A stretch of DNA of 64,000 nt from Halanaerobium praevalens DSM 2228 (GTDB lineage Bacteria; Bacillota; Halanaerobiia; Halanaerobiales; Halanaerobiaceae). Positions 1 through 64,000 of the stretch are shown here, in pieces (the stretch's first letter is position 1; each line of letters begins with the position of its first letter). The position numbers were made by a program, and so were the translations under genes. Under the pieces are notes generated by a model, which worked only from the letters and a program-made list of their open reading frames with translations, searched no databases and was not told the origin of the DNA. Location: the NCBI RefSeq assembly GCF_000165465.1, contig NC_017455.1, positions 558,001 to 622,000 on the forward strand, given 5' to 3'.

Positions 1-1
1 C

Positions 2-517
2 AAGTCTATTAAACCAGGTGATGTAGTTGAAATTGATGATGTTTATGGTTGGGTTCGAAAACTAGATACTCGTTTTGTCTCAGTAGTTACTCGTTCTGGT
101 AAAGAATATTTAATTCCAAATGAAGATTTTATTACTAAAGAGGTTATTAATTGGTCTTATAGTGATGAATTAGTTCGAGTAGAAGCCAAAGTTGGTGTTT
201 CTTATAATAGTGATTTAAGATTAGTTCAGAAATTAATGCAGCAGTCAATTGAATCTAAAACAAGAATTTTAGATAAACCTGAGCCTAATGTCTTATTAAT
301 GGGGTTTGGAGACAGTTCTATTAATTTTGAGCTTCGTTTTTGGATTAGTGATCCTCAAAATGGTATTCAAAATATTAGAAGTGAAGTTTTATTATCTATT
401 TGGGATTATTTTCAAGAAAACGAAGTTGAAATACCTTTCCCTCAACAAGATTATCATCTGAAATCATTACCAGCTGAATTAAATAATTATTTAAAAAAGA
501 AAAATGAAGTCAAATAA
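2..517 (+). CDS. MscS family mechanosensitive channel, C-terminal part
   Basis: The frame is open from the first bases of the window and ends at a TAA at 517, so the 5' end lies outside. The visible protein starts with the MscS beta domain: a KPGDVVEID stretch, then a GWV turn, then YLIPNEDFI followed by INWS, which is the usual PGD..V-PN-N.S pattern of small-conductance mechanosensitive channels. The alpha/beta carboxy domain follows and ends in a Lys-rich tail. These channels sit in the inner membrane and release solutes on hypo-osmotic shock, which suits a halophile. The pore helix is not in the window. An ATG at 236 is internal and not a start. A 36-base gap with a good AGGAGG separates it from the DJ-1 gene. 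Confidence 0.85.
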   Translation, partial: KSIKPGDVVEIDDVYGWVRKLDTRFVSVVTRSGKEYLIPNEDFITKEVINWSYSDELVRVEAKVGVSYNSDLRLVQKLMQQSIESKTRILDKPEPNVLLMGFGDSSINFELRFWISDPQNGIQNIRSEVLLSIWDYFQENEVEIPFPQQDYHLKSLPAELNNYLKKKNEVK

Positions 518-553
518 ATGATAATTAAAATTTAAAATTAAGGAGGCTAATTT

Positions 554-1102
554 ATGGCTAAAATTTTAATTCCCTTAGCTTCAGGTTTTGAAGAAATTGA
601 AGCAATAACAAATATTGATGTTTTAAGAAGAGCAGGTCTTGAGGTTTTAACTGCTGGTATTGGCAGTAAAGAAATAGAAGGAGACCATGGAATTAAGGTT
701 AAAACCGATACTACGATTGAAGAGGTTAAAGTTGAAGATTTAAAAGCTGTGGTTTTACCGGGTGGAATGCCAGGAGCATCTAATTTACGTGATAGTAATC
801 AACTGCTTAATATTATTAAAAAATTAAGCGAGGAAAATAAATTATGTGCAGCAATTTGTGCAGCCCCAATAGTTTTAGAAGCAGCAGGAATCTTAGATGG
901 CAAAAAAGCAACTAGTTATCCTGGTTTTGATAAAGATATGAGCTCCTGTAATTATCAGAATGATAGAGTTGTAATTGATGGTAATCTGATTACTGGGAGA
1001 GGACCAGGAGTTGCAATGGAATTTGCAATGACTATTGTGGAATGTTTAATTGATGAGGAAACTAAAAGAGAATTACAAAAATCGATGATAGTGAAAAACT
1101 AA
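554..1102 (+). CDS. DJ-1/PfpI/ThiJ family protein
   Basis: The 182-residue protein has the family hallmarks: the early acidic residue in SGFEEIEA (about residue 16), the VVLPGGMPGA strand-turn, and the nucleophile-elbow cysteine in AAICAAP (about residue 98). Length is normal for the YajL/DJ-1 branch. Members act in the cytoplasm as chaperones, deglycases or glyoxalase-like stress proteins; the exact reaction cannot be read from sequence. The AGGAGG at 541-546 sets the start. It follows the MscS gene closely and may be cotranscribed with it. It ends just before a large structured element shared with the convergent glgP gene. Confidence 0.88.
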   Translation: MAKILIPLASGFEEIEAITNIDVLRRAGLEVLTAGIGSKEIEGDHGIKVKTDTTIEEVKVEDLKAVVLPGGMPGASNLRDSNQLLNIIKKLSEENKLCAAICAAPIVLEAAGILDGKKATSYPGFDKDMSSCNYQNDRVVIDGNLITGRGPGVAMEFAMTIVECLIDEETKRELQKSMIVKN

Positions 1103-1114
1103 TAAAATTAAGAA

Positions 1115-1215
1115 AAGCCTACCCATTTTCGCACTAATCCTTGATTTCATAACGCAAGGCGGGTTAGTATTAGGCTCTCGAGGTCGTCTGACTGTAAAGA
1201 GTTTGGGTAGGCCTT
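1115..1215. terminator. branched inverted-repeat element between convergent genes
   Basis: A long outer stem pairs 1115-1125 (AAGCCTACCCA) with 1204-1215 (TGGGTAGGCCTT), one base bulged. Two further hairpins lie inside: 1133-1140 (ACTAATCC) with 1161-1168 (GGGTTAGT), and 1175-1178 (CTCT) with 1198-1201 (AGAG), the latter enclosing GGTC/GACT. Together they can form a three-way junction. T-rich sequence follows on both strands, so it probably terminates both the DJ-1 gene and glgP. It is far more elaborate than the simple hairpin terminators elsewhere in the window. Confidence 0.6.
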
Positions 1216-1226
1216 AATTTTATTAT

Positions 1227-2837
1227 TTATTTATTATACATTTCGGTATAATATCTTTCTAGCATTTTTTTAGCAGAAAATCTTTGATAAGTTGTATCAA
1301 TACTTTCTATCATCATATCTTCCCAGCGATCTTGATTATTATAAAAAGTAGGTAAAACATCATTGAATAAAACTCTATATAAAGCATAAAGATCATTTTC
1401 GTCCTGACCTTCACCTACATAACCATCTCCAAATTGCCAGCCATTAATTCCATGTTCACAACCTTCAACCCACCAACCATCAAGAATACTGAGGTTTAAG
1501 CCTCCATTCATTGCGGCTTTCATACCTGAAGTACCACTTGCCTCAAGTGGTTTACGGGGGTTATTTAACCAAATATCAACTCCCCGGGTTAGATAACGTG
1601 CAATTTCCATATTATAATCTTCTAGAAAGACTACACTATTTGGGAATTCTTTAGCTTTTTTTACAAGGTTTGCTACAATTCCTTTTCCATTATCATCAGT
1701 AGGATGTGCTTTACCAGAAAAAACTAACTGTATTTCTCCTGACTTTAAATAAGGATCTATAATTTCAGGTTTTTTGAAAATTAAATTAGGTCTTTTATAA
1801 GCAGTTGCTCTTCTAGCAAAACCAATTATAAGTTTATTTGGATCTAGTTTAGCTCCATTTCTGTTTTTAATAAATTCTACTAATTCTTTTTTCATCTTAA
1901 CTTTAGTTTCAATAATTGCTTCTTTGTTTCCTTTGTTTGCTACAATTCTATCATCAACCCAAGTGCTGCGATGAACTCCATTTGTGATTGAGATAATTGG
2001 AGATTTACCAGCTACATTTTTCCACATTTCTCTCGAAGTTTGACCATGTAGTTTAGCAACTCCATTTGAAATTCGAGAAAGTCTGAGCCCAGCTACTGTC
2101 ATACTAAAAGGACTATCTCCAATTTCTTGCATTTGTTTTCTAGTTAAAGAATTAAAAGCATTCATTTTTTTGAGACTATCTAAGCTGTGAGATTCATTAC
2201 CTTCTTTAACAGGAGTATGAGTTGTAAAGACTATATCTTCCTTAACATTATCCCAGGCACTATGAAAATCAAGGCCATTTTCCATCTTTTCTCTAATCAG
2301 CTCTGTTCCAGCTAAAGCAGCATGACCTTCATTAAAGTGAAAAATATCAATATTTAAACCTAATTTTCTAATAGCTTTAACACCACCAATACCAAGGGCT
2401 ATTTCTTGGGCAATTCTTTTTTCATTAAAACCATCATAAAGACCATCAGTTATTGTTTGATATTTTTCATTTTCTGGTAAATTAGCATCTAATAAATAAA
2501 GAGTCGCATTATCAAATTTATCCAGTTTCCAGATTTTCAGTTTTACCTCTTGTTTTTTAATATTTACTATCACATATTTGCCAGTATCTTCAGCATATTC
2601 ATAAATTTCTTTATTAGTTGGATGTTTGCTTTCTGGTCTTCCTTTTTCATTTATTATTTGTTTTGAATAACCTTTGCGCCATAAAAGTCCAATTCCAGTG
2701 ACAGGATAAGAAAACTCTTTAGCAGCTTTTAGAATATCTCCTGCTAAAATACCTAAACCACCTGCGTAAATTCTCATTTTTTCATCTAATCCATACTCCA
2801 TACAAAAATAAGCGGTATGTGGCTTATTATTATTCAT
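1227..2837 (-). CDS. glgP: short-form alpha-glucan (glycogen) phosphorylase
   Basis: This GT35 enzyme cleaves alpha-1,4-glucan with phosphate to give glucose-1-phosphate. The EASGTSGMKAAMNGG block near the C-terminus corresponds to the PLP-lysine/phosphate region of phosphorylases, and NEGHAAL plus TTHTPVKEGN are typical of the short alpha-glucan phosphorylase branch (TIGR02094). At 536 residues it is much shorter than the ~800-residue GlgP type. I place the start at 2837 because GAGGAGTG lies 8 bases upstream; the upstream in-frame ATG at 2855 lies at the edge of that ribosome site. It is the last gene of a minus-strand group with sucrose-phosphate synthase and a sugar kinase, so glycogen breakdown is tied to sucrose metabolism. 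Confidence 0.9.
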   Translation of the reverse strand: MNNNKPHTAYFCMEYGLDEKMRIYAGGLGILAGDILKAAKEFSYPVTGIGLLWRKGYSKQIINEKGRPESKHPTNKEIYEYAEDTGKYVIVNIKKQEVKLKIWKLDKFDNATLYLLDANLPENEKYQTITDGLYDGFNEKRIAQEIALGIGGVKAIRKLGLNIDIFHFNEGHAALAGTELIREKMENGLDFHSAWDNVKEDIVFTTHTPVKEGNESHSLDSLKKMNAFNSLTRKQMQEIGDSPFSMTVAGLRLSRISNGVAKLHGQTSREMWKNVAGKSPIISITNGVHRSTWVDDRIVANKGNKEAIIETKVKMKKELVEFIKNRNGAKLDPNKLIIGFARRATAYKRPNLIFKKPEIIDPYLKSGEIQLVFSGKAHPTDDNGKGIVANLVKKAKEFPNSVVFLEDYNMEIARYLTRGVDIWLNNPRKPLEASGTSGMKAAMNGGLNLSILDGWWVEGCEHGINGWQFGDGYVGEGQDENDLYALYRVLFNDVLPTFYNNQDRWEDMMIESIDTTYQRFSAKKMLERYYTEMYNK

Positions 2838-2945
2838 TAATAAATCACTCCTCATTAATATTTATTCAAACGATTGCATAAAAATCATAATAATATCTAT
2901 TACTGTTTATTAATTATATCAAATTATTAGCAAATGTCTATTTTT

Positions 2946-4421
2946 TTAAAGTATTTGCTTAAATTTTTCTAATAATTTATGTTCATTATCACTATCAGGC
3001 AAGAAAAAGTAAGCAGGAATTTCACTATGAATTACAGGAATTCTAAAACTTAGTCCTTTTTTCATTGCTTTTAAATATTTTTTAGCAGTTTGTTCCCAGG
3101 TATAGTTGTTCTTTATTCTTTTTTGAGCTTTTAAGTGATATTTCTCCCAAATTTTAGGTTTGGCTATAATTTTTCTGAGACCTCGTGCTATATCTTCAGT
3201 TGATTCAGGATCAATCAAAATACCAAATTCATCTTTTTTCATTATTTCACTTTGACCGCCGTTTTTAGTTACAACTGCTGGTAAACCTGCTGCCATTGCC
3301 TCTAGAGGTGCTAAACCAAAAGGTTCATAAAAAGAAGTTAAAGCAAAAATAGATTTTCTTTCTGCTAGATAAGCATAACAAGAAGCTAATTCTTTTTGGC
3401 TATTTAAAGAAAAGAGAGAGACTTTTCCTTGCAGTTGATTATTTTCTATAACTTTAATGATTTGATTTAAAATTTCTTTTTCTTCCTTACTAGCTGAACT
3501 ATAATCTAAAAAAGGATTTTCAATTCCACGAAGAGTAATAATCAAATTAGCTTCTGCCTGAATTGCTTTAGATTGAGCAAAAGCTTTAACTAAGCCTAGA
3601 TGATTTTTCTTTTGATCAAGTCGGCTAGCAGAAATAATAGCTTGTTTATTTAATCTTGCAGTAGCTAAATCTCGTTTTAAAAAGCTTTCTATTTTTTTAG
3701 CTATTTTTTCTGAATACTTTCCATTGAAAATAGATGTATTTACTCCTGGCGGAATAACTGAAAACTTTTTTTGATTTTCCACATCTACTGCATCATTGTA
3801 ATAAGGGTGTGAATACTGTTCTGTTTTTTCTTGAACAGTGCTGACAATAATTTGATTACTAAATTTCATACTTAGTCTCTCTGCAACAAGACGACTATGG
3901 AATTGATACCGCTCAATTAATTGATCAGAATTATTTTTAGAAAAATTAAGTTTATCCATTTTTTGAGCACCAAGAGAATGACCAGTAAAAGAGAAGGGAG
4001 TTTCCATTTTTTCTTTAAGTAAAACTCCTGCTAAGCCTCCATCAGCATAATGAGTAGTAAAAAAATCTGGAAAACTGCCTTCTTCATCATAAAATTCAGC
4101 TATTGCATCAACATATTTTTTAAGGTGGGGCCAGAGCTTTTCTTTAGCCAAAAATTTATCACCTCCAAAGGGCAATCTAATAATACGTAAATTATTATAA
4201 TTAGGATAACTATCATAAAGATCTTTAAATTCAGGCCAATTTGGATCATCAATTTGCCGAGTAATTATATCAACTTTAATATTTAATTTGGCAAGAGCTT
4301 GACTTAATTCTTTAACATAAACTAATTGACCACCAAAATCAGGGTGTTCAGTCCAATAGCTATCTTGAGAATCAAAATTAGCTTGTGGATTTAAAAAAGC
4401 TACATGTTTAATTTCGCTCAT
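2946..4421 (-). CDS. sucrose-phosphate synthase (GT4)
   Basis: The 491-residue protein resembles the bacterial sucrose-phosphate synthase of Halothermothrix orenii: the N-terminal FGGQLVYVKELSQAL motif, TTHYADGGLAG, FTGHSLG, then a C-terminal GT-B domain with FYEPFGLAPLEAMAAGLP, the nucleotide-sugar site. It transfers glucose from UDP- or ADP-glucose to fructose-6-phosphate (family knowledge). Length matches the stand-alone bacterial form, with no phosphatase domain fused. Twenty-two bases upstream lies the end of the PfkB kinase gene on the same strand, and an AGGAGG-like site precedes the ATG. Sucrose is a compatible solute or a storage intermediate in this group. A sucrose synthase or another GT4 specificity is the main alternative. 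Confidence 0.85.
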   Translation of the reverse strand: MSEIKHVAFLNPQANFDSQDSYWTEHPDFGGQLVYVKELSQALAKLNIKVDIITRQIDDPNWPEFKDLYDSYPNYNNLRIIRLPFGGDKFLAKEKLWPHLKKYVDAIAEFYDEEGSFPDFFTTHYADGGLAGVLLKEKMETPFSFTGHSLGAQKMDKLNFSKNNSDQLIERYQFHSRLVAERLSMKFSNQIIVSTVQEKTEQYSHPYYNDAVDVENQKKFSVIPPGVNTSIFNGKYSEKIAKKIESFLKRDLATARLNKQAIISASRLDQKKNHLGLVKAFAQSKAIQAEANLIITLRGIENPFLDYSSASKEEKEILNQIIKVIENNQLQGKVSLFSLNSQKELASCYAYLAERKSIFALTSFYEPFGLAPLEAMAAGLPAVVTKNGGQSEIMKKDEFGILIDPESTEDIARGLRKIIAKPKIWEKYHLKAQKRIKNNYTWEQTAKKYLKAMKKGLSFRIPVIHSEIPAYFFLPDSDNEHKLLEKFKQIL

Positions 4422-4443
4422 TTAAATTACCTCCTTCAATAGT

Positions 4444-5415
4444 TTAAAGATCATAATAATTCATTATTTCTAGTAATGATGGTATTTCTGATAAAGCACC
4501 TACAGCTTGAATTTTAAAAGCGGCTGTTGCATTACCAATTTGAGCTGCTTTTTTAATTGAAAACCCTTTTAGAATACCTGTTAGAAACCCTGCCCAAAAA
4601 GAATCTCCAGCTCCTGTTACATCTACCACTTTTTTAGAAAAAGCTTGTATTTGTAAAGGCTCATTTTTAGAATCAGATAAGAGAATTCCTTTTTCTCCTA
4701 AACTCAAAATAACTATTTTAGCGCCTGCATTATGATATTTTTTTAAATAGTTGAGGGGACTAGCTGGCCCATAAAGATAATAAGCATCATCTAAAGATGG
4801 TTTAATTATATCTGCTTTGGCTAAAACTTTTTTTATTATTTTTTTACCTTTTTCACTATCAGACCAGAGTTGTGGCCTGAAATTGGGATCAAAAGCAATT
4901 AGCTTATTTTCTTTAAAAGCATAATTTAGAGCTTTAAGAATAGTAGTTTGAGCAGGTTTTTTTGCAAGCATAAAACTCCCAGTAAAAAAGACTGAAGAAT
5001 TAGAAATTTTATTATAAATTTCTTGTTTTATTTCTAAATTAGTATCTGCTCCCCTATAAGCCAGCCATTCTGGTGAGTTTTTGCTTTTATTAACAAAAAT
5101 TACTGGAGTTTGATTTTCCTTATCAATCTGCAGACAGTCTAAATTTAAAGCTTCTTTTTTTAAGATATCTGTTAAAAATTGGCCAAATGGATCTTTGCCA
5201 ATTCGAGCTATTAAAGCAGTTTTGTTTTTTAGACGCTGCATATTGATTAAAACATTAGCTGGTGATCCACCAAAATGACGACTAAAATCATGACAGGAGT
5301 TTAAAGGTAGAGCTTTTTTTGAAATTAGGTCTACTAAAACTTCTCCGCAAGCAGTTATTTCGAATTCGTTTTCTTCGAAATTAAAACTGTCATGAATAGT
5401 TAACAATCCCCTCAC
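4444..5415 (-). CDS. PfkB family sugar kinase, probable fructokinase
   Basis: A ribokinase/PfkB-fold kinase of about 320 residues. It has the N-terminal GG motif (HFGGSPANVLINMQRL) and the C-terminal DVTGAGDSFWAGFLTGI signature with the catalytic Asp. Placed directly upstream of sucrose-phosphate synthase, it most likely phosphorylates fructose to fructose-6-phosphate, the synthase's acceptor; that substrate is inferred from context. The start is uncertain: a GTG at 5415 has only a weak ribosome site, while a TTG at 5406 follows GAGGTGAGGGG. Either choice removes no domain. Confidence 0.85.
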   Translation of the reverse strand: MRGLLTIHDSFNFEENEFEITACGEVLVDLISKKALPLNSCHDFSRHFGGSPANVLINMQRLKNKTALIARIGKDPFGQFLTDILKKEALNLDCLQIDKENQTPVIFVNKSKNSPEWLAYRGADTNLEIKQEIYNKISNSSVFFTGSFMLAKKPAQTTILKALNYAFKENKLIAFDPNFRPQLWSDSEKGKKIIKKVLAKADIIKPSLDDAYYLYGPASPLNYLKKYHNAGAKIVILSLGEKGILLSDSKNEPLQIQAFSKKVVDVTGAGDSFWAGFLTGILKGFSIKKAAQIGNATAAFKIQAVGALSEIPSLLEIMNYYDL

Positions 5416-5612
5416 CTCACTTTATATTTTTTTAACACTCTTAAAATATTATTTCTACATAAAATTAAAATGACCTGTTTTTAAATAGAATAATCTTAAA
5501 TTTGGCAGGAATAATGGCTTTAATAAAGAATTTAACTATTAAGAGCAGAATGAACATATAAAATAAATTTAATTATAGTTGTAGCTAAATCAATAAAACT
5601 GGAGTTGATTTA

Positions 5613-7532
5613 ATGTTTAAAAGAAAAATAAATACTAAACCAGGCAGGCTATATTATGCAGGTAATGATTTAGGCTTGACTTTTTCTGAAACAGGAATTA
5701 AATATAAGATTTGGTCTCCTCCTGCAATACAGGCTTTTATTGAAATTTATGCAGATGATCAAGGAAATGAAAAATTAACAGAATATCAATTAAAAAGTTC
5801 TGCTAGTGATACTTGGCAGATTGACTTACCTTTAAAATATTATGGCAACTATTATCAATTAAGACTTAAATTAGAGAATCAAACTTATAATTTTGTTGAT
5901 CCTTGGGCTAAAGCGGTTGGAACAAATAGTAATTATGCTTTGATTGTCAATCCAAATCAAGTTTACCCTAAAAATTGGAATCAAGATCAAAAGGTTAAAT
6001 TAGAAAATCCAGTTGATGCTATAATTTATGAATTACATGTAAAAGATTTTTCAGCAGCTAAAAAAAGTGGAATAACAAATAAGGGTAAATATATTTCTTT
6101 TACTGAAAAAAATACTTATAATAGTGATAATCTTTTAACTGGTATTTCTCATTTAAAGGAATTAGGCATTACACATGTACATTTACTACCAGTTTATGAT
6201 TTTGCTTCTGTTGATGATCTTGATCCAGAAGCTTATAATTGGGGTTATGATCCTTTTTATTATCAAATACCAGAAGGTTCTTATGCTTCAAATCCAGCTG
6301 ATGAAAGTAGAATCTATGAATTTAAACAGATGGTACAAGCTCTTCATTCTTATGATATTGGAGTAGTAATGGATGTAGTTTATAATCATACTTATGATAT
6401 AGAAAATTCTCCTTTTCAAAAGATTTTTCCTGATTATTTTTATAGATTTACCGAAAAGGGGGATTTTGCTAATGCCTCTGGTTGTGGAAATGAAATTGCA
6501 ACTGAAAAAGAAATGATGAGAAAATATATTATTGACTCACTTTTATATTGGAGCCGTGAATATCATATTGACGGTTTTCGTTTTGATTTAATGGCTTCTA
6601 TTGATCGGGAAACTATGTTATTAGCTGCTGAAAAATTAAAGCAAGAAAATAAATCTGTTTTAATCTATGGAGAACCCTGGACTGCTTTAGAACCTCAACT
6701 TGAACCTTATCAGCAGTTAAGAAAAGGAGATCAGAAGGGAACAGGAATTTCAGTTTTTAATGATAATTTTCGTAATGCCTTAAAAGGTGATAGTGATGGT
6801 ACAAAAAAAGGATTTATCCAGGCAGAAATAGGCTTAGAACCTCAAATAAATGAGGGGATTATTGGAACAATTGGACTTGAAGAAAGGCGACTTTATGGTT
6901 TTGCTCTTCAGCCATCAGAAAGTATAAATTATGTAGAAGCTCATGATAATTTAACACTTTGGGATAAATTATCTTTTTCTTGTCCTGGGGCAAATGAAAA
7001 ACAAAGGCAAAAGATGTATAAATTAGCTCAGGTAATTTTATTTACAGCTCAAGGGGTGCCCTTTATTAGTGCTGGTACCGAATTTTTAAGAACAAAATTT
7101 GGGGATGAAAATAGCTATAAATCTGCTATTGAAGTCAATCAATTAAAATGGGAACGTAAAAATACTTATTATTCTCATTTTAAATATATTCAAGGTTTAA
7201 TTAATTTACGCTCCCATCATCCAGCTTTTAGAATGAAAAATAGAAAGGAAATTAAAAAAAATTTACACTTTATAGATTCTCCCTTAGCTACAGTAGGTTT
7301 TGGAATTTTTAATAATGCCAATGGTGATGCGTGGCATAGAATTTTTGTTTTATTAAATCCAACTCAAAGCTGGAAACAGTTTTATTTACCAGAAAACAGA
7401 AATTGGGCAATTGTTGTTGATGATCAAATAGCTGGAACTGAGCCAATTCGTTTTTTTCATTCAGATGAAGTTTTTGTTCCTCCAATTACAGGAATGGTCA
7501 TTTATGATGCTGATTTAATTAGTGGTTATTAA
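5613..7532 (+). CDS. pulA: type I pullulanase (intracellular debranching enzyme)
   Basis: The 639-residue GH13 protein has an N-terminal CBM48/pullulanase-N beta domain (about 25-110), then the catalytic barrel. The type I pullulanase motif YNWGYDP is at 208-214, DVVYNH at 254-259, the nucleophile in GFRFD (Asp325), the acid/base in GEPW (Glu354) and the third carboxylate in HDN (Asp445). There is no signal peptide, so it acts in the cytoplasm on alpha-1,6 branches of glycogen or imported maltodextrin, completing degradation with the phosphorylase. It is transcribed alone on the plus strand between two minus-strand operons, and a long bidirectional terminator follows. Confidence 0.93.
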   Translation: MFKRKINTKPGRLYYAGNDLGLTFSETGIKYKIWSPPAIQAFIEIYADDQGNEKLTEYQLKSSASDTWQIDLPLKYYGNYYQLRLKLENQTYNFVDPWAKAVGTNSNYALIVNPNQVYPKNWNQDQKVKLENPVDAIIYELHVKDFSAAKKSGITNKGKYISFTEKNTYNSDNLLTGISHLKELGITHVHLLPVYDFASVDDLDPEAYNWGYDPFYYQIPEGSYASNPADESRIYEFKQMVQALHSYDIGVVMDVVYNHTYDIENSPFQKIFPDYFYRFTEKGDFANASGCGNEIATEKEMMRKYIIDSLLYWSREYHIDGFRFDLMASIDRETMLLAAEKLKQENKSVLIYGEPWTALEPQLEPYQQLRKGDQKGTGISVFNDNFRNALKGDSDGTKKGFIQAEIGLEPQINEGIIGTIGLEERRLYGFALQPSESINYVEAHDNLTLWDKLSFSCPGANEKQRQKMYKLAQVILFTAQGVPFISAGTEFLRTKFGDENSYKSAIEVNQLKWERKNTYYSHFKYIQGLINLRSHHPAFRMKNRKEIKKNLHFIDSPLATVGFGIFNNANGDAWHRIFVLLNPTQSWKQFYLPENRNWAIVVDDQIAGTEPIRFFHSDEVFVPPITGMVIYDADLISGY

Positions 7533-7560
7533 ATATTTTTAAGTTTAATTTATTTTATAT

Positions 7561-7611
7561 TTTAGATTAAAAAAGAGCATGGGGAAAAGCCCCATGCCTT
7601 TTTAATCTAAA
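7561..7611. terminator. bidirectional terminator between pulA and glgD
   Basis: A very long hairpin: 7561-7584 pairs with 7590-7611 around an AAAAG loop. The GC core is GCATGGGG/CCCCATGC, flanked by A-run/T-run arms (TTTAGATTAAAAA and TTTTTAATCTAAA), so it works on both strands. It overlaps the last codons of glgD. Confidence 0.93.
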
Positions 7612-8767
7612 TAATAGTATTTTTAGCAATTATTAGAGGATGATTTTTATCACCCTGCAGTGATTTATTAGCTGTTATTTGAACACCTTTATCCAAAATA
7701 ACATTTTTTAAATTAGAGTTTGCTCCAATTTCTGATTTTTGCATTATAATTGAATTTTTGACAACTGCTCCTGCTTGAACTTTAACTCCTCTAAATAAGA
7801 CACTATTTTCTACTTTACCTTTGATTGAACAGCCATTTGCAATTAAGACATTATTTGCTTGAGCTCCATTATTATAGGAACTTGGAGCTTCATCTTTAGG
7901 TTTAGTATAAATTGGCCCATTTTTTAGAAAAAGATTTTGCCAGATACTAGGTTTTAAAAGTTCTAAATTACTTTTGTAATAACCATTAATAGAATTAATG
8001 ACAGCTGCATAAGAGCGAAAAGGATAGCCATAGATTTTAAGTTTATTTAAGTTACCAATAATTGCATTTTTAACAAAATCCCATTCTCCTTTAGAAATAC
8101 AATCATCAATAATATCCAGCAGAAGTTCTTTTTTCATTATATAGCGCTGAAGAGATATTTTTTTGTAAAAATTTTTTCTCGGATTAACTTTCATATCAAT
8201 GACACGATCATTATCATCAGTGTTAATTAAGGTATAATTTGTATCACGACGAAAAATATCTAATTTACGATAAATTATAGTAATATCATTTTTGTTTTTA
8301 ATATGATATTTAAATGCATCACGATAATCAATATTAGCAATTAAATTTGGGCTGCCAATAATTACATATTCTTGATTACTGCGTTTAATATAATCTATAT
8401 TGCTAGCAAAATTTTGGAGATCACCTTTATAAGCTCTATTTGCTTGATAAATATGAGCTGGGGGTAAAATAAATAGACCATTTCGCTTACGATCTAAATC
8501 CCAAACTTTCCCAAAACCAATATGATCCATTAGAGAGCGATATTTAGTTTGTAGTAATAGGCCGACATTGCTAATGCCTGAGTTAACAAGATTTGAAAGT
8601 GGAAAGTCGATCATTCGATAACGACCACCAAAGGGAACAGAAGCTAAAGAGCGATGATCTGTTAATTTATCTAAAAATGATTCATCTAAAGCATTATTAA
8701 TAATTGCCATTACATTATTCATATTAGTTCCATTTTTTTTATAAATAGGTGTCATCATTTTATCCAA
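7607..8767 (-). CDS. glgD: GlgD, non-catalytic ADP-glucose pyrophosphorylase-like subunit
   Basis: A 386-residue nucleotidyltransferase-fold protein with a C-terminal left-handed beta-helix of hexapeptide repeats (about 300-385). It retains [15 protein letters not shown] but lacks the GGxGTRL nucleotide-binding loop that GlgC has at the same place (here [10 protein letters not shown]). It is therefore the regulatory GlgD partner known from Firmicutes, which modulates GlgC activity in a heterotetramer. Its start overlaps the end of glgC by 8 bases, indicating translational coupling. It is last in the minus-strand glgB-glgC-glgD operon. Confidence 0.93.
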
Positions 8768-9956
8768 CCACCATTCCTGCTTTTATATTTGAAGATTTTG
8801 GTATTATTTCATCATCTCCAATAACTGTAATTTTTAATTCTTTTGCTGTTGAATTATCTTTTTTAGCTTTAATACCTATTTGAGAACCTTTTTCTACAAT
8901 GACATTGCGTCCAATAATTGAATTTTTAATTTTTACATTATCTCGGATTATAGTATTTGGCAGAATAATAGAGTTTTCTATTTTGCTGTTTTTACCTATT
9001 TTTGCTCCAAAAAATAGAATTGAGTTTTTCACTTCTCCCATAACCTGAGCTCCTTTGTTAATCATAGAATTATTTATAATAGCATCTTCAGCTAAATATT
9101 GAGGTGGACGATTTGGATTAACACTATAGATAATCCAATTTCTATCTTGAAGATCTAAATTTGGATTTTCTCCTAATAAGTCCATATGAGCTTGCCAGTA
9201 GCTTTTAATTGTACCTACATCTTTCCAATATCCATTAAAAGTATAAGCATAAAAATTAAGCTGATCAGCCATCATTTTTGGAATTATATCATGGCCAAAA
9301 TCACCAGCTGAGCCATTTTTTGCTTCTGCTTCAGCACTCAAATAATTTTTTAGATACTGCCAGTTAAAAATATAGATTCCCATTGAAGCTAAATTATTTT
9401 TAGCATTTTCTGGTTTTTCTTGAAATTCAATTATTTTTTGATCTTGATTAGTATTCATAATTCCAAAGCGATGAGTTTCTTCCCAAGCTACAGGTAGAAC
9501 TCCGATAGTAACATCAGCCTTTTTTTCTTTATGATATTTTAGCATTTCTGAATAGTCCATTTTGTAGATATGATCCCCAGATAAAACAAGAACATATTCG
9601 GGATCATAAATATCTATAAATTCTAAGTTTTGATAAATTGCATCAGCAGTTCCTTGATACCAAGAACCACCACCTTCTTTAACATAGGGGGGGAGAACTG
9701 TTACTCCTCCTTGATTACGGTCAAGGTCCCAAGAGCTGCCACTACCAATATAACTGTTTAAAATTAAGGGCTTATATTGGGTTAAAACTCCAACTGTATT
9801 AAGGCCTGAGTTAGTACAATTACTTAAAGGAAAATCAATTAAACGATATTCGGCTCCAAAAGGAACTGCTGGTTTGGCTATATTTTTAGTTAAAACTCCT
9901 AGTCGAGTACCTTTTCCCCCAGCAAGTAACATAGCGATCATTTCTTCTTTTGCCAC
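8760..9956 (-). CDS. glgC: glucose-1-phosphate adenylyltransferase GlgC
   Basis: It makes ADP-glucose from ATP and glucose-1-phosphate, the first committed step of glycogen synthesis. The 398-residue protein shows [16 protein letters not shown], then [31 protein letters not shown], the FQEKP substrate motif and GYWKDVGTI, with hexapeptide repeats at the C-terminus. All catalytic elements are present, in contrast to the paired GlgD. It lies 35 bases downstream of glgB and has an AGGAGG-type ribosome site at about 9963-9968. Confidence 0.95.
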
Positions 9957-9991
9957 ATTTATTACCTCCTTAAAAATAAAGCTAAGCTTAA

Positions 9992-11902
9992 TTAATTTTT
10001 ATTTTTTTTAGGTTTTTGATATTTTAGATAAAGACCTGCTAAAGGTGGAAGATCAATGTTGATTGAATGCTTAAAGCCGTGTAAAGCTTTATTTTTAGTT
10101 TTAGTTCTAGCCATTGTTTCATAATCTGAACCACCAAATACTTTTTGATCACTATTTAAAAGTAATTCATAAGAGCCAGGTTTAGGTACTCCAATACAAT
10201 AATTATCTCGTGGTACAGGTGTGAAATTTAAGATAATAACTATTTGCTGGTTAGAATTTTCCGATTTTCTAATAAAGCTAATTACACTTTGTTCATAATC
10301 ATCTGCTTCAATCCACTGAAAACCATTTTCTTCACTATCTAGTTCCCAGAGAGCTTTTTCTTTTTTATAAACCTGATTTAATTCTTGAATAAATTCTTGA
10401 CACTGTTTATGTTTTTTATATTCTAATAAAAGCCAATCTAAAGCTTTTTGATAATCCCACTCAATAAATTGACCAAATTCTCCTCCCATAAAAATTAATT
10501 TTTTACCAGGATGAGCATACATATAAGTGAATAGAAGTCTTAAATTAGCAAATTTTTGCCAGTAATCACCAGGCATTTTATCTAATAAAGATTTTTTGCC
10601 ATGTACAACTTCATCATGTGAAAGAGGTAATAAATAATTTTCACTTTGACTATACATACTAGAAAAAGTTAGTTTATTATGTTCCCATTTACGATAAAGA
10701 GGATCTTTTTCCATATAATCAAGAGTATCATTCATCCAGCCCATATTCCATTTAAAATTAAAGCCTAAACCGCCTTCATCTACAGGAGCTGTTACTAAAG
10801 GCCAAGAAGTAGATTCTTCAGCAATCATTAAAATTCCAGGATGAAGTTTAAACATTTCTGTATTGAGCTCTTTAATAAATTCAACAGCTTCTAAATTTTC
10901 AAAGCCACCATATTCATTTGCTGCCCATTGGCCATCATCTTTTTCATAATTTAAATAAAGCATATTACTAACTGCATCAACTCTTAGACCATCAATATGA
11001 AATTTATCTAACCAATAATTAGCACTAGATATTAAAAAACTCCAAACTTCGTTTTGAGCAAAATCAAAATTTAGAGTGTCCCATTGAATATTTTCTGCTC
11101 TTTTGGGATCAGAGCTTTCGTAAAGAGCAGTTCCATCAAATAAGCGTAAACCATGATCATCTTTACAAAAATGACTAGGTACCCAATCCATAATTACTCC
11201 AATATCATTTTGATGTAGTTGATCAACAAAATACATAAAATCTTCTGGAGTACCATAGCGTGATGTTAAAGCAAAATAACCAGTTGTTTGATATCCCCAA
11301 GAACCAGGAAAAGGATATTCCGTTAAAGGCATTAATTCAACATGGGTAAAACCCATTTTATTAAGATAGGGTATTAATTTTTGAGCAATTTCTTTGTAAT
11401 TTAAAAATGCTCCCTCATTTTGTTTCCAAGAACCAAGGTGAATTTCATAAATACTTAATGCTTCTCGATGTGGCTTAGAGTTTTTTCTTTTTTTAAGCCA
11501 CTTTTGGTCTTCCCATTTATAAGCTTCAGTTAAATAGATCTGTGAGGCAGTTTTAGGTGGTTTTTCTTGTCTTTGAGCATAAGGATCAGTTTTAATTCTA
11601 CTTAGTCCTTTTTGACCTTTAAGCCAGTATTTATAATACATTTTATTTTCTGCTTTTTCTACAAAAGTTGTCCAAATCCCTGAATCCTTAATTTGCTGCA
11701 TTGGATTTTGATTTTGATCCCAATCATTAAAATCCCCAATGACACTTACTTTTTCTGCATTTGGAGCCCAAACTGAAAATCTAAAACCATTTTTGCCAGC
11801 TTTTTGTTCAGGTTGTGCTCCTAAAAAATTATAACTTTCATAATGTCTCCCCTGATGAAAAAGGTAACGATTATAATCATCAGGATAATTAGCTTTTTTC
11901 AT
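9992..11902 (-). CDS. glgB: 1,4-alpha-glucan branching enzyme GlgB
   Basis: A GH13 branching enzyme of 636 residues that introduces alpha-1,6 branches into glycogen. An N-terminal CBM48 ([22 protein letters not shown], about 40-110) precedes the barrel with [10 protein letters not shown] (nucleophile Asp), IAEEST (acid/base Glu) and [10 protein letters not shown]. The extra N1 domain of E. coli GlgB is absent, as in many firmicute enzymes. It is the first gene of glgB-glgC-glgD and is divergent from glgA across 266 bases, which must hold both promoters. Confidence 0.95.
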
Positions 11903-12052
11903 TAAAAACCCCCCTTAAAACTTAAGCGATATATTAAATGACTAATAATAATTTTCTGTTATATTTAATTTATTCTCTATTTAGCCTAAATTTCCTTTAA
12001 ATAATGAACTTTAGCTTATTTAATTTAAGTTTTAACTTTAAAATCAATTTAG

Positions 12053-12081
12053 TTGACATTAGACTTTAGTTTTATTAAACT
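12053..12081 (+). promoter_or_regulatory. possible sigma-A promoter for glgA
   Basis: TTGACA at 12053-12058 is a perfect -35 box. A TAAACT at 12076-12081, 17 bases on, is a fair -10 box (4 of 6). It lies about 90 bases upstream of the glgA start. The rest of the 266-base glgB-glgA gap is AT-rich without other clear signals. Confidence 0.4.
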
Positions 12082-12168
12082 AATGATATAAGTTAAGAAT
12101 TTTAAATTAATTTGTAATTGAGCAGCAAGTAATTAGAGGTTAAAGTTATTATCACAGGAGGTGGCTCC

Positions 12169-13908
12169 ATGGGAAAAGAAAAAAAGAAAATTTTATTTGT
12201 AGCTTCAGAGGCAGATCCTTTTATTAAAACAGGTGGTTTGGCAGATGTAGCTGGTTCTTTACCACAGGCCCTAATAGAAGAAGGACATGATGTTCGTTTG
12301 GTGATTCCACAATATAGACAGATTCCAAATAAATATAAAAAAAAGATGGAATCAATATGTCATTTTCGGACTAAATTAGCCTGGAGAGATACATATTTAG
12401 GAGTCAATAAATTAGAAGAAGCTGGTGTTCCTGTTTATTTCATAGATAATAAATATTATTTTGATAGAGATTCAATTTATGAAAACGAAGATAGACATGA
12501 ACAATTTGCTTTTTTTTCACAATCTGTACTTGATATGTTGCCTGTAATTGGTTTTAAACCAGATATTATTCATGCAAATGATTGGCAGACTGGTCCTTTA
12601 CCTTTACTTTTTAAAGATCGTTATGCTCAGCAGAGTTATTATCAAGATATCAAAATAGTTTTTACAATTCATAATCTAAAATATCAGGGACAATTTGCAG
12701 GCCATGTAGCTGGGGATGTTTTAGGAGTAGCTCCTGAGCATTGGGAAAGTGGAGCAATTAGACATAATGGTTTACTAAATTATATGAAAGCAGGTATTTC
12801 ATATGCTGATCAAATCACTACAGTTAGTGAAAGTTATGCAGATGAAATTCAAACTTCTTATTTCGGTGAAGGTTTAGATTATATTTTGAGAATGCGCAGT
12901 GATGATTTAAGCGGGATTTTAAATGGGATTAGTTATGATAAATTTAACCCTAAAATAAATAAAAATTTAGCAGCCCGTTTTTCAGCAGCTGAAATTGATA
13001 AGAAAGTTGCTAATAAGGTTCATATCCAGCAAAAGTTAGGTTTAGAGGTAGATGGAGATAAACCTTTGATTGGCTTTATTTCGAGAATGGTAGAGCAAAA
13101 AGGATTAGATTTAATTAAGGCAGTCTTTGATCAAATTATGGCCACAGGAGCTCAATTTTTAATTTTAGGAACTGGAGAACGTGAATACGAAGAGTTCTTT
13201 AGAGCTAAACAATATGAGTATCCAAATAATTTATCTGTAAATATTAAATATGATGCTCAGTTAGCTGATCAAATTTATGCAGGTAGTGATTTGTTTTTAA
13301 TGCCTTCTCGTTTTGAACCATGTGGTTTAAGCCAGTTAATTAGTTTTCGATATGGGACAATTCCTATTGTTAGAGAAACTGGGGGCTTAAATGATACTGT
13401 AAGTTCTTATAATGAAAAAACTGGAGCTGGTACAGGTTTTAGTTTTAGAAACTATAATGCTCACGATATGTTAGCTACAATTAAGCGAGCAGTTCATTTT
13501 TATTCTAAACCAAAAATTTGGCAGCAGTTAGTAAAAAGAGTAATGCAACTTGATTATAGTTGGCATCATTCAGCTCAAAAATATTCTGAGCTTTACTATA
13601 ATTTAAGTCAAGACTCTGAGTTAAGAAGCAAAAATAAGCAGCCAGTTGCTAAAAAATCTAACTTTAAGCTCAAAGTTTATAAACCAGAAGCTAAGACTAA
13701 GGCAAATAAAAATCAAAAAAAAATTTCAATTAATCAGGCTTCAGCTCAAGAATTTGCTCAATTACCAGGTATTGGTTCAGCTTATGCTCAACGAATAGTA
13801 GCTTATAGAGAGCAAAATGGTAAATTTGCGAAAAAATCAGATTTAACTAAAGTTAAAGGAATAGCTAAGAAGAAATATCAAAAAATAGCTAAATTTTTAA
13901 GTAAATAA
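12169..13908 (+). CDS. glgA: glycogen synthase GlgA with C-terminal ComEA-like helix-hairpin-helix domain
   Basis: Residues 1 to about 480 are a normal ADP-glucose-dependent GT5 starch/glycogen synthase: KTGGLADVAGSLP at 20-32, HANDWQTGPL, TIHNLKYQG, and the C-terminal FEPCGLSQL and GGLNDT motifs. A Lys-rich linker follows (about 485-517). Residues 518-579 then match a ComEA-type HhH module: ISINQAS, LPGIGSAYAQRIVAYRE, NGKF, DLTKVKGIAKKKYQKI. The usual bacterial GlgA is about 475-490 residues and ends before this. The reading frame is continuous with no sign of a frameshift, and a strong AGGAGGTG precedes the ATG. The HhH module normally binds DNA backbone; here its role is unknown. A hairpin terminator follows. 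Confidence 0.95.
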   Translation: MGKEKKKILFVASEADPFIKTGGLADVAGSLPQALIEEGHDVRLVIPQYRQIPNKYKKKMESICHFRTKLAWRDTYLGVNKLEEAGVPVYFIDNKYYFDRDSIYENEDRHEQFAFFSQSVLDMLPVIGFKPDIIHANDWQTGPLPLLFKDRYAQQSYYQDIKIVFTIHNLKYQGQFAGHVAGDVLGVAPEHWESGAIRHNGLLNYMKAGISYADQITTVSESYADEIQTSYFGEGLDYILRMRSDDLSGILNGISYDKFNPKINKNLAARFSAAEIDKKVANKVHIQQKLGLEVDGDKPLIGFISRMVEQKGLDLIKAVFDQIMATGAQFLILGTGEREYEEFFRAKQYEYPNNLSVNIKYDAQLADQIYAGSDLFLMPSRFEPCGLSQLISFRYGTIPIVRETGGLNDTVSSYNEKTGAGTGFSFRNYNAHDMLATIKRAVHFYSKPKIWQQLVKRVMQLDYSWHHSAQKYSELYYNLSQDSELRSKNKQPVAKKSNFKLKVYKPEAKTKANKNQKKISINQASAQEFAQLPGIGSAYAQRIVAYREQNGKFAKKSDLTKVKGIAKKKYQKIAKFLSK

Positions 13909-13923
13909 AAATACTAAAACTCT

Positions 13924-13950
13924 GGCCGTCTAGTACAGACGGTCTTTTCG
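13924..13950 (+). terminator. terminator after glgA
   Basis: CCGTCT at 13926-13931 pairs with AGACGG at 13937-13942 around a short loop, followed by a TCTTTTCGTT tract. Confidence 0.8.
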
Positions 13951-14090
13951 TTGTTTAAAATTGCTAAAATTATCACAAATAATATCAATATTTTGTTTGC
14001 TTCTAGCTTCGATATTAAATATAATATATTTAGAATCATAAAATATTAAATTTAAGCTTAAACTTTAAACTAATAGCTGGAGGCTAAATA

Positions 14091-15314
14091 ATGAAAATAG
14101 CAATTGTTTCGATTATATCAGAAGTACATCAAGAAAAGAAAATAGATAAGACCTTAAAAGAAAGGTGTCAAGTTTTAAAATCTAATTTTGAGGTAGAAGA
14201 AATTCAAGCAACTGAGATTCCTTATACTGATTTTAGTCAGTATGATTTAACAATTAACTTTATTAAGTCAGGTGGTTCAGAAAATATTTTAGCTGAGAAT
14301 ATAGACTATCTACCACAGCCTGTTTATCTGTTGGCAACAGAACTGCATAATTCTTTACCAGCTTCTTTAGAAATTTTAAGTTTTTTAAATGCTCAGGGTC
14401 TAGAGGCAAAAATACTCCATGGTAAAATGGAAAATTTAATTAAAGAAATAAAAGAATTAGCAGAATATAAAAAAGTTAGAGATCAAATTGCAGGAGCTAG
14501 ACTTGGGGTTGTAGGAGAACCTTCTAATTGGTTAATTGGGAGTCAAGTAGATTATAAACATGCTTCACATCACTGGGGAACTGAATTTGTTAATATTGAT
14601 TTAGCAGAAGTTTATCAGGCTTTAAAACAAATAGATTCAGCGCGAGCAAAAAAAGTTGCAGCTGACTTTTTAAAAAATGCTTCTAGAATCGTAGAAAGTA
14701 ATAAAGCTGAATTAATAGAATCAGCAGAAGTTTATTTAGCTCTCAAAGAAATAATTAATAAAAATGATTTAGATGCCTTAACAATTCGTTGTTTTGATCT
14801 TGTTCAAGAGATTAAGACAACAGGCTGTTTAGCTTTATCGCTTTTAAATAATGAAGGTTTAATCGCAGGCTGTGAAGGTGATGTGCCAGCAGCATTTTCT
14901 ATGTTTTTAGCTCATAAGTTAACAGGTGTTATGCCTTTTATGGCAAATCCAGCTGCTATTGATAAAGAAAAGGACGAAATTTTATTTGCTCATTGTACTA
15001 TTGCTACTGATATAAGCCCAGAATATATTATTCGTTCTCACTTTGAAACAGGGATTGGGGTTGGAATTCAGGGATTAGTTGAAACTGGTCCAGTTACTGT
15101 ATTCAAAATTGGTGGTTCTGGTTTAGAACAGTATTTTGTGGCTGAAGGGGAAATAATTGAAAATACAGATTCAGCTAATGCTTGTAGAACTCAAGTTAAG
15201 GTTAAACTACCACAGAGTTCAGATTACTTTTTAAATGATGCTATAGCTAATCATCATTTATTAATCCCAGGTTCTCATGCAGCAGTTATTAATGAATTTT
15301 TAGCTAAAGAATAA
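14091..15314 (+). CDS. L-fucose/L-arabinose isomerase-family protein
   Basis: The 407-residue protein has the architecture of the fucose isomerase-like superfamily (COG2407): an alpha/beta N-terminal half and a C-terminal half with TGCLALSLLNNEG, GCEGDVPAAFSMFLAH and FAHCTIA, where family members carry the metal-binding Glu/Asp/His. The substrate is not evident and no sugar kinase or aldolase gene is adjacent. An AGGCT-type ribosome site precedes the ATG. It stands between the glgA terminator and sufC with 70 bases to the latter. Sugar isomerase is the best guess; specificity is unknown. Confidence 0.7.
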   Translation: MKIAIVSIISEVHQEKKIDKTLKERCQVLKSNFEVEEIQATEIPYTDFSQYDLTINFIKSGGSENILAENIDYLPQPVYLLATELHNSLPASLEILSFLNAQGLEAKILHGKMENLIKEIKELAEYKKVRDQIAGARLGVVGEPSNWLIGSQVDYKHASHHWGTEFVNIDLAEVYQALKQIDSARAKKVAADFLKNASRIVESNKAELIESAEVYLALKEIINKNDLDALTIRCFDLVQEIKTTGCLALSLLNNEGLIAGCEGDVPAAFSMFLAHKLTGVMPFMANPAAIDKEKDEILFAHCTIATDISPEYIIRSHFETGIGVGIQGLVETGPVTVFKIGGSGLEQYFVAEGEIIENTDSANACRTQVKVKLPQSSDYFLNDAIANHHLLIPGSHAAVINEFLAKE

Positions 15315-15384
15315 GTTTAAATTTTTAAGTTTTTATTTTTATTATTTGTTTAAATTAATTAACTAAATTCACAGGAGGAATAAA

Positions 15385-16134
15385 ATGTCTAAATTATTAG
15401 AAGTTAAAGATCTGCATTTAAAAATTGGGGATGCAGAAATTTTAAAGGGAATGGAATTTTCCTTAGAAAAAGGAGAAGTATTTGCTTTAATTGGACCAAA
15501 TGGTTGTGGTAAATCAACTTTAGCTTATACTTTAATGGGAATTAATAATTATCAACCTCAAGCAGGTGAAATGCTGTTTAAGGGTCAAAGAATTAATGAT
15601 TTAAAAATTAATGAGAGAGCTCAAAAAGGTATTACTTTAGCATGGCAGGAGCCGGCTAGGTATCAAGGAGTAACTGTTAGGGACTTTTTAGCTTTAGGTT
15701 TAAAAAGTCAGGGTCAAGAAGTTACTGAAGCAAAATTAAAAGATGCCTTAAATAAAGTAGCTATTAATCCTTATCAATATTTAAATCGTTTTGTTGATAA
15801 AAGTTTGAGTGGAGGGGAACGCAAAAGAATAGAATTGGCTTCTCTTATTTTAATGCAGCCTGAATTAATTATTTTAGATGAGCCTGATTCTGGAGTGGAT
15901 GTTGTAGCTTTAAATAACATAGCTGAAATGATTAATCATTTTAAAAATTCTGGTAGTGGAATTTTATTGATTACTCATTCAGAAGAAATGCTAAAATATG
16001 CTGATCAAGCTGCTTTAGTCTGTGAGGGAGAAATAATTCGCCAGGGTAACCCGCAAGATATTAGTGAATATTTTAAATCTTTCTGTTATCCCTGTGCTAA
16101 AGAAGAAGACTGTGAAACCGAGGTGGCAAGCTAA
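15385..16134 (+). CDS. sufC: Fe-S assembly ATPase SufC
   Basis: A 249-residue ABC ATPase of SufC type: Walker A GPNGCGKST (about 37-45), signature LSGGERKRIELA, Walker B LIILDEPDSGVDV and the switch His in LLITHSEEM. SufC powers Fe-S cluster assembly on the SufB-type scaffold in the cytoplasm. Its stop overlaps the start of the SufB/D gene by one base (TAATG), so the pair is translationally coupled. No SufS, SufU or second SufB/D paralogue is present here, so this is the two-gene minimal SUF arrangement of anaerobes. A Cys-rich tail (CYPCAKEEDC) is notable. Confidence 0.92.
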   Translation: MSKLLEVKDLHLKIGDAEILKGMEFSLEKGEVFALIGPNGCGKSTLAYTLMGINNYQPQAGEMLFKGQRINDLKINERAQKGITLAWQEPARYQGVTVRDFLALGLKSQGQEVTEAKLKDALNKVAINPYQYLNRFVDKSLSGGERKRIELASLILMQPELIILDEPDSGVDVVALNNIAEMINHFKNSGSGILLITHSEEMLKYADQAALVCEGEIIRQGNPQDISEYFKSFCYPCAKEEDCETEVAS

Positions 16135-17072
16135 TGAATGACTATAAAATGATGGTTGATGCTTATCAGAAAGCTGGAGGAGAAGATATTTTCTCAGATA
16201 GTGAGGTAGCTCATGTTGTTTTAGAAAGAGATAAAATTTTAGGAATGCATGCTGTAGATGGTTTAGAAGTAGAAGCAGATAAAATAGAAAAAAACAAAGT
16301 TCAAGTTAAAGTTACTGTTCGAGAAGGATATAAAATTAAAAATCCAGTTCATATGTGTTTTGGAGTTTTACCAAAAGAAGGTAAACAAATAATAGATATG
16401 CAAGTTGAAATTGAAAAAGATGCAGCAGTAGAAGTAAGAGCAGATTGTGTTTTTCCAAATGCTGTTGAAGTTCAGCATATTATGGATGCTCAAATTAATA
16501 TTGCAGCAGGAGGTAGTTATATTTATCAAGAACATCATTTTCACGGTGAGCATGGTGGAGTTGAGGTTATTGCTAAATCAGATATTAATGTTAAGGCTCA
16601 AGGTAAACTAGTAACTAAATTTGATTTACTCAAAGGAAGAGTTGGAAAAATAGATTTTGATTATGAAGCTCAGCTTGCAGAAGCTGCAACAGTAGAAATG
16701 TTGGCTCGAATTAGCGGTCAAGCAGATGATTTAGTTAAAATTAGAGAAGCAGCTCATTTAAATGGAAAAAATTCCAGAGGAATTTTGGATTCCAAAATTG
16801 CTTTAAAAGATCAAGCAAAAGCAGAAATTTATAATGAATTAACTGCAGATGCAGCTGGAGCTATGGGTCATGTTGATTGTACTGAAATTATTAAGGATCA
16901 GGCTATTGCAAGAGCTATTCCAATTGTAGATGTTCGTCATCCAGGAGCAAAAGTAACTCATGAAGCTGCAATTGGTAGTGTTGATAGTACTCAACTTCAG
17001 ACTTTAATGGCGCGAGGTTTGGATGAAGAAGATGCCTCAGAAGTAATTATCCAAGGACTACTTAATGATTAA
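16134..17072 (+). CDS. sufB: SufB/SufD-family Fe-S scaffold (minimal SufCB system)
   Basis: The 312-residue protein has the SufBD beta-helix core and the C-terminal signature ending in HPGAKVTHEAAIGSVD, followed by a helical tail that binds SufC. It is shorter than E. coli SufB (495) because the N-terminal helical domain is missing, as in archaeal and clostridial minimal SufBC systems. It probably forms the scaffold as a homodimer with SufC. The ABC binding-protein gene follows 49 bases later. Confidence 0.88.
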   Translation: MNDYKMMVDAYQKAGGEDIFSDSEVAHVVLERDKILGMHAVDGLEVEADKIEKNKVQVKVTVREGYKIKNPVHMCFGVLPKEGKQIIDMQVEIEKDAAVEVRADCVFPNAVEVQHIMDAQINIAAGGSYIYQEHHFHGEHGGVEVIAKSDINVKAQGKLVTKFDLLKGRVGKIDFDYEAQLAEAATVEMLARISGQADDLVKIREAAHLNGKNSRGILDSKIALKDQAKAEIYNELTADAAGAMGHVDCTEIIKDQAIARAIPIVDVRHPGAKVTHEAAIGSVDSTQLQTLMARGLDEEDASEVIIQGLLND

Positions 17073-17121
17073 TTATAGAATTAAATTTATTAGTTTTGCT
17101 TAAATTAAGGAAGTGATTTTA

Positions 17122-18072
17122 ATGTTCAAAAAAAATAATTTAATTATAGTGACTTTAGTCTTATTTTTTATCTTTATAACGGCTTTACCTGTGGCAGCAG
17201 TAAAAGTTAAGGTCCAGAGTCCGACTGTACCTGCTGCTTTACCATTTTTATGGATGCAGGAAAAAGTAGAGTTACCCCAAGCAATTGATTTAGATATCAA
17301 TTTATCTTCTGACCATAAGCGTGGAATTTCTTTATTAGCTCAACAAGATATTGATTTTTTGATAACAGGGACAAATATAGGTGCTAATGCTTATAATCGT
17401 GGTGTTGATTTGAAAATGATGAATGTTAATATTTGGGGTATTGACTATTTGCTAACAAATGGTTTTCAAGTTGAAAGTTGGGAAGATTTAAAAGGAAAAG
17501 AATTAGCTTTACCTTTACAAGGTGGCCCACTTGATTTTTTAGCTCGTTATTTAGCTCAAAAAAATGGTCTTAATCCAGCCCAAGATTTAGATTTGATTTA
17601 TAGATCTTTACCAGGTTCAGCTCGTTTATTTATGGCTGGTAAATTAGATGCAATTTTGTTACCAGAACCACTTGTTACAATTAGTTTAGCAAAGGGAAAA
17701 AATACTAATCTAGCAATGGATATTCAGGCTGAATGGGCAAAGATTCATGGAGATGCTAGGATTCCTTTTGTCGCTCTTTTTGCTAATGGAGAATTTATAG
17801 AAACTTATCCTCAATTTGCTAAGATAATTAATGGTTATTATAAAAAAGGAGTAGAATGGGTCAATGATAACCCAGAAGCAGCAGCTAAATTAGCCGCTAA
17901 ACATTTTCAAATGCCTGCTCCTATTTTAAAACAATCTTTGCAAAGGGTTAATTTAAATATCTATTCTGATCAAGAAACTAAAGAATTAACAGAACTTTAT
18001 TTTGGAGAAATTTTAAAAATGTATCCAGATTTATTAGGTGGAAAAATGCCCAATGAAAAATTTTATTATTAA
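17122..18072 (+). CDS. NitT/TauT-type ABC transporter substrate-binding protein
   Basis: The start is placed at ATG 17122, nine bases after AAGGA; a GTG at 17113 is unlikely. The N-terminus is a Sec signal (KKNN, a hydrophobic stretch, then PVAA before the mature part); no lipobox cysteine is visible. The body is an NMT1/SsuA-like periplasmic-binding fold: an early PTVPAALPFLWMQEK segment, DFLITGTNIGANAYNRGVDL, and LKGKELALPLQGGPLDFLARYLAQKNGL. Ligand unknown; nitrate, sulfonate, pyrimidine and riboflavin carriers share this fold. It forms a coupled operon with the permease and ATPase that follow. Confidence 0.85.
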   Translation: MFKKNNLIIVTLVLFFIFITALPVAAVKVKVQSPTVPAALPFLWMQEKVELPQAIDLDINLSSDHKRGISLLAQQDIDFLITGTNIGANAYNRGVDLKMMNVNIWGIDYLLTNGFQVESWEDLKGKELALPLQGGPLDFLARYLAQKNGLNPAQDLDLIYRSLPGSARLFMAGKLDAILLPEPLVTISLAKGKNTNLAMDIQAEWAKIHGDARIPFVALFANGEFIETYPQFAKIINGYYKKGVEWVNDNPEAAAKLAAKHFQMPAPILKQSLQRVNLNIYSDQETKELTELYFGEILKMYPDLLGGKMPNEKFYY

Positions 18073-18805
18073 ACCGTTTTGGCTTTTATTATTATTGATT
18101 CTTCTTATCTGGGAAATAAGTGCGGCTGGTTTAAACAGCCTCACTTTACCCTCAGTTGGAGAAACTTATCAAGCCTTAAGTGAAATAGTTTTATCAGGAA
18201 GTTTAAGTCATAGTTTTTTGATTACACTCAAAAGAACTTTAATTGCTTATACTTTAGCTGTTTTAGTTGGAATAACTTTGGCTCTATTATTACATCGTTT
18301 TCAACTTTTGGCTAAAACCTTAAGACCTTTAATTACAATTATTCAGGCTACCCCACCTGTGCTCTGGGTATCGTTGGCGGTTGTTTGGTTTGGAGTTTCC
18401 GCAGATTTAACACCTATTTTTTTAATTTTTATTGTTTCAGTCCCTGTTATTTTTGTTAATATATTTCAGGCATTAGAAGAAATGAATACTGATTTAATTG
18501 AGATGGCTCATGCTTATTCAACTCCTAGTTTTAAAATTTTAAAAGAAATTTATCTACCAGCTCTTTTGCCAGCTTTAGTTTCAGCTTTAAGTATCGCCTT
18601 TGCTTTTGCCTGGAAATCATCAGTTTTTGCAGAATTTATTGCTTCTTCTAGTGGTATAGGTTATCAACTTAGTCGAGCAAATGCGATGTTAGCAACTGAT
18701 AAACTTTTTGCTTGGGCCATCATCTTAATTTCATTTATGCTTTTGGTTGAATATTTATTTTTAGAAAAACTAAAAAGCTATGTCAGTAGGTGGAAAAATG
18801 ACTGA
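18053..18805 (+). CDS. NitT/TauT-type ABC transporter permease
   Basis: A 250-residue inner-membrane permease with about six transmembrane helices (first at residues 7-24) and the EAA loop MAHAYSTPSFKILKEIYLPALLPALVSAL that contacts the ATPase. ATG 18053 (after AGGTGG) is preferred; an upstream in-frame GTG at 18038 lies inside that site. It overlaps the end of the binding-protein gene, indicating coupling. Belongs with the SsuC/TauC group. Confidence 0.88.
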   Translation: MKNFIIKPFWLLLLLILLIWEISAAGLNSLTLPSVGETYQALSEIVLSGSLSHSFLITLKRTLIAYTLAVLVGITLALLLHRFQLLAKTLRPLITIIQATPPVLWVSLAVVWFGVSADLTPIFLIFIVSVPVIFVNIFQALEEMNTDLIEMAHAYSTPSFKILKEIYLPALLPALVSALSIAFAFAWKSSVFAEFIASSSGIGYQLSRANAMLATDKLFAWAIILISFMLLVEYLFLEKLKSYVSRWKND

Positions 18806-19568
18806 TCCGCAAAAAATTTTAGAATTAAAAGCTATTAATAAGTCTTTTAAAGAGCTAGTAGTACTTAAAAATTTAAATTTAGAAATTAATTCAGAGGAAA
18901 TTTGTTGTTTGCTTGGTCCCTCTGGAAGTGGAAAAACAACTCTTTTTAAAATTGCTGCTGGTTTAGAAAAAGCAGATTCAGGTCAAATAATTAAAGCACC
19001 AGGAAATCGTTTTGCTTATGTTTTTCAAGCACCCCGTTTATTACCTTGGAAAACTGCAGAAGAGAATTTAATTTTTGTTCAAGAAAATTATGGTTTAGAA
19101 AAAGAGGGGAAATTAAGAAAGTTACTTTTTGAATTATCAGGCTTAATCAGATTTAAAAATTCTTATCCACATCAGCTTTCAGGTGGGATGAAGCAGCGTT
19201 TAGAATTAATTAGGGCTTTTGCAATTAAACCTGATCTTATATTTTTAGATGAACCATTTAAATCATTAGATTTAAAAACTAAATTTAATTTAAGAAAATT
19301 AATTAGTTTAATCCAAAGAGAAAGTGGAATTTCAATTTTTTTAATTACTCATGATCCTGAAGAAGCTGTTATGTTAGCTGATCGAATTTATGTTTTAGCA
19401 GCTGAAACTACTGGGATTAAAGCAGAAATAAAAATAGAGCAAAAAAGAGAGCAAAGAAAAATTTCAGATCCTAAATTATATCGAAAACTAGAATATTTAA
19501 GAGAGATTTTTACTGATTTGGTTTCTGATTTAGAATATCAAACTAGTGAACTAAAGAATTTATTTTAG
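18798..19568 (+). CDS. NitT/TauT-type ABC transporter ATP-binding protein
   Basis: The 256-residue ATPase shows Walker A GPSGSGKTT, the Q-loop FQAPRLLPWKTAEEN typical of the SsuB/TauB/NrtD group, signature LSGGMKQRLELIRAF, and Walker B LIFLDEPFKSLD. The start is set at ATG 18798, with AGGTGG five bases upstream; it overlaps the permease gene end. It completes the three-gene importer. Confidence 0.9.
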   Translation: MTDPQKILELKAINKSFKELVVLKNLNLEINSEEICCLLGPSGSGKTTLFKIAAGLEKADSGQIIKAPGNRFAYVFQAPRLLPWKTAEENLIFVQENYGLEKEGKLRKLLFELSGLIRFKNSYPHQLSGGMKQRLELIRAFAIKPDLIFLDEPFKSLDLKTKFNLRKLISLIQRESGISIFLITHDPEEAVMLADRIYVLAAETTGIKAEIKIEQKREQRKISDPKLYRKLEYLREIFTDLVSDLEYQTSELKNLF

Positions 19569-19615
19569 TACAATTTTCAAGTTAATTTAAAAATCAAAAA
19601 AAAGAAGGTGGTTAA

Positions 19616-20365
19616 ATGGCTCAAAAAATTGGAATTGCTTTATCTGGAGGAGGAGTTAAAGGCTTTGCTCATTTAGGAGTACTTAAAGCTTTAGCAGAAA
19701 AAGGTATAAGGCCTGACCTTTTAGCTGGAGTTAGTGCTGGAGCAATTGTTGGCTCTTTTATCGCAGCTGGTAGAACAGCAACTGAAGTAATGGAGCTAAT
19801 TAATGAAAATGATTTTTTTGATTTTGCTAAATTAAGTCTACCAGATAAAGGAATTTTTACTTTAGATAATATGACAAAAAATTTAAAAAAATCACTTAAA
19901 GTTAATACTTTTTCTGAATTAAAAATCCCATTTTATGTAGGGGTAGCCAATATAGAAAAGGCTAGAATGGAATATTTTAGTCAAGGAGAATTAATAAAAG
20001 TTATTCAAGCTTCTGCTTCAATTCCTGTTTTGTTTTCACCAGTTAAAATTAAAGGTGATTTATATGTAGATGGTGGTTTATTTGAAAATCTACCAGTTAA
20101 TCCTTTAATTAATAAATGTGATAAAATAATTGCAGTTAATGTAATGCCTGTTAATTTAGATGAAAAAATTGAGAGTATTACAGATATGGCAGTCAGAACT
20201 TTTCAATTAAAAACAATTGTTAATGCTGAAGAACTAAGAAAAAAAGCAGATCTTTATCTTGAACCGCCAGGAATTGATAAGTATAATATTTTAAATACAA
20301 AATATAGTCAGGAACTTTTTGATTTAGGATATAATTATTGTAAAAATTTAGATTTTGATTTATAA
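19616..20365 (+). CDS. patatin-like phospholipase (RssA/YlbK type)
   Basis: The 249-residue protein carries the patatin catalytic dyad signatures: the oxyanion hole GGGVKGFAHLGVLKAL near residue 11, the nucleophile elbow GVSAG (Ser about 42) and the Asp in VDGGLFENLP (about 152). No signal peptide or membrane segment, so it is probably a cytoplasmic lipid acyl hydrolase; substrate unknown. It follows the ABC transporter at 48 bases. The 197 bases after it hold the encapsulin promoter and no gene. Confidence 0.9.
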   Translation: MAQKIGIALSGGGVKGFAHLGVLKALAEKGIRPDLLAGVSAGAIVGSFIAAGRTATEVMELINENDFFDFAKLSLPDKGIFTLDNMTKNLKKSLKVNTFSELKIPFYVGVANIEKARMEYFSQGELIKVIQASASIPVLFSPVKIKGDLYVDGGLFENLPVNPLINKCDKIIAVNVMPVNLDEKIESITDMAVRTFQLKTIVNAEELRKKADLYLEPPGIDKYNILNTKYSQELFDLGYNYCKNLDFDL

Positions 20366-20463
20366 TTTTTTGTTTTAAATACAAAGAAAATTTAAGCTAG
20401 ATTTTTTAAGTCTTAAATCCTATTTTGACAGGCTTAAAAAGCATTTTTCGACAAAATAAAAAT

Positions 20464-20492
20464 TTGACTTTTAAGAATATACTGTATATAAT
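20464..20492 (+). promoter_or_regulatory. sigma-A promoter of the encapsulin operon
   Basis: TTGACT at 20464-20469 and TATAAT at 20487-20492 with exactly 17 bases between: near-consensus. It lies about 70 bases upstream of the cargo ferritin gene. No obvious Fur- or PerR-type palindrome overlaps it by eye. Confidence 0.85.
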
Positions 20493-20562
20493 TTAGTTTA
20501 AGAATGACTGACAATTTTTATTTTAGATTTAAGTATTTAAAATTAAAGGGAGGTCAAGATTT

Positions 20563-20940
20563 ATGAGTGAGTACCATGAACCAGAAGAAAAATTAACTGA
20601 AGAAGCAATGGAATATCATCGGATTATTAAAAGTGTAATGGAAGAATTAGAGGCAGTTGATTGGTATAATCAGAGAGCAGCGGCTACAAATGATCCTGAT
20701 ATAAAAGCAATTGTAGAACATAATCGCGATGAGGAAATAGAGCATGCTTGTATGGGTTTAGAATGGCTGCGTCGTAATTATCCTGTTTGGGATGAAATGT
20801 TAAGAACTTTTCTCTTTACAAGTGCAAAAATTACTGAAGTTGAAGAAGAAGGTGAGAGTGAGGCAGAAGGAGAAACAGCTGTTAAAGCTCCTGCTTCTAG
20901 TCAATCACTTGGTTTAGGTAATATGAGAGGAGGAGAATAA
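20563..20940 (+). CDS. encapsulated ferritin cargo protein (EncFtn)
   Basis: A 125-residue two-helix ferritin-like protein that oxidises Fe(II) inside the encapsulin shell. The half-site residues of EncFtn are visible: Glu28, Trp34 and Tyr35 in MEELEAVDWYNQR, and Glu58 and His61 in DEEIEHA. The active diiron site forms between two subunits in this family. An acidic linker (about 95-110) leads to the C-terminal targeting peptide SQSLGLGNMRGGE, which resembles the SLG-G-LR loading peptides. The stop abuts the encapsulin ATG (TAA then ATG). An AGGGAGG ribosome site precedes it. Confidence 0.92.
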   Translation: MSEYHEPEEKLTEEAMEYHRIIKSVMEELEAVDWYNQRAAATNDPDIKAIVEHNRDEEIEHACMGLEWLRRNYPVWDEMLRTFLFTSAKITEVEEEGESEAEGETAVKAPASSQSLGLGNMRGGE

Positions 20941-21741
20941 ATGGATATTTTAAAACGTTCCTTAGCACCATTTGCAGAAGATACTTGGAGCTTTTTAGAT
21001 GAAGAAGCAACTGATGTTTTGAGCCAGAAATTAAAGGCTCGAAAAGAAGTTGACTTTTTGGGACCTAAAGGTTTAGAACTATCTTCAATTAATACTGGTC
21101 GTTTTAGTCCAGTTGGAATTGAAGATGTAGAAGGTGTAACTTATTCTACTAGAGAAGTTCTTCCTTTAGTAGAATTGAAAGTTCCATTTAAAATGAAAAT
21201 TAGTGAAATTGAAGCTTTAGCTAGAGGTGCTGAAGATGTTGATACTGATCCATTAGCTGCAGCTGCATCTAAATTAGCTAAAGCAGAAAATAAAGCTGTA
21301 TTTTATGGTCTTGATGAAGTAAATATTGAGGGAATAGTGGAAGCTTCAGAATATGAAGAAGTAAGTGTATCGGCTGGAGAAAAAGAATTAATTTCTGGTC
21401 TGCTTAAAGCTTTAAACTTGTTTGAAAATAATAGTGTTGGTGGACCTAAACGTTTACTTTTAGGCCCAGAATTATATTCTTTATTATATGAGTTAGATGA
21501 TAAAGGATACCCACTAAAAAGAAAAGTAGAAGAAATGGTTGAAAGTGGTGCTGTTTTAGTACCAGATCTTGGGAATAGAGGTCTTTTGATTTCTGAGCGC
21601 GGTGGTGACTTTGAATTAACTGTGGGTCAAGATATCTCTCTTGGTTATGAAGAGAGAAAAGGTGATGAAATAGAGTTGTTTTTCTTAGAAACATTTACCT
21701 TTAGAGTTAATGGACCTGAAGCTGCTGTAGTTTTAAAATAG
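20941..21741 (+). CDS. encapsulin nanocompartment shell protein
   Basis: The 266-residue HK97-fold protein of the linocin M18/encapsulin family 1 begins MDILKRSLAPFAEDTWSFLDEEA, the usual N-terminal helix that binds cargo peptides, and contains the E-loop/P-domain segments and a conserved C-terminal FRVNGPEAAVVLK. It assembles into a hollow shell that stores iron mineralised by the ferritin encoded immediately upstream. A strong terminator follows, so the operon is just cargo plus shell. Confidence 0.95.
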   Translation: MDILKRSLAPFAEDTWSFLDEEATDVLSQKLKARKEVDFLGPKGLELSSINTGRFSPVGIEDVEGVTYSTREVLPLVELKVPFKMKISEIEALARGAEDVDTDPLAAAASKLAKAENKAVFYGLDEVNIEGIVEASEYEEVSVSAGEKELISGLLKALNLFENNSVGGPKRLLLGPELYSLLYELDDKGYPLKRKVEEMVESGAVLVPDLGNRGLLISERGGDFELTVGQDISLGYEERKGDEIELFFLETFTFRVNGPEAAVVLK

Positions 21742-21766
21742 AATAAAATTTAAATATATAATTAAT

Positions 21767-21802
21767 TACCGTCTACTAATAAAATAGTAGGCGGTATTTT
21801 TA
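21767..21802 (+). terminator. terminator after encapsulin
   Basis: TACCGTCTACTA at 21767-21778 pairs with TAGTAGGCGGTA at 21785-21796, one G-T pair, followed by TTTTTAT. Confidence 0.95.
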
Positions 21803-21925
21803 TATAAGATAAATAATTCTTTGAACATGTGTTCTTTTATGTTATAATATAAAATAGTTAAATGAAAATATTAGTATTTAATTCATTCAGTTTCACTATT
21901 TTAAATTAAAAGGACTGTGAAAAAG

Positions 21926-23200
21926 ATGGAGCTTCAAAAAAAACTTGAAATTTTAAGCGATGCTGCTAAATATGATGTTTCTTGTTCTGCTAGTGGTAGT
22001 AGTGGTCGTGGTAATAGTTCTAGTCTTGGTAACACGAGTGTTGGTGGTATTTGCCACAGTTGGACTGCTGATGGGCGCTGTGTTTCACTACTTAAAATTC
22101 TTTTTACAAATCACTGTATTTATGACTGTCAATATTGTATTAATAGAGCTAGCAATGATCGCCCTCGTGCTTCTTTTACTCCAGTAGAGGTAGCTAAGTT
22201 AACTATTGATTTTTATAAAAGAAATTATATTGAGGGCTTATTTTTAAGTTCAGCTGTAAATAAAAATCCAGATTGGACAATGGAACAACTTTTAAAAACT
22301 GTACAACTTTTACGAAATAAGCATAATTATCAGGGTTATATTCATTTAAAAGCAATTCCTGGAGCAGATTTTAAATTGATTTATCAAGCAGGTTTGCTGG
22401 CAGATCGAATGAGTGTTAATATAGAATTACCAAGTGAAACTAGTTTAGCAAAATTGGCTCCTCAGAAGAAAAAAGCTGGTATCTTGGCGCCAATGAAGGG
22501 AATTGGTGAAAAAATAGCTAATAATATTATTGAACGTAAAAAATATAAACTCAAAGATAAGTTTGTACCAGCTGGCCAATCAACTCAATTAATTGTTGGT
22601 GCTAGTCCAGAATCAGATAAACAAATTATTTCTTTATCTGAAGGTTTATATAACAATTTTAATCTAAAGCGAGTTTATTATTCTGCTTATTTACCAGTAA
22701 ATAAGTCTTCACTTTTGCCGACTTTGACTGGTCCACCGCTAAAAAGAGAACACCGTTTATACCAAGCAGATTGGCTTTTACGATTTTATGGTTTTAAGGC
22801 AGGAGAATTATTAACTCCAGACAGAGAAAATTTTGATTTAAAAATTGATCCTAAAGCAGATTGGGCAATTAATAATTTAGATCAATTTCCAATTGAAGTT
22901 AATCAAGCTTCATATCAGATGCTGCTTCGAGTTCCTGGGATTGGGCCGCGTTCTGCTGCTAAAATAGTTAAAGCTAGAAAAGAAAAAAAATTAAACCATT
23001 ATAATTTAAAAAAACTGAGAATAGTTTTAAAAAGAGCTAACTTTTTTATTACCTGTAATGGGAAATATGCAGCTGCAGTTCCATTTAAAAAAAGTGTGAT
23101 TTATAATCGCTTAGCAGAAAAAGAGAGTCAGCAGCTTTCTTTATTTGGAGCAGAAGATAGTAACAGGAGTGAAAAAGCTTGGGACCTTGAACAGGCCTAA
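21926..23200 (+). CDS. putative DNA modification/repair radical SAM protein (TIGR03916 type)
   Basis: The protein starts KLEILSDAAKYDVSCSASGS, the family-specific Cys/Ser/Gly segment, then VGGICHSWT and the radical SAM cluster CIYDCQYC (Cys64, Cys68, Cys71). The C-terminal third has a helix-hairpin-helix, VNQASYQMLLRVPGIGPRSAAKIV, fitting nucleic-acid binding. ATG 21926 is chosen: AGGA lies 11 bases upstream, while the GTG at 21917 is only two bases from it. The gene is paired with a DUF4130 gene downstream, the conserved two-gene unit of this family. The reaction and substrate are not established to my knowledge. Confidence 0.9.
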   Translation: MELQKKLEILSDAAKYDVSCSASGSSGRGNSSSLGNTSVGGICHSWTADGRCVSLLKILFTNHCIYDCQYCINRASNDRPRASFTPVEVAKLTIDFYKRNYIEGLFLSSAVNKNPDWTMEQLLKTVQLLRNKHNYQGYIHLKAIPGADFKLIYQAGLLADRMSVNIELPSETSLAKLAPQKKKAGILAPMKGIGEKIANNIIERKKYKLKDKFVPAGQSTQLIVGASPESDKQIISLSEGLYNNFNLKRVYYSAYLPVNKSSLLPTLTGPPLKREHRLYQADWLLRFYGFKAGELLTPDRENFDLKIDPKADWAINNLDQFPIEVNQASYQMLLRVPGIGPRSAAKIVKARKEKKLNHYNLKKLRIVLKRANFFITCNGKYAAAVPFKKSVIYNRLAEKESQQLSLFGAEDSNRSEKAWDLEQA

Positions 23201-23250
23201 TAGCTTTGATTTTTTAAATAATAGTTTTAATTTAAAAAGGTAGGATGATT

Positions 23251-24036
23251 ATGCATACTGATGAACAAACTAATAAGGTATATATTTATGATGGTAGTTA
23301 TCAGGGTCTGCTAACCACTTTATATACTGCTTTTAAATTAAAAGAGATACCAGTTAAGATTTTAGCAAAAAATAAATTTAAAAAAGATCTTTTTTATCAG
23401 GAGAAAAAAATTGAAACTGATTTTAAAAAAGCTGAATTTTTTAGTGAACAAATAAAAGAACATATTTCAGCTCAAGCCTTAAATAATATTTTTCATGCTT
23501 ATTTATCAGAGGCGGAAAAAGTAGAGATTTATCTATTTCGTTATTTGTTTAAAGGTTTTAAAGTAGGAGCTGAAGTTGATGAATATTTAACTAAAACTTA
23601 TGTTAGAGAGATTCATGATTTAGCCCATAAAGTTAGACATGAGAGTCATAGACTTAAAGGTTTTATTAGATTAAAAGAGGCTGCAGGAAATAAATATTAT
23701 GGAGCAATTGAGCCTGATTTTAAGATTTTAATTTTATTAGGACCTCATTTTAAAAAAAGGTTTTCAACAATTGATTGGATAATTCATGATAAAAAAAGAG
23801 AAAAAGCAGTGATCTTTTCAAAAGATAATTCAGAATGGCTTTTAATTGATTTAGAAAAAGATTTTGAGCCAGAATTATCAAAAAAAGAAAAAGATATTCA
23901 AAATCTCTGGCAAAGTTTTTTTGAAGCTGTAACTATTGAAAATCGGAGAAATCTTAAAGTACAGCAGCAGTTTATGCCTAAAAAATATTGGAAATATCTA
24001 ATAGAAAAACCAGCTAATTATAATAAGCTTAAATAA
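23251..24036 (+). CDS. DUF4130 protein, partner of the radical SAM gene (TIGR03915 type)
   Basis: About 261 residues. It has the conserved opening VYIYDGSYQGLLTTLYTAF, the central VRHESHRLKGFIRLKE, YYGAIEPDFKILILLGPHFKKRF, and the tail FMPKKYWKYLIE. This is the DUF4130 family annotated as a probable DNA metabolism protein that travels with the TIGR03916 radical SAM enzyme. ATG 23251 with TAGGA six bases upstream looks better than ATG 23245, though both are possible. No catalytic motif is obvious. The R-H-E-x-H-R core suggests nucleic-acid or metal contacts. Confidence 0.85.
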   Translation: MHTDEQTNKVYIYDGSYQGLLTTLYTAFKLKEIPVKILAKNKFKKDLFYQEKKIETDFKKAEFFSEQIKEHISAQALNNIFHAYLSEAEKVEIYLFRYLFKGFKVGAEVDEYLTKTYVREIHDLAHKVRHESHRLKGFIRLKEAAGNKYYGAIEPDFKILILLGPHFKKRFSTIDWIIHDKKREKAVIFSKDNSEWLLIDLEKDFEPELSKKEKDIQNLWQSFFEAVTIENRRNLKVQQQFMPKKYWKYLIEKPANYNKLK

Positions 24037-24116
24037 GTGAGTGATAGTGATAGTGATAGAGCGAAAGTCTGCTCGCAAACCTTGTGGGCTTGCCCCAAGG
24101 AGTGGAAACAATATTA
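24037..24116 (+). other. structured intergenic segment with GTGATA repeats before wecB
   Basis: The segment contains three GTGATA units in a row (about 24042-24059), then a GCGA/TCGC hairpin (about 24060-24076) and a CCTTG/CAAGG hairpin with an inner GG/CC (about 24081-24101), followed by GTGGAAAC. It is notably GC-richer than neighbouring gaps. No T-run follows, so it is not an ordinary terminator. I do not recognise it as a known riboswitch. Confidence 0.4.
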
Positions 24117-24138
24117 ATAAATGAATAGGATGATTAAA

Positions 24139-25287
24139 ATGCAAAAAAAAATTATGGCAGTTTTTGGAACAAGACCAGAAGCAATTAAGATGGCCCCTTT
24201 ATTAAAGGCTCTTAAAAAAAATAAAAATTATAAATTAGTAATAACTGTTACAGCTCAACATCGAGAAATGTTAGATCAGGTCCTTGATTTATTTAAGCTT
24301 AAACCTGATTATGACTTAGATATTATGCAAAAAAATCAGAGTTTAAGTGGACTTGCAGCTAGAATAATAGCAAAACTAGATCAAATTTTAAGTAATGAAA
24401 AACCAGATCTTTTATTAGTGCATGGAGATACTTCTTCTACTTTTATAGGTGCTTTAACTTCTTTTTATCATCAAATAAAGATTGCTCATATAGAAGCTGG
24501 TTTGAGGACTCAATCTAAATATTCTCCTTTTCCAGAAGAAATGAACAGACAATTAACTGGAGTTTTAGCTGATTTAAATTTTGCTCCTACTAAAAATGCT
24601 AAAGCAAACCTTTTATTAGAGAATAAAGATCCTGCTAAGATTTTTGTAAGTGGAAATACAGTTATTGATGCTTTATTATCAGTAGTAGATAAATCTTATG
24701 ATTTTAAAAATGAATTACTTGCTAATTTAAATTTTAAGCAGAAAAAAATTATTTTATTAACAGCTCATCGACGAGAAAACTTAGGCCAGCCAATGAAAAG
24801 TATTTTTCAGGCAGTAAAACAGTTAACTGCAGTAAATAATGATTTAGAAGTTATTTTTCCAGTCCACTTAAATCCAGCTATTAGAAAATTAAGCCAAGAA
24901 ATTTTTGCAGAGAATGAGCAAGTCCACTTAATTGAGCCACTTGACTATTTACCTTTTGCTAATTTAATGGCTAGATCTGATTTGATTTTAACTGATTCAG
25001 GAGGAATTCAAGAAGAAGCTCCAGCTTTGGGTAAACCAGTTTTAGTTTTAAGAGATACTACTGAAAGACCAGAAGCAGTTAAAGCTGGAACAGTAGTTAA
25101 AGTTGGGACAAAGACCAAAAAGATTTTTATTGAAACTATGAAATTATTAACTGATTCTGAGGCTTATCAAAAAAGAGCCAAAGCTATTAACCCTTATGGT
25201 GATGGTCAAGCAGTTAGTAGAATAGTTGCAGCTTTAGACTATGATTTTGGTTTTAAAAAGAAAAGACCACAAGATTTTAAGTTTTAA
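24139..25287 (+). CDS. wecB: UDP-N-acetylglucosamine 2-epimerase (non-hydrolysing)
   Basis: The 382-residue GT-B-fold epimerase interconverts UDP-GlcNAc and UDP-ManNAc for cell-surface polymers. Visible motifs are FGTRPEAIKMAPL, TAQHREMLDQVL, LLVHGDTSSTFIGAL, HIEAGLRT, FPEEMNRQL and the C-terminal TDSGGIQEEAPALGKPVLVLRDTTERPEA with the UDP-binding Glu/Arg. Start chosen at ATG 24139, eight bases after AATAGGA; the in-frame ATG at 24121 has no ribosome site. It is not linked to other cell-wall genes here. Confidence 0.95.
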   Translation: MQKKIMAVFGTRPEAIKMAPLLKALKKNKNYKLVITVTAQHREMLDQVLDLFKLKPDYDLDIMQKNQSLSGLAARIIAKLDQILSNEKPDLLLVHGDTSSTFIGALTSFYHQIKIAHIEAGLRTQSKYSPFPEEMNRQLTGVLADLNFAPTKNAKANLLLENKDPAKIFVSGNTVIDALLSVVDKSYDFKNELLANLNFKQKKIILLTAHRRENLGQPMKSIFQAVKQLTAVNNDLEVIFPVHLNPAIRKLSQEIFAENEQVHLIEPLDYLPFANLMARSDLILTDSGGIQEEAPALGKPVLVLRDTTERPEAVKAGTVVKVGTKTKKIFIETMKLLTDSEAYQKRAKAINPYGDGQAVSRIVAALDYDFGFKKKRPQDFKF

Positions 25288-25468
25288 CTGAAAAGCTAAA
25301 AAAATATAATTATTAGGAATGATAATTACTTATAATATTAGACAAATCAAAAAGTTTTAAATTTAGAGCAGGAGTTATTCAGTTTCTATTGAATAGTATA
25401 TAGTAGTAAGGAAATATTAATAATGAAAATTAAAGAAATGTTTTAAATTAGAAAAGGAGGTAATAAGT

Positions 25469-27145
25469 TTGGATTTTAATATTGTAATTGCTGGAGAAGC
25501 GGGACAAGGTTTAAAAACAGTTGAGTCAATGTTGACTAAAACTTTTTCCCGACATGGTTATTACTTATTTAGTACTAAAGATTATATGTCACGGGTTAGA
25601 GGTGGCCACAACTTTATGCAGATCAGAATTAGTGATCAAAAAGTTGAGGGGCCAGCTGAAGGCATTGATTTATTATTAGCTTTAAATGATGAAAGTGTAG
25701 AAATTCATAGTTCAGAAATGAATAAGACTGGAACGATTTTAACTGAGCTTGAAGCAGAGAAAGATTCAATGGTTCAGCTTGATGCTAAAGGGATTGCTAA
25801 AGAGGTAAATCCAAGAGCTGTTAATACAGTTTTTGTTGGTGCCGCTTTTAAAATAATGGGCTTACCAACAGAAGAGGCTGAGGCAGCTGTAAAAGAGCAT
25901 TTTTCTAAAAAAGAATCTGTAATTGAAGATAATTTAGCTTTATTAAAAAAAGGTTATGAAGCTGTTAATGAAATATATGAAGTTGAAGATTTAGGTCAAA
26001 AAGAAAATAGAATGGTGATTGATGGTAATAGTGCTGTTGGTTTAGGAGCTTTATTATCAGGTTTAAGTTATTATACTGCTTATCCAATGTCACCCTCTAC
26101 AGGTATTTTGCATTATGTTGCTAGTAAACAAGAAGAATTAGGTATAGTTGTAGAGCAGGCTGAAGATGAGATTGCTTCTATCAATATGGCTCTGGGAGGT
26201 TCTTATTCAGGCTTACGTTCAATGACAGGTACTTCTGGTGGTGGATTAGCTTTAATGGCAGAAGGGATTGGTTTAGCTGCAATTTCTGAGAATCCAATTG
26301 TAATAGCTAATGTTCAAAGACCAGGTCCTGCAACAGGTTTACCAACTAGAACTGGTCAGGGAGATTTATTATTTGCTATTAATATTTCTCAAGATGAATT
26401 TCCATTAATGGTTTTAGCTCCTAAAGATCAAGAAGATGCTTTTTATCAGACTTTCCGAGCATTTAACCTTGCTGATAAGTATCAATTACCTGTAATTATT
26501 TTATCTGATCAATTTATAGGAGATGGCTCTAAAACAATTACTAAAATTGATACCTCAGGTTTAGAAATAGAAAGACATTTGCTTGATCCTGCTGAAGTTG
26601 AGGGAGAATATAAGCGTTATAAATATACAGATGATGGAATTTCTCCTCGTGCTTATCCAGGTCAGCTTAAAGATAATATTGTGCTTTCAGATAGTGATGA
26701 GCATGATGAATATTCTCATATTGTAGAAGATATAGAAACTAGAAATAAGATGGTAGCTAAAAGAACTAGAAAGATGGAAAAATTAGCTGCTGAAGATATA
26801 TTAGAACCAGATTATACAGGACCTGAAGCAGCTGATTATATTTTCGTTGGTTGGGGTTCAACTGCTGGCCCACTAAAAGAGGCTAGAGAACTTTTAGCTG
26901 AAGATTATGAAATTGGTCACCTAGCTTTTAATGATGTTTGGCCTTTACCTAAAGAAGAAATTAAAGAAAAAGCTTGTTCAGGTGCTAAATTGGTATTTGT
27001 AGAAAATAATGCAGGTGCTCAATTTGAACGTTTGGTAAGAAGTGAAACTGGAATTAAAGCAGATTATAATATTCTAAAAGATGATGGAAGACCTTTCTCA
27101 GGTCAAGAAATCTGTAGAAGATTTAAAGAAGAGGTGAATAAATAA
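25469..27145 (+). CDS. korA: 2-oxoacid:ferredoxin oxidoreductase, fused gamma-alpha subunit
   Basis: The 558-residue protein has an N-terminal gamma domain (about 1-180; AGEAGQGLKTVESML, the CoA/catalytic gamma signature) followed by the alpha pyrimidine-binding domain (GNSAVGLGALLSGLSYYTAYPMSPSTGIL) and a C-terminal transketolase-like domain. This fusion is typical of KorA-type 2-oxoglutarate or branched-chain 2-oxoacid oxidoreductases. The start is TTG 25469 with an AGGAGGTAA site. Its stop overlaps the beta gene by one base (TAATG). Substrate preference (2-oxoglutarate, pyruvate or others) cannot be fixed from sequence alone. Confidence 0.9.
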   Translation: MDFNIVIAGEAGQGLKTVESMLTKTFSRHGYYLFSTKDYMSRVRGGHNFMQIRISDQKVEGPAEGIDLLLALNDESVEIHSSEMNKTGTILTELEAEKDSMVQLDAKGIAKEVNPRAVNTVFVGAAFKIMGLPTEEAEAAVKEHFSKKESVIEDNLALLKKGYEAVNEIYEVEDLGQKENRMVIDGNSAVGLGALLSGLSYYTAYPMSPSTGILHYVASKQEELGIVVEQAEDEIASINMALGGSYSGLRSMTGTSGGGLALMAEGIGLAAISENPIVIANVQRPGPATGLPTRTGQGDLLFAINISQDEFPLMVLAPKDQEDAFYQTFRAFNLADKYQLPVIILSDQFIGDGSKTITKIDTSGLEIERHLLDPAEVEGEYKRYKYTDDGISPRAYPGQLKDNIVLSDSDEHDEYSHIVEDIETRNKMVAKRTRKMEKLAAEDILEPDYTGPEAADYIFVGWGSTAGPLKEARELLAEDYEIGHLAFNDVWPLPKEEIKEKACSGAKLVFVENNAGAQFERLVRSETGIKADYNILKDDGRPFSGQEICRRFKEEVNK

Positions 27146-27996
27146 TGATAGATAAAAGTATTTATCAAGCTGATCGTGAAACAGCCTGGTGTCCAGGTTG
27201 TGGTAATTTTCCTTTAAGAACTGCTTTGGCAGAAGCTTTTGCTGAAATGGATTTAAAACCAGAGGAAATTGCAATGTTTACTGGAATTGGTCAGGCTGCA
27301 AAGTTACCTCATTATATTAAAGTTAATGGTTTTAATGGTTTACATGGTCGTTCAATTCCTCCAGCAATTGGAATGAGAGTTGCTAATCCAGAAATGACAG
27401 TTATTGTAGAATCTGGAGATGGCTGTACTTATGGTGAAGGTGGAAACCATCTTATTCATAATATAAGACGTAACCCAGATATTATCCATTTAGTCCATGA
27501 TAACCAGATTTATGGTTTAACAAAAGGACAAGCTTCACCAACAAGTGTGGAAAGTTTAAGAACTCCTGTGCAGACACATGGAGTTAATGCTGAACCTTTT
27601 AATCCAATCCGCTTTGCCGTTGGTATGAAAGCTAGTTTTGTTGCGCGTAGCACAGTTGGTGATCGTGAGCATTTAAAAGCAATGATCAAAGAAGCTAAAA
27701 AACATAAAGGTTATGCTTTGATTGATGTTTTCCAGCCCTGTGTTTCTTTCAATAAAATTAATACTTACCAATGGTATAATAAGCGAGTTTATAAATTAGA
27801 AGATCATGATCCAACTGATCATGCAGCAGCAATGAAGGTTGCTGATGAATTTGGAGATCAAATTCCAATTGGAGTTATCTATAAAGAAGAAAAAACTACT
27901 TTTAGAGAAAGAATGCCTTATCTAGAAGACAAAGCCTTAGTTGAGCGTGAGGTTAAGGTTGATGATTTAAAATACTTAATTGATGAATTTAAGTAA
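27145..27996 (+). CDS. korB: 2-oxoacid:ferredoxin oxidoreductase, beta (TPP-binding) subunit
   Basis: The 283-residue subunit has the WCPGCGN motif near residue 16 (Fe-S and TPP region), the TPP/Mg motif GDGCTYGEGGNHLIHNIRRN with the HDNQIYGLTKGQ loop, and FQPCVSFN, whose cysteine serves as a cluster ligand in the family. It transfers electrons from 2-oxoacid decarboxylation to ferredoxin. No separate ferredoxin-like delta gene follows, as expected for the KorAB type. Coupled by a one-base overlap with the alpha gene. Confidence 0.92.
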   Translation: MIDKSIYQADRETAWCPGCGNFPLRTALAEAFAEMDLKPEEIAMFTGIGQAAKLPHYIKVNGFNGLHGRSIPPAIGMRVANPEMTVIVESGDGCTYGEGGNHLIHNIRRNPDIIHLVHDNQIYGLTKGQASPTSVESLRTPVQTHGVNAEPFNPIRFAVGMKASFVARSTVGDREHLKAMIKEAKKHKGYALIDVFQPCVSFNKINTYQWYNKRVYKLEDHDPTDHAAAMKVADEFGDQIPIGVIYKEEKTTFRERMPYLEDKALVEREVKVDDLKYLIDEFK

Positions 27997-28051
27997 AATT
28001 TATTTTAGCATTCAAACAAGATTCAACTAAATTTTTAAGGAGGGTCTTAAA

Positions 28052-28543
28052 ATGAATATTTATGATTTTGCTATTGATTTTGAAATTGAAAACCGCAAAT
28101 TTTATGAGGAATGTGCAGAAAGTACAAATCAAACTGATTTAAAAAATGTATTCTTAGAATTGGCAAAAGAAGAAAAAAAGCATGAAAATATTGTGCGTCA
28201 GCTTAAAGAAAATAAAGAAGTAGATGAAGTTGAAACTGGAATTATAACTAAAGCCAAAGATGCTTTTGAAAAAATTTCTAAGTCTATGCCAACTGGTGAT
28301 AGTATTATGGGAGAAGAACAGGTTGATGTATATAAAAAAGCTATTGATTTAGAAACAAATAGCTATGAATTCTATCTAGAAAAAGCTGAAGAATCTGATT
28401 CAGAAGTAGTGAAAAAGACTTTTAACCGTTTGGCTGAAGAAGAAAAGAAACATGAAAAAATAATTGGTAATATCATTGAAATGGTAGATCGCCCAAATAC
28501 TTGGTTAGAAGATGCTGAATGGTATCATTTAGAAGAATATTAA
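28052..28543 (+). CDS. rubrerythrin-like ferritin-family diiron protein
   Basis: A 163-residue four-helix protein with two related halves: AIDFEIENRKFYEECAE with LAKEEKKHENI, and AIDLETNSYEFYLEKAEE with LAEEEKKHEKII, each giving the E...E-x-x-H ligands of a diiron site. No rubredoxin CxxC domain is present, unlike classical rubrerythrin. Such proteins reduce peroxide or store iron in anaerobes. AAGGAGGGT precedes the ATG, and a terminator follows. Its closeness to encapsulin-ferritin and Hcp makes this a stress and iron region. Confidence 0.88.
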   Translation: MNIYDFAIDFEIENRKFYEECAESTNQTDLKNVFLELAKEEKKHENIVRQLKENKEVDEVETGIITKAKDAFEKISKSMPTGDSIMGEEQVDVYKKAIDLETNSYEFYLEKAEESDSEVVKKTFNRLAEEEKKHEKIIGNIIEMVDRPNTWLEDAEWYHLEEY

Positions 28544-28577
28544 ACTAAAAATAAAAAATAAAATAAATTAAAAATAA

Positions 28578-28628
28578 TACCTGTAGCTTGATTTTATATC
28601 AATTTAAGCTGAGCTTCAGGTATTTTTT
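28578..28628 (+). terminator. terminator after the rubrerythrin-like gene
   Basis: TACCTGTAGCTT at 28578-28589 pairs with GAGCTTCAGGTA at 28611-28622 (one or two mismatches), followed by seven T residues. The rest of the 288-base gap to hcp holds the hcp promoter and operator. Confidence 0.88.
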
Positions 28629-28680
28629 TGGTAAAATAATCTGAATATTTTCAATATATAAAATATAATTTAGTAGTTAT

Positions 28681-28694
28681 GTGATATAAATCAT
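28681..28694 (+). promoter_or_regulatory. Crp/Fnr-type operator upstream of hcp
   Basis: GTGATATAAATCAT has the GTGA-N6-TCA(C/T) form of Crp/Fnr-family sites. Its centre lies about 41 bases before the start point predicted from the TATAAT at 28716-28721, the class II activator geometry, and it replaces a poor -35 box. Two related sites flank the Crp/Fnr gene downstream. Confidence 0.7.
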
Positions 28695-28715
28695 AGAAGA
28701 TTATTTTAAAAGAGA

Positions 28716-28721
28716 TATAAT
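28716..28721 (+). promoter_or_regulatory. -10 box of hcp promoter
   Basis: A perfect TATAAT without a good -35 element; the Crp/Fnr-type site at 28681-28694 overlaps that position. The 5' leader would be about 100 bases, AT-rich, with no clear structure, ending in AAGGAGG before the hcp start. Confidence 0.6.
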
Positions 28722-28831
28722 TATAATTGAGCTAAGCAAAAAAGAGTAAAATTAAATTAAACTAAAGTTAAAAGTATCAAAAATAATTTTAAATTGTAGT
28801 AGACTTTTAAAATTTAAAAGGAGGAATAATT

Positions 28832-30502
28832 ATGTCTATGTTTTGTTATCAATGTCAAGAAACAGCTAAAAATGAAGGATGTACTGTCCGCGGTGTTTGT
28901 GGTAAAGATGAAGAAGTTGCCAATTTACAAGATTTATTAGTATTTGTGCTTAAAGGGATTTCTGTTTATGCTGAAAAAGCTAAAACTGAGGGGCTTGATC
29001 TCTCAGATAAAACTGCCCCTTTTATTATGGAAGGATTATTTGCGACAATTACTAATGCTAACTTTGATGCTGATAGATTTGAAGAATTAATTGGAGAAGC
29101 TTTTGACCTTAGAGATGAGGTTCAAAAGAAATTTGAAAAAGTTTATAAAGAAAATCATGGTGAAGAATTCAGTGGTGAATTACCTGAACATGCTACCTGG
29201 TTTAGTGATGATATTAGTGATTATTATGATAAAGCTACTGATGTTGGGGTTTTAGAAACTGAAAATGTAGATATTAGATCTTTACGTGAACTTGCTACAT
29301 ATGGTCTAAAAGGAATAGCAGCTTATGGAGACCATGCTAGAGTATTAGGTAAGCAGAAAGCAGAAATAGATAGATTTACCCAAAAATGTCTTGCTGCAAC
29401 TACAGATGACAACTTAAGTGTTGATGATTTAGTAGGACTAGTAATAGAAACTGGTGAGATGGCTGTAGAAACAATGGCTCTCTTAGATGAAGCAAATACT
29501 TCTACTTATGGCCATCCTGAGCCAACTGAAGTAAATATTGGGGTGCGTGATAATCCTGGTATTTTAATTAGTGGTCATGATTTAAAAGATATGGAAGAAT
29601 TGCTGGAACAAACAAAAGGTACAGGTGTAGATGTTTATACTCATAGTGAAATGTTACCTGCTAATTCTTATCCAGCTTTTAAAAAGTATGATCATTTTGT
29701 TGGTAATTATGGTAATTCATGGTGGCATCAAGATAAAGAATTTGATTCATTTAATGGACCAATTTTAATGACTACAAACTGTATTACACCTGTTAAAGAT
29801 TCTTATCAAGATCGAATCTTTACAACAGGAATGGCAGGTTATCCAGCAGTGACTCATATTCCTGATCGTAAAAAAGGAGAAAGCAAAGATTTTTCTGAAA
29901 TTATAGAGTTAGCTAAAAGCTGTGATTCGCCAGTCCAGATAGAAGAAGGTACAATTCCTGGCGGTTATGCTCGTAATACAGTAATGAGTGTTGCTGATAA
30001 AGTAATTGAAGCTGTTGAAAATGGAGATATAGGACGGTTTGTAGTAATGGGTGGTTGTGATGGTCGCTTTAAGTCTAGAGAGTACTTTACAGATGTAGCT
30101 AAAGAACTGCCAGAAGATGCAGTTATTTTAACAGCAGGTTGTGCTAAATATCGCTATAATAAACTTGATTTAGGAGATATTGGCGGTATTCCAAGAGTAT
30201 TAGATGCAGGTCAATGTAATGACTCCTATTCTCTAGCTTATATTGCTTTACAACTTAAAGAAGCTATGGGCTTAGATGATATTAATGATTTACCTATCTC
30301 TTATGATATAGCTTGGTATGAGCAAAAAGCAGTAGCAGTATTACTTGCACTTCTTTCTCTAGGGGTTAAAGGAATTCGTCTTGGACCCACATTACCAGCA
30401 TTTGTTTCAGAAAATGTGCTTAATGTATTAGTTGATAAATTTGATATTAAGCCTACAGGTGAAGCTAAAGAAGATGTTGCAGCAATTATGGCTGGTGAGT
30501 AA
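28832..30502 (+). CDS. hcp: hybrid-cluster protein / hydroxylamine reductase Hcp
   Basis: The 556-residue protein begins [10 protein letters not shown] with Cys5, Cys8, Cys17 and Cys23 (C-x2-C-x8-C-x5-C), the N-terminal cluster pattern of class I Hcp from strict anaerobes. Hybrid-cluster ligand regions follow: [32 protein letters not shown] and [12 protein letters not shown]. Hcp reduces nitric oxide or hydroxylamine in nitrosative stress. It is a single gene with its own promoter, a Crp/Fnr-type operator and a terminator. No Hcr-type reductase gene is adjacent. Confidence 0.97.
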
Positions 30503-30562
30503 AACTATAGCTCATAGAATTAGAATTATAATTAATTAAACTCCAAAATAAAATAATGTATT

Positions 30563-30624
30563 AAAGCTCCCTAATTAATAGCTTAGAAAATAAAAGGCTA
30601 TTTTAAAAGGGAGCTTTATTTTTA
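30563..30624. terminator. terminator between convergent hcp and MCP genes
   Basis: AAAGCTCCCT at 30563-30572 pairs with AGGGAGCTTT at 30608-30617; an inner TAGC/GGCTA pair closes much of the loop. A T-rich tract follows on plus, and the minus side is moderately T-rich, so it may serve both genes. Confidence 0.85.
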
Positions 30625-30649
30625 AAATAATTTATTATTTAATTTTCAT

Positions 30650-32419
30650 TTATACTTTGAATTTAGAAATCATTTTTTTTAGTTTGGCTGACATTTCAGA
30701 TAAATGACTACCAGCAGCAACAATTTCTTCAGTTGCTGCAATTTGTTCTTCACTATTAGCTGCAACTGTTTCAGCATTTTTAGCAGCTTCATTACTGACT
30801 TCAGCCACATTATTAATCATATTATTTACACCTTGACTTAATTTATTCATTTCTGCAGTTTCATTATCAATTTCTTGAATTAAACTACTTAGTTTATTAA
30901 CAGTTTTTTCAATTTTATTAAAAATCAGATCTGTATCTTTAATTACCTTAACACTATTATTAACTGCTTTTTCTGTTCCATCCATTTTTTGAACAGCATT
31001 GCTAACTCCTAATTGAATTTTGTCAATTAATTTAGAAATATTATTAGTAGCTTGAGAGGATTCTTCTGCTAATTGCCTGATTTCATCAGCCACTACTGAA
31101 AATCCACGACCAGCTTCTCCAGCTCGAGCAGCCTCTATAGCAGCATTTAAAGCTAGTAAGTTTGTTTGTTGAGAGATATTATTAATTAAATTAACAATTG
31201 TTCCAATTTCTTCTGACAAATCACCAAGATTGTTAATTGTAATTCCTATTTCAGCAGAATTATCTTTAACTTTATTTACTTGCTGAATTGAACTTTGCAT
31301 TGATTTAGTACCTGTTTTTATATTTTCAATAACTTGATTAGAGGCTGAACCCATTTTACGGGATTTACTACTTGTACTATCTATTTGAGATATTAATTGT
31401 TTTAAGTTTTGACTAGTTTCCATAATCTGAGCTGATTGTTCTTCTGCTCCAGAAGCAACGTTTTCAATTGCTCCTCCAACTTGTTCAGCTGCTTTTTCTA
31501 CTTCTTGGCCAGAAATTGCTAATTCTTGACTTTGATTTGTTAATTCAATAATCTCTTTTTTTATTTCTGTTAAAATTTCTTTTTGAGAATTTGCTGTTTG
31601 ATTATAAGCTTGGGCAAGTTTGCCAATTTCATCTTTACTTTCTATATCCATTCTATAAGTTAAGTCTCCAGCAGCCATTTTATTCATACCACTTAAAATT
31701 TTATTGATATTTCGTGAAATATAACGTGAAATAAAAATAATAATTAAGGCAAAAATTAAGATAGTTGCTAATAAGAAAATAATAAGTGTTTTTGAGATAT
31801 TATTAATAATATTATTTAAGTCATTTTTAACTTCAGTTAACTGTGTATTGATAATTCCATCATAAGTTCCAGCCCCAATAAAATAATCTGTTCCTTTAAT
31901 CGGAGTTACATAACTAATTTTATTTTCAGCTTCACCAGTATTTGGATTAGGATAAACATATTCTGTAAAACCTCCACCTTTGTCAGCTCTTTCTTTTAAA
32001 GCTCTAATTATATATTTACCATTTGCATCTTTTAAATTCCATCTATTTGTACCTTCAATAGCTGGTGATGGTGGAAGTGAAATTGTATTTCCCTTTTGAT
32101 CGTAAACAAAGAAATATCCAATTTCACCAAATCTTATATTTTGATTATAATTTTTAATTAATCTTTGAAATTCAGCTTGACTCAAGTTATTATTTGAAAT
32201 AATTAATTCAGCTAAAAAACTTGCAGCTGTTTCTGTAGCATTTTTTATTCTTTGTTTTTCTAAATTAAGTAAATGATAACTAACAGTTTTTGTATTTTCT
32301 CTACTTAAATTTTGAAACTGTTGGTTGAAAAAATAACTCATAATTAAGACCAGAATCAAAAAGCTGAGCCCGATTACTAAAGATATTTTTTTAGCAATAC
32401 TTAAATCTTTAAAAAACAT
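30650..32419 (-). CDS. methyl-accepting chemotaxis protein with single Cache sensor
   Basis: A 589-residue transducer: transmembrane helix at about 13-33, an extracellular single Cache domain (sCache_2-like; [14 protein letters not shown], then ATPIKG-type end [17 protein letters not shown]), a second helix at about 210-232, HAMP, and the cytoplasmic signalling hairpin with [21 protein letters not shown]. No C-terminal CheR/CheB docking pentapeptide is visible. Ligand unknown; Cache sensors of this type often bind small carboxylates. It lies between hcp and the Crp/Fnr gene but has its own ribosome site (AGGAGGGG). Confidence 0.95.
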
Positions 32420-32573
32420 CTAATCCCCTCCTGTGACATACTCTTTTTAAAAATAAAAAATTAAGTTAATTATATTATACCATATTATTGTAAAATTAAA
32501 AATATTAATAAAATTAGGAGTTGATATTAAACCAAAGAGAGGCTTAGAAAAGTAAAAAATTGATATTTAAATT

Positions 32574-33242
32574 TTAAGTATAAGTTTTAATTTTAGCTAA
32601 ATCTTTAATTATAATTTTTTTGCGAGAGGTTTGAATCAGAGATTCTGCTTCAAATTTACCTAAAACTCTAGAAACAGTTTCTCGACTACTACCAATCATA
32701 TTTGCAAGTTCAGCTTGAGTTAAAGCTATATCTAAAACTATTTGATCTTTTTTGTTTGTACCATATTTTTCTGCTAAAAAAATTAATAAACCTGCAACCC
32801 GAGCTGAGCTATTTTTTAAAGCTAAATCTCTAACATTTTGTTGAGCCCGGCGCAGCCGGCCACTCATTTCTCTTAATAATTTAAGCCCAATTGACGGATG
32901 TTTTAAAATTAAATTTTCTAATTCAGATTGAGCAAAGACAATAACTTCAGCTGCAGTCATTGTTAAAGCAGAGGCTGGGTAATTTCCTTTATCAAAAGCT
33001 ACTATTTCTGCAATTATATCATTTTTACTAAAAATATTTAGTATTTGTTCATCACCATTTTTAATCATTTTAGTTAATTTAACTTTTCCAGATTTAATAA
33101 TAAAAAATTTATTTCCAGCTTCACCTTCAAAAAAGATATATTCTCCTTTTTTAAATTTAGTTGTACTGGCAATTTCATCAATTAAATCTAATTCTTTTTC
33201 TGTTAATAAACTAAAAAAAGGTATTTCTTGAACTATACTCAT
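32574..33242 (-). CDS. Crp/Fnr family transcriptional regulator
   Basis: The 222-residue protein has an N-terminal cyclic-nucleotide-binding-fold sensor (GEYIFFEGEAGNKFFIIKSGKVKLTK, about 33-60), a long dimer helix and a C-terminal winged helix with ALTQAELANMIGSSRETVSRVLGKFE; the recognition Ser-Arg-Glu-x-x-x-Arg matches CRP/FNR proteins that read TGTGA-like half sites. There are no N-terminal Fnr-type cysteines. GTGA-N6-TCAC palindromes at 33350 and 33448 and a relative before hcp suggest it controls hcp, the divergent three-gene operon and itself. An HcpR-like role (haem or NO sensing) is inferred. Confidence 0.92.
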   Translation of the reverse strand: MSIVQEIPFFSLLTEKELDLIDEIASTTKFKKGEYIFFEGEAGNKFFIIKSGKVKLTKMIKNGDEQILNIFSKNDIIAEIVAFDKGNYPASALTMTAAEVIVFAQSELENLILKHPSIGLKLLREMSGRLRRAQQNVRDLALKNSSARVAGLLIFLAEKYGTNKKDQIVLDIALTQAELANMIGSSRETVSRVLGKFEAESLIQTSRKKIIIKDLAKIKTYT

Positions 33243-33349
33243 TTTTTTCCCTCCAAATTTAATTTCTAATTTTATAATAAGTAATTAACTTTAAAAAAGC
33301 AAGTAATTTGCTCAACTTTAAGATAAATAATAAATAATTATAGCTTTGA

Positions 33350-33363
33350 GTGACTTAAATCAC
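33350..33363. promoter_or_regulatory. Crp/Fnr-type operator 1, divergent intergenic region
   Basis: GTGACTTAAATCAC, a near-perfect GTGA-N6-TCAC palindrome. On the minus strand it sits between the -35 and -10 (TATAAT read from 33342 to 33337) of a likely promoter for the Crp/Fnr gene, which would fit autorepression. On plus, a TAAACT at 33386-33391 lies at the spacing seen in the hcp promoter. Confidence 0.72.
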
Positions 33364-33447
33364 AGAATAAACTAGATTAAAATGCTAAACTTTAACTAGT
33401 CAATAAAGATTAATTAAAAACTTAGAAAGTATTTAAATATAGAGATG

Positions 33448-33461
33448 GTGATTTAATTCAC
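33448..33461. promoter_or_regulatory. Crp/Fnr-type operator 2, divergent intergenic region
   Basis: GTGATTTAATTCAC is another GTGA-N6-TCAC palindrome, 98 bases after the first one and about 50 bases before the start of the three-gene operon. It directly abuts the palindrome and tandem repeat at 33462-33496. Confidence 0.72.
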
Positions 33462-33496
33462 TTGTACCGGGTACAAAAAAGTGGGTACAAAAAAGT
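33462..33496 (+). repeat. palindrome plus 14-bp tandem repeat before the three-gene operon
   Basis: TTGTACCGGGTACAA (33462-33476) is a 7-1-7 palindrome. From 33469 the unit GGGTACAAAAAAGT occurs twice head to tail (33469-33482 and 33483-33496). The second copy ends eight bases before the ribosome site. It may be a second regulator's operator or a duplicated leader; no known family is recognised. Confidence 0.75.
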
Positions 33497-33513
33497 AAAA
33501 GGAGTGTTTTAAA

Positions 33514-34722
33514 ATGGAAAATAAAATTGATGTTAATGAAAATTTATTTGAGATAACTAAAAAATTTCCCAGTCTGATTGCAGTTTTAGTTAATAAAGGT
33601 TTTAATCAATTAGATGAAGAAGATAAAAGAAGGAATTTTGGTTCCAAGATTACTTTAAAACAGGCAGCAGAACTTAAAAATTTAGATTTAGCTAAACTTT
33701 TAGACTTAATGGAAAAAGAAATAGAAAAAAATAATAGCTATAAATCAGGTGGAGAAAAAATTAAAGTTTCAGGTTCATTACCTTGTCCAGTTAAAATTCC
33801 AATGACAGAAGAATTAGAAAAAGTAGCTTTAGAACTTGATTATGAAGTTGACTTGGATCTTAAATCTGCTTCTCAAGGTTTAGAATGGCTGCAGAATGGT
33901 TTTGAAGCAATTGAATCTGAAGCTGAACTTGCTGATATATTTATTTCAGCTGGATTTGATTTATTTTTTGATAAAAATTTAATGGATCGCTTTCGTCGGC
34001 AGGATGTTTTTAAAGATGCAACTGGAATTGAAGAGCTAAATCAGGATTTTACCGAAGCAGGAGTCGATTTGTTAGATCCTGAAGGCGATTATTCTGTTTT
34101 AAGTATTGTGCCAGCTGTTTTTTTAGTTAATAAAGATGAGTTAAATGGTAGAAAAGTCCCGAGAAGTTGGGAAGAAATATTAAGTAAAGAATTTGCCAAT
34201 AGTGTTAGTTTACCAGTTAGTGATTTCGATCTTTTTAATGCTATTTTATTAAATATTTATCAGAGTTATGGAAAAGACGGAATTACTAAATTAGGTCGTT
34301 CAATGAAAAAAGCTTTACATCCTTCTCAAATGGTAAAAGAGGGGGGAAGGAAGGCTGATGATCAACCAGCGATTACAATTATGCCGTATTTCTTTACTAG
34401 AATGGCCAAACGTTTTCCTCATATGGAATTTATTTGGCCAGCAGATGGAGCCATTGTTTCTCCCATTTTTATGTTAACTAAAGCTAAAAAAATTGAAAAA
34501 ATGCAGCCTTTAATTGATTTAATGGCCTCTGAGAAAATGGGTAAAATTTTAGCTGAACAGGGATTATTCCCCAGTGTTTTACCAGAAATTGAAAATGGAT
34601 TACCAGAAAAGGCCAAATTTATGTGGCCTGGTTGGGAATTTTTAAGAAAAGAAAATCCAGGAGAACTGCTAAAAGAATTAGAAGCTGAATTTAATAACTC
34701 TGTGGAGGTGAATGCAGTATGA
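33514..34722 (+). CDS. cytoplasmic binding-protein-like protein with N-terminal DUF1858-like domain
   Basis: Residues 1-75 resemble the DUF1858/ScdA-N helical domain (LFEITKKFPSLIAVLVNKGF, then ITLKQAAELKNLDLAKLLDLMEKEI). From about 85 the protein looks like a periplasmic-binding-protein fold related to iron/spermidine-type receptors (AELADIFISAGFDLFFD, VPRSWEEILSKEFANSVSLP, WPADGAIVSPIFML). There is no signal peptide, so it must work inside the cell. Its start follows AAGGAG. Its end overlaps the GTPase gene by four bases (ATGA). With the GTPase and ATPase it forms a tightly coupled operon facing the Crp/Fnr gene. Ligand and function are unknown. Confidence 0.75.
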   Translation: MENKIDVNENLFEITKKFPSLIAVLVNKGFNQLDEEDKRRNFGSKITLKQAAELKNLDLAKLLDLMEKEIEKNNSYKSGGEKIKVSGSLPCPVKIPMTEELEKVALELDYEVDLDLKSASQGLEWLQNGFEAIESEAELADIFISAGFDLFFDKNLMDRFRRQDVFKDATGIEELNQDFTEAGVDLLDPEGDYSVLSIVPAVFLVNKDELNGRKVPRSWEEILSKEFANSVSLPVSDFDLFNAILLNIYQSYGKDGITKLGRSMKKALHPSQMVKEGGRKADDQPAITIMPYFFTRMAKRFPHMEFIWPADGAIVSPIFMLTKAKKIEKMQPLIDLMASEKMGKILAEQGLFPSVLPEIENGLPEKAKFMWPGWEFLRKENPGELLKELEAEFNNSVEVNAV

Positions 34723-35414
34723 ATTTAGTTACATTTTCTGGGCCACCATCTTCAGGTAAAACTTCGGTTATTTTAAAAACTATTGAAGCTATTCAAAAAC
34801 GGGATTTAAAAGTTGGAGTAGTTAAATTTGATTGTTTATATACAGATGATGATGAGCTTTATCGTCAGGCAGGAGTGCCAGTTAAAAAAGGCTTATCAGG
34901 TTCTCTTTGTCCTGATCATTATTTTGTGAGTAATATAGAAGAAGTTGTGCAGTGGGGAAAAGAAAGAAATTTAGATCTCTTAATCACAGAAAGTGCTGGT
35001 TTGTGTAACCGCTGTTCTCCTTATATTAAAGATATTAAAGCAATTTGTGTCATTGATAATTTAAGTGGTATTAATACACCTAAAAAAATTGGGCCAATGT
35101 TAAAAACAGCAGATATAGTAGTAATTACTAAAGGTGATATTGTTTCCCAAGCTGAAAGAGAAGTCTTTGCTTCTAGAGTTAGTAATGTTAATCCAGATGC
35201 AATGGTAATGAATGTTAATGGTTTAACTGGTCAGGGAGCTTTTGAATTTTCAACTTTACTTTATGATCAAGAAGATAATATTGAAACTGTTACTGGTAAA
35301 AAATTGAGATTTTCAATGCCTTCTGCAATGTGCTCTTATTGTTTGGGAGAGACCAGAATTGGTAAAGAACATCAATTAGGTAATGTCAGAAAAATAGATT
35401 TGGGTGATCAATAA
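34719..35414 (+). CDS. CobW/HypB/UreG-type P-loop GTPase
   Basis: The 231-residue SIMIBI-class GTPase starts NLVTFSGPPSSGKTSVI (Walker A), then VGVVKFDCLYTDDDELYRQAGVP, the LLITESAGLCNRCSP switch with a CxxC, VVITKGDIVS (T/NKxD guanine motif) and MNVNGLTGQGAFE. A C-terminal MCSYCLGETRIGKEH adds another CxxC. Relatives HypB and UreG insert nickel into hydrogenase and urease, and CobW is a metal chaperone; the cysteine pairs here could bind a metal or cluster. No hydrogenase or urease genes are near. Overlaps both neighbours (four bases and one base). Confidence 0.85.
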   Translation: MNLVTFSGPPSSGKTSVILKTIEAIQKRDLKVGVVKFDCLYTDDDELYRQAGVPVKKGLSGSLCPDHYFVSNIEEVVQWGKERNLDLLITESAGLCNRCSPYIKDIKAICVIDNLSGINTPKKIGPMLKTADIVVITKGDIVSQAEREVFASRVSNVNPDAMVMNVNGLTGQGAFEFSTLLYDQEDNIETVTGKKLRFSMPSAMCSYCLGETRIGKEHQLGNVRKIDLGDQ

Positions 35415-36451
35415 TGATTAATAAAAGTAAATTAAAGAATTTAACTATCAATGAAATTATAGCAGAATATCCTTATACAGAAAGTTTTTTTGAAGATCAA
35501 AAATTAGCTATTTCAGATTCAAGTCAGAGTCTAGAAGCAATATTTTCTAATTTAACAATGGAAGAAAAAGAAGATGTAGTTTTTGATTTAGAGCAGTTTA
35601 CAGCAAGTCTCGCTTCTCATATTAAAAATATGCAGGAATTTTTGGGTGAAAATGATTCAATTGTAGGAAGTCTTTCTATTTTAGCTGGTCAAAATAAAGA
35701 TGGGGAATTAGAAAATTATGAAAAACTTGAGCTTAAAAGTGGGGAAATTGTTTCTATTGTCGGCCCAACAGGTTCAGGTAAAAGTAGATTATTAGCTGAT
35801 ATTGAATGGACAGCTCAAGGTGATACCCCTACTAAAAGAAAAATTTTGATCAATGATCAAGTCCCAGATAAAAAATGGCGTTTTACTGGGGGGAAAAAAC
35901 TGGTAGCTCAATTATCTCAAAATATGAATTTTGTTATGGATTTGTCAGTAATGGAATTTTTAAATTTACATGCAGAAAGTAGGTTAATTGATAACCAGTC
36001 AGAGGTCGTAGCAAGAATTTTTAGAGAAGCAAATCAGCTAGCAGGGGAAAAATTTAGTTCTGAGGCTCAAATTACCAGTCTAAGTGGTGGACAATCTCGG
36101 GCCCTAATGATAGCTGATACAGCGATTTTGAGTTCTTCCCCTATAATTTTGATTGATGAAATTGAAAATGCTGGTATTAATCGTGAAAAAGCTTTAGAGC
36201 TTTTAGTAGGAGAAGAAAAAATAGTTTTAATGGCTACTCATGATCCGATTTTAGCTTTAATGGGTGATCGCCGAATCATTATTAATAATGGTGGGATTAA
36301 AGATGTTATAGAAACTTCAACTGCAGAAAAAGAACTAATGCAGGAGCTTAAAGTTTTAGATAAAGTAATGACTGACTTAAGAGATGATTTACGTTATGGT
36401 AATAATTTATCTAAAATTAGTGAAGAATTATCTGCTCTCAAAAATGCCTAA
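35414..36451 (+). CDS. ABC-type ATPase with N-terminal DUF1858-like segment
   Basis: The first ~90 residues (LTINEIIAEYPYTESFFEDQKLAI..., then SLEAIFSNLTMEE) echo the DUF1858-like pattern of the first gene in the operon. An ABC ATPase domain follows: Walker A GPTGSGKS (about 118), signature LSGGQSRALMIADTA, Walker B IILIDEIENAGI and the switch His in LMATHDP. No permease gene and no membrane segment are present, so it is probably a soluble mechano-ATPase as in SufC or RLI-type proteins. It is followed by a terminator. Function unknown. Confidence 0.82.
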   Translation: MINKSKLKNLTINEIIAEYPYTESFFEDQKLAISDSSQSLEAIFSNLTMEEKEDVVFDLEQFTASLASHIKNMQEFLGENDSIVGSLSILAGQNKDGELENYEKLELKSGEIVSIVGPTGSGKSRLLADIEWTAQGDTPTKRKILINDQVPDKKWRFTGGKKLVAQLSQNMNFVMDLSVMEFLNLHAESRLIDNQSEVVARIFREANQLAGEKFSSEAQITSLSGGQSRALMIADTAILSSSPIILIDEIENAGINREKALELLVGEEKIVLMATHDPILALMGDRRIIINNGGIKDVIETSTAEKELMQELKVLDKVMTDLRDDLRYGNNLSKISEELSALKNA

Positions 36452-36478
36452 TTAGACTAATAAAATAAAAAATATTTT

Positions 36479-36518
36479 AAATTCGCTCTGAGCTTTAAGC
36501 TTTTGAGCGAATTTTTTT
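36479..36518 (+). terminator. terminator after the GTPase/ABC operon
   Basis: AAATTCGCTC at 36479-36488 pairs with GAGCGAATTT at 36505-36514, inner AGCTT/AAGCT also pairs, and seven T residues close the signal. Confidence 0.95.
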
Positions 36519-36657
36519 ATTAAAAATTATTTTTAAGATGAATAATGATTTTTTTAAAATTTCAGAAAATGTTTTTTAATAACTTTTATTTTCCACTGTA
36601 TCTAGATATAATATTGTTAATCAGAGAAAATATTTAGCTAATTTGGGAGGTATAAAG

Positions 36658-38469
36658 TTGAAAATAAATTATCTTGATGGTAAAAGACTTTATTATGCAT
36701 TTTTAGCAGGAACAAAAAAAGTAATTGCTAACAAAAATGATTTAAATAAAATTAATCTATTTCCAGTAGCAGATGGTGATACTGGAAGTAATTTAGCTCA
36801 TACCTTAAAAGTAGTTGAAAATGAAACTATAAAAACTGATTCTCTAGCTGAAACTCTTAATTCAATGGGAGAAGCTGCTCTTAAGGGGGCAATTGGAAAT
36901 TCAGGTATTATCTTTGCTCAATTTATTAATGGTTTGAAAAATAGTGCTGCTCAAGCTCAAAATATAGATACTAAAGAGTTTGTAGAAATAGTAAAAAAAT
37001 CTGTTGCTTATACTTATCAAGGACTTAATGATCCAGTTGAGGGAACTATTTTAACTGTGATGAAAGACTGGGCTGTTGCTTTAGAAAAAATTCAAACTAA
37101 AACTAAAGATTTTGCTGAGTTAATCAATGAATCATTAAAAACGGCTTCTAATTCTTTAGCAAAAACTAAAAATCAGCTCCAGGTTTTAAAAGAGGCTAAT
37201 GTTGTTGATTCTGGAGCTCAAGCTTTTGTTTTTTTCTTAGAAGGAATAGTTGATTTTATAAATAATGGCAATCTTAAAAAATTAAATTCTAAAAACTATG
37301 GCTCAATTGAAGAGTTAATTAAAGAGGAAATAGGTAAAGAAGAAAAAATTGAATTTCGTTATTGTACTGAGGCTTATCTTGCTCATTTGCAAATATCAAT
37401 TAAAGAATTAAAATTGAAAATTTCAGAATTTGGAGACTCACTAATAATAGCAGGAGATCGACAAAAGCTGCGTCTTCATATTCATACTAATAAGCCACCT
37501 CAACTTTTTTTGAAATTAGACCAATTTGCAGATATCTTAGATCAAAAAGTAGATGATATGCAATTACAGCAGCAGGTTAAATATAATAAAAAATCTGAAA
37601 TAGCTATTTTAACAGATTCTATAGCTGATCTGCCAGCAGAATTTAGAGATAAATATCAAATTCATTTATTACCTTTAAATATTTTAATTGATGAAACTAA
37701 TTATCTCGACAAATTAACAATTGATACTAATAATTTTTTTGATATTATAGATGATGCAACAGAATACCCTTCTTCAGCTCAACCAGCAGTTAAAAAAATA
37801 GAAGATAAACTTAATTATTTAGCCGAAAATTATCAAGCAGTTATTGCAATTACTGTTTCAGCCAAAATGAGTGGGACTTATAGCAGTATCAAAAAAGCTG
37901 CTACAAATATTAAAAATCAGGCAAAAGATTTTAAGCTGGAAGTTATTGATTCAAAGACCAATTCCGGGGCTCAGGGATTATTTGTACTTGAAGCTGCAGA
38001 GCAGTTAGAAAAAGGCAAAAATTTTGAACAAATTATTAAATATTTAAAGTCACTGCGAGATAATTTGTATATTTATGTTAGTGTTAGTGATTTTAAATAT
38101 ATGGTTCGGGGAGGCAGAGTCAGCCCTTTAAAGGGTAAATTAGCTGGGTTTTTAAATTTAAAACCAATTATTTCTATTGATCAAAAAGGAAATGGAATTG
38201 CTTTTGCAACAGCTTTTAGTAAAAAAGGAAATTACAAAAAGATAAAATCAATTTTAAAAAAACACCAACAAAAAAAGGGGGTTAAACGTTTTGCTATTGT
38301 TCATGGTGATGATTTAAACAGAGCTAAAAGGTATAGAGAATCTTTTAGCGAATTATTAGGTATAGAAGCTGAATTTTTAACTAAAATTTCTCCAATTGTA
38401 GCTCTTAATGCTGGTAGAGGTAGTACAGCAATTGCTTTAATTGAGAAAAATGAGGAGGAAATAGAATGA
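36658..38469 (+). CDS. DhaL (FakA-like) - DegV (FakB-like) fusion protein
   Basis: The 603-residue protein joins an N-terminal DhaL/DAK2 domain (NLFPVADGDTGSNLAHTL, GAIGNSGIIFAQFINGL, about 1-200), a middle FakA-type segment (about 200-315) and a C-terminal DegV domain (ILTDSIADLPAEF, TVSAKMSGTYSS, VRGGRVSPLKG, about 320-600). In other Firmicutes FakA (ATP-binding) and FakB/DegV (fatty-acid-binding) are separate proteins that together phosphorylate fatty acids; here they are one chain. The start is TTG 36658 with GGGAGG seven bases upstream. It is coupled to the DUF1295 gene by a four-base overlap. Confidence 0.9.
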   Translation: MKINYLDGKRLYYAFLAGTKKVIANKNDLNKINLFPVADGDTGSNLAHTLKVVENETIKTDSLAETLNSMGEAALKGAIGNSGIIFAQFINGLKNSAAQAQNIDTKEFVEIVKKSVAYTYQGLNDPVEGTILTVMKDWAVALEKIQTKTKDFAELINESLKTASNSLAKTKNQLQVLKEANVVDSGAQAFVFFLEGIVDFINNGNLKKLNSKNYGSIEELIKEEIGKEEKIEFRYCTEAYLAHLQISIKELKLKISEFGDSLIIAGDRQKLRLHIHTNKPPQLFLKLDQFADILDQKVDDMQLQQQVKYNKKSEIAILTDSIADLPAEFRDKYQIHLLPLNILIDETNYLDKLTIDTNNFFDIIDDATEYPSSAQPAVKKIEDKLNYLAENYQAVIAITVSAKMSGTYSSIKKAATNIKNQAKDFKLEVIDSKTNSGAQGLFVLEAAEQLEKGKNFEQIIKYLKSLRDNLYIYVSVSDFKYMVRGGRVSPLKGKLAGFLNLKPIISIDQKGNGIAFATAFSKKGNYKKIKSILKKHQQKKGVKRFAIVHGDDLNRAKRYRESFSELLGIEAEFLTKISPIVALNAGRGSTAIALIEKNEEEIE

Positions 38470-39242
38470 TAAATTCAATTTATTTTCAAGTATTTCTTTT
38501 CGTTTTAGCCTATTTTTCTTTATTTTTTATTATAGCTATTTTAAAAAAAGATAATTCAATTGTTGATGTAGGATGGGGTTTAGGTTATGTTTATACTGCT
38601 AATTTAGCTCTTTATCTAACTAATAATTATAATTTGCGTTCTTTTATCATTACTTTTATAGTTACAATTTGGGGTCTTAGATTAAGTTATCATATTTTTA
38701 AAAGAAATCAGGGAAAAGGAGAAGATTTTCGTTATGCAGAATGGAGAAAAAATTGGAATCATTTTTATCTCACTTCTTTTTTAAGAGTTTTTATGCTGCA
38801 AGGAGTACTTTTATTTATTATCTCTACTCCCATTATTAAAATTATAGCTGCCCCTTATCAGGAACTAAAAATAATTGATTTTCTTGGTCTTTTAGTTTGG
38901 GGTTTAGGATTTGCTTTTGAAGCATTAGCTGATAAACAGTTAAAAGATTATAAAGCTTTAGCAGATTCTAAAAAAAATGGCCATGTATTAAAATCAGGCG
39001 TTTGGAAATATACTCGTCATCCTAATTATTTTGGTGATGCTTTAGTCTGGTGGGGGTTTTATCTTATTGCTTTATCAATTCCAGGTGCTTGGAAATTCAT
39101 ATTCAGTCCACTGATTATGACTTTTTTACTGCGTTTTGTTTCTGGAGTCCCACTTTTAGAAAAAAGATATGCAGATGATGAAGAATATCAAGAATATGCT
39201 CAAAAAACTAATATATTTTTTCCTTGGTTTCCCAAAAGCTAA
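38466..39242 (+). CDS. DUF1295 membrane protein (steroid 5-alpha-reductase-like fold)
   Basis: A 258-residue integral membrane protein with about six helices and the DUF1295 signature: DNSIVDVGWGLGY near the N-terminus, FRYAEWRKNW, and the C-terminal GVWKYTRHPNYFGDALVWWGFY and EKRYADDEEYQEYAQKTNIFFPW. This family shares the reductase or isoprenyl methyltransferase-like fold; its substrate is unknown, possibly a lipid. Its coupling to a fatty-acid kinase-like gene supports a lipid role (inference). Confidence 0.88.
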   Translation: MINSIYFQVFLFVLAYFSLFFIIAILKKDNSIVDVGWGLGYVYTANLALYLTNNYNLRSFIITFIVTIWGLRLSYHIFKRNQGKGEDFRYAEWRKNWNHFYLTSFLRVFMLQGVLLFIISTPIIKIIAAPYQELKIIDFLGLLVWGLGFAFEALADKQLKDYKALADSKKNGHVLKSGVWKYTRHPNYFGDALVWWGFYLIALSIPGAWKFIFSPLIMTFLLRFVSGVPLLEKRYADDEEYQEYAQKTNIFFPWFPKS

Positions 39243-39265
39243 ATTTAGAATAGGAGGTCTTTAAT

Positions 39266-40240
39266 TTGCGAGAATTTAAAAAACCAAATATTATTCTAAG
39301 TAAATGTTTAGAATATTGTCGTTGTCGTTATAATGGAGATAAAATACCTGATAAGTTTGTACGTAAGTTAGAAAAACATGTTAATTACATTAAAATCTGC
39401 CCAGAAGTTGAAATGGGTTTAGGAGTTCCTAGAAATTCTGTTCGTTTAATCAAAGATCAAGATCAATATAAATTAGTAGATTCTATGACTGGTAAAGATC
39501 ATACTGATAAAATGAATAATTATTTAGAAAAAATAATTTCAGAGTTAAAAGAGGAAGAAATTGAGGGGTTTATTGCTAAAACTCGCTCTCCTTCTTGTGG
39601 TAGTAATGATGCTAAGGTTTATCCAAAAGCAGGAAAAGTACCTGCTCTAGGAGAAAAAAAGGCAGGCTATTTTACTACAGAATTAAAAAAATCATTTTCT
39701 AGTCTTGTTATAGAAAATGAGGGAAGATTGAAAAATTTTAAATTAAGAGAAAATTTTTTGATTAAAATTTTTATGTTAGCTGATTTAAGATCTGTGATTG
39801 AAAGTAGAGCAATTAAAGAGCTAATTGATTTCCATAGTAATAATAAATATTTAATTATGTCTTATAATCAAAATGGTTTAAATAAACTGGGGAGAATCAT
39901 TGCTGCTTATAAAAAGGGGAAAACAGAAATAATAATGAAAAAATACAGAAAAAAACTATTAGAAACCTTAGAAGTTTTACCAGATACAGGGAAGAGAGTT
40001 AATATGCTAGAACATATTTTTGGTTATGTATCTTCAAATATTAGTCCAGAAGAAAGAAAATATTTTTTAGAAACACTAGCTGATTTTAGAAAAGATAAAG
40101 TTCCTTTTTCTTTACCTTTAGCTCTTTTGCGATCTTGGGTAATTAGGTTTAAAGTAGAATACTTATTAGCTCAAACAATATTTAATCCTTATCCCGAAGG
40201 TTTAATTGATTTGAGTGATTCAGGTAATGGTAGATTATAG
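39266..40240 (+). CDS. DUF523/DUF1722 (YbgA-type) protein
   Basis: The 324-residue protein has an N-terminal DUF523 domain (ILSKCLEYCRCRYNGD, KICPEVEMGLGVPRNSVRLI, AKTRSPSCGSNDAKV) with several conserved cysteines, and a C-terminal DUF1722 helical domain (about 175-315). The start is TTG 39266 after AGGAGGT. Function is not established; the cysteines suggest a metal or Fe-S site. The 25-base gap suggests cotranscription with the DUF1295 gene. Confidence 0.88.
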   Translation: MREFKKPNIILSKCLEYCRCRYNGDKIPDKFVRKLEKHVNYIKICPEVEMGLGVPRNSVRLIKDQDQYKLVDSMTGKDHTDKMNNYLEKIISELKEEEIEGFIAKTRSPSCGSNDAKVYPKAGKVPALGEKKAGYFTTELKKSFSSLVIENEGRLKNFKLRENFLIKIFMLADLRSVIESRAIKELIDFHSNNKYLIMSYNQNGLNKLGRIIAAYKKGKTEIIMKKYRKKLLETLEVLPDTGKRVNMLEHIFGYVSSNISPEERKYFLETLADFRKDKVPFSLPLALLRSWVIRFKVEYLLAQTIFNPYPEGLIDLSDSGNGRL

Positions 40241-40252
40241 AGTAGACTAAGA

Positions 40253-40290
40253 AAAAAGGTGCAGAACAATTTTAAGTTCTGCACCTTTTA
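40253..40290. terminator. bidirectional terminator
   Basis: AAAGGTGCAGAAC at 40255-40267 pairs perfectly with GTTCTGCACCTTT at 40276-40288, with an A-run before and T-run after. It serves the convergent DUF523 and gnd genes. Confidence 0.93.
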
Positions 40291-40325
40291 CAAGAATTTT
40301 AAAATTTATATTTTTTTAATTTCTA

Positions 40326-41723
40326 TTATTTCCATTCTGTATGGAAAGTTCCTTGATCATCTGTACGTTGATAAGTATGAGCACCAAAGAAATCTCTTTG
40401 AGCTTGAATTAAATTTGCTGGTAGCTTTTTAGATTTTAAACTATTAAAATAATCAAGAGCAGCATGGATAGCAGGTATTGGCAATCCAGATTTTGCTGCA
40501 CTTTCTACTAAAGGTGCAATTTCTTCAGCAGCAGCATTTAGTTGACTTTTAAATTGCTGAGCTGTAATTAAACTATTAAGATTTCGATTTTCTTTAAATG
40601 CATTCTGAATTGGCTCTAAAAGACCAGAACGAATAATACAGCCTGCTTCCCAAATACGTGCGATTTCTTTATAATTTAAATCATAATTATATTCTTCTGA
40701 AGCTGCTTGTAGTAATTTAAAACCTTCTGCATAAGCAATTACTGAACTAAAAAAGACTGTCTTTTTGAGTATAGGTAGCATTTTCTTTTTTTCTACTACT
40801 GCTCTAGTACTACTGGCAAATTGAGACGAATTATTGATCCTTTCTTCTTTAAGAGCAGAAACTAAACGGGCATTAACTCCAGCATTAATCGTTGGAATAG
40901 CAGTTCCTAAATTCAAAGCACTTTGGACACTCCACTTACCGGTTCCTTTTTGTTTAGCTTTATCTAAAATTAGATCAATTAATTTACGACCAGTTTTAGG
41001 ATCATCTTGGTGCATGATTTTAGCAGTTATTTCTACTAAATATGAATCAAAATCTTGATTCCAATCTGCAAAAATATCACCAATTTCATCTGGTTTTAAT
41101 TGTAGTACTTGATCTAAATAAGCATAAATTTCTGCTAAAACTTCCATAATTCCATACTCGATTCCATTGTGAACCATTTTTACATAATGACCAGCAGAAT
41201 TAGGGCCTAAATAGCTAACACAAGCACCCTTATTTGTAGTTGCAGCAGCATCTTCAAGAATATCTGAAACTTCTGCATATGCATTTTCATTTCCTCCGGG
41301 CATAATAGAAGGTCCATGCAAAGCCCCAGCTTCACCACCACTAATTCCAACCCCCAGATATTTTATATTTTTTTCTTTAAGATTTCTCAACCTACGATTT
41401 GTATCTTTAAAATATGAATTTCCACCATCAATAATAATATCATCTGCTTCTAAATAAGGAAGCAGACTATCAATTACTAAATCAACTGGTTTTCCTGCTT
41501 TAATCATTAAAATTATTTTGCGAGGTTTAGCTAAAGAGGAAACAAATTCTTCTAGTTTATAAGTAGCTTTAAGTTCTTGATTTTTAACTTTATTTTTAAT
41601 AAAATTTCTTGTTTTAGTTTCAGTTCGATTAAAAACAGCTATAGAATGATTGCGAGCAATATTAAGAGCTAAATTTTGTCCCATAACTGAAAGACCGATT
41701 AAACCAATTTCGTATTTTTTCAT
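40326..41723 (-). CDS. gnd: 6-phosphogluconate dehydrogenase (decarboxylating)
   Basis: The 465-residue enzyme oxidises 6-phosphogluconate to ribulose-5-phosphate and CO2 with NADP. The N-terminal Rossmann motif GLIGLSVMGQNLALN, the VFNRTETKT cofactor loop, the IMPGG and KMVHNGIEYG active-site segments and the long helical C-terminus ending in HTYQRTDDQGTFHTEW are all present. AGGAGG precedes the ATG. It is last in a minus-strand group with zwf and a cyclase-family gene. Confidence 0.96.
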   Translation of the reverse strand: MKKYEIGLIGLSVMGQNLALNIARNHSIAVFNRTETKTRNFIKNKVKNQELKATYKLEEFVSSLAKPRKIILMIKAGKPVDLVIDSLLPYLEADDIIIDGGNSYFKDTNRRLRNLKEKNIKYLGVGISGGEAGALHGPSIMPGGNENAYAEVSDILEDAAATTNKGACVSYLGPNSAGHYVKMVHNGIEYGIMEVLAEIYAYLDQVLQLKPDEIGDIFADWNQDFDSYLVEITAKIMHQDDPKTGRKLIDLILDKAKQKGTGKWSVQSALNLGTAIPTINAGVNARLVSALKEERINNSSQFASSTRAVVEKKKMLPILKKTVFFSSVIAYAEGFKLLQAASEEYNYDLNYKEIARIWEAGCIIRSGLLEPIQNAFKENRNLNSLITAQQFKSQLNAAAEEIAPLVESAAKSGLPIPAIHAALDYFNSLKSKKLPANLIQAQRDFFGAHTYQRTDDQGTFHTEWK

Positions 41724-41762
41724 TTATAATACCTCCTGTGATTTAGATTAAATAAAATTTAT

Positions 41763-42419
41763 TTATTTAAATAATTTAAGCATTATTTCAATTTCTCCAT
41801 TTTCAAATAAATATGCTCGTGCAGGAAGGCCATCACTATTAGCAATTTTTAAAAGAGAAAGTACTAAAACATATTGACCAGCTGGAACTTTATTTAGTCT
41901 TAATCCTTCTAAAATGATTATTTTTTTAGTTAATAATTTTTTATGAGTTTGATGTTCTGCTTGATTTCTTTCAATTCCATTTGTATCAATTCCAACTCCT
42001 TTAATTTCTTTTTTTGCTAAGTAATTAGCACCACTTTGATCTAAATAAATAAATTTTTCTGGCTTTTCTTCTAGATACCCAGGCTGAGAATTTGTAGTTT
42101 TTAAAATTACAAAAGAATTTTCTTTAATTGAGTATTTTTTTAAATCAGCAGCTGTAATTTTTTCTGTCAAATTTGTTAAATCAAGCACCTGGGCCTGATA
42201 AAAAGGATTTTCAGCAAAAAAGATATTAGAATTTTCTCCCTCAGGTAAAATGTGTAAAGGTGCATCTATATGTGTTCCAGTATGAACATTCATTTGTAGC
42301 TCAGATTCGTGTGCATCCCCATTTTCAAAATCTCTAATTGTTGTTAAACGTGGTCTAACCTCATCTCGTCCTTTATAAACTAACATTTCTTTCTTAATTG
42401 TCATTGAAATATCATACAT
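41763..42419 (-). CDS. cyclase-family (KynB-like) metal-dependent hydrolase
   Basis: The 218-residue protein carries the family metal site HTGTHIDAPLH at 46-56 (His46, His50, Asp52, His56) and ends in a short strand. Family members include kynurenine formamidase and other amide or lactone hydrolases. It lies between zwf (64 bases) and gnd (39 bases), exactly where a 6-phosphogluconolactonase would complete the oxidative pentose phosphate pathway, and no pgl gene is present in the window. Acting as the lactonase is a hypothesis from position only; carboxylic-ester or formamide hydrolysis are alternatives. Confidence 0.88.
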   Translation of the reverse strand: MYDISMTIKKEMLVYKGRDEVRPRLTTIRDFENGDAHESELQMNVHTGTHIDAPLHILPEGENSNIFFAENPFYQAQVLDLTNLTEKITAADLKKYSIKENSFVILKTTNSQPGYLEEKPEKFIYLDQSGANYLAKKEIKGVGIDTNGIERNQAEHQTHKKLLTKKIIILEGLRLNKVPAGQYVLVLSLLKIANSDGLPARAYLFENGEIEIMLKLFK

Positions 42420-42483
42420 TTTGGACTCCCCCTAAACAAGTTAAGCCTTTTTAATAGTATATAATTTTAAAATTTAAAAGTTA

Positions 42484-44019
42484 TTACTTTTTATCCTGCC
42501 AAATTCTGTTATCAGCTTCTAATAATTTGTCAGCTGCTTTTGGTCCCCCAGTTTGAGCAGGATAAGAGTGTAGTTTAATTTTTTGTTCTTGACACTTTTT
42601 CTGAATCTTATCAATAAATTTCCAAGAATAAGAAACTTCTTCCCAACTTGTAAAAAGTGTTTTATCACCAGCAATCATATCATAAATTAAACCTTCGTAA
42701 TTTTCAGGTGAATTGAAAAACTGCTGACAGCTCTGACAAAACTCCATTTCAACTGGCACAATTTTATTATTACTAGCTGGTTTTCTAGTATTAAATCTTA
42801 AAGAAACTCCCTCTTCAGGTTGAATTTTTATTAATAAGATATTGGAACTTAATTTTTGATCTTCAGTATAAGCAGCATGAAAATCATCTTTAAATTCAAT
42901 AGCAATTGCTGCTTCTTTTTTATTTAATCTTTTACCTGATTTAAGATAGATTGGAACATCTTGCCAACGCTGATTGTTTAAAAATAGTTTAAGTGCCATA
43001 AAAGTTGCTGTTTTAGAGTTAGGATCTATTTCTTTTTCTTCTCTATAAGCTTTAATTGATTTTTTGCTATTTTTATTTTCAATTATATTTGAGCTGTATT
43101 GACCTCTAACAATATGCTCATCTATATTACTGAGATCATTATCAGCTAATTCTTTAAAAACTTCTACTTTTTTTTGTGAGATTTCAGCAGCACTTAAATT
43201 TTCAGGTTCTTCCATTGTAATTAATGATAATATCTGCAGTATATGATTTTGGAACATATCTTTGATTACTCCAGTATCATCATAATATTTTCCGCGATCT
43301 TTAACACCTTCAGATTCGTTTAAATATATTTGGATATTATCAATATGCTCTTTATTCCAGAGTGCTCTGAAAATTGGATTGCTTAAGCGAATAACCATTA
43401 TATTCTGAATCATCTCTTTACCTAAATAATGATCTATTCTAAAAATATTTTTTTCTGAAAAAATTTTGCTGAGGGTATTATTTAATTTTTGAGCTGATTT
43501 AAAATCATGGCCAAAAGGTTTTTCAATGACTAATTTGGAATTATTTGTTTTAAAACCAGCATTTAACAAATTAAATTTATCTAATTTTTTAGCTATTTCT
43601 GCAAAAAATTTAGGAGCAGTTGCTAAATAAAAAATTCTTTCAGATATTTTTTCTGTTTTATCTTTTTGAACAAGATGATTTTCTAATTTCTTAAAATCAG
43701 CTTCATTTTTAAAAGAAAGTTGAAAGTATTCTAAATGAGAAGCTAATTTTTTCCAATGTTTAGAATCTATTTTTTTCTTTTTATTTTTTAAAGATTTATA
43801 TAAGGCAGCTAGATATTCATTTTTATTTTTATAGCGGCGACCCGTAGCAATAATTGTATATTTATTTGTTAAGATATCTCTTGCAACTAGATTATAAAAT
43901 GCAGGGATAATTTTATTATGAGCTAAATCACCAGTGCCACCAAATAAAATGAATTGAAAATTACTATCTATATTTTCAGTATCTAAATTTTGATAAAGTG
44001 TAGTTAATGTTTTGTTCAA
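42484..44019 (-). CDS. zwf: glucose-6-phosphate 1-dehydrogenase
   Basis: The 511-residue enzyme shows the N-terminal nucleotide motif FGGTGDLAHNK, the VIEKPFGHD segment and the active-site signature RIDHYLGKE. It oxidises glucose-6-phosphate to 6-phosphogluconolactone and supplies NADPH. AGGAGG precedes the start. The weakly Lys-rich surface loops are unremarkable. It heads the zwf-hydrolase-gnd group, 82 bases after the LUD-domain gene. Confidence 0.96.
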   Translation of the reverse strand: MNKTLTTLYQNLDTENIDSNFQFILFGGTGDLAHNKIIPAFYNLVARDILTNKYTIIATGRRYKNKNEYLAALYKSLKNKKKKIDSKHWKKLASHLEYFQLSFKNEADFKKLENHLVQKDKTEKISERIFYLATAPKFFAEIAKKLDKFNLLNAGFKTNNSKLVIEKPFGHDFKSAQKLNNTLSKIFSEKNIFRIDHYLGKEMIQNIMVIRLSNPIFRALWNKEHIDNIQIYLNESEGVKDRGKYYDDTGVIKDMFQNHILQILSLITMEEPENLSAAEISQKKVEVFKELADNDLSNIDEHIVRGQYSSNIIENKNSKKSIKAYREEKEIDPNSKTATFMALKLFLNNQRWQDVPIYLKSGKRLNKKEAAIAIEFKDDFHAAYTEDQKLSSNILLIKIQPEEGVSLRFNTRKPASNNKIVPVEMEFCQSCQQFFNSPENYEGLIYDMIAGDKTLFTSWEEVSYSWKFIDKIQKKCQEQKIKLHSYPAQTGGPKAADKLLEADNRIWQDKK

Positions 44020-44101
44020 TTAAAAAACCTCCTATAACTAGCATAACCTTAACATAAATCTTTATTAGTTGCTGTAATTAGATTAACATTGCTGCAAACT
44101 A

Positions 44102-44737
44102 CTAAAAACCTAATTCTTCTCCTACTAAAATAACTTTAATTCTATTTTTTTGACGTGAGCGGCGAGTAATAACTGTTTGACAGCAGATTGTATCTTCTAC
44201 CTGACAATTATGACACTGGCCAGTTTTAGCACAAGGAGTGTTTTGGTTTAAGCGCATAGAATTTGGAGGTGCTGCCTGATTTTTGACTCTTTTAAGAGCA
44301 CTTTCTAAATCTTTTGTTATTTTGTTCATCCCAGCTACGATAATTACATTTTTTGGTCCATAGATTAAGGCAGCTAAGCGATTACCATTTCCATCAATAT
44401 TAACTAATTTTCCAGTTTGAGTAATTGCATTAGCACTCATTAAATAATAATCTGCACTTAAAGCTTGATGATAAATTTTTTCTTTAGCTTGGTAATTTTC
44501 AGCTTGAGCTCTATCTAGTAAGTTATAATCTTGTTGAGATAATTTTTCTAAGAGTCCAATTTCTTTTAAAGTCATTGAGCCTCCCCAGGAAATAGTTGAT
44601 TTAACTTTAATTAAGTCAACTGCTTTTTGGCAGGCTAGTTCAGCAGTTTCAACAAAATAAGCTTCGATATTTCTTTTTTTAAAGTTTTTAATTAATTCTT
44701 TGGCTTTTATTTGGTAAAATTCTTTTTTATTATTCAT
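44102..44737 (-). CDS. LUD-domain (LutC/YkgG, DUF162) protein
   Basis: A 211-residue protein of the lactate-utilisation domain family: ECAQKAVDLI-type N-terminus, STISWGGSMTLKEIGLLEKL, NAITQTGKLVNIDGNGNRLAALIYGP and VAGMNKI. The C-terminus has a cysteine group, CAKTGQCHNCQVEDTICC, as seen in the stand-alone clostridial branch. LutA and LutB are not adjacent, so lactate oxidation is doubtful and the role is unknown. It may share a transcript with zwf. Confidence 0.85.
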   Translation of the reverse strand: MNNKKEFYQIKAKELIKNFKKRNIEAYFVETAELACQKAVDLIKVKSTISWGGSMTLKEIGLLEKLSQQDYNLLDRAQAENYQAKEKIYHQALSADYYLMSANAITQTGKLVNIDGNGNRLAALIYGPKNVIIVAGMNKITKDLESALKRVKNQAAPPNSMRLNQNTPCAKTGQCHNCQVEDTICCQTVITRRSRQKNRIKVILVGEELGF

Positions 44738-44891
44738 TATAATTCTCCTTTTTTGTTTAGTCTTACTAATAATAATTAGATAAAAGTTAGGATTTTACCT
44801 TTTTTATTTTACTAATTAGTCTAAAAAGTGGAAAAATAGTCTGAAATCTGCTATTATTAAACTAAGTTAAAATATCAAAGGAGTTGATAGT

Positions 44892-45095
44892 ATGAGTAGT
44901 GTAAATGCAGCTATGCAGAGTCAAATTGCAAGTGTTCAACAGGCTTTGAGTATTTCTGGTATGAGAAAATCGATGGGGCAGAGTGCTGAGCAAGTTTCAA
45001 AGTTGGTAGAGGGTATGGAAGAAACTTCACAGGCAGTTCAGCAGGCTCGTGTGGCTGGCCCAGGTAAAGGCCAAAATGTAAATTTAATGGCTTAA
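44892..45095 (+). CDS. yjfB: small YjfB-type putative motility protein
   Basis: The 67-residue protein matches the YjfB family: it starts MSSVNAAMQSQIASVQQALSISGMRKSM and ends in a Pro/Gly-containing GKGQNVN tail. B. subtilis yjfB belongs to the sigma-D motility regulon; its function is unknown. AAGGAG precedes the ATG and a strong terminator follows, so it is a single-gene unit. A degenerate TAAA-N14-15-TCTGAAAT upstream may be a weak sigma-28 promoter, but I do not call it. It sits at the head of the motility region. Confidence 0.82.
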   Translation: MSSVNAAMQSQIASVQQALSISGMRKSMGQSAEQVSKLVEGMEETSQAVQQARVAGPGKGQNVNLMA

Positions 45096-45110
45096 AATTT
45101 TTGTTTTAGC

Positions 45111-45142
45111 AAAAAGGACCTCTAATCTAGGTCCTTTTTTCT
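45111..45142 (+). terminator. terminator after yjfB
   Basis: AAAAAGGACCT at 45111-45121 pairs with AGGTCCTTTTT at 45129-45139, followed by more T. Confidence 0.95.
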
Positions 45143-45205
45143 TTGCAGACTTTATTTTATATGATAAAATAGACAAAAGTATTTATTAAATCTGGAGAGG
45201 TTGTT

Positions 45206-46495
45206 ATGATAATGAATAAAAATAATGCTCATTACAAAAAGGCAATGGATTCAATTAAAGACAATAATGTTTCAGCTGCAATTGATGAGTTAAAACTATG
45301 TTTAAAATTTAATTCAAATAGTACTTCTGTACTTAATTTGTTGGGCTTAGCTTATTATCTAAAATGCAGATTTGATAAGGCAGAAAAAACATGGCGTAAA
45401 AGTCTTTCTTTAGCAGCAGATAATAATAAGGCACGAGATTACTTAGAATTAATAACTAAAAGAGATTTTAAAGAACTAAGAAAAGAATATAAGCAGATAC
45501 TTTTTGATGATAAAACAAAGCAAAATAAGAAAATTAAATTCTTAAAAAAATTAATTGAAAAACACGGGGAATTAATTGAACCATATGTTATTTTAGGTCT
45601 ATTGTATAAAAGAGAGGGAGACTATGAACAGGCTCTAAAATATTTTTATCAGGCCTATGATTTAGACAGTGGTAATAAAAATATTAAAAATTACATAAAA
45701 CAATGTGAAAGAGAAGATAAAACTAGTCCTGCTTTTAACTTCAAATCAAAAACAAACAAAAAGAGTGCAGTTATTGCTGGTATTATTGCGATTTTTATTT
45801 TTATGATTTTTCTTAATTTAAGTGGTTTAAACCCTGGGCAGTTGTTTGAGAATGAATTTCAGACTATGGATAAAGAACAAGCAAGTAATTCTGAAGAGTC
45901 TAAATTAGAAAAGACTGAAAAACAATCTAATTCAGAAGCAAAAGAAGCTGAAAAAGTGGACGATTCTAAGCTGAAAAAGAATAAATTAGAATTTAAATCT
46001 AATTTAAATTTAATGAAATATCAAAAAGAAGAAAATTTTTTAACTTTAGAAGATATAAAAAAATTAACTCAAAAAGAAAAAACAAAGGAAGAATTAATTT
46101 CTGCTAATAATTATTTAGAGACTAAAACAGAACAGCAGTTATTTAATTTGGCTTTAGATTATTTTTCTCGGTCTGATTATCAAAACTCATCTGATATATT
46201 TAATAGTATTTATAATTTAAGTGAAACTGATTATTTAAAGCGAGAAAGCTTATTTTTATTAGCTCGAAGTTATGAAAAAATGGAAGCATATCAGTCAGCT
46301 GAACATTTTTATCGGATTTATTTAAATGAATATCCAGAAAGTAATTATTATGATGAAGCATTATATAATTTGGGTTTGATGCTAGAAGAGGCTGGTTTAG
46401 AAAAAAAAAGTAAAGAAATATTAACTAGGCTTAGAGAAGAAGTGCCTTATAGTAAGTATAATAATTCAAAAGTGTATAATATCTTAAATAAATAA
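45206..46495 (+). CDS. TPR-repeat protein with a single transmembrane segment
   Basis: A 429-residue protein in three parts. Residues 1-160 hold TPR-like repeats (AAIDELKLCLKFNSNSTSVL, DYEQALKYFYQAYDLDSGNK). A single membrane helix follows at about 188-207 (AVIAGIIAIFIFMIFLNLSG). After an acidic, low-complexity linker, residues 310-425 contain further TPR or YbgF-like repeats (NLALDYFSRSDYQNSSDIF, SAEHFYRIYLNEYPES). The N-terminal half is probably cytoplasmic and the C-terminal half outside. No specific function is recognised; the position just before the flagellar genes suggests an envelope role. Confidence 0.85.
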   Translation: MIMNKNNAHYKKAMDSIKDNNVSAAIDELKLCLKFNSNSTSVLNLLGLAYYLKCRFDKAEKTWRKSLSLAADNNKARDYLELITKRDFKELRKEYKQILFDDKTKQNKKIKFLKKLIEKHGELIEPYVILGLLYKREGDYEQALKYFYQAYDLDSGNKNIKNYIKQCEREDKTSPAFNFKSKTNKKSAVIAGIIAIFIFMIFLNLSGLNPGQLFENEFQTMDKEQASNSEESKLEKTEKQSNSEAKEAEKVDDSKLKKNKLEFKSNLNLMKYQKEENFLTLEDIKKLTQKEKTKEELISANNYLETKTEQQLFNLALDYFSRSDYQNSSDIFNSIYNLSETDYLKRESLFLLARSYEKMEAYQSAEHFYRIYLNEYPESNYYDEALYNLGLMLEEAGLEKKSKEILTRLREEVPYSKYNNSKVYNILNK

Positions 46496-46513
46496 TTTTA
46501 TAGAGAGTAAGGG

Positions 46514-46566
46514 CCCTTATAGTCAAGAAATTTAATTAATTCTTTTCCATAAGGGATTTTTTTATT
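46514..46566 (+). terminator. terminator after the TPR gene, overlapping the convergent gene end
   Basis: CCCTTAT at 46514-46520 pairs with ATAAGGG at 46549-46555, with inner AAGAA/TTCTT pairing and a T-run after. It reaches into the 3' end of the minus-strand cyclotransferase gene. Confidence 0.75.
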
Positions 46567-47327
46567 TTTATTTGATAAAGTTTAGGCCAAAATTTACCTG
46601 TTATTAAAAAACTATTATTTTGAGGATGATAGGCAATTCCATTTAAAACATCTATTTCTCCTTTATAATCAGTTTTTAAAATCCCAGTTAAATCTAGATA
46701 TGATTTTACTAAACCATTTTTAGCATTTATTTTAATTATTAAATCACTATGCCAGATATTAGCATAAATAAAACCATTATGATATTCTAACTCATTAATT
46801 TCTGTTATTTTTTGATTTGTAGTTTGGACAGTAATTTTTCTGACTAAACTGAAATCTTTGGGGTTTCTGAATTGAATATTAAAACTGCCATTACTCATAA
46901 TTAAATATTGTCCATTATTAGTTACGCCCCAGCCTTGGCCTTGATAATAAAATGTATTGATTAAATTAAAATTCAAATCATAGACAAAAGCAGTATTTTC
47001 TTTCCAGCTCAATTGATATATTTTATCATTTAAAATTGTAATTCCTTCTCCGAAATATTTAGGATTTAAATTTATTTTTTTAAGAATCTTATTATTTTTA
47101 AAGTCAATTTTTCTCAGGCTAGATTTATTATAGAGACCAGTTCCTTCATATAAATAACCTTTATAAATTTCTAAACCCTGAGTAAAAGCTTCTGGGTCAT
47201 GCTGATAACTATTTAAAATCTTAAAATCTAATTTTTCTAATTTAGAATCATTTATTGTCAAAGCTTGACTAGGAATTGTTAATATAATTAAAATCAAAAC
47301 TGTTAAAAAGTAAATTTTATTTAGCAT
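46536..47327 (-). CDS. glutaminyl-peptide cyclotransferase-like protein (plant/papaya-type QC)
   Basis: A 263-residue protein with a Sec signal (hydrophobic FLTVLILIILTIPSQA, cleavage near residue 22) and a five-bladed propeller of the glutamine cyclotransferase family: HDPEAFTQGLEIYKGYLYEGTGLY, GEGITILNDKIYQLSW, TEINELEYHNGFIYANIW with the conserved Glu, and LNGIAYHPQNNSFLITGKFWPKLYQI. It would convert N-terminal Gln of exported peptides to pyroglutamate. It is a minus-strand single gene between motility genes. Confidence 0.9.
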   Translation of the reverse strand: MLNKIYFLTVLILIILTIPSQALTINDSKLEKLDFKILNSYQHDPEAFTQGLEIYKGYLYEGTGLYNKSSLRKIDFKNNKILKKINLNPKYFGEGITILNDKIYQLSWKENTAFVYDLNFNLINTFYYQGQGWGVTNNGQYLIMSNGSFNIQFRNPKDFSLVRKITVQTTNQKITEINELEYHNGFIYANIWHSDLIIKINAKNGLVKSYLDLTGILKTDYKGEIDVLNGIAYHPQNNSFLITGKFWPKLYQIKIKKSLMEKN

Positions 47328-47520
47328 TAATAATCATCCCTTTAAGTTTTAAATCCTTTATATTTAATTTTCTATTTGAGATCTAAAAATCCTTTTTAAT
47401 TATTATTATAAGAAAAATTAACTAAAAAAACTAAAATTCTCTTAGAGTTAGATCTGCTACTAAAATAGAGTATTTGAACTTAAAAGTTAGTAAAACAAAT
47501 TTAATTTAATTTTAGAGTGC

Positions 47521-47547
47521 TTAACAAATCAAATGATTAGCCGATTA
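47521..47547 (+). promoter_or_regulatory. sigma-28 (sigma-D/FliA)-type promoter
   Basis: TTAA at 47521-47524, 15 bases, then GCCGATTA at 47540-47547: matches TAAA-N15-GCCGATAA with two changes. It lies 26 bases before the small unknown gene and should drive it with fliW-csrA-fliS. Confidence 0.85.
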
Positions 47548-47572
47548 TAATTAAAAGAGAGGGAGTGTCAGA

Positions 47573-47842
47573 ATGATAGAAAAATTAAATTTACACATTG
47601 ATAATTATCCATCTCAAAAAGCTATGGGTTTTTATAAAACTGCAGATAGTGCTCAAAAGTTTGCAGAAAAAGGAATGAAAACAGCTCAAAAGGCAGCCTC
47701 TTTTTATGCGTCAACTGGTGATAAGCTAAGTAATTTTAAAAATTATAAAATTTCTAACTTGGCTTCAGAAATAATGTCCAATCCGAAAAAAGAGATTGTT
47801 ATAACTTATAAACCAGGACCAAAGATAGATTTTAGAGCTTAA
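47573..47842 (+). CDS. small unknown protein at the head of the fliW-csrA group
   Basis: An 89-residue protein without a recognised family. The middle is an Ala/Lys-rich helix (SAQKFAEKGMKTAQKAASFYAST) and the C-terminus EIVITYKPGPKIDFRA is strand-like. In B. subtilis the gene before fliW is yviE (DUF6470), whose protein also ends in beta-rich segments; this could be a shortened relative, but similarity is not convincing by eye. A sigma-28-type promoter lies just upstream and AGAGGGAG precedes the ATG, so it is a genuine late motility gene. Confidence 0.75.
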   Translation: MIEKLNLHIDNYPSQKAMGFYKTADSAQKFAEKGMKTAQKAASFYASTGDKLSNFKNYKISNLASEIMSNPKKEIVITYKPGPKIDFRA

Positions 47843-47872
47843 AAATTTAATTAGTTAAATGGAGGGATTTAA

Positions 47873-48316
47873 ATGGAATTAATGACCAGAGATTTTGGTA
47901 AATTAAAAATAGATGAAGCCGATATAATCAATTTTAAATCAGGACTACCAGGTTTTGAAAATTTAAATGATTTTGTTTTATTACCTTTCGCTGAAGATTC
48001 GCCTTTTATAATTATGCAGTCAGTTGAAAGAGCAGAAATTGCTTTTGTAACAGTTGAGCCTGGTAATTTAATTAAAGATTACGAATTTGAAATCAGTGAC
48101 AAAATAGAAGAAAATTTAAAGATAAAAAGTCTTGATGATCTTTTAGTTTTAAATATTATTACTTTAAAAAATAAAATTAATCAAAGTACTGCTAACCTTT
48201 CTGCTCCAATAATTATTAATTTAGAAGCTAAGCTTGGTAAGCAAATAATACTTGATGATCAACGCTATCAGGTTAGGTATAAAATTTTTGCTGCTGCAGA
48301 AGAGGTGGCAAAATAA
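47873..48316 (+). CDS. fliW: flagellar assembly factor FliW
   Basis: The 147-residue protein has the FliW signature: DFGKLKIDEADIINFKSGLPGFENLNDFVLL, then SPFIIMQSVERAEIAFV, and AKLGKQIILDDQRYQVRYKIF at the end. FliW binds CsrA and relieves its repression of flagellin translation, and also binds flagellin. Its stop overlaps the csrA start by one base, consistent with fixed stoichiometry. Confidence 0.95.
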   Translation: MELMTRDFGKLKIDEADIINFKSGLPGFENLNDFVLLPFAEDSPFIIMQSVERAEIAFVTVEPGNLIKDYEFEISDKIEENLKIKSLDDLLVLNIITLKNKINQSTANLSAPIIINLEAKLGKQIILDDQRYQVRYKIFAAAEEVAK

Positions 48317-48543
48317 TGTTGGTTTTAAGTAGAAAATTAAACGAAAAAATTGTAATTGATGATCAAATAGAGTTAACAGTTGTTGGAATTGAAAATGGTA
48401 AAGTTCAACTTGGAATCGATGCTCCAAGAAGTATTGAAATATTAAGAAAAGAATTAATAGAAGATGTAAAAGAAGAAAATAAAAAAGCAGTTAAAAACAA
48501 GAAATTATTAGAAGAATTAAATAATATTAAATTTGGTGGCTAG
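48316..48543 (+). CDS. csrA: carbon storage regulator CsrA
   Basis: The 75-residue RNA-binding dimer starts MLVLSRKLNEKIVIDDQIELTVVGIENGKVQLGIDAP, the CsrA core with the RNA-contacting N-terminal strand, and has the longer C-terminal helix of the FliW-linked type. It represses translation of flagellin mRNA by blocking ribosome sites. No flagellin (hag) gene is in this window. Confidence 0.96.
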   Translation: MLVLSRKLNEKIVIDDQIELTVVGIENGKVQLGIDAPRSIEILRKELIEDVKEENKKAVKNKKLLEELNNIKFGG

Positions 48544-48596
48544 AATTATTGCTATTTTGACTAAAAAATTATAAAATATATTTAGGAGGTAATTAT

Positions 48597-49004
48597 ATGC
48601 AAGCTAGAAGTGCCGATCAATATAAGCAAATGCAGATTAAAACAGCAAGTCCAGGCAAGCTTTTATTGATGCTTTATCAGGGTGGATTAAAGTTTATGAA
48701 ATTAGCAAAAAAAAATATAAAAGCAGGAAAAATTGAAGAAAGCCATAAGAATATAATTAAGGCCCAAAATATTATTTTAGAATTACAAGGGACTTTAGAT
48801 AAAAAGCAGGGTGGAGAAATTGCTATTCAACTAGAAAATCTTTATGATTATATTTATAGGGAATTGCTACAGGCTAATTTAAATAAAAACACTAAACATC
48901 TTGATAATGTTATACCTCTCGTTGAAGAACTATTTTTGACTTATAAAGAAATTATAGTTAATAAGGGTTCTAAAGATACAAAAAAAGTTAAGGCAGAGGT
49001 TTAG
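48597..49004 (+). CDS. fliS: flagellin chaperone FliS
   Basis: A 135-residue helical protein with the FliS pattern: YKQMQIKTASPGKLLLMLYQGGLKFMKLA, NIIKAQNIILELQGTLD, and LYDYIYRELLQANLNK. It binds the C-terminus of flagellin in the cytoplasm before export. AGGAGG precedes the ATG. Fifteen bases separate it from the FlgN/FliT-like gene. Confidence 0.93.
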   Translation: MQARSADQYKQMQIKTASPGKLLLMLYQGGLKFMKLAKKNIKAGKIEESHKNIIKAQNIILELQGTLDKKQGGEIAIQLENLYDYIYRELLQANLNKNTKHLDNVIPLVEELFLTYKEIIVNKGSKDTKKVKAEV

Positions 49005-49018
49005 AGTGGAGGTAGTTG

Positions 49019-49408
49019 ATGAAAGATTTATTTGATTTATATCAAGCTTTAAAATTAAAAACAAAAGAAGAAAAAGAATTAATTTCTGAAAATGATTTTG
49101 AAGCTCTAAAAGAAAAATTGGTTCAAAAAAATGACTTGATAGAATTAATAGATCAGATTAATGTTCAACAATATTTTGCGAAATTAGCTTTTTCTCTAAA
49201 TAAAAAACAATTACAAGCTAAAAAAGATAGCTTAGCTCAATTAATTAAAGCAATAAATACTCTGCAGTCTCAAAATATTAAAGCTCTAGAAAACAAAAAA
49301 AAGGAAAACAAAGAAAAAATGATTTCTTTATATAGCAGGGAAAAAAGTATTAAGGGTTATCTCAATTCTGATAAATATGAAGCTAAATTTTTTGATGAAA
49401 AAAGTTAA
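49019..49408 (+). CDS. FlgN/FliT-like export chaperone
   Basis: A 129-residue, almost entirely helical, Lys/Glu-rich protein. Start ATG 49019 after GGAGG. Position after fliS and the small coiled-coil size fit FliT (cap chaperone) or FlgN (hook-junction chaperone), but no diagnostic motif is visible, so the identity is from context. Confidence 0.65.
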   Translation: MKDLFDLYQALKLKTKEEKELISENDFEALKEKLVQKNDLIELIDQINVQQYFAKLAFSLNKKQLQAKKDSLAQLIKAINTLQSQNIKALENKKKENKEKMISLYSREKSIKGYLNSDKYEAKFFDEKS

Positions 49409-49446
49409 TATATTTTTTAAACTTAATAAAACTAGGGGGGAAGTCA

Positions 49447-51438
49447 ATGCAGGATAATGGTTATTTAGATATGTTTTTTGATGAAGCTAAAGAATATGTT
49501 GAAACCCTAAACAATGGAATCTTAACTTTGGAAAATAATCCTGAGGACAAAGAAACCATAGATGCAGTATTTAGAGCTGCTCATTCACTTAAGGGGATGG
49601 CAGCTACCATGGGTTTTGAAAACTTAACTGAACTAACTCATAAAATGGAAAACATGTTAGATCGAGTTAGAGATGGTAAGCTTGATGTAACAACAGATTT
49701 TATTGATCTTTTATTACAGGGTCTAGATAATATTCAGTTTTTAGTAGAAAAGATTAGAGAAACTGATGGAGAAGAGCCAGAAGGGATCAATTTAGAAGGT
49801 TTTATTGAAGAACTAGCTAATTATGGTCAAGAAGGTACAGCCTCTAAGAAAGAGCAAGCAGATGATGATCAAGCTGGGGGAGCAGATAAAGAGTTTTCTC
49901 TTGATTTAACTAATGAGGAAAAAAAGAAATTAAATTCTGATAAAAAAGATAAAGAACGAATTTATCATTTAAAGATTCATCTAGATGAACAAGATTTTCA
50001 GAGTGTTAGAGCATTTATGTTTTTGAAAAAAATTGAAGAAATAGGACAATTATTTAAGGCAGTACCTGATAAAGATACTATTGAAAATTCGGAAGAAGAT
50101 GTAGCAGAAGTTGATATTTATGCTTTAAGCTGGTTACCAGCAGATGAATTTAAAGAAGAATTAGCAGAAATATCTGGAGCAGAGGTAATTAATTTTGAAG
50201 AAATAGAATCTTTGGAAGTGGATAAAGAAGATAAAAAGAAAAAAGGGAAAAGTCTTCATGCTGAACATAAAGTGAATTCTTTCCAAAGTAGTTCGACAGT
50301 TAGAGTTGATATTTCTAAATTAGATAAATTAATGAATATGGTAGGAGAATTGTTAATTAATAAAACAAGACTCCAATCATTAGATATTCAAAAATCTAAA
50401 TTTAATGAAATTATACCACAATTAGATCGAGTTACTATGGAATTACACCATATTGTAATGCAAATTAGAATGGTACCAGTTGGAGTTATGTTTAGTAGAT
50501 TTCCCAGAATGATTAGAGATTTATCAAATAAAATGGATAAAGAAATTGATTTTGTTATGAAAGGTCAAGAAACTGAATTAGACCGCTCAATTATTGATGA
50601 ATTATCTGATCCATTAACTCATTTACTCCGGAATGCTATTGACCATGGTGTTGAAACTCCTGAAGAAAGAAAAGCTAAGGGTAAAGATGAAGAAGGAAGA
50701 ATAGAGCTGAGAGCTTATCAAAAAGGTAGTGAAATCATTATTGAAGTTAAAGATGATGGAGCTGGTATTGATGCAGATAAAATTGGCCGTAAAGCTGTAG
50801 AAAAGGGAATAGTTACTGAAGAAGAATTAGAACAAATGGAAAGAAGAGATATCCTTAACTTTGTTTTCCACCCTGGTTTTAGTACAGCATCTCAAGTTAC
50901 AGATGTATCTGGTCGTGGTGTAGGAATGGATATTGTTCGAAATATAGTTAAAAAATTAGATGGTCAAATTAGTATAGAATCAAATCTAGGTAGTGGAAGT
51001 ACATTTACTATTTCTCTTCCTTTAACTTTAGCGATTACTCAAGCCTTAATGATTAAAGTTGATGGAGATACTTTTGCTATTCCATTAAATGCAGTTAGTG
51101 AGACTTTGACTATCAGTCCTGCAAATATTAAAAAAGTTAGGGGTAAAGATGTAATTGTACTCCGCGAAAATACAATTCCACTAGTTTCTGCAGCTGAAAT
51201 ATTTGGCAGTAAAGATATTGATTCTTTTAAAAATTCAGAATCTGAATTATCAGTTGTAATCTTAAAGAGTGGAGATCGTTTTATTGGTTTAATAGTGGAA
51301 GAATTATTAAATCAGCAAGAAATAGTAATTAAATCTCTAGGTAATTATTTACAAGATACTGAATATATTAGTGGAGCTACAATTATTGGTGATGGTGATG
51401 TAGCACTAATAATTGATGTACGTGATATTGTAGCTTAA
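49447..51438 (+). CDS. cheA: chemotaxis histidine kinase CheA
   Basis: The 663-residue kinase: N-terminal HPt with AAHSLKGMAATMG (phospho-His46), a P2-like region, P3 dimer helices (SKLDKLMNMVGELLINKTRL), P4 ATPase (HLLRNAIDHGVETPEERK, DDGAGID, GRGVGMDIV) and a C-terminal CheW-like P5. It phosphorylates CheY. A GGGGG ribosome site precedes the ATG. It starts a cheA-cheW unit after the FlgN/FliT-like gene. Confidence 0.97.
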   Translation: MQDNGYLDMFFDEAKEYVETLNNGILTLENNPEDKETIDAVFRAAHSLKGMAATMGFENLTELTHKMENMLDRVRDGKLDVTTDFIDLLLQGLDNIQFLVEKIRETDGEEPEGINLEGFIEELANYGQEGTASKKEQADDDQAGGADKEFSLDLTNEEKKKLNSDKKDKERIYHLKIHLDEQDFQSVRAFMFLKKIEEIGQLFKAVPDKDTIENSEEDVAEVDIYALSWLPADEFKEELAEISGAEVINFEEIESLEVDKEDKKKKGKSLHAEHKVNSFQSSSTVRVDISKLDKLMNMVGELLINKTRLQSLDIQKSKFNEIIPQLDRVTMELHHIVMQIRMVPVGVMFSRFPRMIRDLSNKMDKEIDFVMKGQETELDRSIIDELSDPLTHLLRNAIDHGVETPEERKAKGKDEEGRIELRAYQKGSEIIIEVKDDGAGIDADKIGRKAVEKGIVTEEELEQMERRDILNFVFHPGFSTASQVTDVSGRGVGMDIVRNIVKKLDGQISIESNLGSGSTFTISLPLTLAITQALMIKVDGDTFAIPLNAVSETLTISPANIKKVRGKDVIVLRENTIPLVSAAEIFGSKDIDSFKNSESELSVVILKSGDRFIGLIVEELLNQQEIVIKSLGNYLQDTEYISGATIIGDGDVALIIDVRDIVA

Positions 51439-51476
51439 TTTAATTAGCAAATAATTTCGAAAAAAGGGGTGTGATT

Positions 51477-51974
51477 ATGGCAACAACTCAAGAGCGCTTA
51501 GATTTAGATGATGCTAAAAATCAAAATGGGAAAAAACATGGTCAAACTCAATATATTGTTTTTAATATTGGGGAAGAAGAGTATGGAATAGAGATTGAAT
51601 ATACAAGAGAAATTATAAAATCAGCTCAAATTACTAATGTTCCTAATACCGATGAGCATGTAGTAGGTGTAATTAACTTAAGAGGTATTATTGTACCTGT
51701 AGTTGATTTACACAGTCGTTTTGAAATCGATCAAGATAGTGGAAGCTTTGACGAAGATGAGCAGCGGACAATCACAGTTGAAGTAAATAATATGTTATTA
51801 GGAATTCAGGTTGATCATATTGAAGGAATAGTCTGGTTAGAAGAAGATAGTATTACACCAGCTCCTGATGTCGAAAGTAATTTAAGACAGGATTATTTAC
51901 GTGGAGTTTGTGCACGTGATGAAGATCATTTATTAATCCTTTTAGATTTAGAAAAAACATTATTCACTCAATAA
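51477..51974 (+). CDS. cheW: chemotaxis coupling protein CheW
   Basis: A 165-residue CheW domain protein: QYIVFNIGEEEYGIEIEYTREII, VVGVINLRGIIVPVVDL, LGIQVDHIEGIV and LLILLDLEK. It links receptors to CheA. ATG 51477 is chosen, six bases after AAGGGGT; the GTG at 51471 touches that site. A terminator follows. Confidence 0.95.
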   Translation: MATTQERLDLDDAKNQNGKKHGQTQYIVFNIGEEEYGIEIEYTREIIKSAQITNVPNTDEHVVGVINLRGIIVPVVDLHSRFEIDQDSGSFDEDEQRTITVEVNNMLLGIQVDHIEGIVWLEEDSITPAPDVESNLRQDYLRGVCARDEDHLLILLDLEKTLFTQ

Positions 51975-51980
51975 TTTAGC

Positions 51981-52032
51981 TTTCCCCATTTTAAATTGTA
52001 ATTTTTGCTAATTTAAGTGGGGAAAATTTTTA
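51981..52032 (+). terminator. terminator after cheW
   Basis: TTTCCCCA at 51981-51988 pairs with TGGGGAAA at 52018-52025, followed by ATTTTTAT. Confidence 0.88.
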
Positions 52033-52050
52033 TAAATTCCAAATAAAAGT

Positions 52051-52078
52051 TTGATATTTTAATCTGAAGTGATATAAT
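52051..52078 (+). promoter_or_regulatory. sigma-A promoter for cheC-cheD
   Basis: TTGATA at 52051-52056, 16 bases, TATAAT at 52073-52078. It lies between the cheW terminator and cheC. Confidence 0.75.
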
Positions 52079-52149
52079 TTAAAATAGTTACTTGTTTACT
52101 TAAAAAAGGGTTGATTTTATATTAATTACTAATGTCAGGAGGTAAGTTA

Positions 52150-52752
52150 ATGGAGTTAGACCAGATGAAACAAGATATTCTCAAAGAAGTAGCTAATATT
52201 GGGGCTGGAAATGCAGCTACAGCTTTTTCGGGAATGATTGGTCAAGAAATAAATATGACAGTTCCTAAGGTGGAATTGATTGATATTCAGGAATTACCAG
52301 CTATTACAGGAGATGAAGAAGAATATATAGCCTGTATCATGATCAATTTTGCTGGAGAAATATCTGGTAAGATCTTATTAGTTGTTGATATGGAAAATGT
52401 AGAAAAAATGTTAAAATTAATTTTTCAGACTGATGAGTTACCAGGTAAAGAAATGCAGCATTCTGCTTTAAATGAATTGGGAAATATTTTGAGTGGAGCT
52501 TATTTAAAAGCAATTAATGATTTTACTAATTTAGATTTGGACCAAAGTGTCCCAGCTATGGCTTATGATATGGCTGGTGCTGTTTTAAGTTCTTCTGTAA
52601 TTGATTATAGTCAAACAGAAGATTTTATTCTGCTTTTAGAAACTGAGTTTATAGCAGGAGATGAAAAATTAGAGTTATTTTACTTTTTTATTCCAGAAAA
52701 AGATTCACTTGGTTTACTGTTTAAGAAATTGGTAGGTGATAGCCTTGCCTAA
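52150..52752 (+). CDS. cheC: CheY-P phosphatase CheC
   Basis: The 200-residue protein has both CheC active-site motifs of the E-x2-N type: ILKEVANIGAGNAATAFS and ALNELGNILSGAYL. CheC dephosphorylates CheY-P and binds CheD, giving feedback adaptation. ATG 52150 follows AGGAGGT; the in-frame ATG at 52132 lies before that site. It overlaps cheD by eight bases. Confidence 0.94.
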   Translation: MELDQMKQDILKEVANIGAGNAATAFSGMIGQEINMTVPKVELIDIQELPAITGDEEEYIACIMINFAGEISGKILLVVDMENVEKMLKLIFQTDELPGKEMQHSALNELGNILSGAYLKAINDFTNLDLDQSVPAMAYDMAGAVLSSSVIDYSQTEDFILLLETEFIAGDEKLELFYFFIPEKDSLGLLFKKLVGDSLA

Positions 52753-53239
52753 TCGGGATCAGGTAGCAGAAAAATTGATTGTAAAAATGGCAGACCATGC
52801 AGTTGGTGATAAAAATACTCTTTTAGCTACACTTGGACTGGGTTCTTGTATTGGAATTGCCCTCTATGATCGCTTTGCCAAAGTTGGTGGTCTGGTGCAT
52901 ATAATGCTACCTGAAAATCCAGGTGGTAAAAAAATTGTAAAGTATGCAGATACAGGTATTCCTTATTTAATTGAAGAAATGGAAGCAATTGGAGCCAAAA
53001 AGAGACGTCTTTCGGCAAAAATTGTTGGTGGAGCTGGAATGTTTAAGTCAGAAAGTGGAGATTCAGTAATGAAAATTGGAGCTCGTAATATAGTCGCTGT
53101 TAAAGAAACATTAAAAGATTTAGGGATTAAAATTTTAGGTAGTGATGTAGGTAAAGACTATGGTCGTTCTATGTATTTTTATGTAAATGATGGCCGAGTT
53201 GAAATCAAATCTTTTAGTAAAGATTTGATAACTCTTTAA
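52745..53239 (+). CDS. cheD: chemoreceptor glutamine deamidase CheD
   Basis: CheD deamidates glutamines on MCPs. The catalytic Cys in GLGSCIGIALYD and His in VHIMLPE are present, 17 residues apart as in the family, and the C-terminal GRSMYFYVNDGRV is intact. TTG 52745 is the likelier start (AGGTGAT four bases before); a GTG at 52736 would add three residues. Translationally coupled to cheC. Confidence 0.93.
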   Translation: MPNRDQVAEKLIVKMADHAVGDKNTLLATLGLGSCIGIALYDRFAKVGGLVHIMLPENPGGKKIVKYADTGIPYLIEEMEAIGAKKRRLSAKIVGGAGMFKSESGDSVMKIGARNIVAVKETLKDLGIKILGSDVGKDYGRSMYFYVNDGRVEIKSFSKDLITL

Positions 53240-53288
53240 ATTTATTATATAGTAAATTTAATAAAATTTGAAAGATTTTTGATTTTGA

Positions 53289-53317
53289 TTGTCAAAAGAT
53301 ATTAATTCTGTTATTAT
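53289..53317 (+). promoter_or_regulatory. sigma-A promoter for cheY
   Basis: TTGTCA at 53289-53294, 17 bases, TATTAT at 53312-53317; about 40 bases before the cheY start. Confidence 0.65.
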
Positions 53318-53359
53318 ATGAAATGGTAATATCTAAAAAAAAAGGGAGGTAATTTTTAA

Positions 53360-53713
53360 ATGCCTAAAGTGTTAGTTGTAGATGATGCAGCATTTATGAG
53401 ACTGAATTTGAAAAACATATTAAAAGATGATTTTGAAGTAGTTGGTGAAGCAGAGAATGGAAAAGAAGCAGTTGAGCTTTACCAAGAATTAAAACCAGAT
53501 ATAGTGACAATGGATATCACAATGCCTGTGATGGATGGTTTAGAAGCAATTAAGGCTATTCAAGATATTGATCCTGATGCTCAAATAGTAGTTTGTAGTG
53601 CTATGGGACAGCAAAAAATTGTTATTCAAGCAATAGAGATGGGAGCAAAAGACTTTATAGTTAAGCCTTTCAAAAAAGATAGAGTTATGGAATCCTTAGG
53701 AAAATTAGTGTAA
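53360..53713 (+). CDS. cheY: chemotaxis response regulator CheY
   Basis: A 117-residue single receiver domain with Asp8/Asp9 acid pocket, phospho-acceptor Asp52 (VTMDITMPVMDG), Ser80 (VVCSAMG) and Lys102 (IVKPF). Phospho-CheY binds the flagellar switch encoded by the next operon. GGGAGG precedes the ATG. The c-di-GMP riboswitch and flgB operon follow, so read-through from cheY would also pass the riboswitch terminator. Confidence 0.95.
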   Translation: MPKVLVVDDAAFMRLNLKNILKDDFEVVGEAENGKEAVELYQELKPDIVTMDITMPVMDGLEAIKAIQDIDPDAQIVVCSAMGQQKIVIQAIEMGAKDFIVKPFKKDRVMESLGKLV

Positions 53714-53742
53714 ATTTAAATTATAAAATTATAACAAAATAT

Positions 53743-53748
53743 TATAAT
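53743..53748 (+). promoter_or_regulatory. possible -10 box for the riboswitch-flgB transcript
   Basis: TATAAT at 53743-53748 with a poor TTATAA at 53721-53726 (16-base spacer). A start near 53755 would place the aptamer at the 5' end of the RNA. Confidence 0.5.
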
Positions 53749-53777
53749 TTAATAAGCGATAGTTATAGTAATAAATA

Positions 53778-53853
53778 TTAGCAAAATTAGCGAAAGTTGA
53801 TGACGCAAAGTTATGGGTCTAAGATATTTAATATATTATGATTGCCAAACTGC
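53778..53853 (+). promoter_or_regulatory. cyclic di-GMP-I (GEMM-I) riboswitch aptamer
   Basis: The conserved GEMM-I elements occur in order: GCAAA (53781-53785), a stem closed by a GAAA tetraloop (53792-53795), GACGCAAAG (53802-53810), GGGTCTAAG (53815-53823, the tetraloop receptor side), an AT-rich P3 stem, and ATTGCCAAACTGC (53841-53853). AGTT and AACT pair where the consensus has GCC/GGT, a compensatory change. It is upstream of flgB and followed by a terminator hairpin, so c-di-GMP should control elongation into the basal-body operon. Confidence 0.9.
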
Positions 53854-53891
53854 ACAGCATGAAATCTATAGTCTATTGCTGTAGATTTTTT
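53854..53891 (+). terminator. riboswitch expression-platform terminator
   Basis: ACAGCA at 53854-53859 pairs with TGCTGT at 53877-53882, followed by AGATTTTTT. It begins on the base after the aptamer's last conserved segment, so ligand-induced folding could compete with it. Confidence 0.7.
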
Positions 53892-53912
53892 AAGTTGAAG
53901 GGGGTAAAAATT

Positions 53913-54299
53913 ATGGGTAATTTAGAAATAATAACCAGAGCCCTTGCTGGTTCAGCTCGCCGGGGAGAGTTGATAGCTAATAATCTTGCCAATGTAAGTA
54001 CTCCGGGATATAAAAGACAAGATATTGACTTTAAATCTGCTTTAAAAAAAGAAATTTCTGCTAAAAATTCTGTTAGTTTAAAAACAACTAGAAAAAATCA
54101 TTTACCATTTAGTAAACAATATAGATCTTTAAATGGAAATGAAAATAACAGAAGTTACAGAAATGATGATAATAGTGTAGATGTTGATGTTGAAATGGCA
54201 GAATTAGCTAAAAATAGTATTTATTATAGTGTTATGTCAAAAAGAGCTGCTGGTCATTTTTCTACTATTAATCGAGTTATTCAGCAGGGAGGTAAATAA
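53913..54299 (+). CDS. flgB: flagellar basal-body rod protein FlgB
   Basis: The 128-residue rod protein begins MGNLEIITRALAGSARRGELIANNLANVSTPGYKRQDIDF, the N-terminal rod/hook signature. ATG 53913 is the start, with GAAGGGGG upstream. An in-frame ATG at 53838 would extend the protein by 25 residues but lies within the riboswitch aptamer and has no ribosome site. First gene of the flagellar operon; two bases separate it from flgC. Confidence 0.95.
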   Translation: MGNLEIITRALAGSARRGELIANNLANVSTPGYKRQDIDFKSALKKEISAKNSVSLKTTRKNHLPFSKQYRSLNGNENNRSYRNDDNSVDVDVEMAELAKNSIYYSVMSKRAAGHFSTINRVIQQGGK

Positions 54300-54301
54300 T
54301 A

Positions 54302-54733
54302 ATGTTCAAAGGGATAGATATTAGTGCATCTGGTTTAACTGCACAGCGACTAAGAATGGATACTATTTCTTCTAATATTGCAAATGCAGAAACTACTAGA
54401 GACGAAAATGGAAATACATATAGAAGAAAGACACCTATTTTCAGACAAAAATTAGAAAACAAAATGGGAGCTGCAGAAGTTGGAAATGGAAGTTCTCTTA
54501 ATTCAGGTGGGGTTGAAGTTGATCAAATTGCAGAAGATCAATCACCTTTTAGACTTGAATATAGGCCGAATCATCCAGATGCAAATGAAGAAGGTTATGT
54601 TGAATTGCCAAATGTAAGTGTAATGACAGAGATGGTAAATATGATTGACGCTAGTCGTGCTTATGAAGCAAATACACAAGCTATTTCTAATTATAAGAGT
54701 ATGGCAAATAGTGCTCTTAATATCAGCACTTAA
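54302..54733 (+). CDS. flgC: flagellar basal-body rod protein FlgC
   Basis: The 143-residue protein begins MFKGIDISASGLTAQRLRMDTISSNIANAETTR and ends with MVNMIDASRAYEANTQAISNYKSMANSALNI, the paired terminal helices of rod proteins. Ribosome site GGGAGG lies in the end of flgB. Confidence 0.96.
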   Translation: MFKGIDISASGLTAQRLRMDTISSNIANAETTRDENGNTYRRKTPIFRQKLENKMGAAEVGNGSSLNSGGVEVDQIAEDQSPFRLEYRPNHPDANEEGYVELPNVSVMTEMVNMIDASRAYEANTQAISNYKSMANSALNIST

Positions 54734-54747
54734 AAGGAGTGGCAAAG

Positions 54748-55044
54748 ATGGAAATTAATCCAATGAAGTTTCAAACAGGATTTGAAAATTTTAAAATTGA
54801 AAAAAATGAAAATCAAAAAAGTTCTAAAGCTTTTTCTGATTTATTTAAACAAAAATTAAGTGAAGTAAACCAACTGCAAAAAGATTCTCAGGCAGTAACT
54901 GCTAGTTTTGCTGCTGGCGAAACTGATAACATACATGATGTAATGATTGCAGCAGAAAAAGCTAAAATTGGTGTTAATTTGACTACTGCAGTCCAGACCA
55001 AGGTAATAGATGCTTATAATGAAATAATGCGTCTTCAAGTATAG
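54748..55044 (+). CDS. fliE: flagellar hook-basal body complex protein FliE
   Basis: About 98 residues, ending DIHDVMIAAEKAKIGVNLTTAVQTKVIDAYNEIMRLQV-like, the FliE signature, which joins the MS ring and rod. ATG 54748 with AAGGAG eight bases upstream is preferred to GTG 54739. Confidence 0.94.
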   Translation: MEINPMKFQTGFENFKIEKNENQKSSKAFSDLFKQKLSEVNQLQKDSQAVTASFAAGETDNIHDVMIAAEKAKIGVNLTTAVQTKVIDAYNEIMRLQV

Positions 55045-55092
55045 ATTTATCAATAATTTAGAATAAAGAGTATTTACGAAAGAGGTATAATG

Positions 55093-56631
55093 ATGGCCGA
55101 ATTTTTCGCAAAATACAAAGAAGAAGTAAAAGAAACATGGACAAAATTAAATAAAAGTGTACAAATATTAATTATTATTCTCACAATCTTAATGGCTGGT
55201 GCCTTCGGCTATCTTATTTTTAGGGGAGCTTCTAGTAATTATCAACCTCTTTTTACAAATTTAAGCACATCAGATACAGCTGCAATTGTAGAAAGATTAG
55301 ATGAAAATCAAGTTGATTATAAATTAGGGGGTAATGGAAATACCATTTTAGTTCCTGAAAGTGAGATTCACAGATTGAGGCTGGATATGGCTTCAGCTGG
55401 ACTTCCTGATCAGGGAGTAGTAGGTTTCGAAATTTTTGATAGTAGTGACTTTGGTACAACAGAATTTGAGAGAAGAGTCAATTATTATCGTGCTCTTGGT
55501 GGTGAACTTAGTCGCTCAATCCAGTCGATTTCGGGAATAGAATTTGCTCGAGTCCAAATTACTCCACCAGAAGAAAGTTTGTTTTTAGATGAGGAAAAAT
55601 CAGCAACTGCTTCAGTTGTTGTTAAATTGAGTGCTGGTTACAAAATGAGTTCAGAGCGAGTTCGAGCTGTACAGAATTTAGTTGCAAGTGGAGTTCAAGA
55701 TCTTCCGTTGGAAGAAGTTACCTTAGTAGATACTAATGGTAATCTTTTATCTAAACCTGTAAACAGTGAAGATGGACGCTGGTCTGATCCTCAAAATTTT
55801 GCAATTCAAAAGGAATTTGAGTCTGCTCTTAAAAATGATCTAAGAGTTCTTTTAACTAAGGTTTTAGGACCAAACAATTTTGCTGTACAAGTTAATGCAA
55901 AATTGAATTTTGATCAGCGTCATTCCGAAAGTAAGACTTATGCTCCAGTTATTGATGATAGCGGTATTATCCGTAGTCAAGAAGTTAATACTGAAAGCCA
56001 AGAAAATGGGATTAATGGTGGAGCCCCGGGAACAGATGCTAATATACCTCAATATCAAGCTGAGGGTACTGGAGAAGCTAGTAGTTATGATAGGGAAAAT
56101 ACGATTACTAATTATGAAATAAATGAAAGAATTGAAGAACATATTTACGCTCCAGGTGAAGTAGAGCGCTTATCTGTTTCAGTAATGCTTGATCAAGATA
56201 CAGATGAAGAAAAAATTGCTCAAATCAGAAATGCAGTTGGGGCTGCAATTGGATATAATGAAGATAGAGGAGATGTCTTAAATATTAGTTCTATTGCTTT
56301 TGATGATTCAATGGAAGTAGCAGCTCAAGAAGCAATGGAGGCTCAACAGGCTGCAGAGCGAAGACAAATGTATATTTATGCTGGTTTAATATTACTAGTT
56401 TTAATTTTAACCTCTGCTTTAATTATTTACTTATATCGTAAAAAACCAAGTTCAGATCAGAGCGAGCAATTAGAGCTTGCTGCTGAAGGCGATGAAGATG
56501 AAATAGATTTATTTGAACCAAATGCAGATCAGAAAAAAAGAGCAAAAGTTAAAAATGAGCTTGAAAATATGATTCATTCTGATCCAGAAAATGCAGCTAA
56601 ATTAATACGTAGTTGGATAGTTGACGAATAA
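55093..56631 (+). CDS. fliF: flagellar MS-ring protein FliF
   Basis: The 512-residue protein has two membrane helices (about 24-44 and 430-452), periplasmic ring-building motifs (YQPLFTNLSTSDTAAIVERL; ARVQITPPEESLFL) and a C-terminal FliG-binding tail ending in ENAAKLIRSWIVDE. ATG 55093 is favoured over 55090 by spacing to GAGG. Confidence 0.96.
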   Translation: MAEFFAKYKEEVKETWTKLNKSVQILIIILTILMAGAFGYLIFRGASSNYQPLFTNLSTSDTAAIVERLDENQVDYKLGGNGNTILVPESEIHRLRLDMASAGLPDQGVVGFEIFDSSDFGTTEFERRVNYYRALGGELSRSIQSISGIEFARVQITPPEESLFLDEEKSATASVVVKLSAGYKMSSERVRAVQNLVASGVQDLPLEEVTLVDTNGNLLSKPVNSEDGRWSDPQNFAIQKEFESALKNDLRVLLTKVLGPNNFAVQVNAKLNFDQRHSESKTYAPVIDDSGIIRSQEVNTESQENGINGGAPGTDANIPQYQAEGTGEASSYDRENTITNYEINERIEEHIYAPGEVERLSVSVMLDQDTDEEKIAQIRNAVGAAIGYNEDRGDVLNISSIAFDDSMEVAAQEAMEAQQAAERRQMYIYAGLILLVLILTSALIIYLYRKKPSSDQSEQLELAAEGDEDEIDLFEPNADQKKRAKVKNELENMIHSDPENAAKLIRSWIVDE

Positions 56632-56651
56632 ATGTCGAAGGGGTTTTTGTT

Positions 56652-57656
56652 ATGAAAGATGAGTTAACAGGAAAAGAAAAAGCGGCTATTTTATTAATTT
56701 CACTGGGGCCAGATGTTTCATCAGATATTTTTAAGCACTTAGATGATGAAGAAGTTGAGAAACTGACATTAGAAATTGCAAATCAAAATAAGATTGATCC
56801 CGAAGTTAAAAAGAAAATCCAAGAAGAATTTCTGCAGCTGCAGAAAGCAAATGATTATATTAATTCTGGAGGTATTAGCTATGCCAAAAAAATTCTAGAA
56901 AAATCTTTTGGTAAAGATAAAACTAAAAGTATTATTAACCGTTTAACTGCAACCCTCCAGGTTAGGCCTTTTGATTCAATTCGAGGCTCAGATCCAAGTC
57001 AACTGCTGAACTTTATCCAGGGAGAACATCCACAGACAATTGCTTTAATCCTTGTTTATATTGAGCCAACTCAAGCTTCTCAAATTTTATCAGCTCTTGC
57101 TCCAGAAGTTCAGAGTGAAGTAGCAAAGAGAATGGCTGTTATGGATAGGACTTCTCCTGAAATCATTAAAGAAGTTGAGGCAGTATTAGAGAAAAAAGTT
57201 TCCTCAGTTGCAGCTAATGAATATGCTAGTGCTGGTGGAGTTCAATCTATTGTTGATGTTTTAAATCAAGTAGACCGTGGAACTGAGAAAAATATTTTAG
57301 ATAAATTAGAAGAAGATGACCCAGAATTAGTAGAAGAAATTAAAAAGAGAATGTTTGTATTTGAGGATGTTGTTCTCTTATCTGATAGAGCAGTACAGCT
57401 TGTATTACGTCAAGTTGAGACCCATGATCTTGCTTTAGCTTTAAAAACAGCTAGTGATGAGGTAGAAAATATTATTACAGGCAATATGTCTCAAAGAGCT
57501 GCTGAGATGCTGGAAGAAGATATAGAATTTATGGGACCAGTTCGAATTAGAGAAGTAGAAGATGCTCAACAGAGAATTGTTAATGTGATTAGAGAATTAG
57601 AAGAAAGTGGAGAAATTGTTATTGCTAGAGGTGGGGAGAGTGAAGTAATTGTCTAA
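56652..57656 (+). CDS. fliG: flagellar motor switch protein FliG
   Basis: The 334-residue switch protein has LTGKEKAAILLISLGPDVSSDIFKHL at the start, the EHPQTIALILVYI middle domain and the C-terminal charged torque helix region (FVFEDVVLLSDRAVQLVLRQVE). It binds FliF and the stator. The end overlaps fliH by eight bases. Confidence 0.97.
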   Translation: MKDELTGKEKAAILLISLGPDVSSDIFKHLDDEEVEKLTLEIANQNKIDPEVKKKIQEEFLQLQKANDYINSGGISYAKKILEKSFGKDKTKSIINRLTATLQVRPFDSIRGSDPSQLLNFIQGEHPQTIALILVYIEPTQASQILSALAPEVQSEVAKRMAVMDRTSPEIIKEVEAVLEKKVSSVAANEYASAGGVQSIVDVLNQVDRGTEKNILDKLEEDDPELVEEIKKRMFVFEDVVLLSDRAVQLVLRQVETHDLALALKTASDEVENIITGNMSQRAAEMLEEDIEFMGPVRIREVEDAQQRIVNVIRELEESGEIVIARGGESEVIV

Positions 57657-58389
57657 AGTTATAAAAACTTCTCAAATGACAGGTAAGTATAAGATTAAAA
57701 GAAATCCTAAAACTCTCTCAATCAAAAAAGAACAAGAAAAGGCTAAAAACGAATCAGAAAAAAAGAATAAAAAAAAGCCTGAAGTTTTAGATGCTGAAAA
57801 AAAAGCAGAAGAAATAATTGAAGCAGCAGAAAAAAAATCAGAAAATATAATTGAACAAGCCCAAACAAAAAAAGAAGCAATAATTGAAGAAAAAGATAAA
57901 ATATATTCTGATTTAAAGGCCGAAGCGGAAGCAGAAGGTTTAAAAAAGGCCAAAGCTGAAGTAGATAAACTAAAGACAGATTTAAGTAATTTGATTTCTA
58001 GTTTTGAAAAAGAATTCAGACAAGAAAAAGATCAAATTAGACAAGACATGATTAAATTAGCAGTTAAAATTGCAAGTATAGTAATCGATGTTAAATTAGA
58101 AGTTGAAGCTGATATTATTAATAATATTATTTCTGATATGTTAAATAAAATAGATGATAATCATCGTGATATAGTTGTAAGAGTAAATCCTCAGCTCTTA
58201 CCATATGTAGATGAAAAGCAATTTTATCAGCATATCAATAAAAAAAATATTGATTTTATTTCAGATCCAGAACTTAAAAAAGGTGATTGTGTGGTTGAAA
58301 CAAATCTAGGGGGCAAAGAAGGTAGTTTAGAGCATAAGCTTGATTTAATTAAGACTGAACTATTAAAAGAGGTTGAAAAACATGATTAA
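57649..58389 (+). CDS. fliH: flagellar export regulator FliH
   Basis: A 246-residue protein with a long Lys/Glu-rich coiled coil (about 20-110) and a C-terminal FliH/HrpE domain (LAVKIASIVIDVKLEVEADIINNIISDML; DFISDPELKKGDCVVETNLG). It regulates the FliI ATPase. TTG 57649 start with GGGGAGAG eight bases before; overlaps fliG and fliI. Confidence 0.92.
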   Translation: MSKVIKTSQMTGKYKIKRNPKTLSIKKEQEKAKNESEKKNKKKPEVLDAEKKAEEIIEAAEKKSENIIEQAQTKKEAIIEEKDKIYSDLKAEAEAEGLKKAKAEVDKLKTDLSNLISSFEKEFRQEKDQIRQDMIKLAVKIASIVIDVKLEVEADIINNIISDMLNKIDDNHRDIVVRVNPQLLPYVDEKQFYQHINKKNIDFISDPELKKGDCVVETNLGGKEGSLEHKLDLIKTELLKEVEKHD

Positions 58390-59689
58390 TTTAGATCTGT
58401 CAAAATTGGAAACTAAATTAAATAATATTAATATGACTCGTAATTTTGGTCATATTAATAGAGTAATTGGTTTGGTAATTGAATCAATTGGACCTCAAGC
58501 CTCGATTGGTGAGCTTTGTTTAATTAAAGGAGAAAATGGTGATATTAAAGCTGAAGTAGTTGGCTTTGATGATAATAAGGTGTTAATGATGCCTATTGGA
58601 GAAATGGAAGGTATTCGTCCAGGAGCTAGAGTGATAGCAACTGATGAGAAACTAAAAGTTAAAGTTGGTAAAGAGCTGCTTGGTAAAATAATTGATGGTA
58701 GTGGTAATATTATTAGTGGAGAAGATCCTAGTGGCTTAAATGAAGTTCCAGTTAACAATAAACCTCCTGATCCCTTAACTAGAGCAAGGATCAAAGCTCC
58801 ATTGTCTTTGGGAGTCAGATGTATTGATGGTTTTTTGACTTGTGGTAAAGGTCAAAGAATGGGAATCTTTGCTGGTAGTGGTGTAGGTAAATCAACTTTG
58901 CTAGGAATGGCTGCTCGAAATACTAATGCGGATATTAATGTAATTGGCTTAGTTGGAGAGCGTGGGCGTGAAGTTAGAGATTTTATTGAAAAAGATTTAG
59001 GAGCTGAGGGTTTAGAAAGGTCAATAGTGGTAGTAGCTACTTCTGACCAACCTGCGCTTTTGAGAGTTAAAGCAGCAAATATTGCTACAGCAATTGCAGA
59101 ATATTTTAGAGATCAAGGAGAAGATGTTCTACTTATGATGGATTCTGTAACAAGGGTTGCAATGGCTTTAAGAGAAGTGGGACTTGCTATTGGTGAACCT
59201 CCAGCAACAAGGGGTTATCCACCTTCTGTATTTGCAGAATTGCCTAAATTATTAGAGAGAACAGGTACAAATGATGTTGGCTCAATTACTGCTTTATACA
59301 CTGTTTTAGTTGAGGGTGATGATTTTAATGAACCTGTTTCTGATACTGTAAGAGGTATTTTAGATGGACATATTTCATTATCAAGAGAATTAGCAGAATC
59401 AAGTCATTATCCTGCAGTTGATGTTTTAAGTAGTGTTAGTAGAATTATGGAAGATATAGTTAGCAAAGAGCACAGTCAGGCAGCTGCAAAATTACAAAAA
59501 ATAATTGCAACCTATAATCAGTCTGAGGATTTAATTAATATTGGAGCCTATGAAAAAGGTTCTAACCCAGAAGTTGATCGAGCTATTGCTAAAATTGATG
59601 AAATTAATAATTTTTTAACTCAGGGAATTAATGAAGAGGCCAATTATGAGAGTACTGTTCAGCAATTAATTCAAATAGCTGAAAAATAG
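58382..59689 (+). CDS. fliI: flagellum-specific export ATPase FliI
   Basis: The 435-residue F1-beta-like ATPase has Walker A GIFAGSGVGKST, VGLVGERGREVRDFI and Walker B LLMMDSVTRVAMALREVGLAIGEPP. It energises type III flagellar export. ATG 58382 follows AGAGG by nine bases; a TTG at 58373 lies too close to that site. Confidence 0.97.
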   Translation: MINLDLSKLETKLNNINMTRNFGHINRVIGLVIESIGPQASIGELCLIKGENGDIKAEVVGFDDNKVLMMPIGEMEGIRPGARVIATDEKLKVKVGKELLGKIIDGSGNIISGEDPSGLNEVPVNNKPPDPLTRARIKAPLSLGVRCIDGFLTCGKGQRMGIFAGSGVGKSTLLGMAARNTNADINVIGLVGERGREVRDFIEKDLGAEGLERSIVVVATSDQPALLRVKAANIATAIAEYFRDQGEDVLLMMDSVTRVAMALREVGLAIGEPPATRGYPPSVFAELPKLLERTGTNDVGSITALYTVLVEGDDFNEPVSDTVRGILDGHISLSRELAESSHYPAVDVLSSVSRIMEDIVSKEHSQAAAKLQKIIATYNQSEDLINIGAYEKGSNPEVDRAIAKIDEINNFLTQGINEEANYESTVQQLIQIAEK

Positions 59690-59708
59690 TAATAAAGGTG
59701 GCTGAATT

Positions 59709-60149
59709 ATGAAGGGATATAAATTTAAGTTTGAGAAAATCTTAAATTTAAGAATTCGCCAAGAAGAGCAGGAAGAAGATAAATATCTGCTTTTAAAAAA
59801 AGAGTTAAATGATATTAAAAATAGAATTAATTCTATCAAATCTGACAAAGAAGAAGTTTATGATCAGCTAAGAGATAAAGAAAATAATTTGGCTTTAAAT
59901 ATAAGTTTAAGGAAATATTTAAAAAGTCTTAATCTGAAAATAGAGAGAGCTAAAACTGAAAAAGCTGCTAAAAAAGAAAAGGTAGCTAAGCAATTGAAGG
60001 TTTTAATGGAAAAGAAAAAAGAGCGTAAAACAATGGAAAAATTAAAAGAAAAAGAAATTGAAAAATTTGTTAAAGAATTTTTTAAAGCTGAACAAAAAGA
60101 GCTTGATGAAATGGGTAGACATTATTCGATGGGTGGTCGATTAACTTGA
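59709..60149 (+). CDS. fliJ: flagellar export chaperone-like protein FliJ
   Basis: A 146-residue all-helical, charged coiled-coil protein (YKFKFEKILNLRIRQEEQEEDKYLLLKKEL), the FliJ pattern, positioned after fliI as in other Firmicutes. Its TGA overlaps the TTG start of the next gene. Confidence 0.9.
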   Translation: MKGYKFKFEKILNLRIRQEEQEEDKYLLLKKELNDIKNRINSIKSDKEEVYDQLRDKENNLALNISLRKYLKSLNLKIERAKTEKAAKKEKVAKQLKVLMEKKKERKTMEKLKEKEIEKFVKEFFKAEQKELDEMGRHYSMGGRLT

Positions 60150-60685
60150 TAAAGAAGATTTTGTTTTTTTTAATGATATTTTTAATATTATTTGCAATGT
60201 TAACCTGGTCTTTTAATGCTCTGGGTATAATTGATGTTAAAACAACAGTGAGTAACCTAGCTAACAGCACACCAGTTGTCAAAGATTATATAATAACCCA
60301 AACAGAACTGGATTCTTTAAAGGATGAAAATTCTAATTTAGAAAAAACAATTAATGAAAAAGATAGTGAAATTCTTGAATTAGAAAGTGAAATTGAAAAG
60401 GCAAATAAAAAGCTGGCTGCAAAAGATCAGGCTATTTCAGATTTAGAAACAGACTATAAGAATTTAAATACTGAAATTGATGATCGAGAAGCTAAATTAG
60501 ATAAGGTAGCAAATATTTATACCAAAATGGAACCAGCAGCAGCTGCTGCAGTTATTCAAGAACTAAATGCTAATTTAGCAGTTGAAGTTTTAAGTCGACT
60601 TAAAGATGAACAAGCTGCAGAAATACTAGAGTCTTTACCCCAACAAGAAGCTGCCAGATTTATCAGCCAGTTGGGTTTAGAATAA
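60146..60685 (+). CDS. ylxF: MotE/YlxF-like flagellar protein
   Basis: A 179-residue protein: one N-terminal membrane helix (about 4-24), a coiled coil (about 50-115) and a C-terminal MgtE-N/MotE-like module (YTKMEPAAAAAVIQEL, VEVLSRLKDEQAAEILESLP). Order fliJ-ylxF-fliK matches B. subtilis. Start is TTG 60146 overlapping the fliJ stop. Confidence 0.88.
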   Translation: MIKKILFFLMIFLILFAMLTWSFNALGIIDVKTTVSNLANSTPVVKDYIITQTELDSLKDENSNLEKTINEKDSEILELESEIEKANKKLAAKDQAISDLETDYKNLNTEIDDREAKLDKVANIYTKMEPAAAAAVIQELNANLAVEVLSRLKDEQAAEILESLPQQEAARFISQLGLE

Positions 60686-60733
60686 AAATTAAGTTCATTT
60701 AGATTAAAAATCAAAATGAAAGGAGGTGAACAA

Positions 60734-62371
60734 ATGACAGAAATGGTATTCAATAATATTTTGGAAAGCAAAAGTTATGATTTTAAACAAGCTTCTCCAA
60801 AAGAAAGTACAGCTCTAAAAGATGGTAAAAGTTTTGCTGAAACTATGGCAGAAATTAAAGAACAGCAAAAACTTAAAAAAGTTACCAAAAAGAATACTAA
60901 GACTGAAGAAAAATCGACTTCACTTAAAAATGAAGACTTTTTAGCTAAACTAAAAGAAATTATGAAAAAAAATAAAAAAGAGATTCCTGCTGAATTAATG
61001 TCTTTATTGCAGGGAGGAAGTTTAAATAATCAGCAAAAGGCGATGTTAGAATCATTAATGCTTAATTTGAAAAATAATAAGCTAAATATTTCAGATCTTA
61101 AATCTTTACTTGCTAAAAATAGTGAAAGTGAAAATGATAATTTGCAAGTTATTGAATCTTTAAACTCAGTAGATGCAGAGAATGAAATAGAACTTAAAGA
61201 TCTAGATGCTGATAGCTTAGAAAAATTAGCTTCTTTTTTAGCTGATCCAGAAAAAAATCTAAGTCAAGCAAATAAAAGCAAATTAAAATCAGAGCTAGAC
61301 CAATTAAGTAGTCTTCTAGTTAATTCTAATTCAGAGCTTGCTGAAGCTGGAGAGCAAGTCTTAAAAGCTCAAACTGCAGAAGCGAAATTAACTGAATTAG
61401 CTGGTCTTTTAAAAGATGATAAGTTGGACCTTGAGCATTTAAGCCAAATTTCAGAGCAAAAAGATCTTAAAACTCCAGTTTTAGCTGAGTTATTTGCCAG
61501 TCAACACTCAACTAATAGTAATCCAGAAAATGCTGTAAATAAAGGAGTAGAAAATACGCTTTTTGCAGAAATCAGTGCTCAGATGCAAGAAATGCTAAAA
61601 GAAGAAAATAATAAATTAGCAGCTAATAAACAATCCTCTCAGGTTGATCTTAATAATTCTGATTTATTTAGTTTAAATAGTGATTCTGTTCTGGAAGTTG
61701 ATTTTGGTAGTCAAGAATTAGCTAATAAAAATCAAAATAACTTTTTAGAACTAGATAATTCTAACTTGAATTTTAATTTTGAACTAGAAAATCAAAATAC
61801 TGCTAATAATTTAAAGTTGGATAATTTTAGCCTTGATTCTGAAAATAAATCGCAGTTAGCTGAAAATACTGATTTGAGATCTCAAGTTGTAGAACAGTTT
61901 AGAGGTCAATATTCTCCAGAAACAAAGGAGATGCAGATTCAATTAAAACCAGAATCACTTGGGAAAATTGATATCAGTCTTGCTTATGATAATGAAAAAC
62001 TAACAGGAAAAATGCTGGTTGAAAGTGAGATTGTGAGAGCTCAACTGGAAAATAGTCTTAAAGGCTTAAAATCAGACCTTTTAAAACAGGGAATTAATAT
62101 TGAGCAGTTTAAAATTGAGACTGCCAAAAATTCACCACAGCAGGTTGAAAAACAACAAGAATTTGCTTTTAATGATCAAAATTCTGCTTTTAGTGATGGA
62201 GAGACAGGTCAAAATCAAGAGTTTGAACAGCGTCAATTTTTTCAGGGCCAGTATTATGTCCAGCGCCAGAATGGAAATTCTAATTTAAAGCAAGAAAATA
62301 TTATTATGAAACAGCAAGAAATGATTAATAGAGCAGCTTTTTCGAATGAAAAGCTTAATCTGCTTGCTTAA
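60734..62371 (+). CDS. fliK: flagellar hook-length control protein FliK
   Basis: A 545-residue protein with a long low-complexity Asn/Lys/Glu/Leu-rich ruler region and the conserved C-terminal Flg_hook domain (about 390-475; MQIQLKPESLGKIDISLAYDNEKLTGKM). It measures hook length and switches export specificity. ATG 60734 follows AGGAGGTG; an ATG at 60716 precedes that site. Confidence 0.92.
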   Translation: MTEMVFNNILESKSYDFKQASPKESTALKDGKSFAETMAEIKEQQKLKKVTKKNTKTEEKSTSLKNEDFLAKLKEIMKKNKKEIPAELMSLLQGGSLNNQQKAMLESLMLNLKNNKLNISDLKSLLAKNSESENDNLQVIESLNSVDAENEIELKDLDADSLEKLASFLADPEKNLSQANKSKLKSELDQLSSLLVNSNSELAEAGEQVLKAQTAEAKLTELAGLLKDDKLDLEHLSQISEQKDLKTPVLAELFASQHSTNSNPENAVNKGVENTLFAEISAQMQEMLKEENNKLAANKQSSQVDLNNSDLFSLNSDSVLEVDFGSQELANKNQNNFLELDNSNLNFNFELENQNTANNLKLDNFSLDSENKSQLAENTDLRSQVVEQFRGQYSPETKEMQIQLKPESLGKIDISLAYDNEKLTGKMLVESEIVRAQLENSLKGLKSDLLKQGINIEQFKIETAKNSPQQVEKQQEFAFNDQNSAFSDGETGQNQEFEQRQFFQGQYYVQRQNGNSNLKQENIIMKQQEMINRAAFSNEKLNLLA

Positions 62372-62384
62372 AGGAGGTAGTTAA

Positions 62385-62891
62385 ATGTCAGAAATTGCAG
62401 GATTAACTTCTACTCAAAACCAGGCTATTAGTTCAACTAAAAATAAGGAACTTGAAACAGAACGTAAAAGTCTGGAAGGAAATGATGGTTTAGGCCAGGA
62501 TGCTTTTTTTAAGCTTTTAATCACTCAGCTGCAAAATCAGGATCCGCTTAACCCAATGGAAGATCGAGAATTTGTTTCTCAAATGGCAGAATTTTCTTCG
62601 CTAGAAAAAACTGAAAAACTTTATTCTTTACTGGAAGATAAGTTGAGTTCAAATCAAGTTATTAATAATAGTCATTTGATTGGTAAAGAAATAACTGCAA
62701 ATGTTGATGAAGGTAATTCAACAGGTGTGAAAGGGGTTGTCGAATCGATTAAATCTCAAGGTGATCAAATATTTGCAGCTTTAGATAATGGTTTAGAAGT
62801 TGACATTAATTATATTACTCAGATTCAATCAGTAACTGAGGGAAGTGAAGGCGAAACTGATGGTGAAAGTGGAGAAACAGAGGAAGCTTAA
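62385..62891 (+). CDS. flgD: flagellar hook capping protein FlgD
   Basis: The 168-residue protein has the FlgD N-terminal signature DAFFKLLITQLQNQDPLNPMEDREFVSQMAEFSSLEKT. It lacks the long C-terminal Ig/tudor part of E. coli FlgD and ends in an acidic Gly/Glu-rich tail, as in many Firmicutes. AAGGAGG upstream. Confidence 0.95.
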   Translation: MSEIAGLTSTQNQAISSTKNKELETERKSLEGNDGLGQDAFFKLLITQLQNQDPLNPMEDREFVSQMAEFSSLEKTEKLYSLLEDKLSSNQVINNSHLIGKEITANVDEGNSTGVKGVVESIKSQGDQIFAALDNGLEVDINYITQIQSVTEGSEGETDGESGETEEA

Positions 62892-62906
62892 AAAGGGGGT
62901 TTAAAG

Positions 62907-63302
62907 ATGGATAATCGATTAAAAATTAATCACCCACTCCAACCTCTTCGTAAAATACAGCAGCAAAATAAGCCTGTAAAAGAAAATAAACAAGTTAAAG
63001 GTCCTTCTTTTAAGGACATTTTAGGCGATAAGATAAAAGGAAAAGAAAAATTATCATTTTCTAAGCACGCTAAAAAAAGACTTAATTCACGTTCAATTCC
63101 ATTTTCTCAAGCTGAATTGGCTAAATTGAATACTGGAGTAGAAAAGGCCAGAAACAAAGGGGCCAGAGATTCTTTAGTTATGGTTAATGATGTGGCTTAT
63201 ATTGTCAGTGTTGAAAACAATACAGTTGTCACAGCTGTAGATGAGGAAAGTATGGATGATAATGTTTTTACAAATATAGATAGTGCTGTTTTTATGAAAT
63301 AG
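62907..63302 (+). CDS. flagellar operon protein, TIGR02530 family
   Basis: A 131-residue protein with the TIGR02530 motif: PSFKDILGD, LSFSKHAKKRLNSRSIPFSQAELAKL, GARDSLVMVNDVAYIVSVENNTVVTA. It occurs between flgD and flgE in firmicute operons; its role is unclear, perhaps as a hook assembly factor. A structured 170-base leader separates it from flgE. Confidence 0.92.
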   Translation: MDNRLKINHPLQPLRKIQQQNKPVKENKQVKGPSFKDILGDKIKGKEKLSFSKHAKKRLNSRSIPFSQAELAKLNTGVEKARNKGARDSLVMVNDVAYIVSVENNTVVTAVDEESMDDNVFTNIDSAVFMK

Positions 63303-63353
63303 GAACAAATTAATAAAGTGAAATGAGAATTAAGAAAATGTTATAAGTAAGCC

Positions 63354-63452
63354 TTTAAGCTTAAAAATTATTAAATTGAGCTTAAAATCGGATATGAGCT
63401 GGACCTTTTTCAGGAAGCTCTGTCTTGCTGTCGATAACAGCAGGACTCCGAT
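63354..63452 (+). ncRNA. structured leader of flgE: hairpin plus three-way junction
   Basis: Hairpin 1 pairs TTTAAGCT (63354-63361) with AGCTTAAA (63379-63386). Directly after it, ATCGGA (63387-63392) pairs with TCCGAT (63447-63452), enclosing two arms: GAGCT/AGCTC (63396-63400/63416-63420) with inner CCT/AGG, and a 10-pair stem GTCTTGCTGT/ACAGCAGGAC (63422-63431/63437-63446) capped by CGATA. The flgE ribosome site AAGGAGG begins nine bases later. There is no T-run, so translation control or RNA processing is likelier than termination. Not recognised as a known riboswitch class. Confidence 0.7.
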
Positions 63453-63475
63453 AAATACTGAAGGAGGAAAATTAT

Positions 63476-64000
63476 ATGTTAAGATCGATGTATGCCGGTG
63501 TTTCAGGATTGAATTCACACCAGCAGATGATGGATGTAACAGGTAATAATATTTCAAATGTAAATACAGTTGGTTTTAAAAGCAGTCGTGTTACTTTTAA
63601 AGAAATGTTAAGTCAGACCATTAGAGGTGCTTCTGCTCCTCAAGAAAATAGAGCAGGTACTAACCCACAACAGGTTGGCCTTGGTGTTGGTGTCGGAAGT
63701 ATTGATAGTGATATGTCTTCTGGTAACTTACAGTCAACTGGTAAAACTTCTGATGTAGCAATTCAGGGAGATGGATTTTTTGTGCTAAGAGATGGCAGTA
63801 CAGAAGTCTATTCTCGGGCTGGTAACTTTAATTTTGATGAACAGGGTAGACTATATTCTTCTAGTACTGGAATGTTAGTTCAGGGTTGGACAGCAAATGA
63901 AAATGGTGAATATAATAATGGATTAACTAGAAATAATCTGGGAGATATTCAACTAAAACAAGAAATTAATGCTGAAGCAACTGATAAAGTTAATTTTGCT
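63476..64000 (+). CDS. flgE: flagellar hook protein FlgE, N-terminal part
   Basis: The frame starts with AAGGAGG-spaced ATG and runs open to the window end (175 codons). MLRSMYAGVSGLNSHQQMM, then DVTGNNISNVNTVGFKSSRVTFKEML and VAIQGDGFFVLRDG are the hook/rod protein N-terminal signature. The C-terminus lies outside. It follows the structured leader and belongs to the flgB operon or to a processed segment of it. Confidence 0.95.
   Translation, partial: MLRSMYAGVSGLNSHQQMMDVTGNNISNVNTVGFKSSRVTFKEMLSQTIRGASAPQENRAGTNPQQVGLGVGVGSIDSDMSSGNLQSTGKTSDVAIQGDGFFVLRDGSTEVYSRAGNFNFDEQGRLYSSSTGMLVQGWTANENGEYNNGLTRNNLGDIQLKQEINAEATDKVNFA

Follow-up and report, generated by a model that had tools for sequence, protein, structure and literature searches.

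The locus lies in a window of 64 kb, the whole stretch of DNA that was analysed, from the genome of Halanaerobium praevalens, which is a single contig of 2,309,262 bases; coordinates are those of the window unless a genome position is stated. The genes fliW, fliS, cheA, cheW, cheC, cheD and cheY follow each other on the forward strand, with cheY (53360-53713, +; NCBIfam CheY-like) directly upstream of the element described here and not behind it. The flgB gene (53913-54299, +; TIGR01396 over the cut-off) starts with an ATG at 53913, preceded by the Shine-Dalgarno sequence GGGGG at 53900-53904 (+). It is followed, with small gaps, by flgC, fliE, fliF, fliG, fliH, fliI, fliJ, two further ORFs, flgD and a TIGR02530 gene (54302-63302, +; NCBIfam) and then by flgE, identified by Pfam and the ORF map, which begins at 63476 (+) and runs past the window end at 64000. 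From flgB, approximately 30 ORFs on the same strand, mostly with small gaps, run on for about 25 kb, as far as genome position 637434, and include flgE, flhB, flhA, flhF- and flhG-like genes, a PilZ gene and a sigma-70-like gene (fliA). All ORFs from flgB to fliA appear intact in the ORF map. By these gene assignments, the putative switch precedes the hook-basal-body, motor and export genes as well as the flagellar sigma factor gene, and the chemotaxis genes are upstream of it. The original prediction of a switch gating the whole operon is thus supported for the long operon from flgB to flgE and on to fliA, but not for the whole flagellar-chemotaxis cluster, as fliW, fliS and the che genes lie upstream.

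The covariance search that had been proposed as a check was performed with Rfam cmscan, and the c-di-GMP-I (GEMM-I) family RF01051 was the sole Rfam match in the whole 64-kb window. The match at 53770-53857 (+) scored 70.6 bits (E = 8e-12) against a gathering score of 35 bits, and was full length, covering all 87 model positions, with zero non-standard pairs. The location predicted earlier was right, although the proposed start at 53778 missed the first 8 model positions, the true start being 53770. The three motifs on which that prediction was based occur in order, GACGCAAAG at 53802, GGGTCTAAG at 53815 and ATTGCCAAACTGC at 53841, each with a single occurrence in the window, and the expected GAAA tetraloop is found at 53792-53795. 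The placement before flgB was also confirmed. In the Vc2 numbering (after PMC3764141), the conserved pocket and tertiary bases A47, C44-G83 and C92 are present together with the tetraloop. The P1 helix is not apparent, and the ligand-contacting position 20, normally a G, is an A (window position 53780). The sequence had been described as divergent from textbook examples; this divergence is mild, with a score far over the threshold and with compensatory changes in P2 and P3 that are ordinary for the c-di-GMP-I family. By class membership, the H. praevalens flgB leader is assigned as a genuine class I c-di-GMP riboswitch. An open reading frame that begins within the aptamer, at 53838, was rejected as a separate gene, as it is an upstream extension of the flgB frame.

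An intrinsic terminator hairpin had been predicted immediately after the aptamer, and this was borne out by the sequence and by conservation of the stem in eight genomes. The hairpin GAAATCTATAGTCTATTGCTGTAGATTTT (53861-53889, +) has 12 bp, is AU-rich and is followed by a T-run reaching 53891; the folding energy of 53862-53898 was -9.6 kcal/mol. The terminator is judged to be real but weak. A generic promoter and terminator scan did not detect the 53861-53889 hairpin, because the G-C pairs of its stem are too few. The same scan detected no promoter on the + strand and was on the whole uninformative. The 56-nt gap between the cheY stop codon and the aptamer contains a TATAAT at 53743-53748 (+), a possible but weak -10 element with no recognisable -35, which would place the transcription start near 53755. 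The leader strand at 53755-53768 (+) is complementary to 53866-53880, within the terminator hairpin, and the resulting duplex of 14 bp (-15.0 kcal/mol) was equalled by 0-0.5% of shuffles. It is a possible antiterminator helix private to H. praevalens. The idea that the 5' strand of P3 serves as a general antiterminator found weak support across 85 copies (KS p 0.011; 12% below 0.05) and was rejected.

FlgB was present in 25 of the 38 genomes of the order, and the nearest relatives of the H. praevalens flgB are those of Halanaerobium. Eight Halanaerobium genomes (G000, G010, G012, G014, G015, G017, G018 and G019) have a class I aptamer directly before flgB, as does G022, which represents another genus of Halanaerobiaceae. 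In the flgB leaders that were read from G013 and from the other families, no aptamer was found directly upstream of the gene. G016 has kept the platform, with a contig end near the aptamer. In this leader (L216), 181 nt before flgB, the sequence is broken inside the aptamer at the contig end and continues as unrelated sequence, which may reflect a break in the assembly or the insertion of a mobile element. The adjacency of cheY and flgB was kept in most of the flgB-bearing genomes of the order with leaders read, whether or not a riboswitch lies between them; G013 has almost no space between the cheY stop and flgB.

All 18 pairs of the aptamer were standard in all nine flgB orthologues, with 10 of the 18 varying in sequence, and A47, C44, G83 and C92 were intact across the nine leaders except for a U92 in G019. 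Eight genomes retain the terminator stem AAATCTATAG/CTGTAGATTT, in G022 with one pair changed on both sides from A-U to U-A. In G010 and G014, an unrelated hairpin GGCCTTTAG/CTAAAGGCC replaces the usual stem. This retention of a terminator while its sequence is swapped argues for a transcription-termination platform. In the same two genomes, the aptamer starts within approximately 20 nt of the cheY stop codon, so that at least there it must be an internal switch, dependent on transcripts that start further upstream.

Direct support exists for the aptamer and the terminator, for their conservation before flgB and for the gene order. Taken together, the leader of the flgB hook-basal-body operon probably contains a class I c-di-GMP riboswitch that acts as an OFF switch by termination. 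At high c-di-GMP, the nascent aptamer would bind its ligand and the P3 stem would be locked, which would leave the terminator arm free and end transcription about 20 nt before flgB. At low c-di-GMP, a part of the aptamer or leader would pair with the terminator arm, and with this arm occupied RNA polymerase would read through into flgB-fliA. The exact antiterminator is inferred. The OFF direction is suggested by the precedent of the Clostridioides difficile Cd1 switch, also class I and before flgB, which was experimentally shown to be an OFF switch (PMC6366702), and by the folding of four orthologues. The class I switches of Bacillus thuringiensis and Vibrio cholerae are not all OFF.

For the folding test, the aptamer fold was either imposed or left free, in each case in the presence and in the absence of the terminator. 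The folded aptamer favoured the terminator by approximately 3-7 kcal/mol in G015, G012, G010 and G014, in energies that exclude the ligand energy, tertiary contacts and transcription kinetics. The OFF sign in these four leaders arises because the free RNA pairs the aptamer or leader with the terminator region. The leaders of G017, G019, G018 and G022 were near neutral. For the H. praevalens leader, the predicted sign was reversed (+3.4 kcal/mol), except with a transcription start beyond approximately position 53765; for starts between 53745 and 53761, the folded aptamer disfavoured the terminator by 3.3-3.7 kcal/mol. The reversal is due to the private 14-bp helix (53755-53768/53866-53880), which competes with the terminator. 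These values might indicate an ON switch with the same aptamer and ligand, in which binding keeps the 5' leader free to pair with 53866-53880 and so blocks the terminator, and the helix involved beats at least 99.5% of shuffles. However, this helix is absent from the orthologues, whose leaders fold OFF or neutral, it is lost for starts after approximately 53765, and the C. difficile precedent is OFF, so that the ON direction is considered unlikely. OFF is the favoured direction in H. praevalens by precedent and by the orthologues, and is not settled by computation.

The genome was searched family by family for other components of c-di-GMP signalling. Two further class I copies are present, at genome positions 937363-937448 (L240 870-990), upstream of pilB-, pilT- and pilC-like genes of type IV pili, and at 187732-187818 (L239 740-850), upstream of a REC-PAS-GGDEF gene. 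These two copies share a different 3' flank (CCUCAGG..GCCAGUG..terminator), which recurs in many Halanaerobium copies. The genome has 20 GGDEF matches, of which 17 have a canonical motif with the Asp at the position described as separating diguanylate cyclases from Hypr enzymes (PMC6456294) and three are degenerate, as well as 8 EAL matches (5 full length) and one PilZ match. None of the 20 GGDEF matches was of the Hypr type and no SMODS match was obtained in the genome; a known cGAMP synthase (Hypr GGDEF or CD-NTase) was thus not found. Two near-identical GGDEF-EAL genes are located at G000:C1:1152809-1154015 and 272049-273257, and the EAL part of the copy at 1152809 is broken by a TGA or frame break.

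The ligand of the flgB-leader aptamer is likely c-di-GMP, as was predicted originally, a proposal that had overlooked the A in place of G at the ligand-contacting position 20. This assignment follows from the class membership, the cyclases of the genome and the orthologous leaders that keep G20, while A20 and the unclear P1 count against the main reading. A20 is common to all three class I copies of the H. praevalens genome. Within the order, it was found in 21 of 58 copies in Halanaerobiaceae versus 0 of 64 elsewhere, counts which cover the 122 copies found, orthologues included, and which are hence not independent. This frequency was taken from those copies and not from the 299-genome RF01051 search, for which the best-scoring matches were listed. 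The RF01051 model accepts A20, G20 being typical and not definitional, and the G at this position has been reported to be less conserved than A47 (PMC9049102). Mutation of G20 in Vc2 lowers binding approximately 30,000-fold (PMC4744006). With the affinity of 0.011 nM reported for Vc2 and c-di-GMP (PMC9049102), a loss of this size would give approximately 0.3 uM, plausibly still within cellular levels. The G019 flgB aptamer (L152/L047, from a Halanaerobium MAG) has G20 but U92, the other guanine-contacting base.

An A at the equivalent position is among the marks of the GEMM-Ib cGAMP aptamer (PMC6274999), its role in selectivity being taken from secondary papers. The A20 aptamers of Halanaerobiaceae may therefore sense 3',3'-cGAMP, or both cGAMP and c-di-GMP, and the occurrence of A20 in three of three genome copies and its restriction to this family within the order are consistent with such a change. 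Against this, the genome has neither a detected Hypr-type GGDEF nor a detected SMODS nucleotidyltransferase. In addition, the 21-46 pair is G-C in all nine flgB leaders, as in c-di-GMP aptamers, versus C15-G40 in the cGAMP aptamer (PMC6274999; the mapping is our own count), and the orthologous flgB leaders of close species carry A20 in some cases and G20 in others. A cGAMP-sensing switch at flgB is accordingly rated as quite improbable. The same low rating, on a par with it, is given to the broader proposal that, in Halanaerobiaceae, flagella and type IV pili are governed by A20 aptamers that evolved an altered ligand preference (3',3'-cGAMP or dual) and are fed by an unrecognised cGAMP source; orthologous flgB leaders would then alternate between A20/C92 and G20/U92 as two solutions for the pocket. 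Decay of the riboswitch, with neither binding nor switching left, would agree with the type strain being described as non-motile (PMC3156398), with the unclear P1 and with A20, but is very improbable given the 70.6-bit score with every pair intact, the conservation of the same features across Halanaerobium and the intact downstream ORFs.

A second structured RNA was found within the same operon, in the 173-nt gap before flgE (63303-63475). A three-way junction was predicted at 63387-63452 (+; leader 63387-63475), with a folding energy of -28.7 kcal/mol and a z-score of -4.5. The RNA was also found at G000:C1:639814-639908 and at loci L273-L336; its identity is 86-95% in 11 Halanaerobiaceae genomes. 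Using a model of the RNA, relatives were found across the class, and after refinement the model detected it in 120 genomes out of a phylum-wide sample of 249, nearly always as one copy per genome. The ORFs downstream of the 27 best new loci start like FlgE in nearly every case (22 by a strict motif and most others by eye). In Halanaerobium, second copies lie before a FlgG/FlgF-like gene (L304, L307). Covariation was strong: in an alignment of 45 sequences, which was fitted to the structure and is so biased towards it, 290 cells were changed on both sides, whereas shuffles gave 88 and slid controls 44-77. Hairpin 1 has a conserved GGACCU loop that can base-pair with the Shine-Dalgarno region of flgE (63404-63413 with 63458-63467; -13.9 kcal/mol). 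Cognate loop/Shine-Dalgarno pairs were stronger than permuted pairs (mean -13.5 versus -11.8, sd 0.24, 0/5000), relatedness not being removed from this comparison. No match was obtained in Rfam 15 and no description was found in a limited literature search. From these sequence comparisons, the flgE-leader RNA is likely to be a new and widespread translational control element able to occlude the ribosome-binding site of flgE, the hook gene.

The flgB riboswitch is an already known RNA class at an already known type of target, the Cd1-flgB arrangement. With Cd1 (Cdi-1-3; PMC6366702, PMC3649979) it shares the RNA class, the terminator platform and the position in the leader of an early flagellar operon, which spans 20-25 kb and carries the gene of the flagellar sigma factor. 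The pili genes are likewise under a c-di-GMP riboswitch in both organisms; C. difficile uses the class I switch Cd1 to shut flgB and a class II switch to open pilA1 (PMC6366702), whereas the pili genes of H. praevalens have a class I aptamer. The H. praevalens aptamer further differs from Cd1 by A20 in place of G20 (the Vc2 standard) and by its placement between cheY and flgB. Compared with the GEMM-Ib 3',3'-cGAMP riboswitch of Geobacter (PMC6274999, PMC6456294), the fold and the A at the Vc2 20 equivalent are shared, but H. praevalens keeps G21-C46 in place of C15-G40, no Hypr GGDEF was found in its genome, and the targets are flagella and pili, not cytochromes. The core of V. cholerae Vc2 (A47, C44-G83, C92 and the GAAA tetraloop; PMC3764141) is shared as well, while the A20 and the unapparent P1 differ, and Vc2 acts without a terminator.

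These results extend the C. difficile type of motility control to the Halanaerobiales. The alternation of A20 and G20 in the orthologous leaders of close species is a natural experiment on position 20, ligand choice and affinity. The type strain of H. praevalens has been described as non-motile despite its flagellar genes, and other isolates are motile (PMC3156398). As the ORFs from flgB to fliA look intact, closure of the flgB operon by high c-di-GMP would be a testable reason for the reported non-motility.
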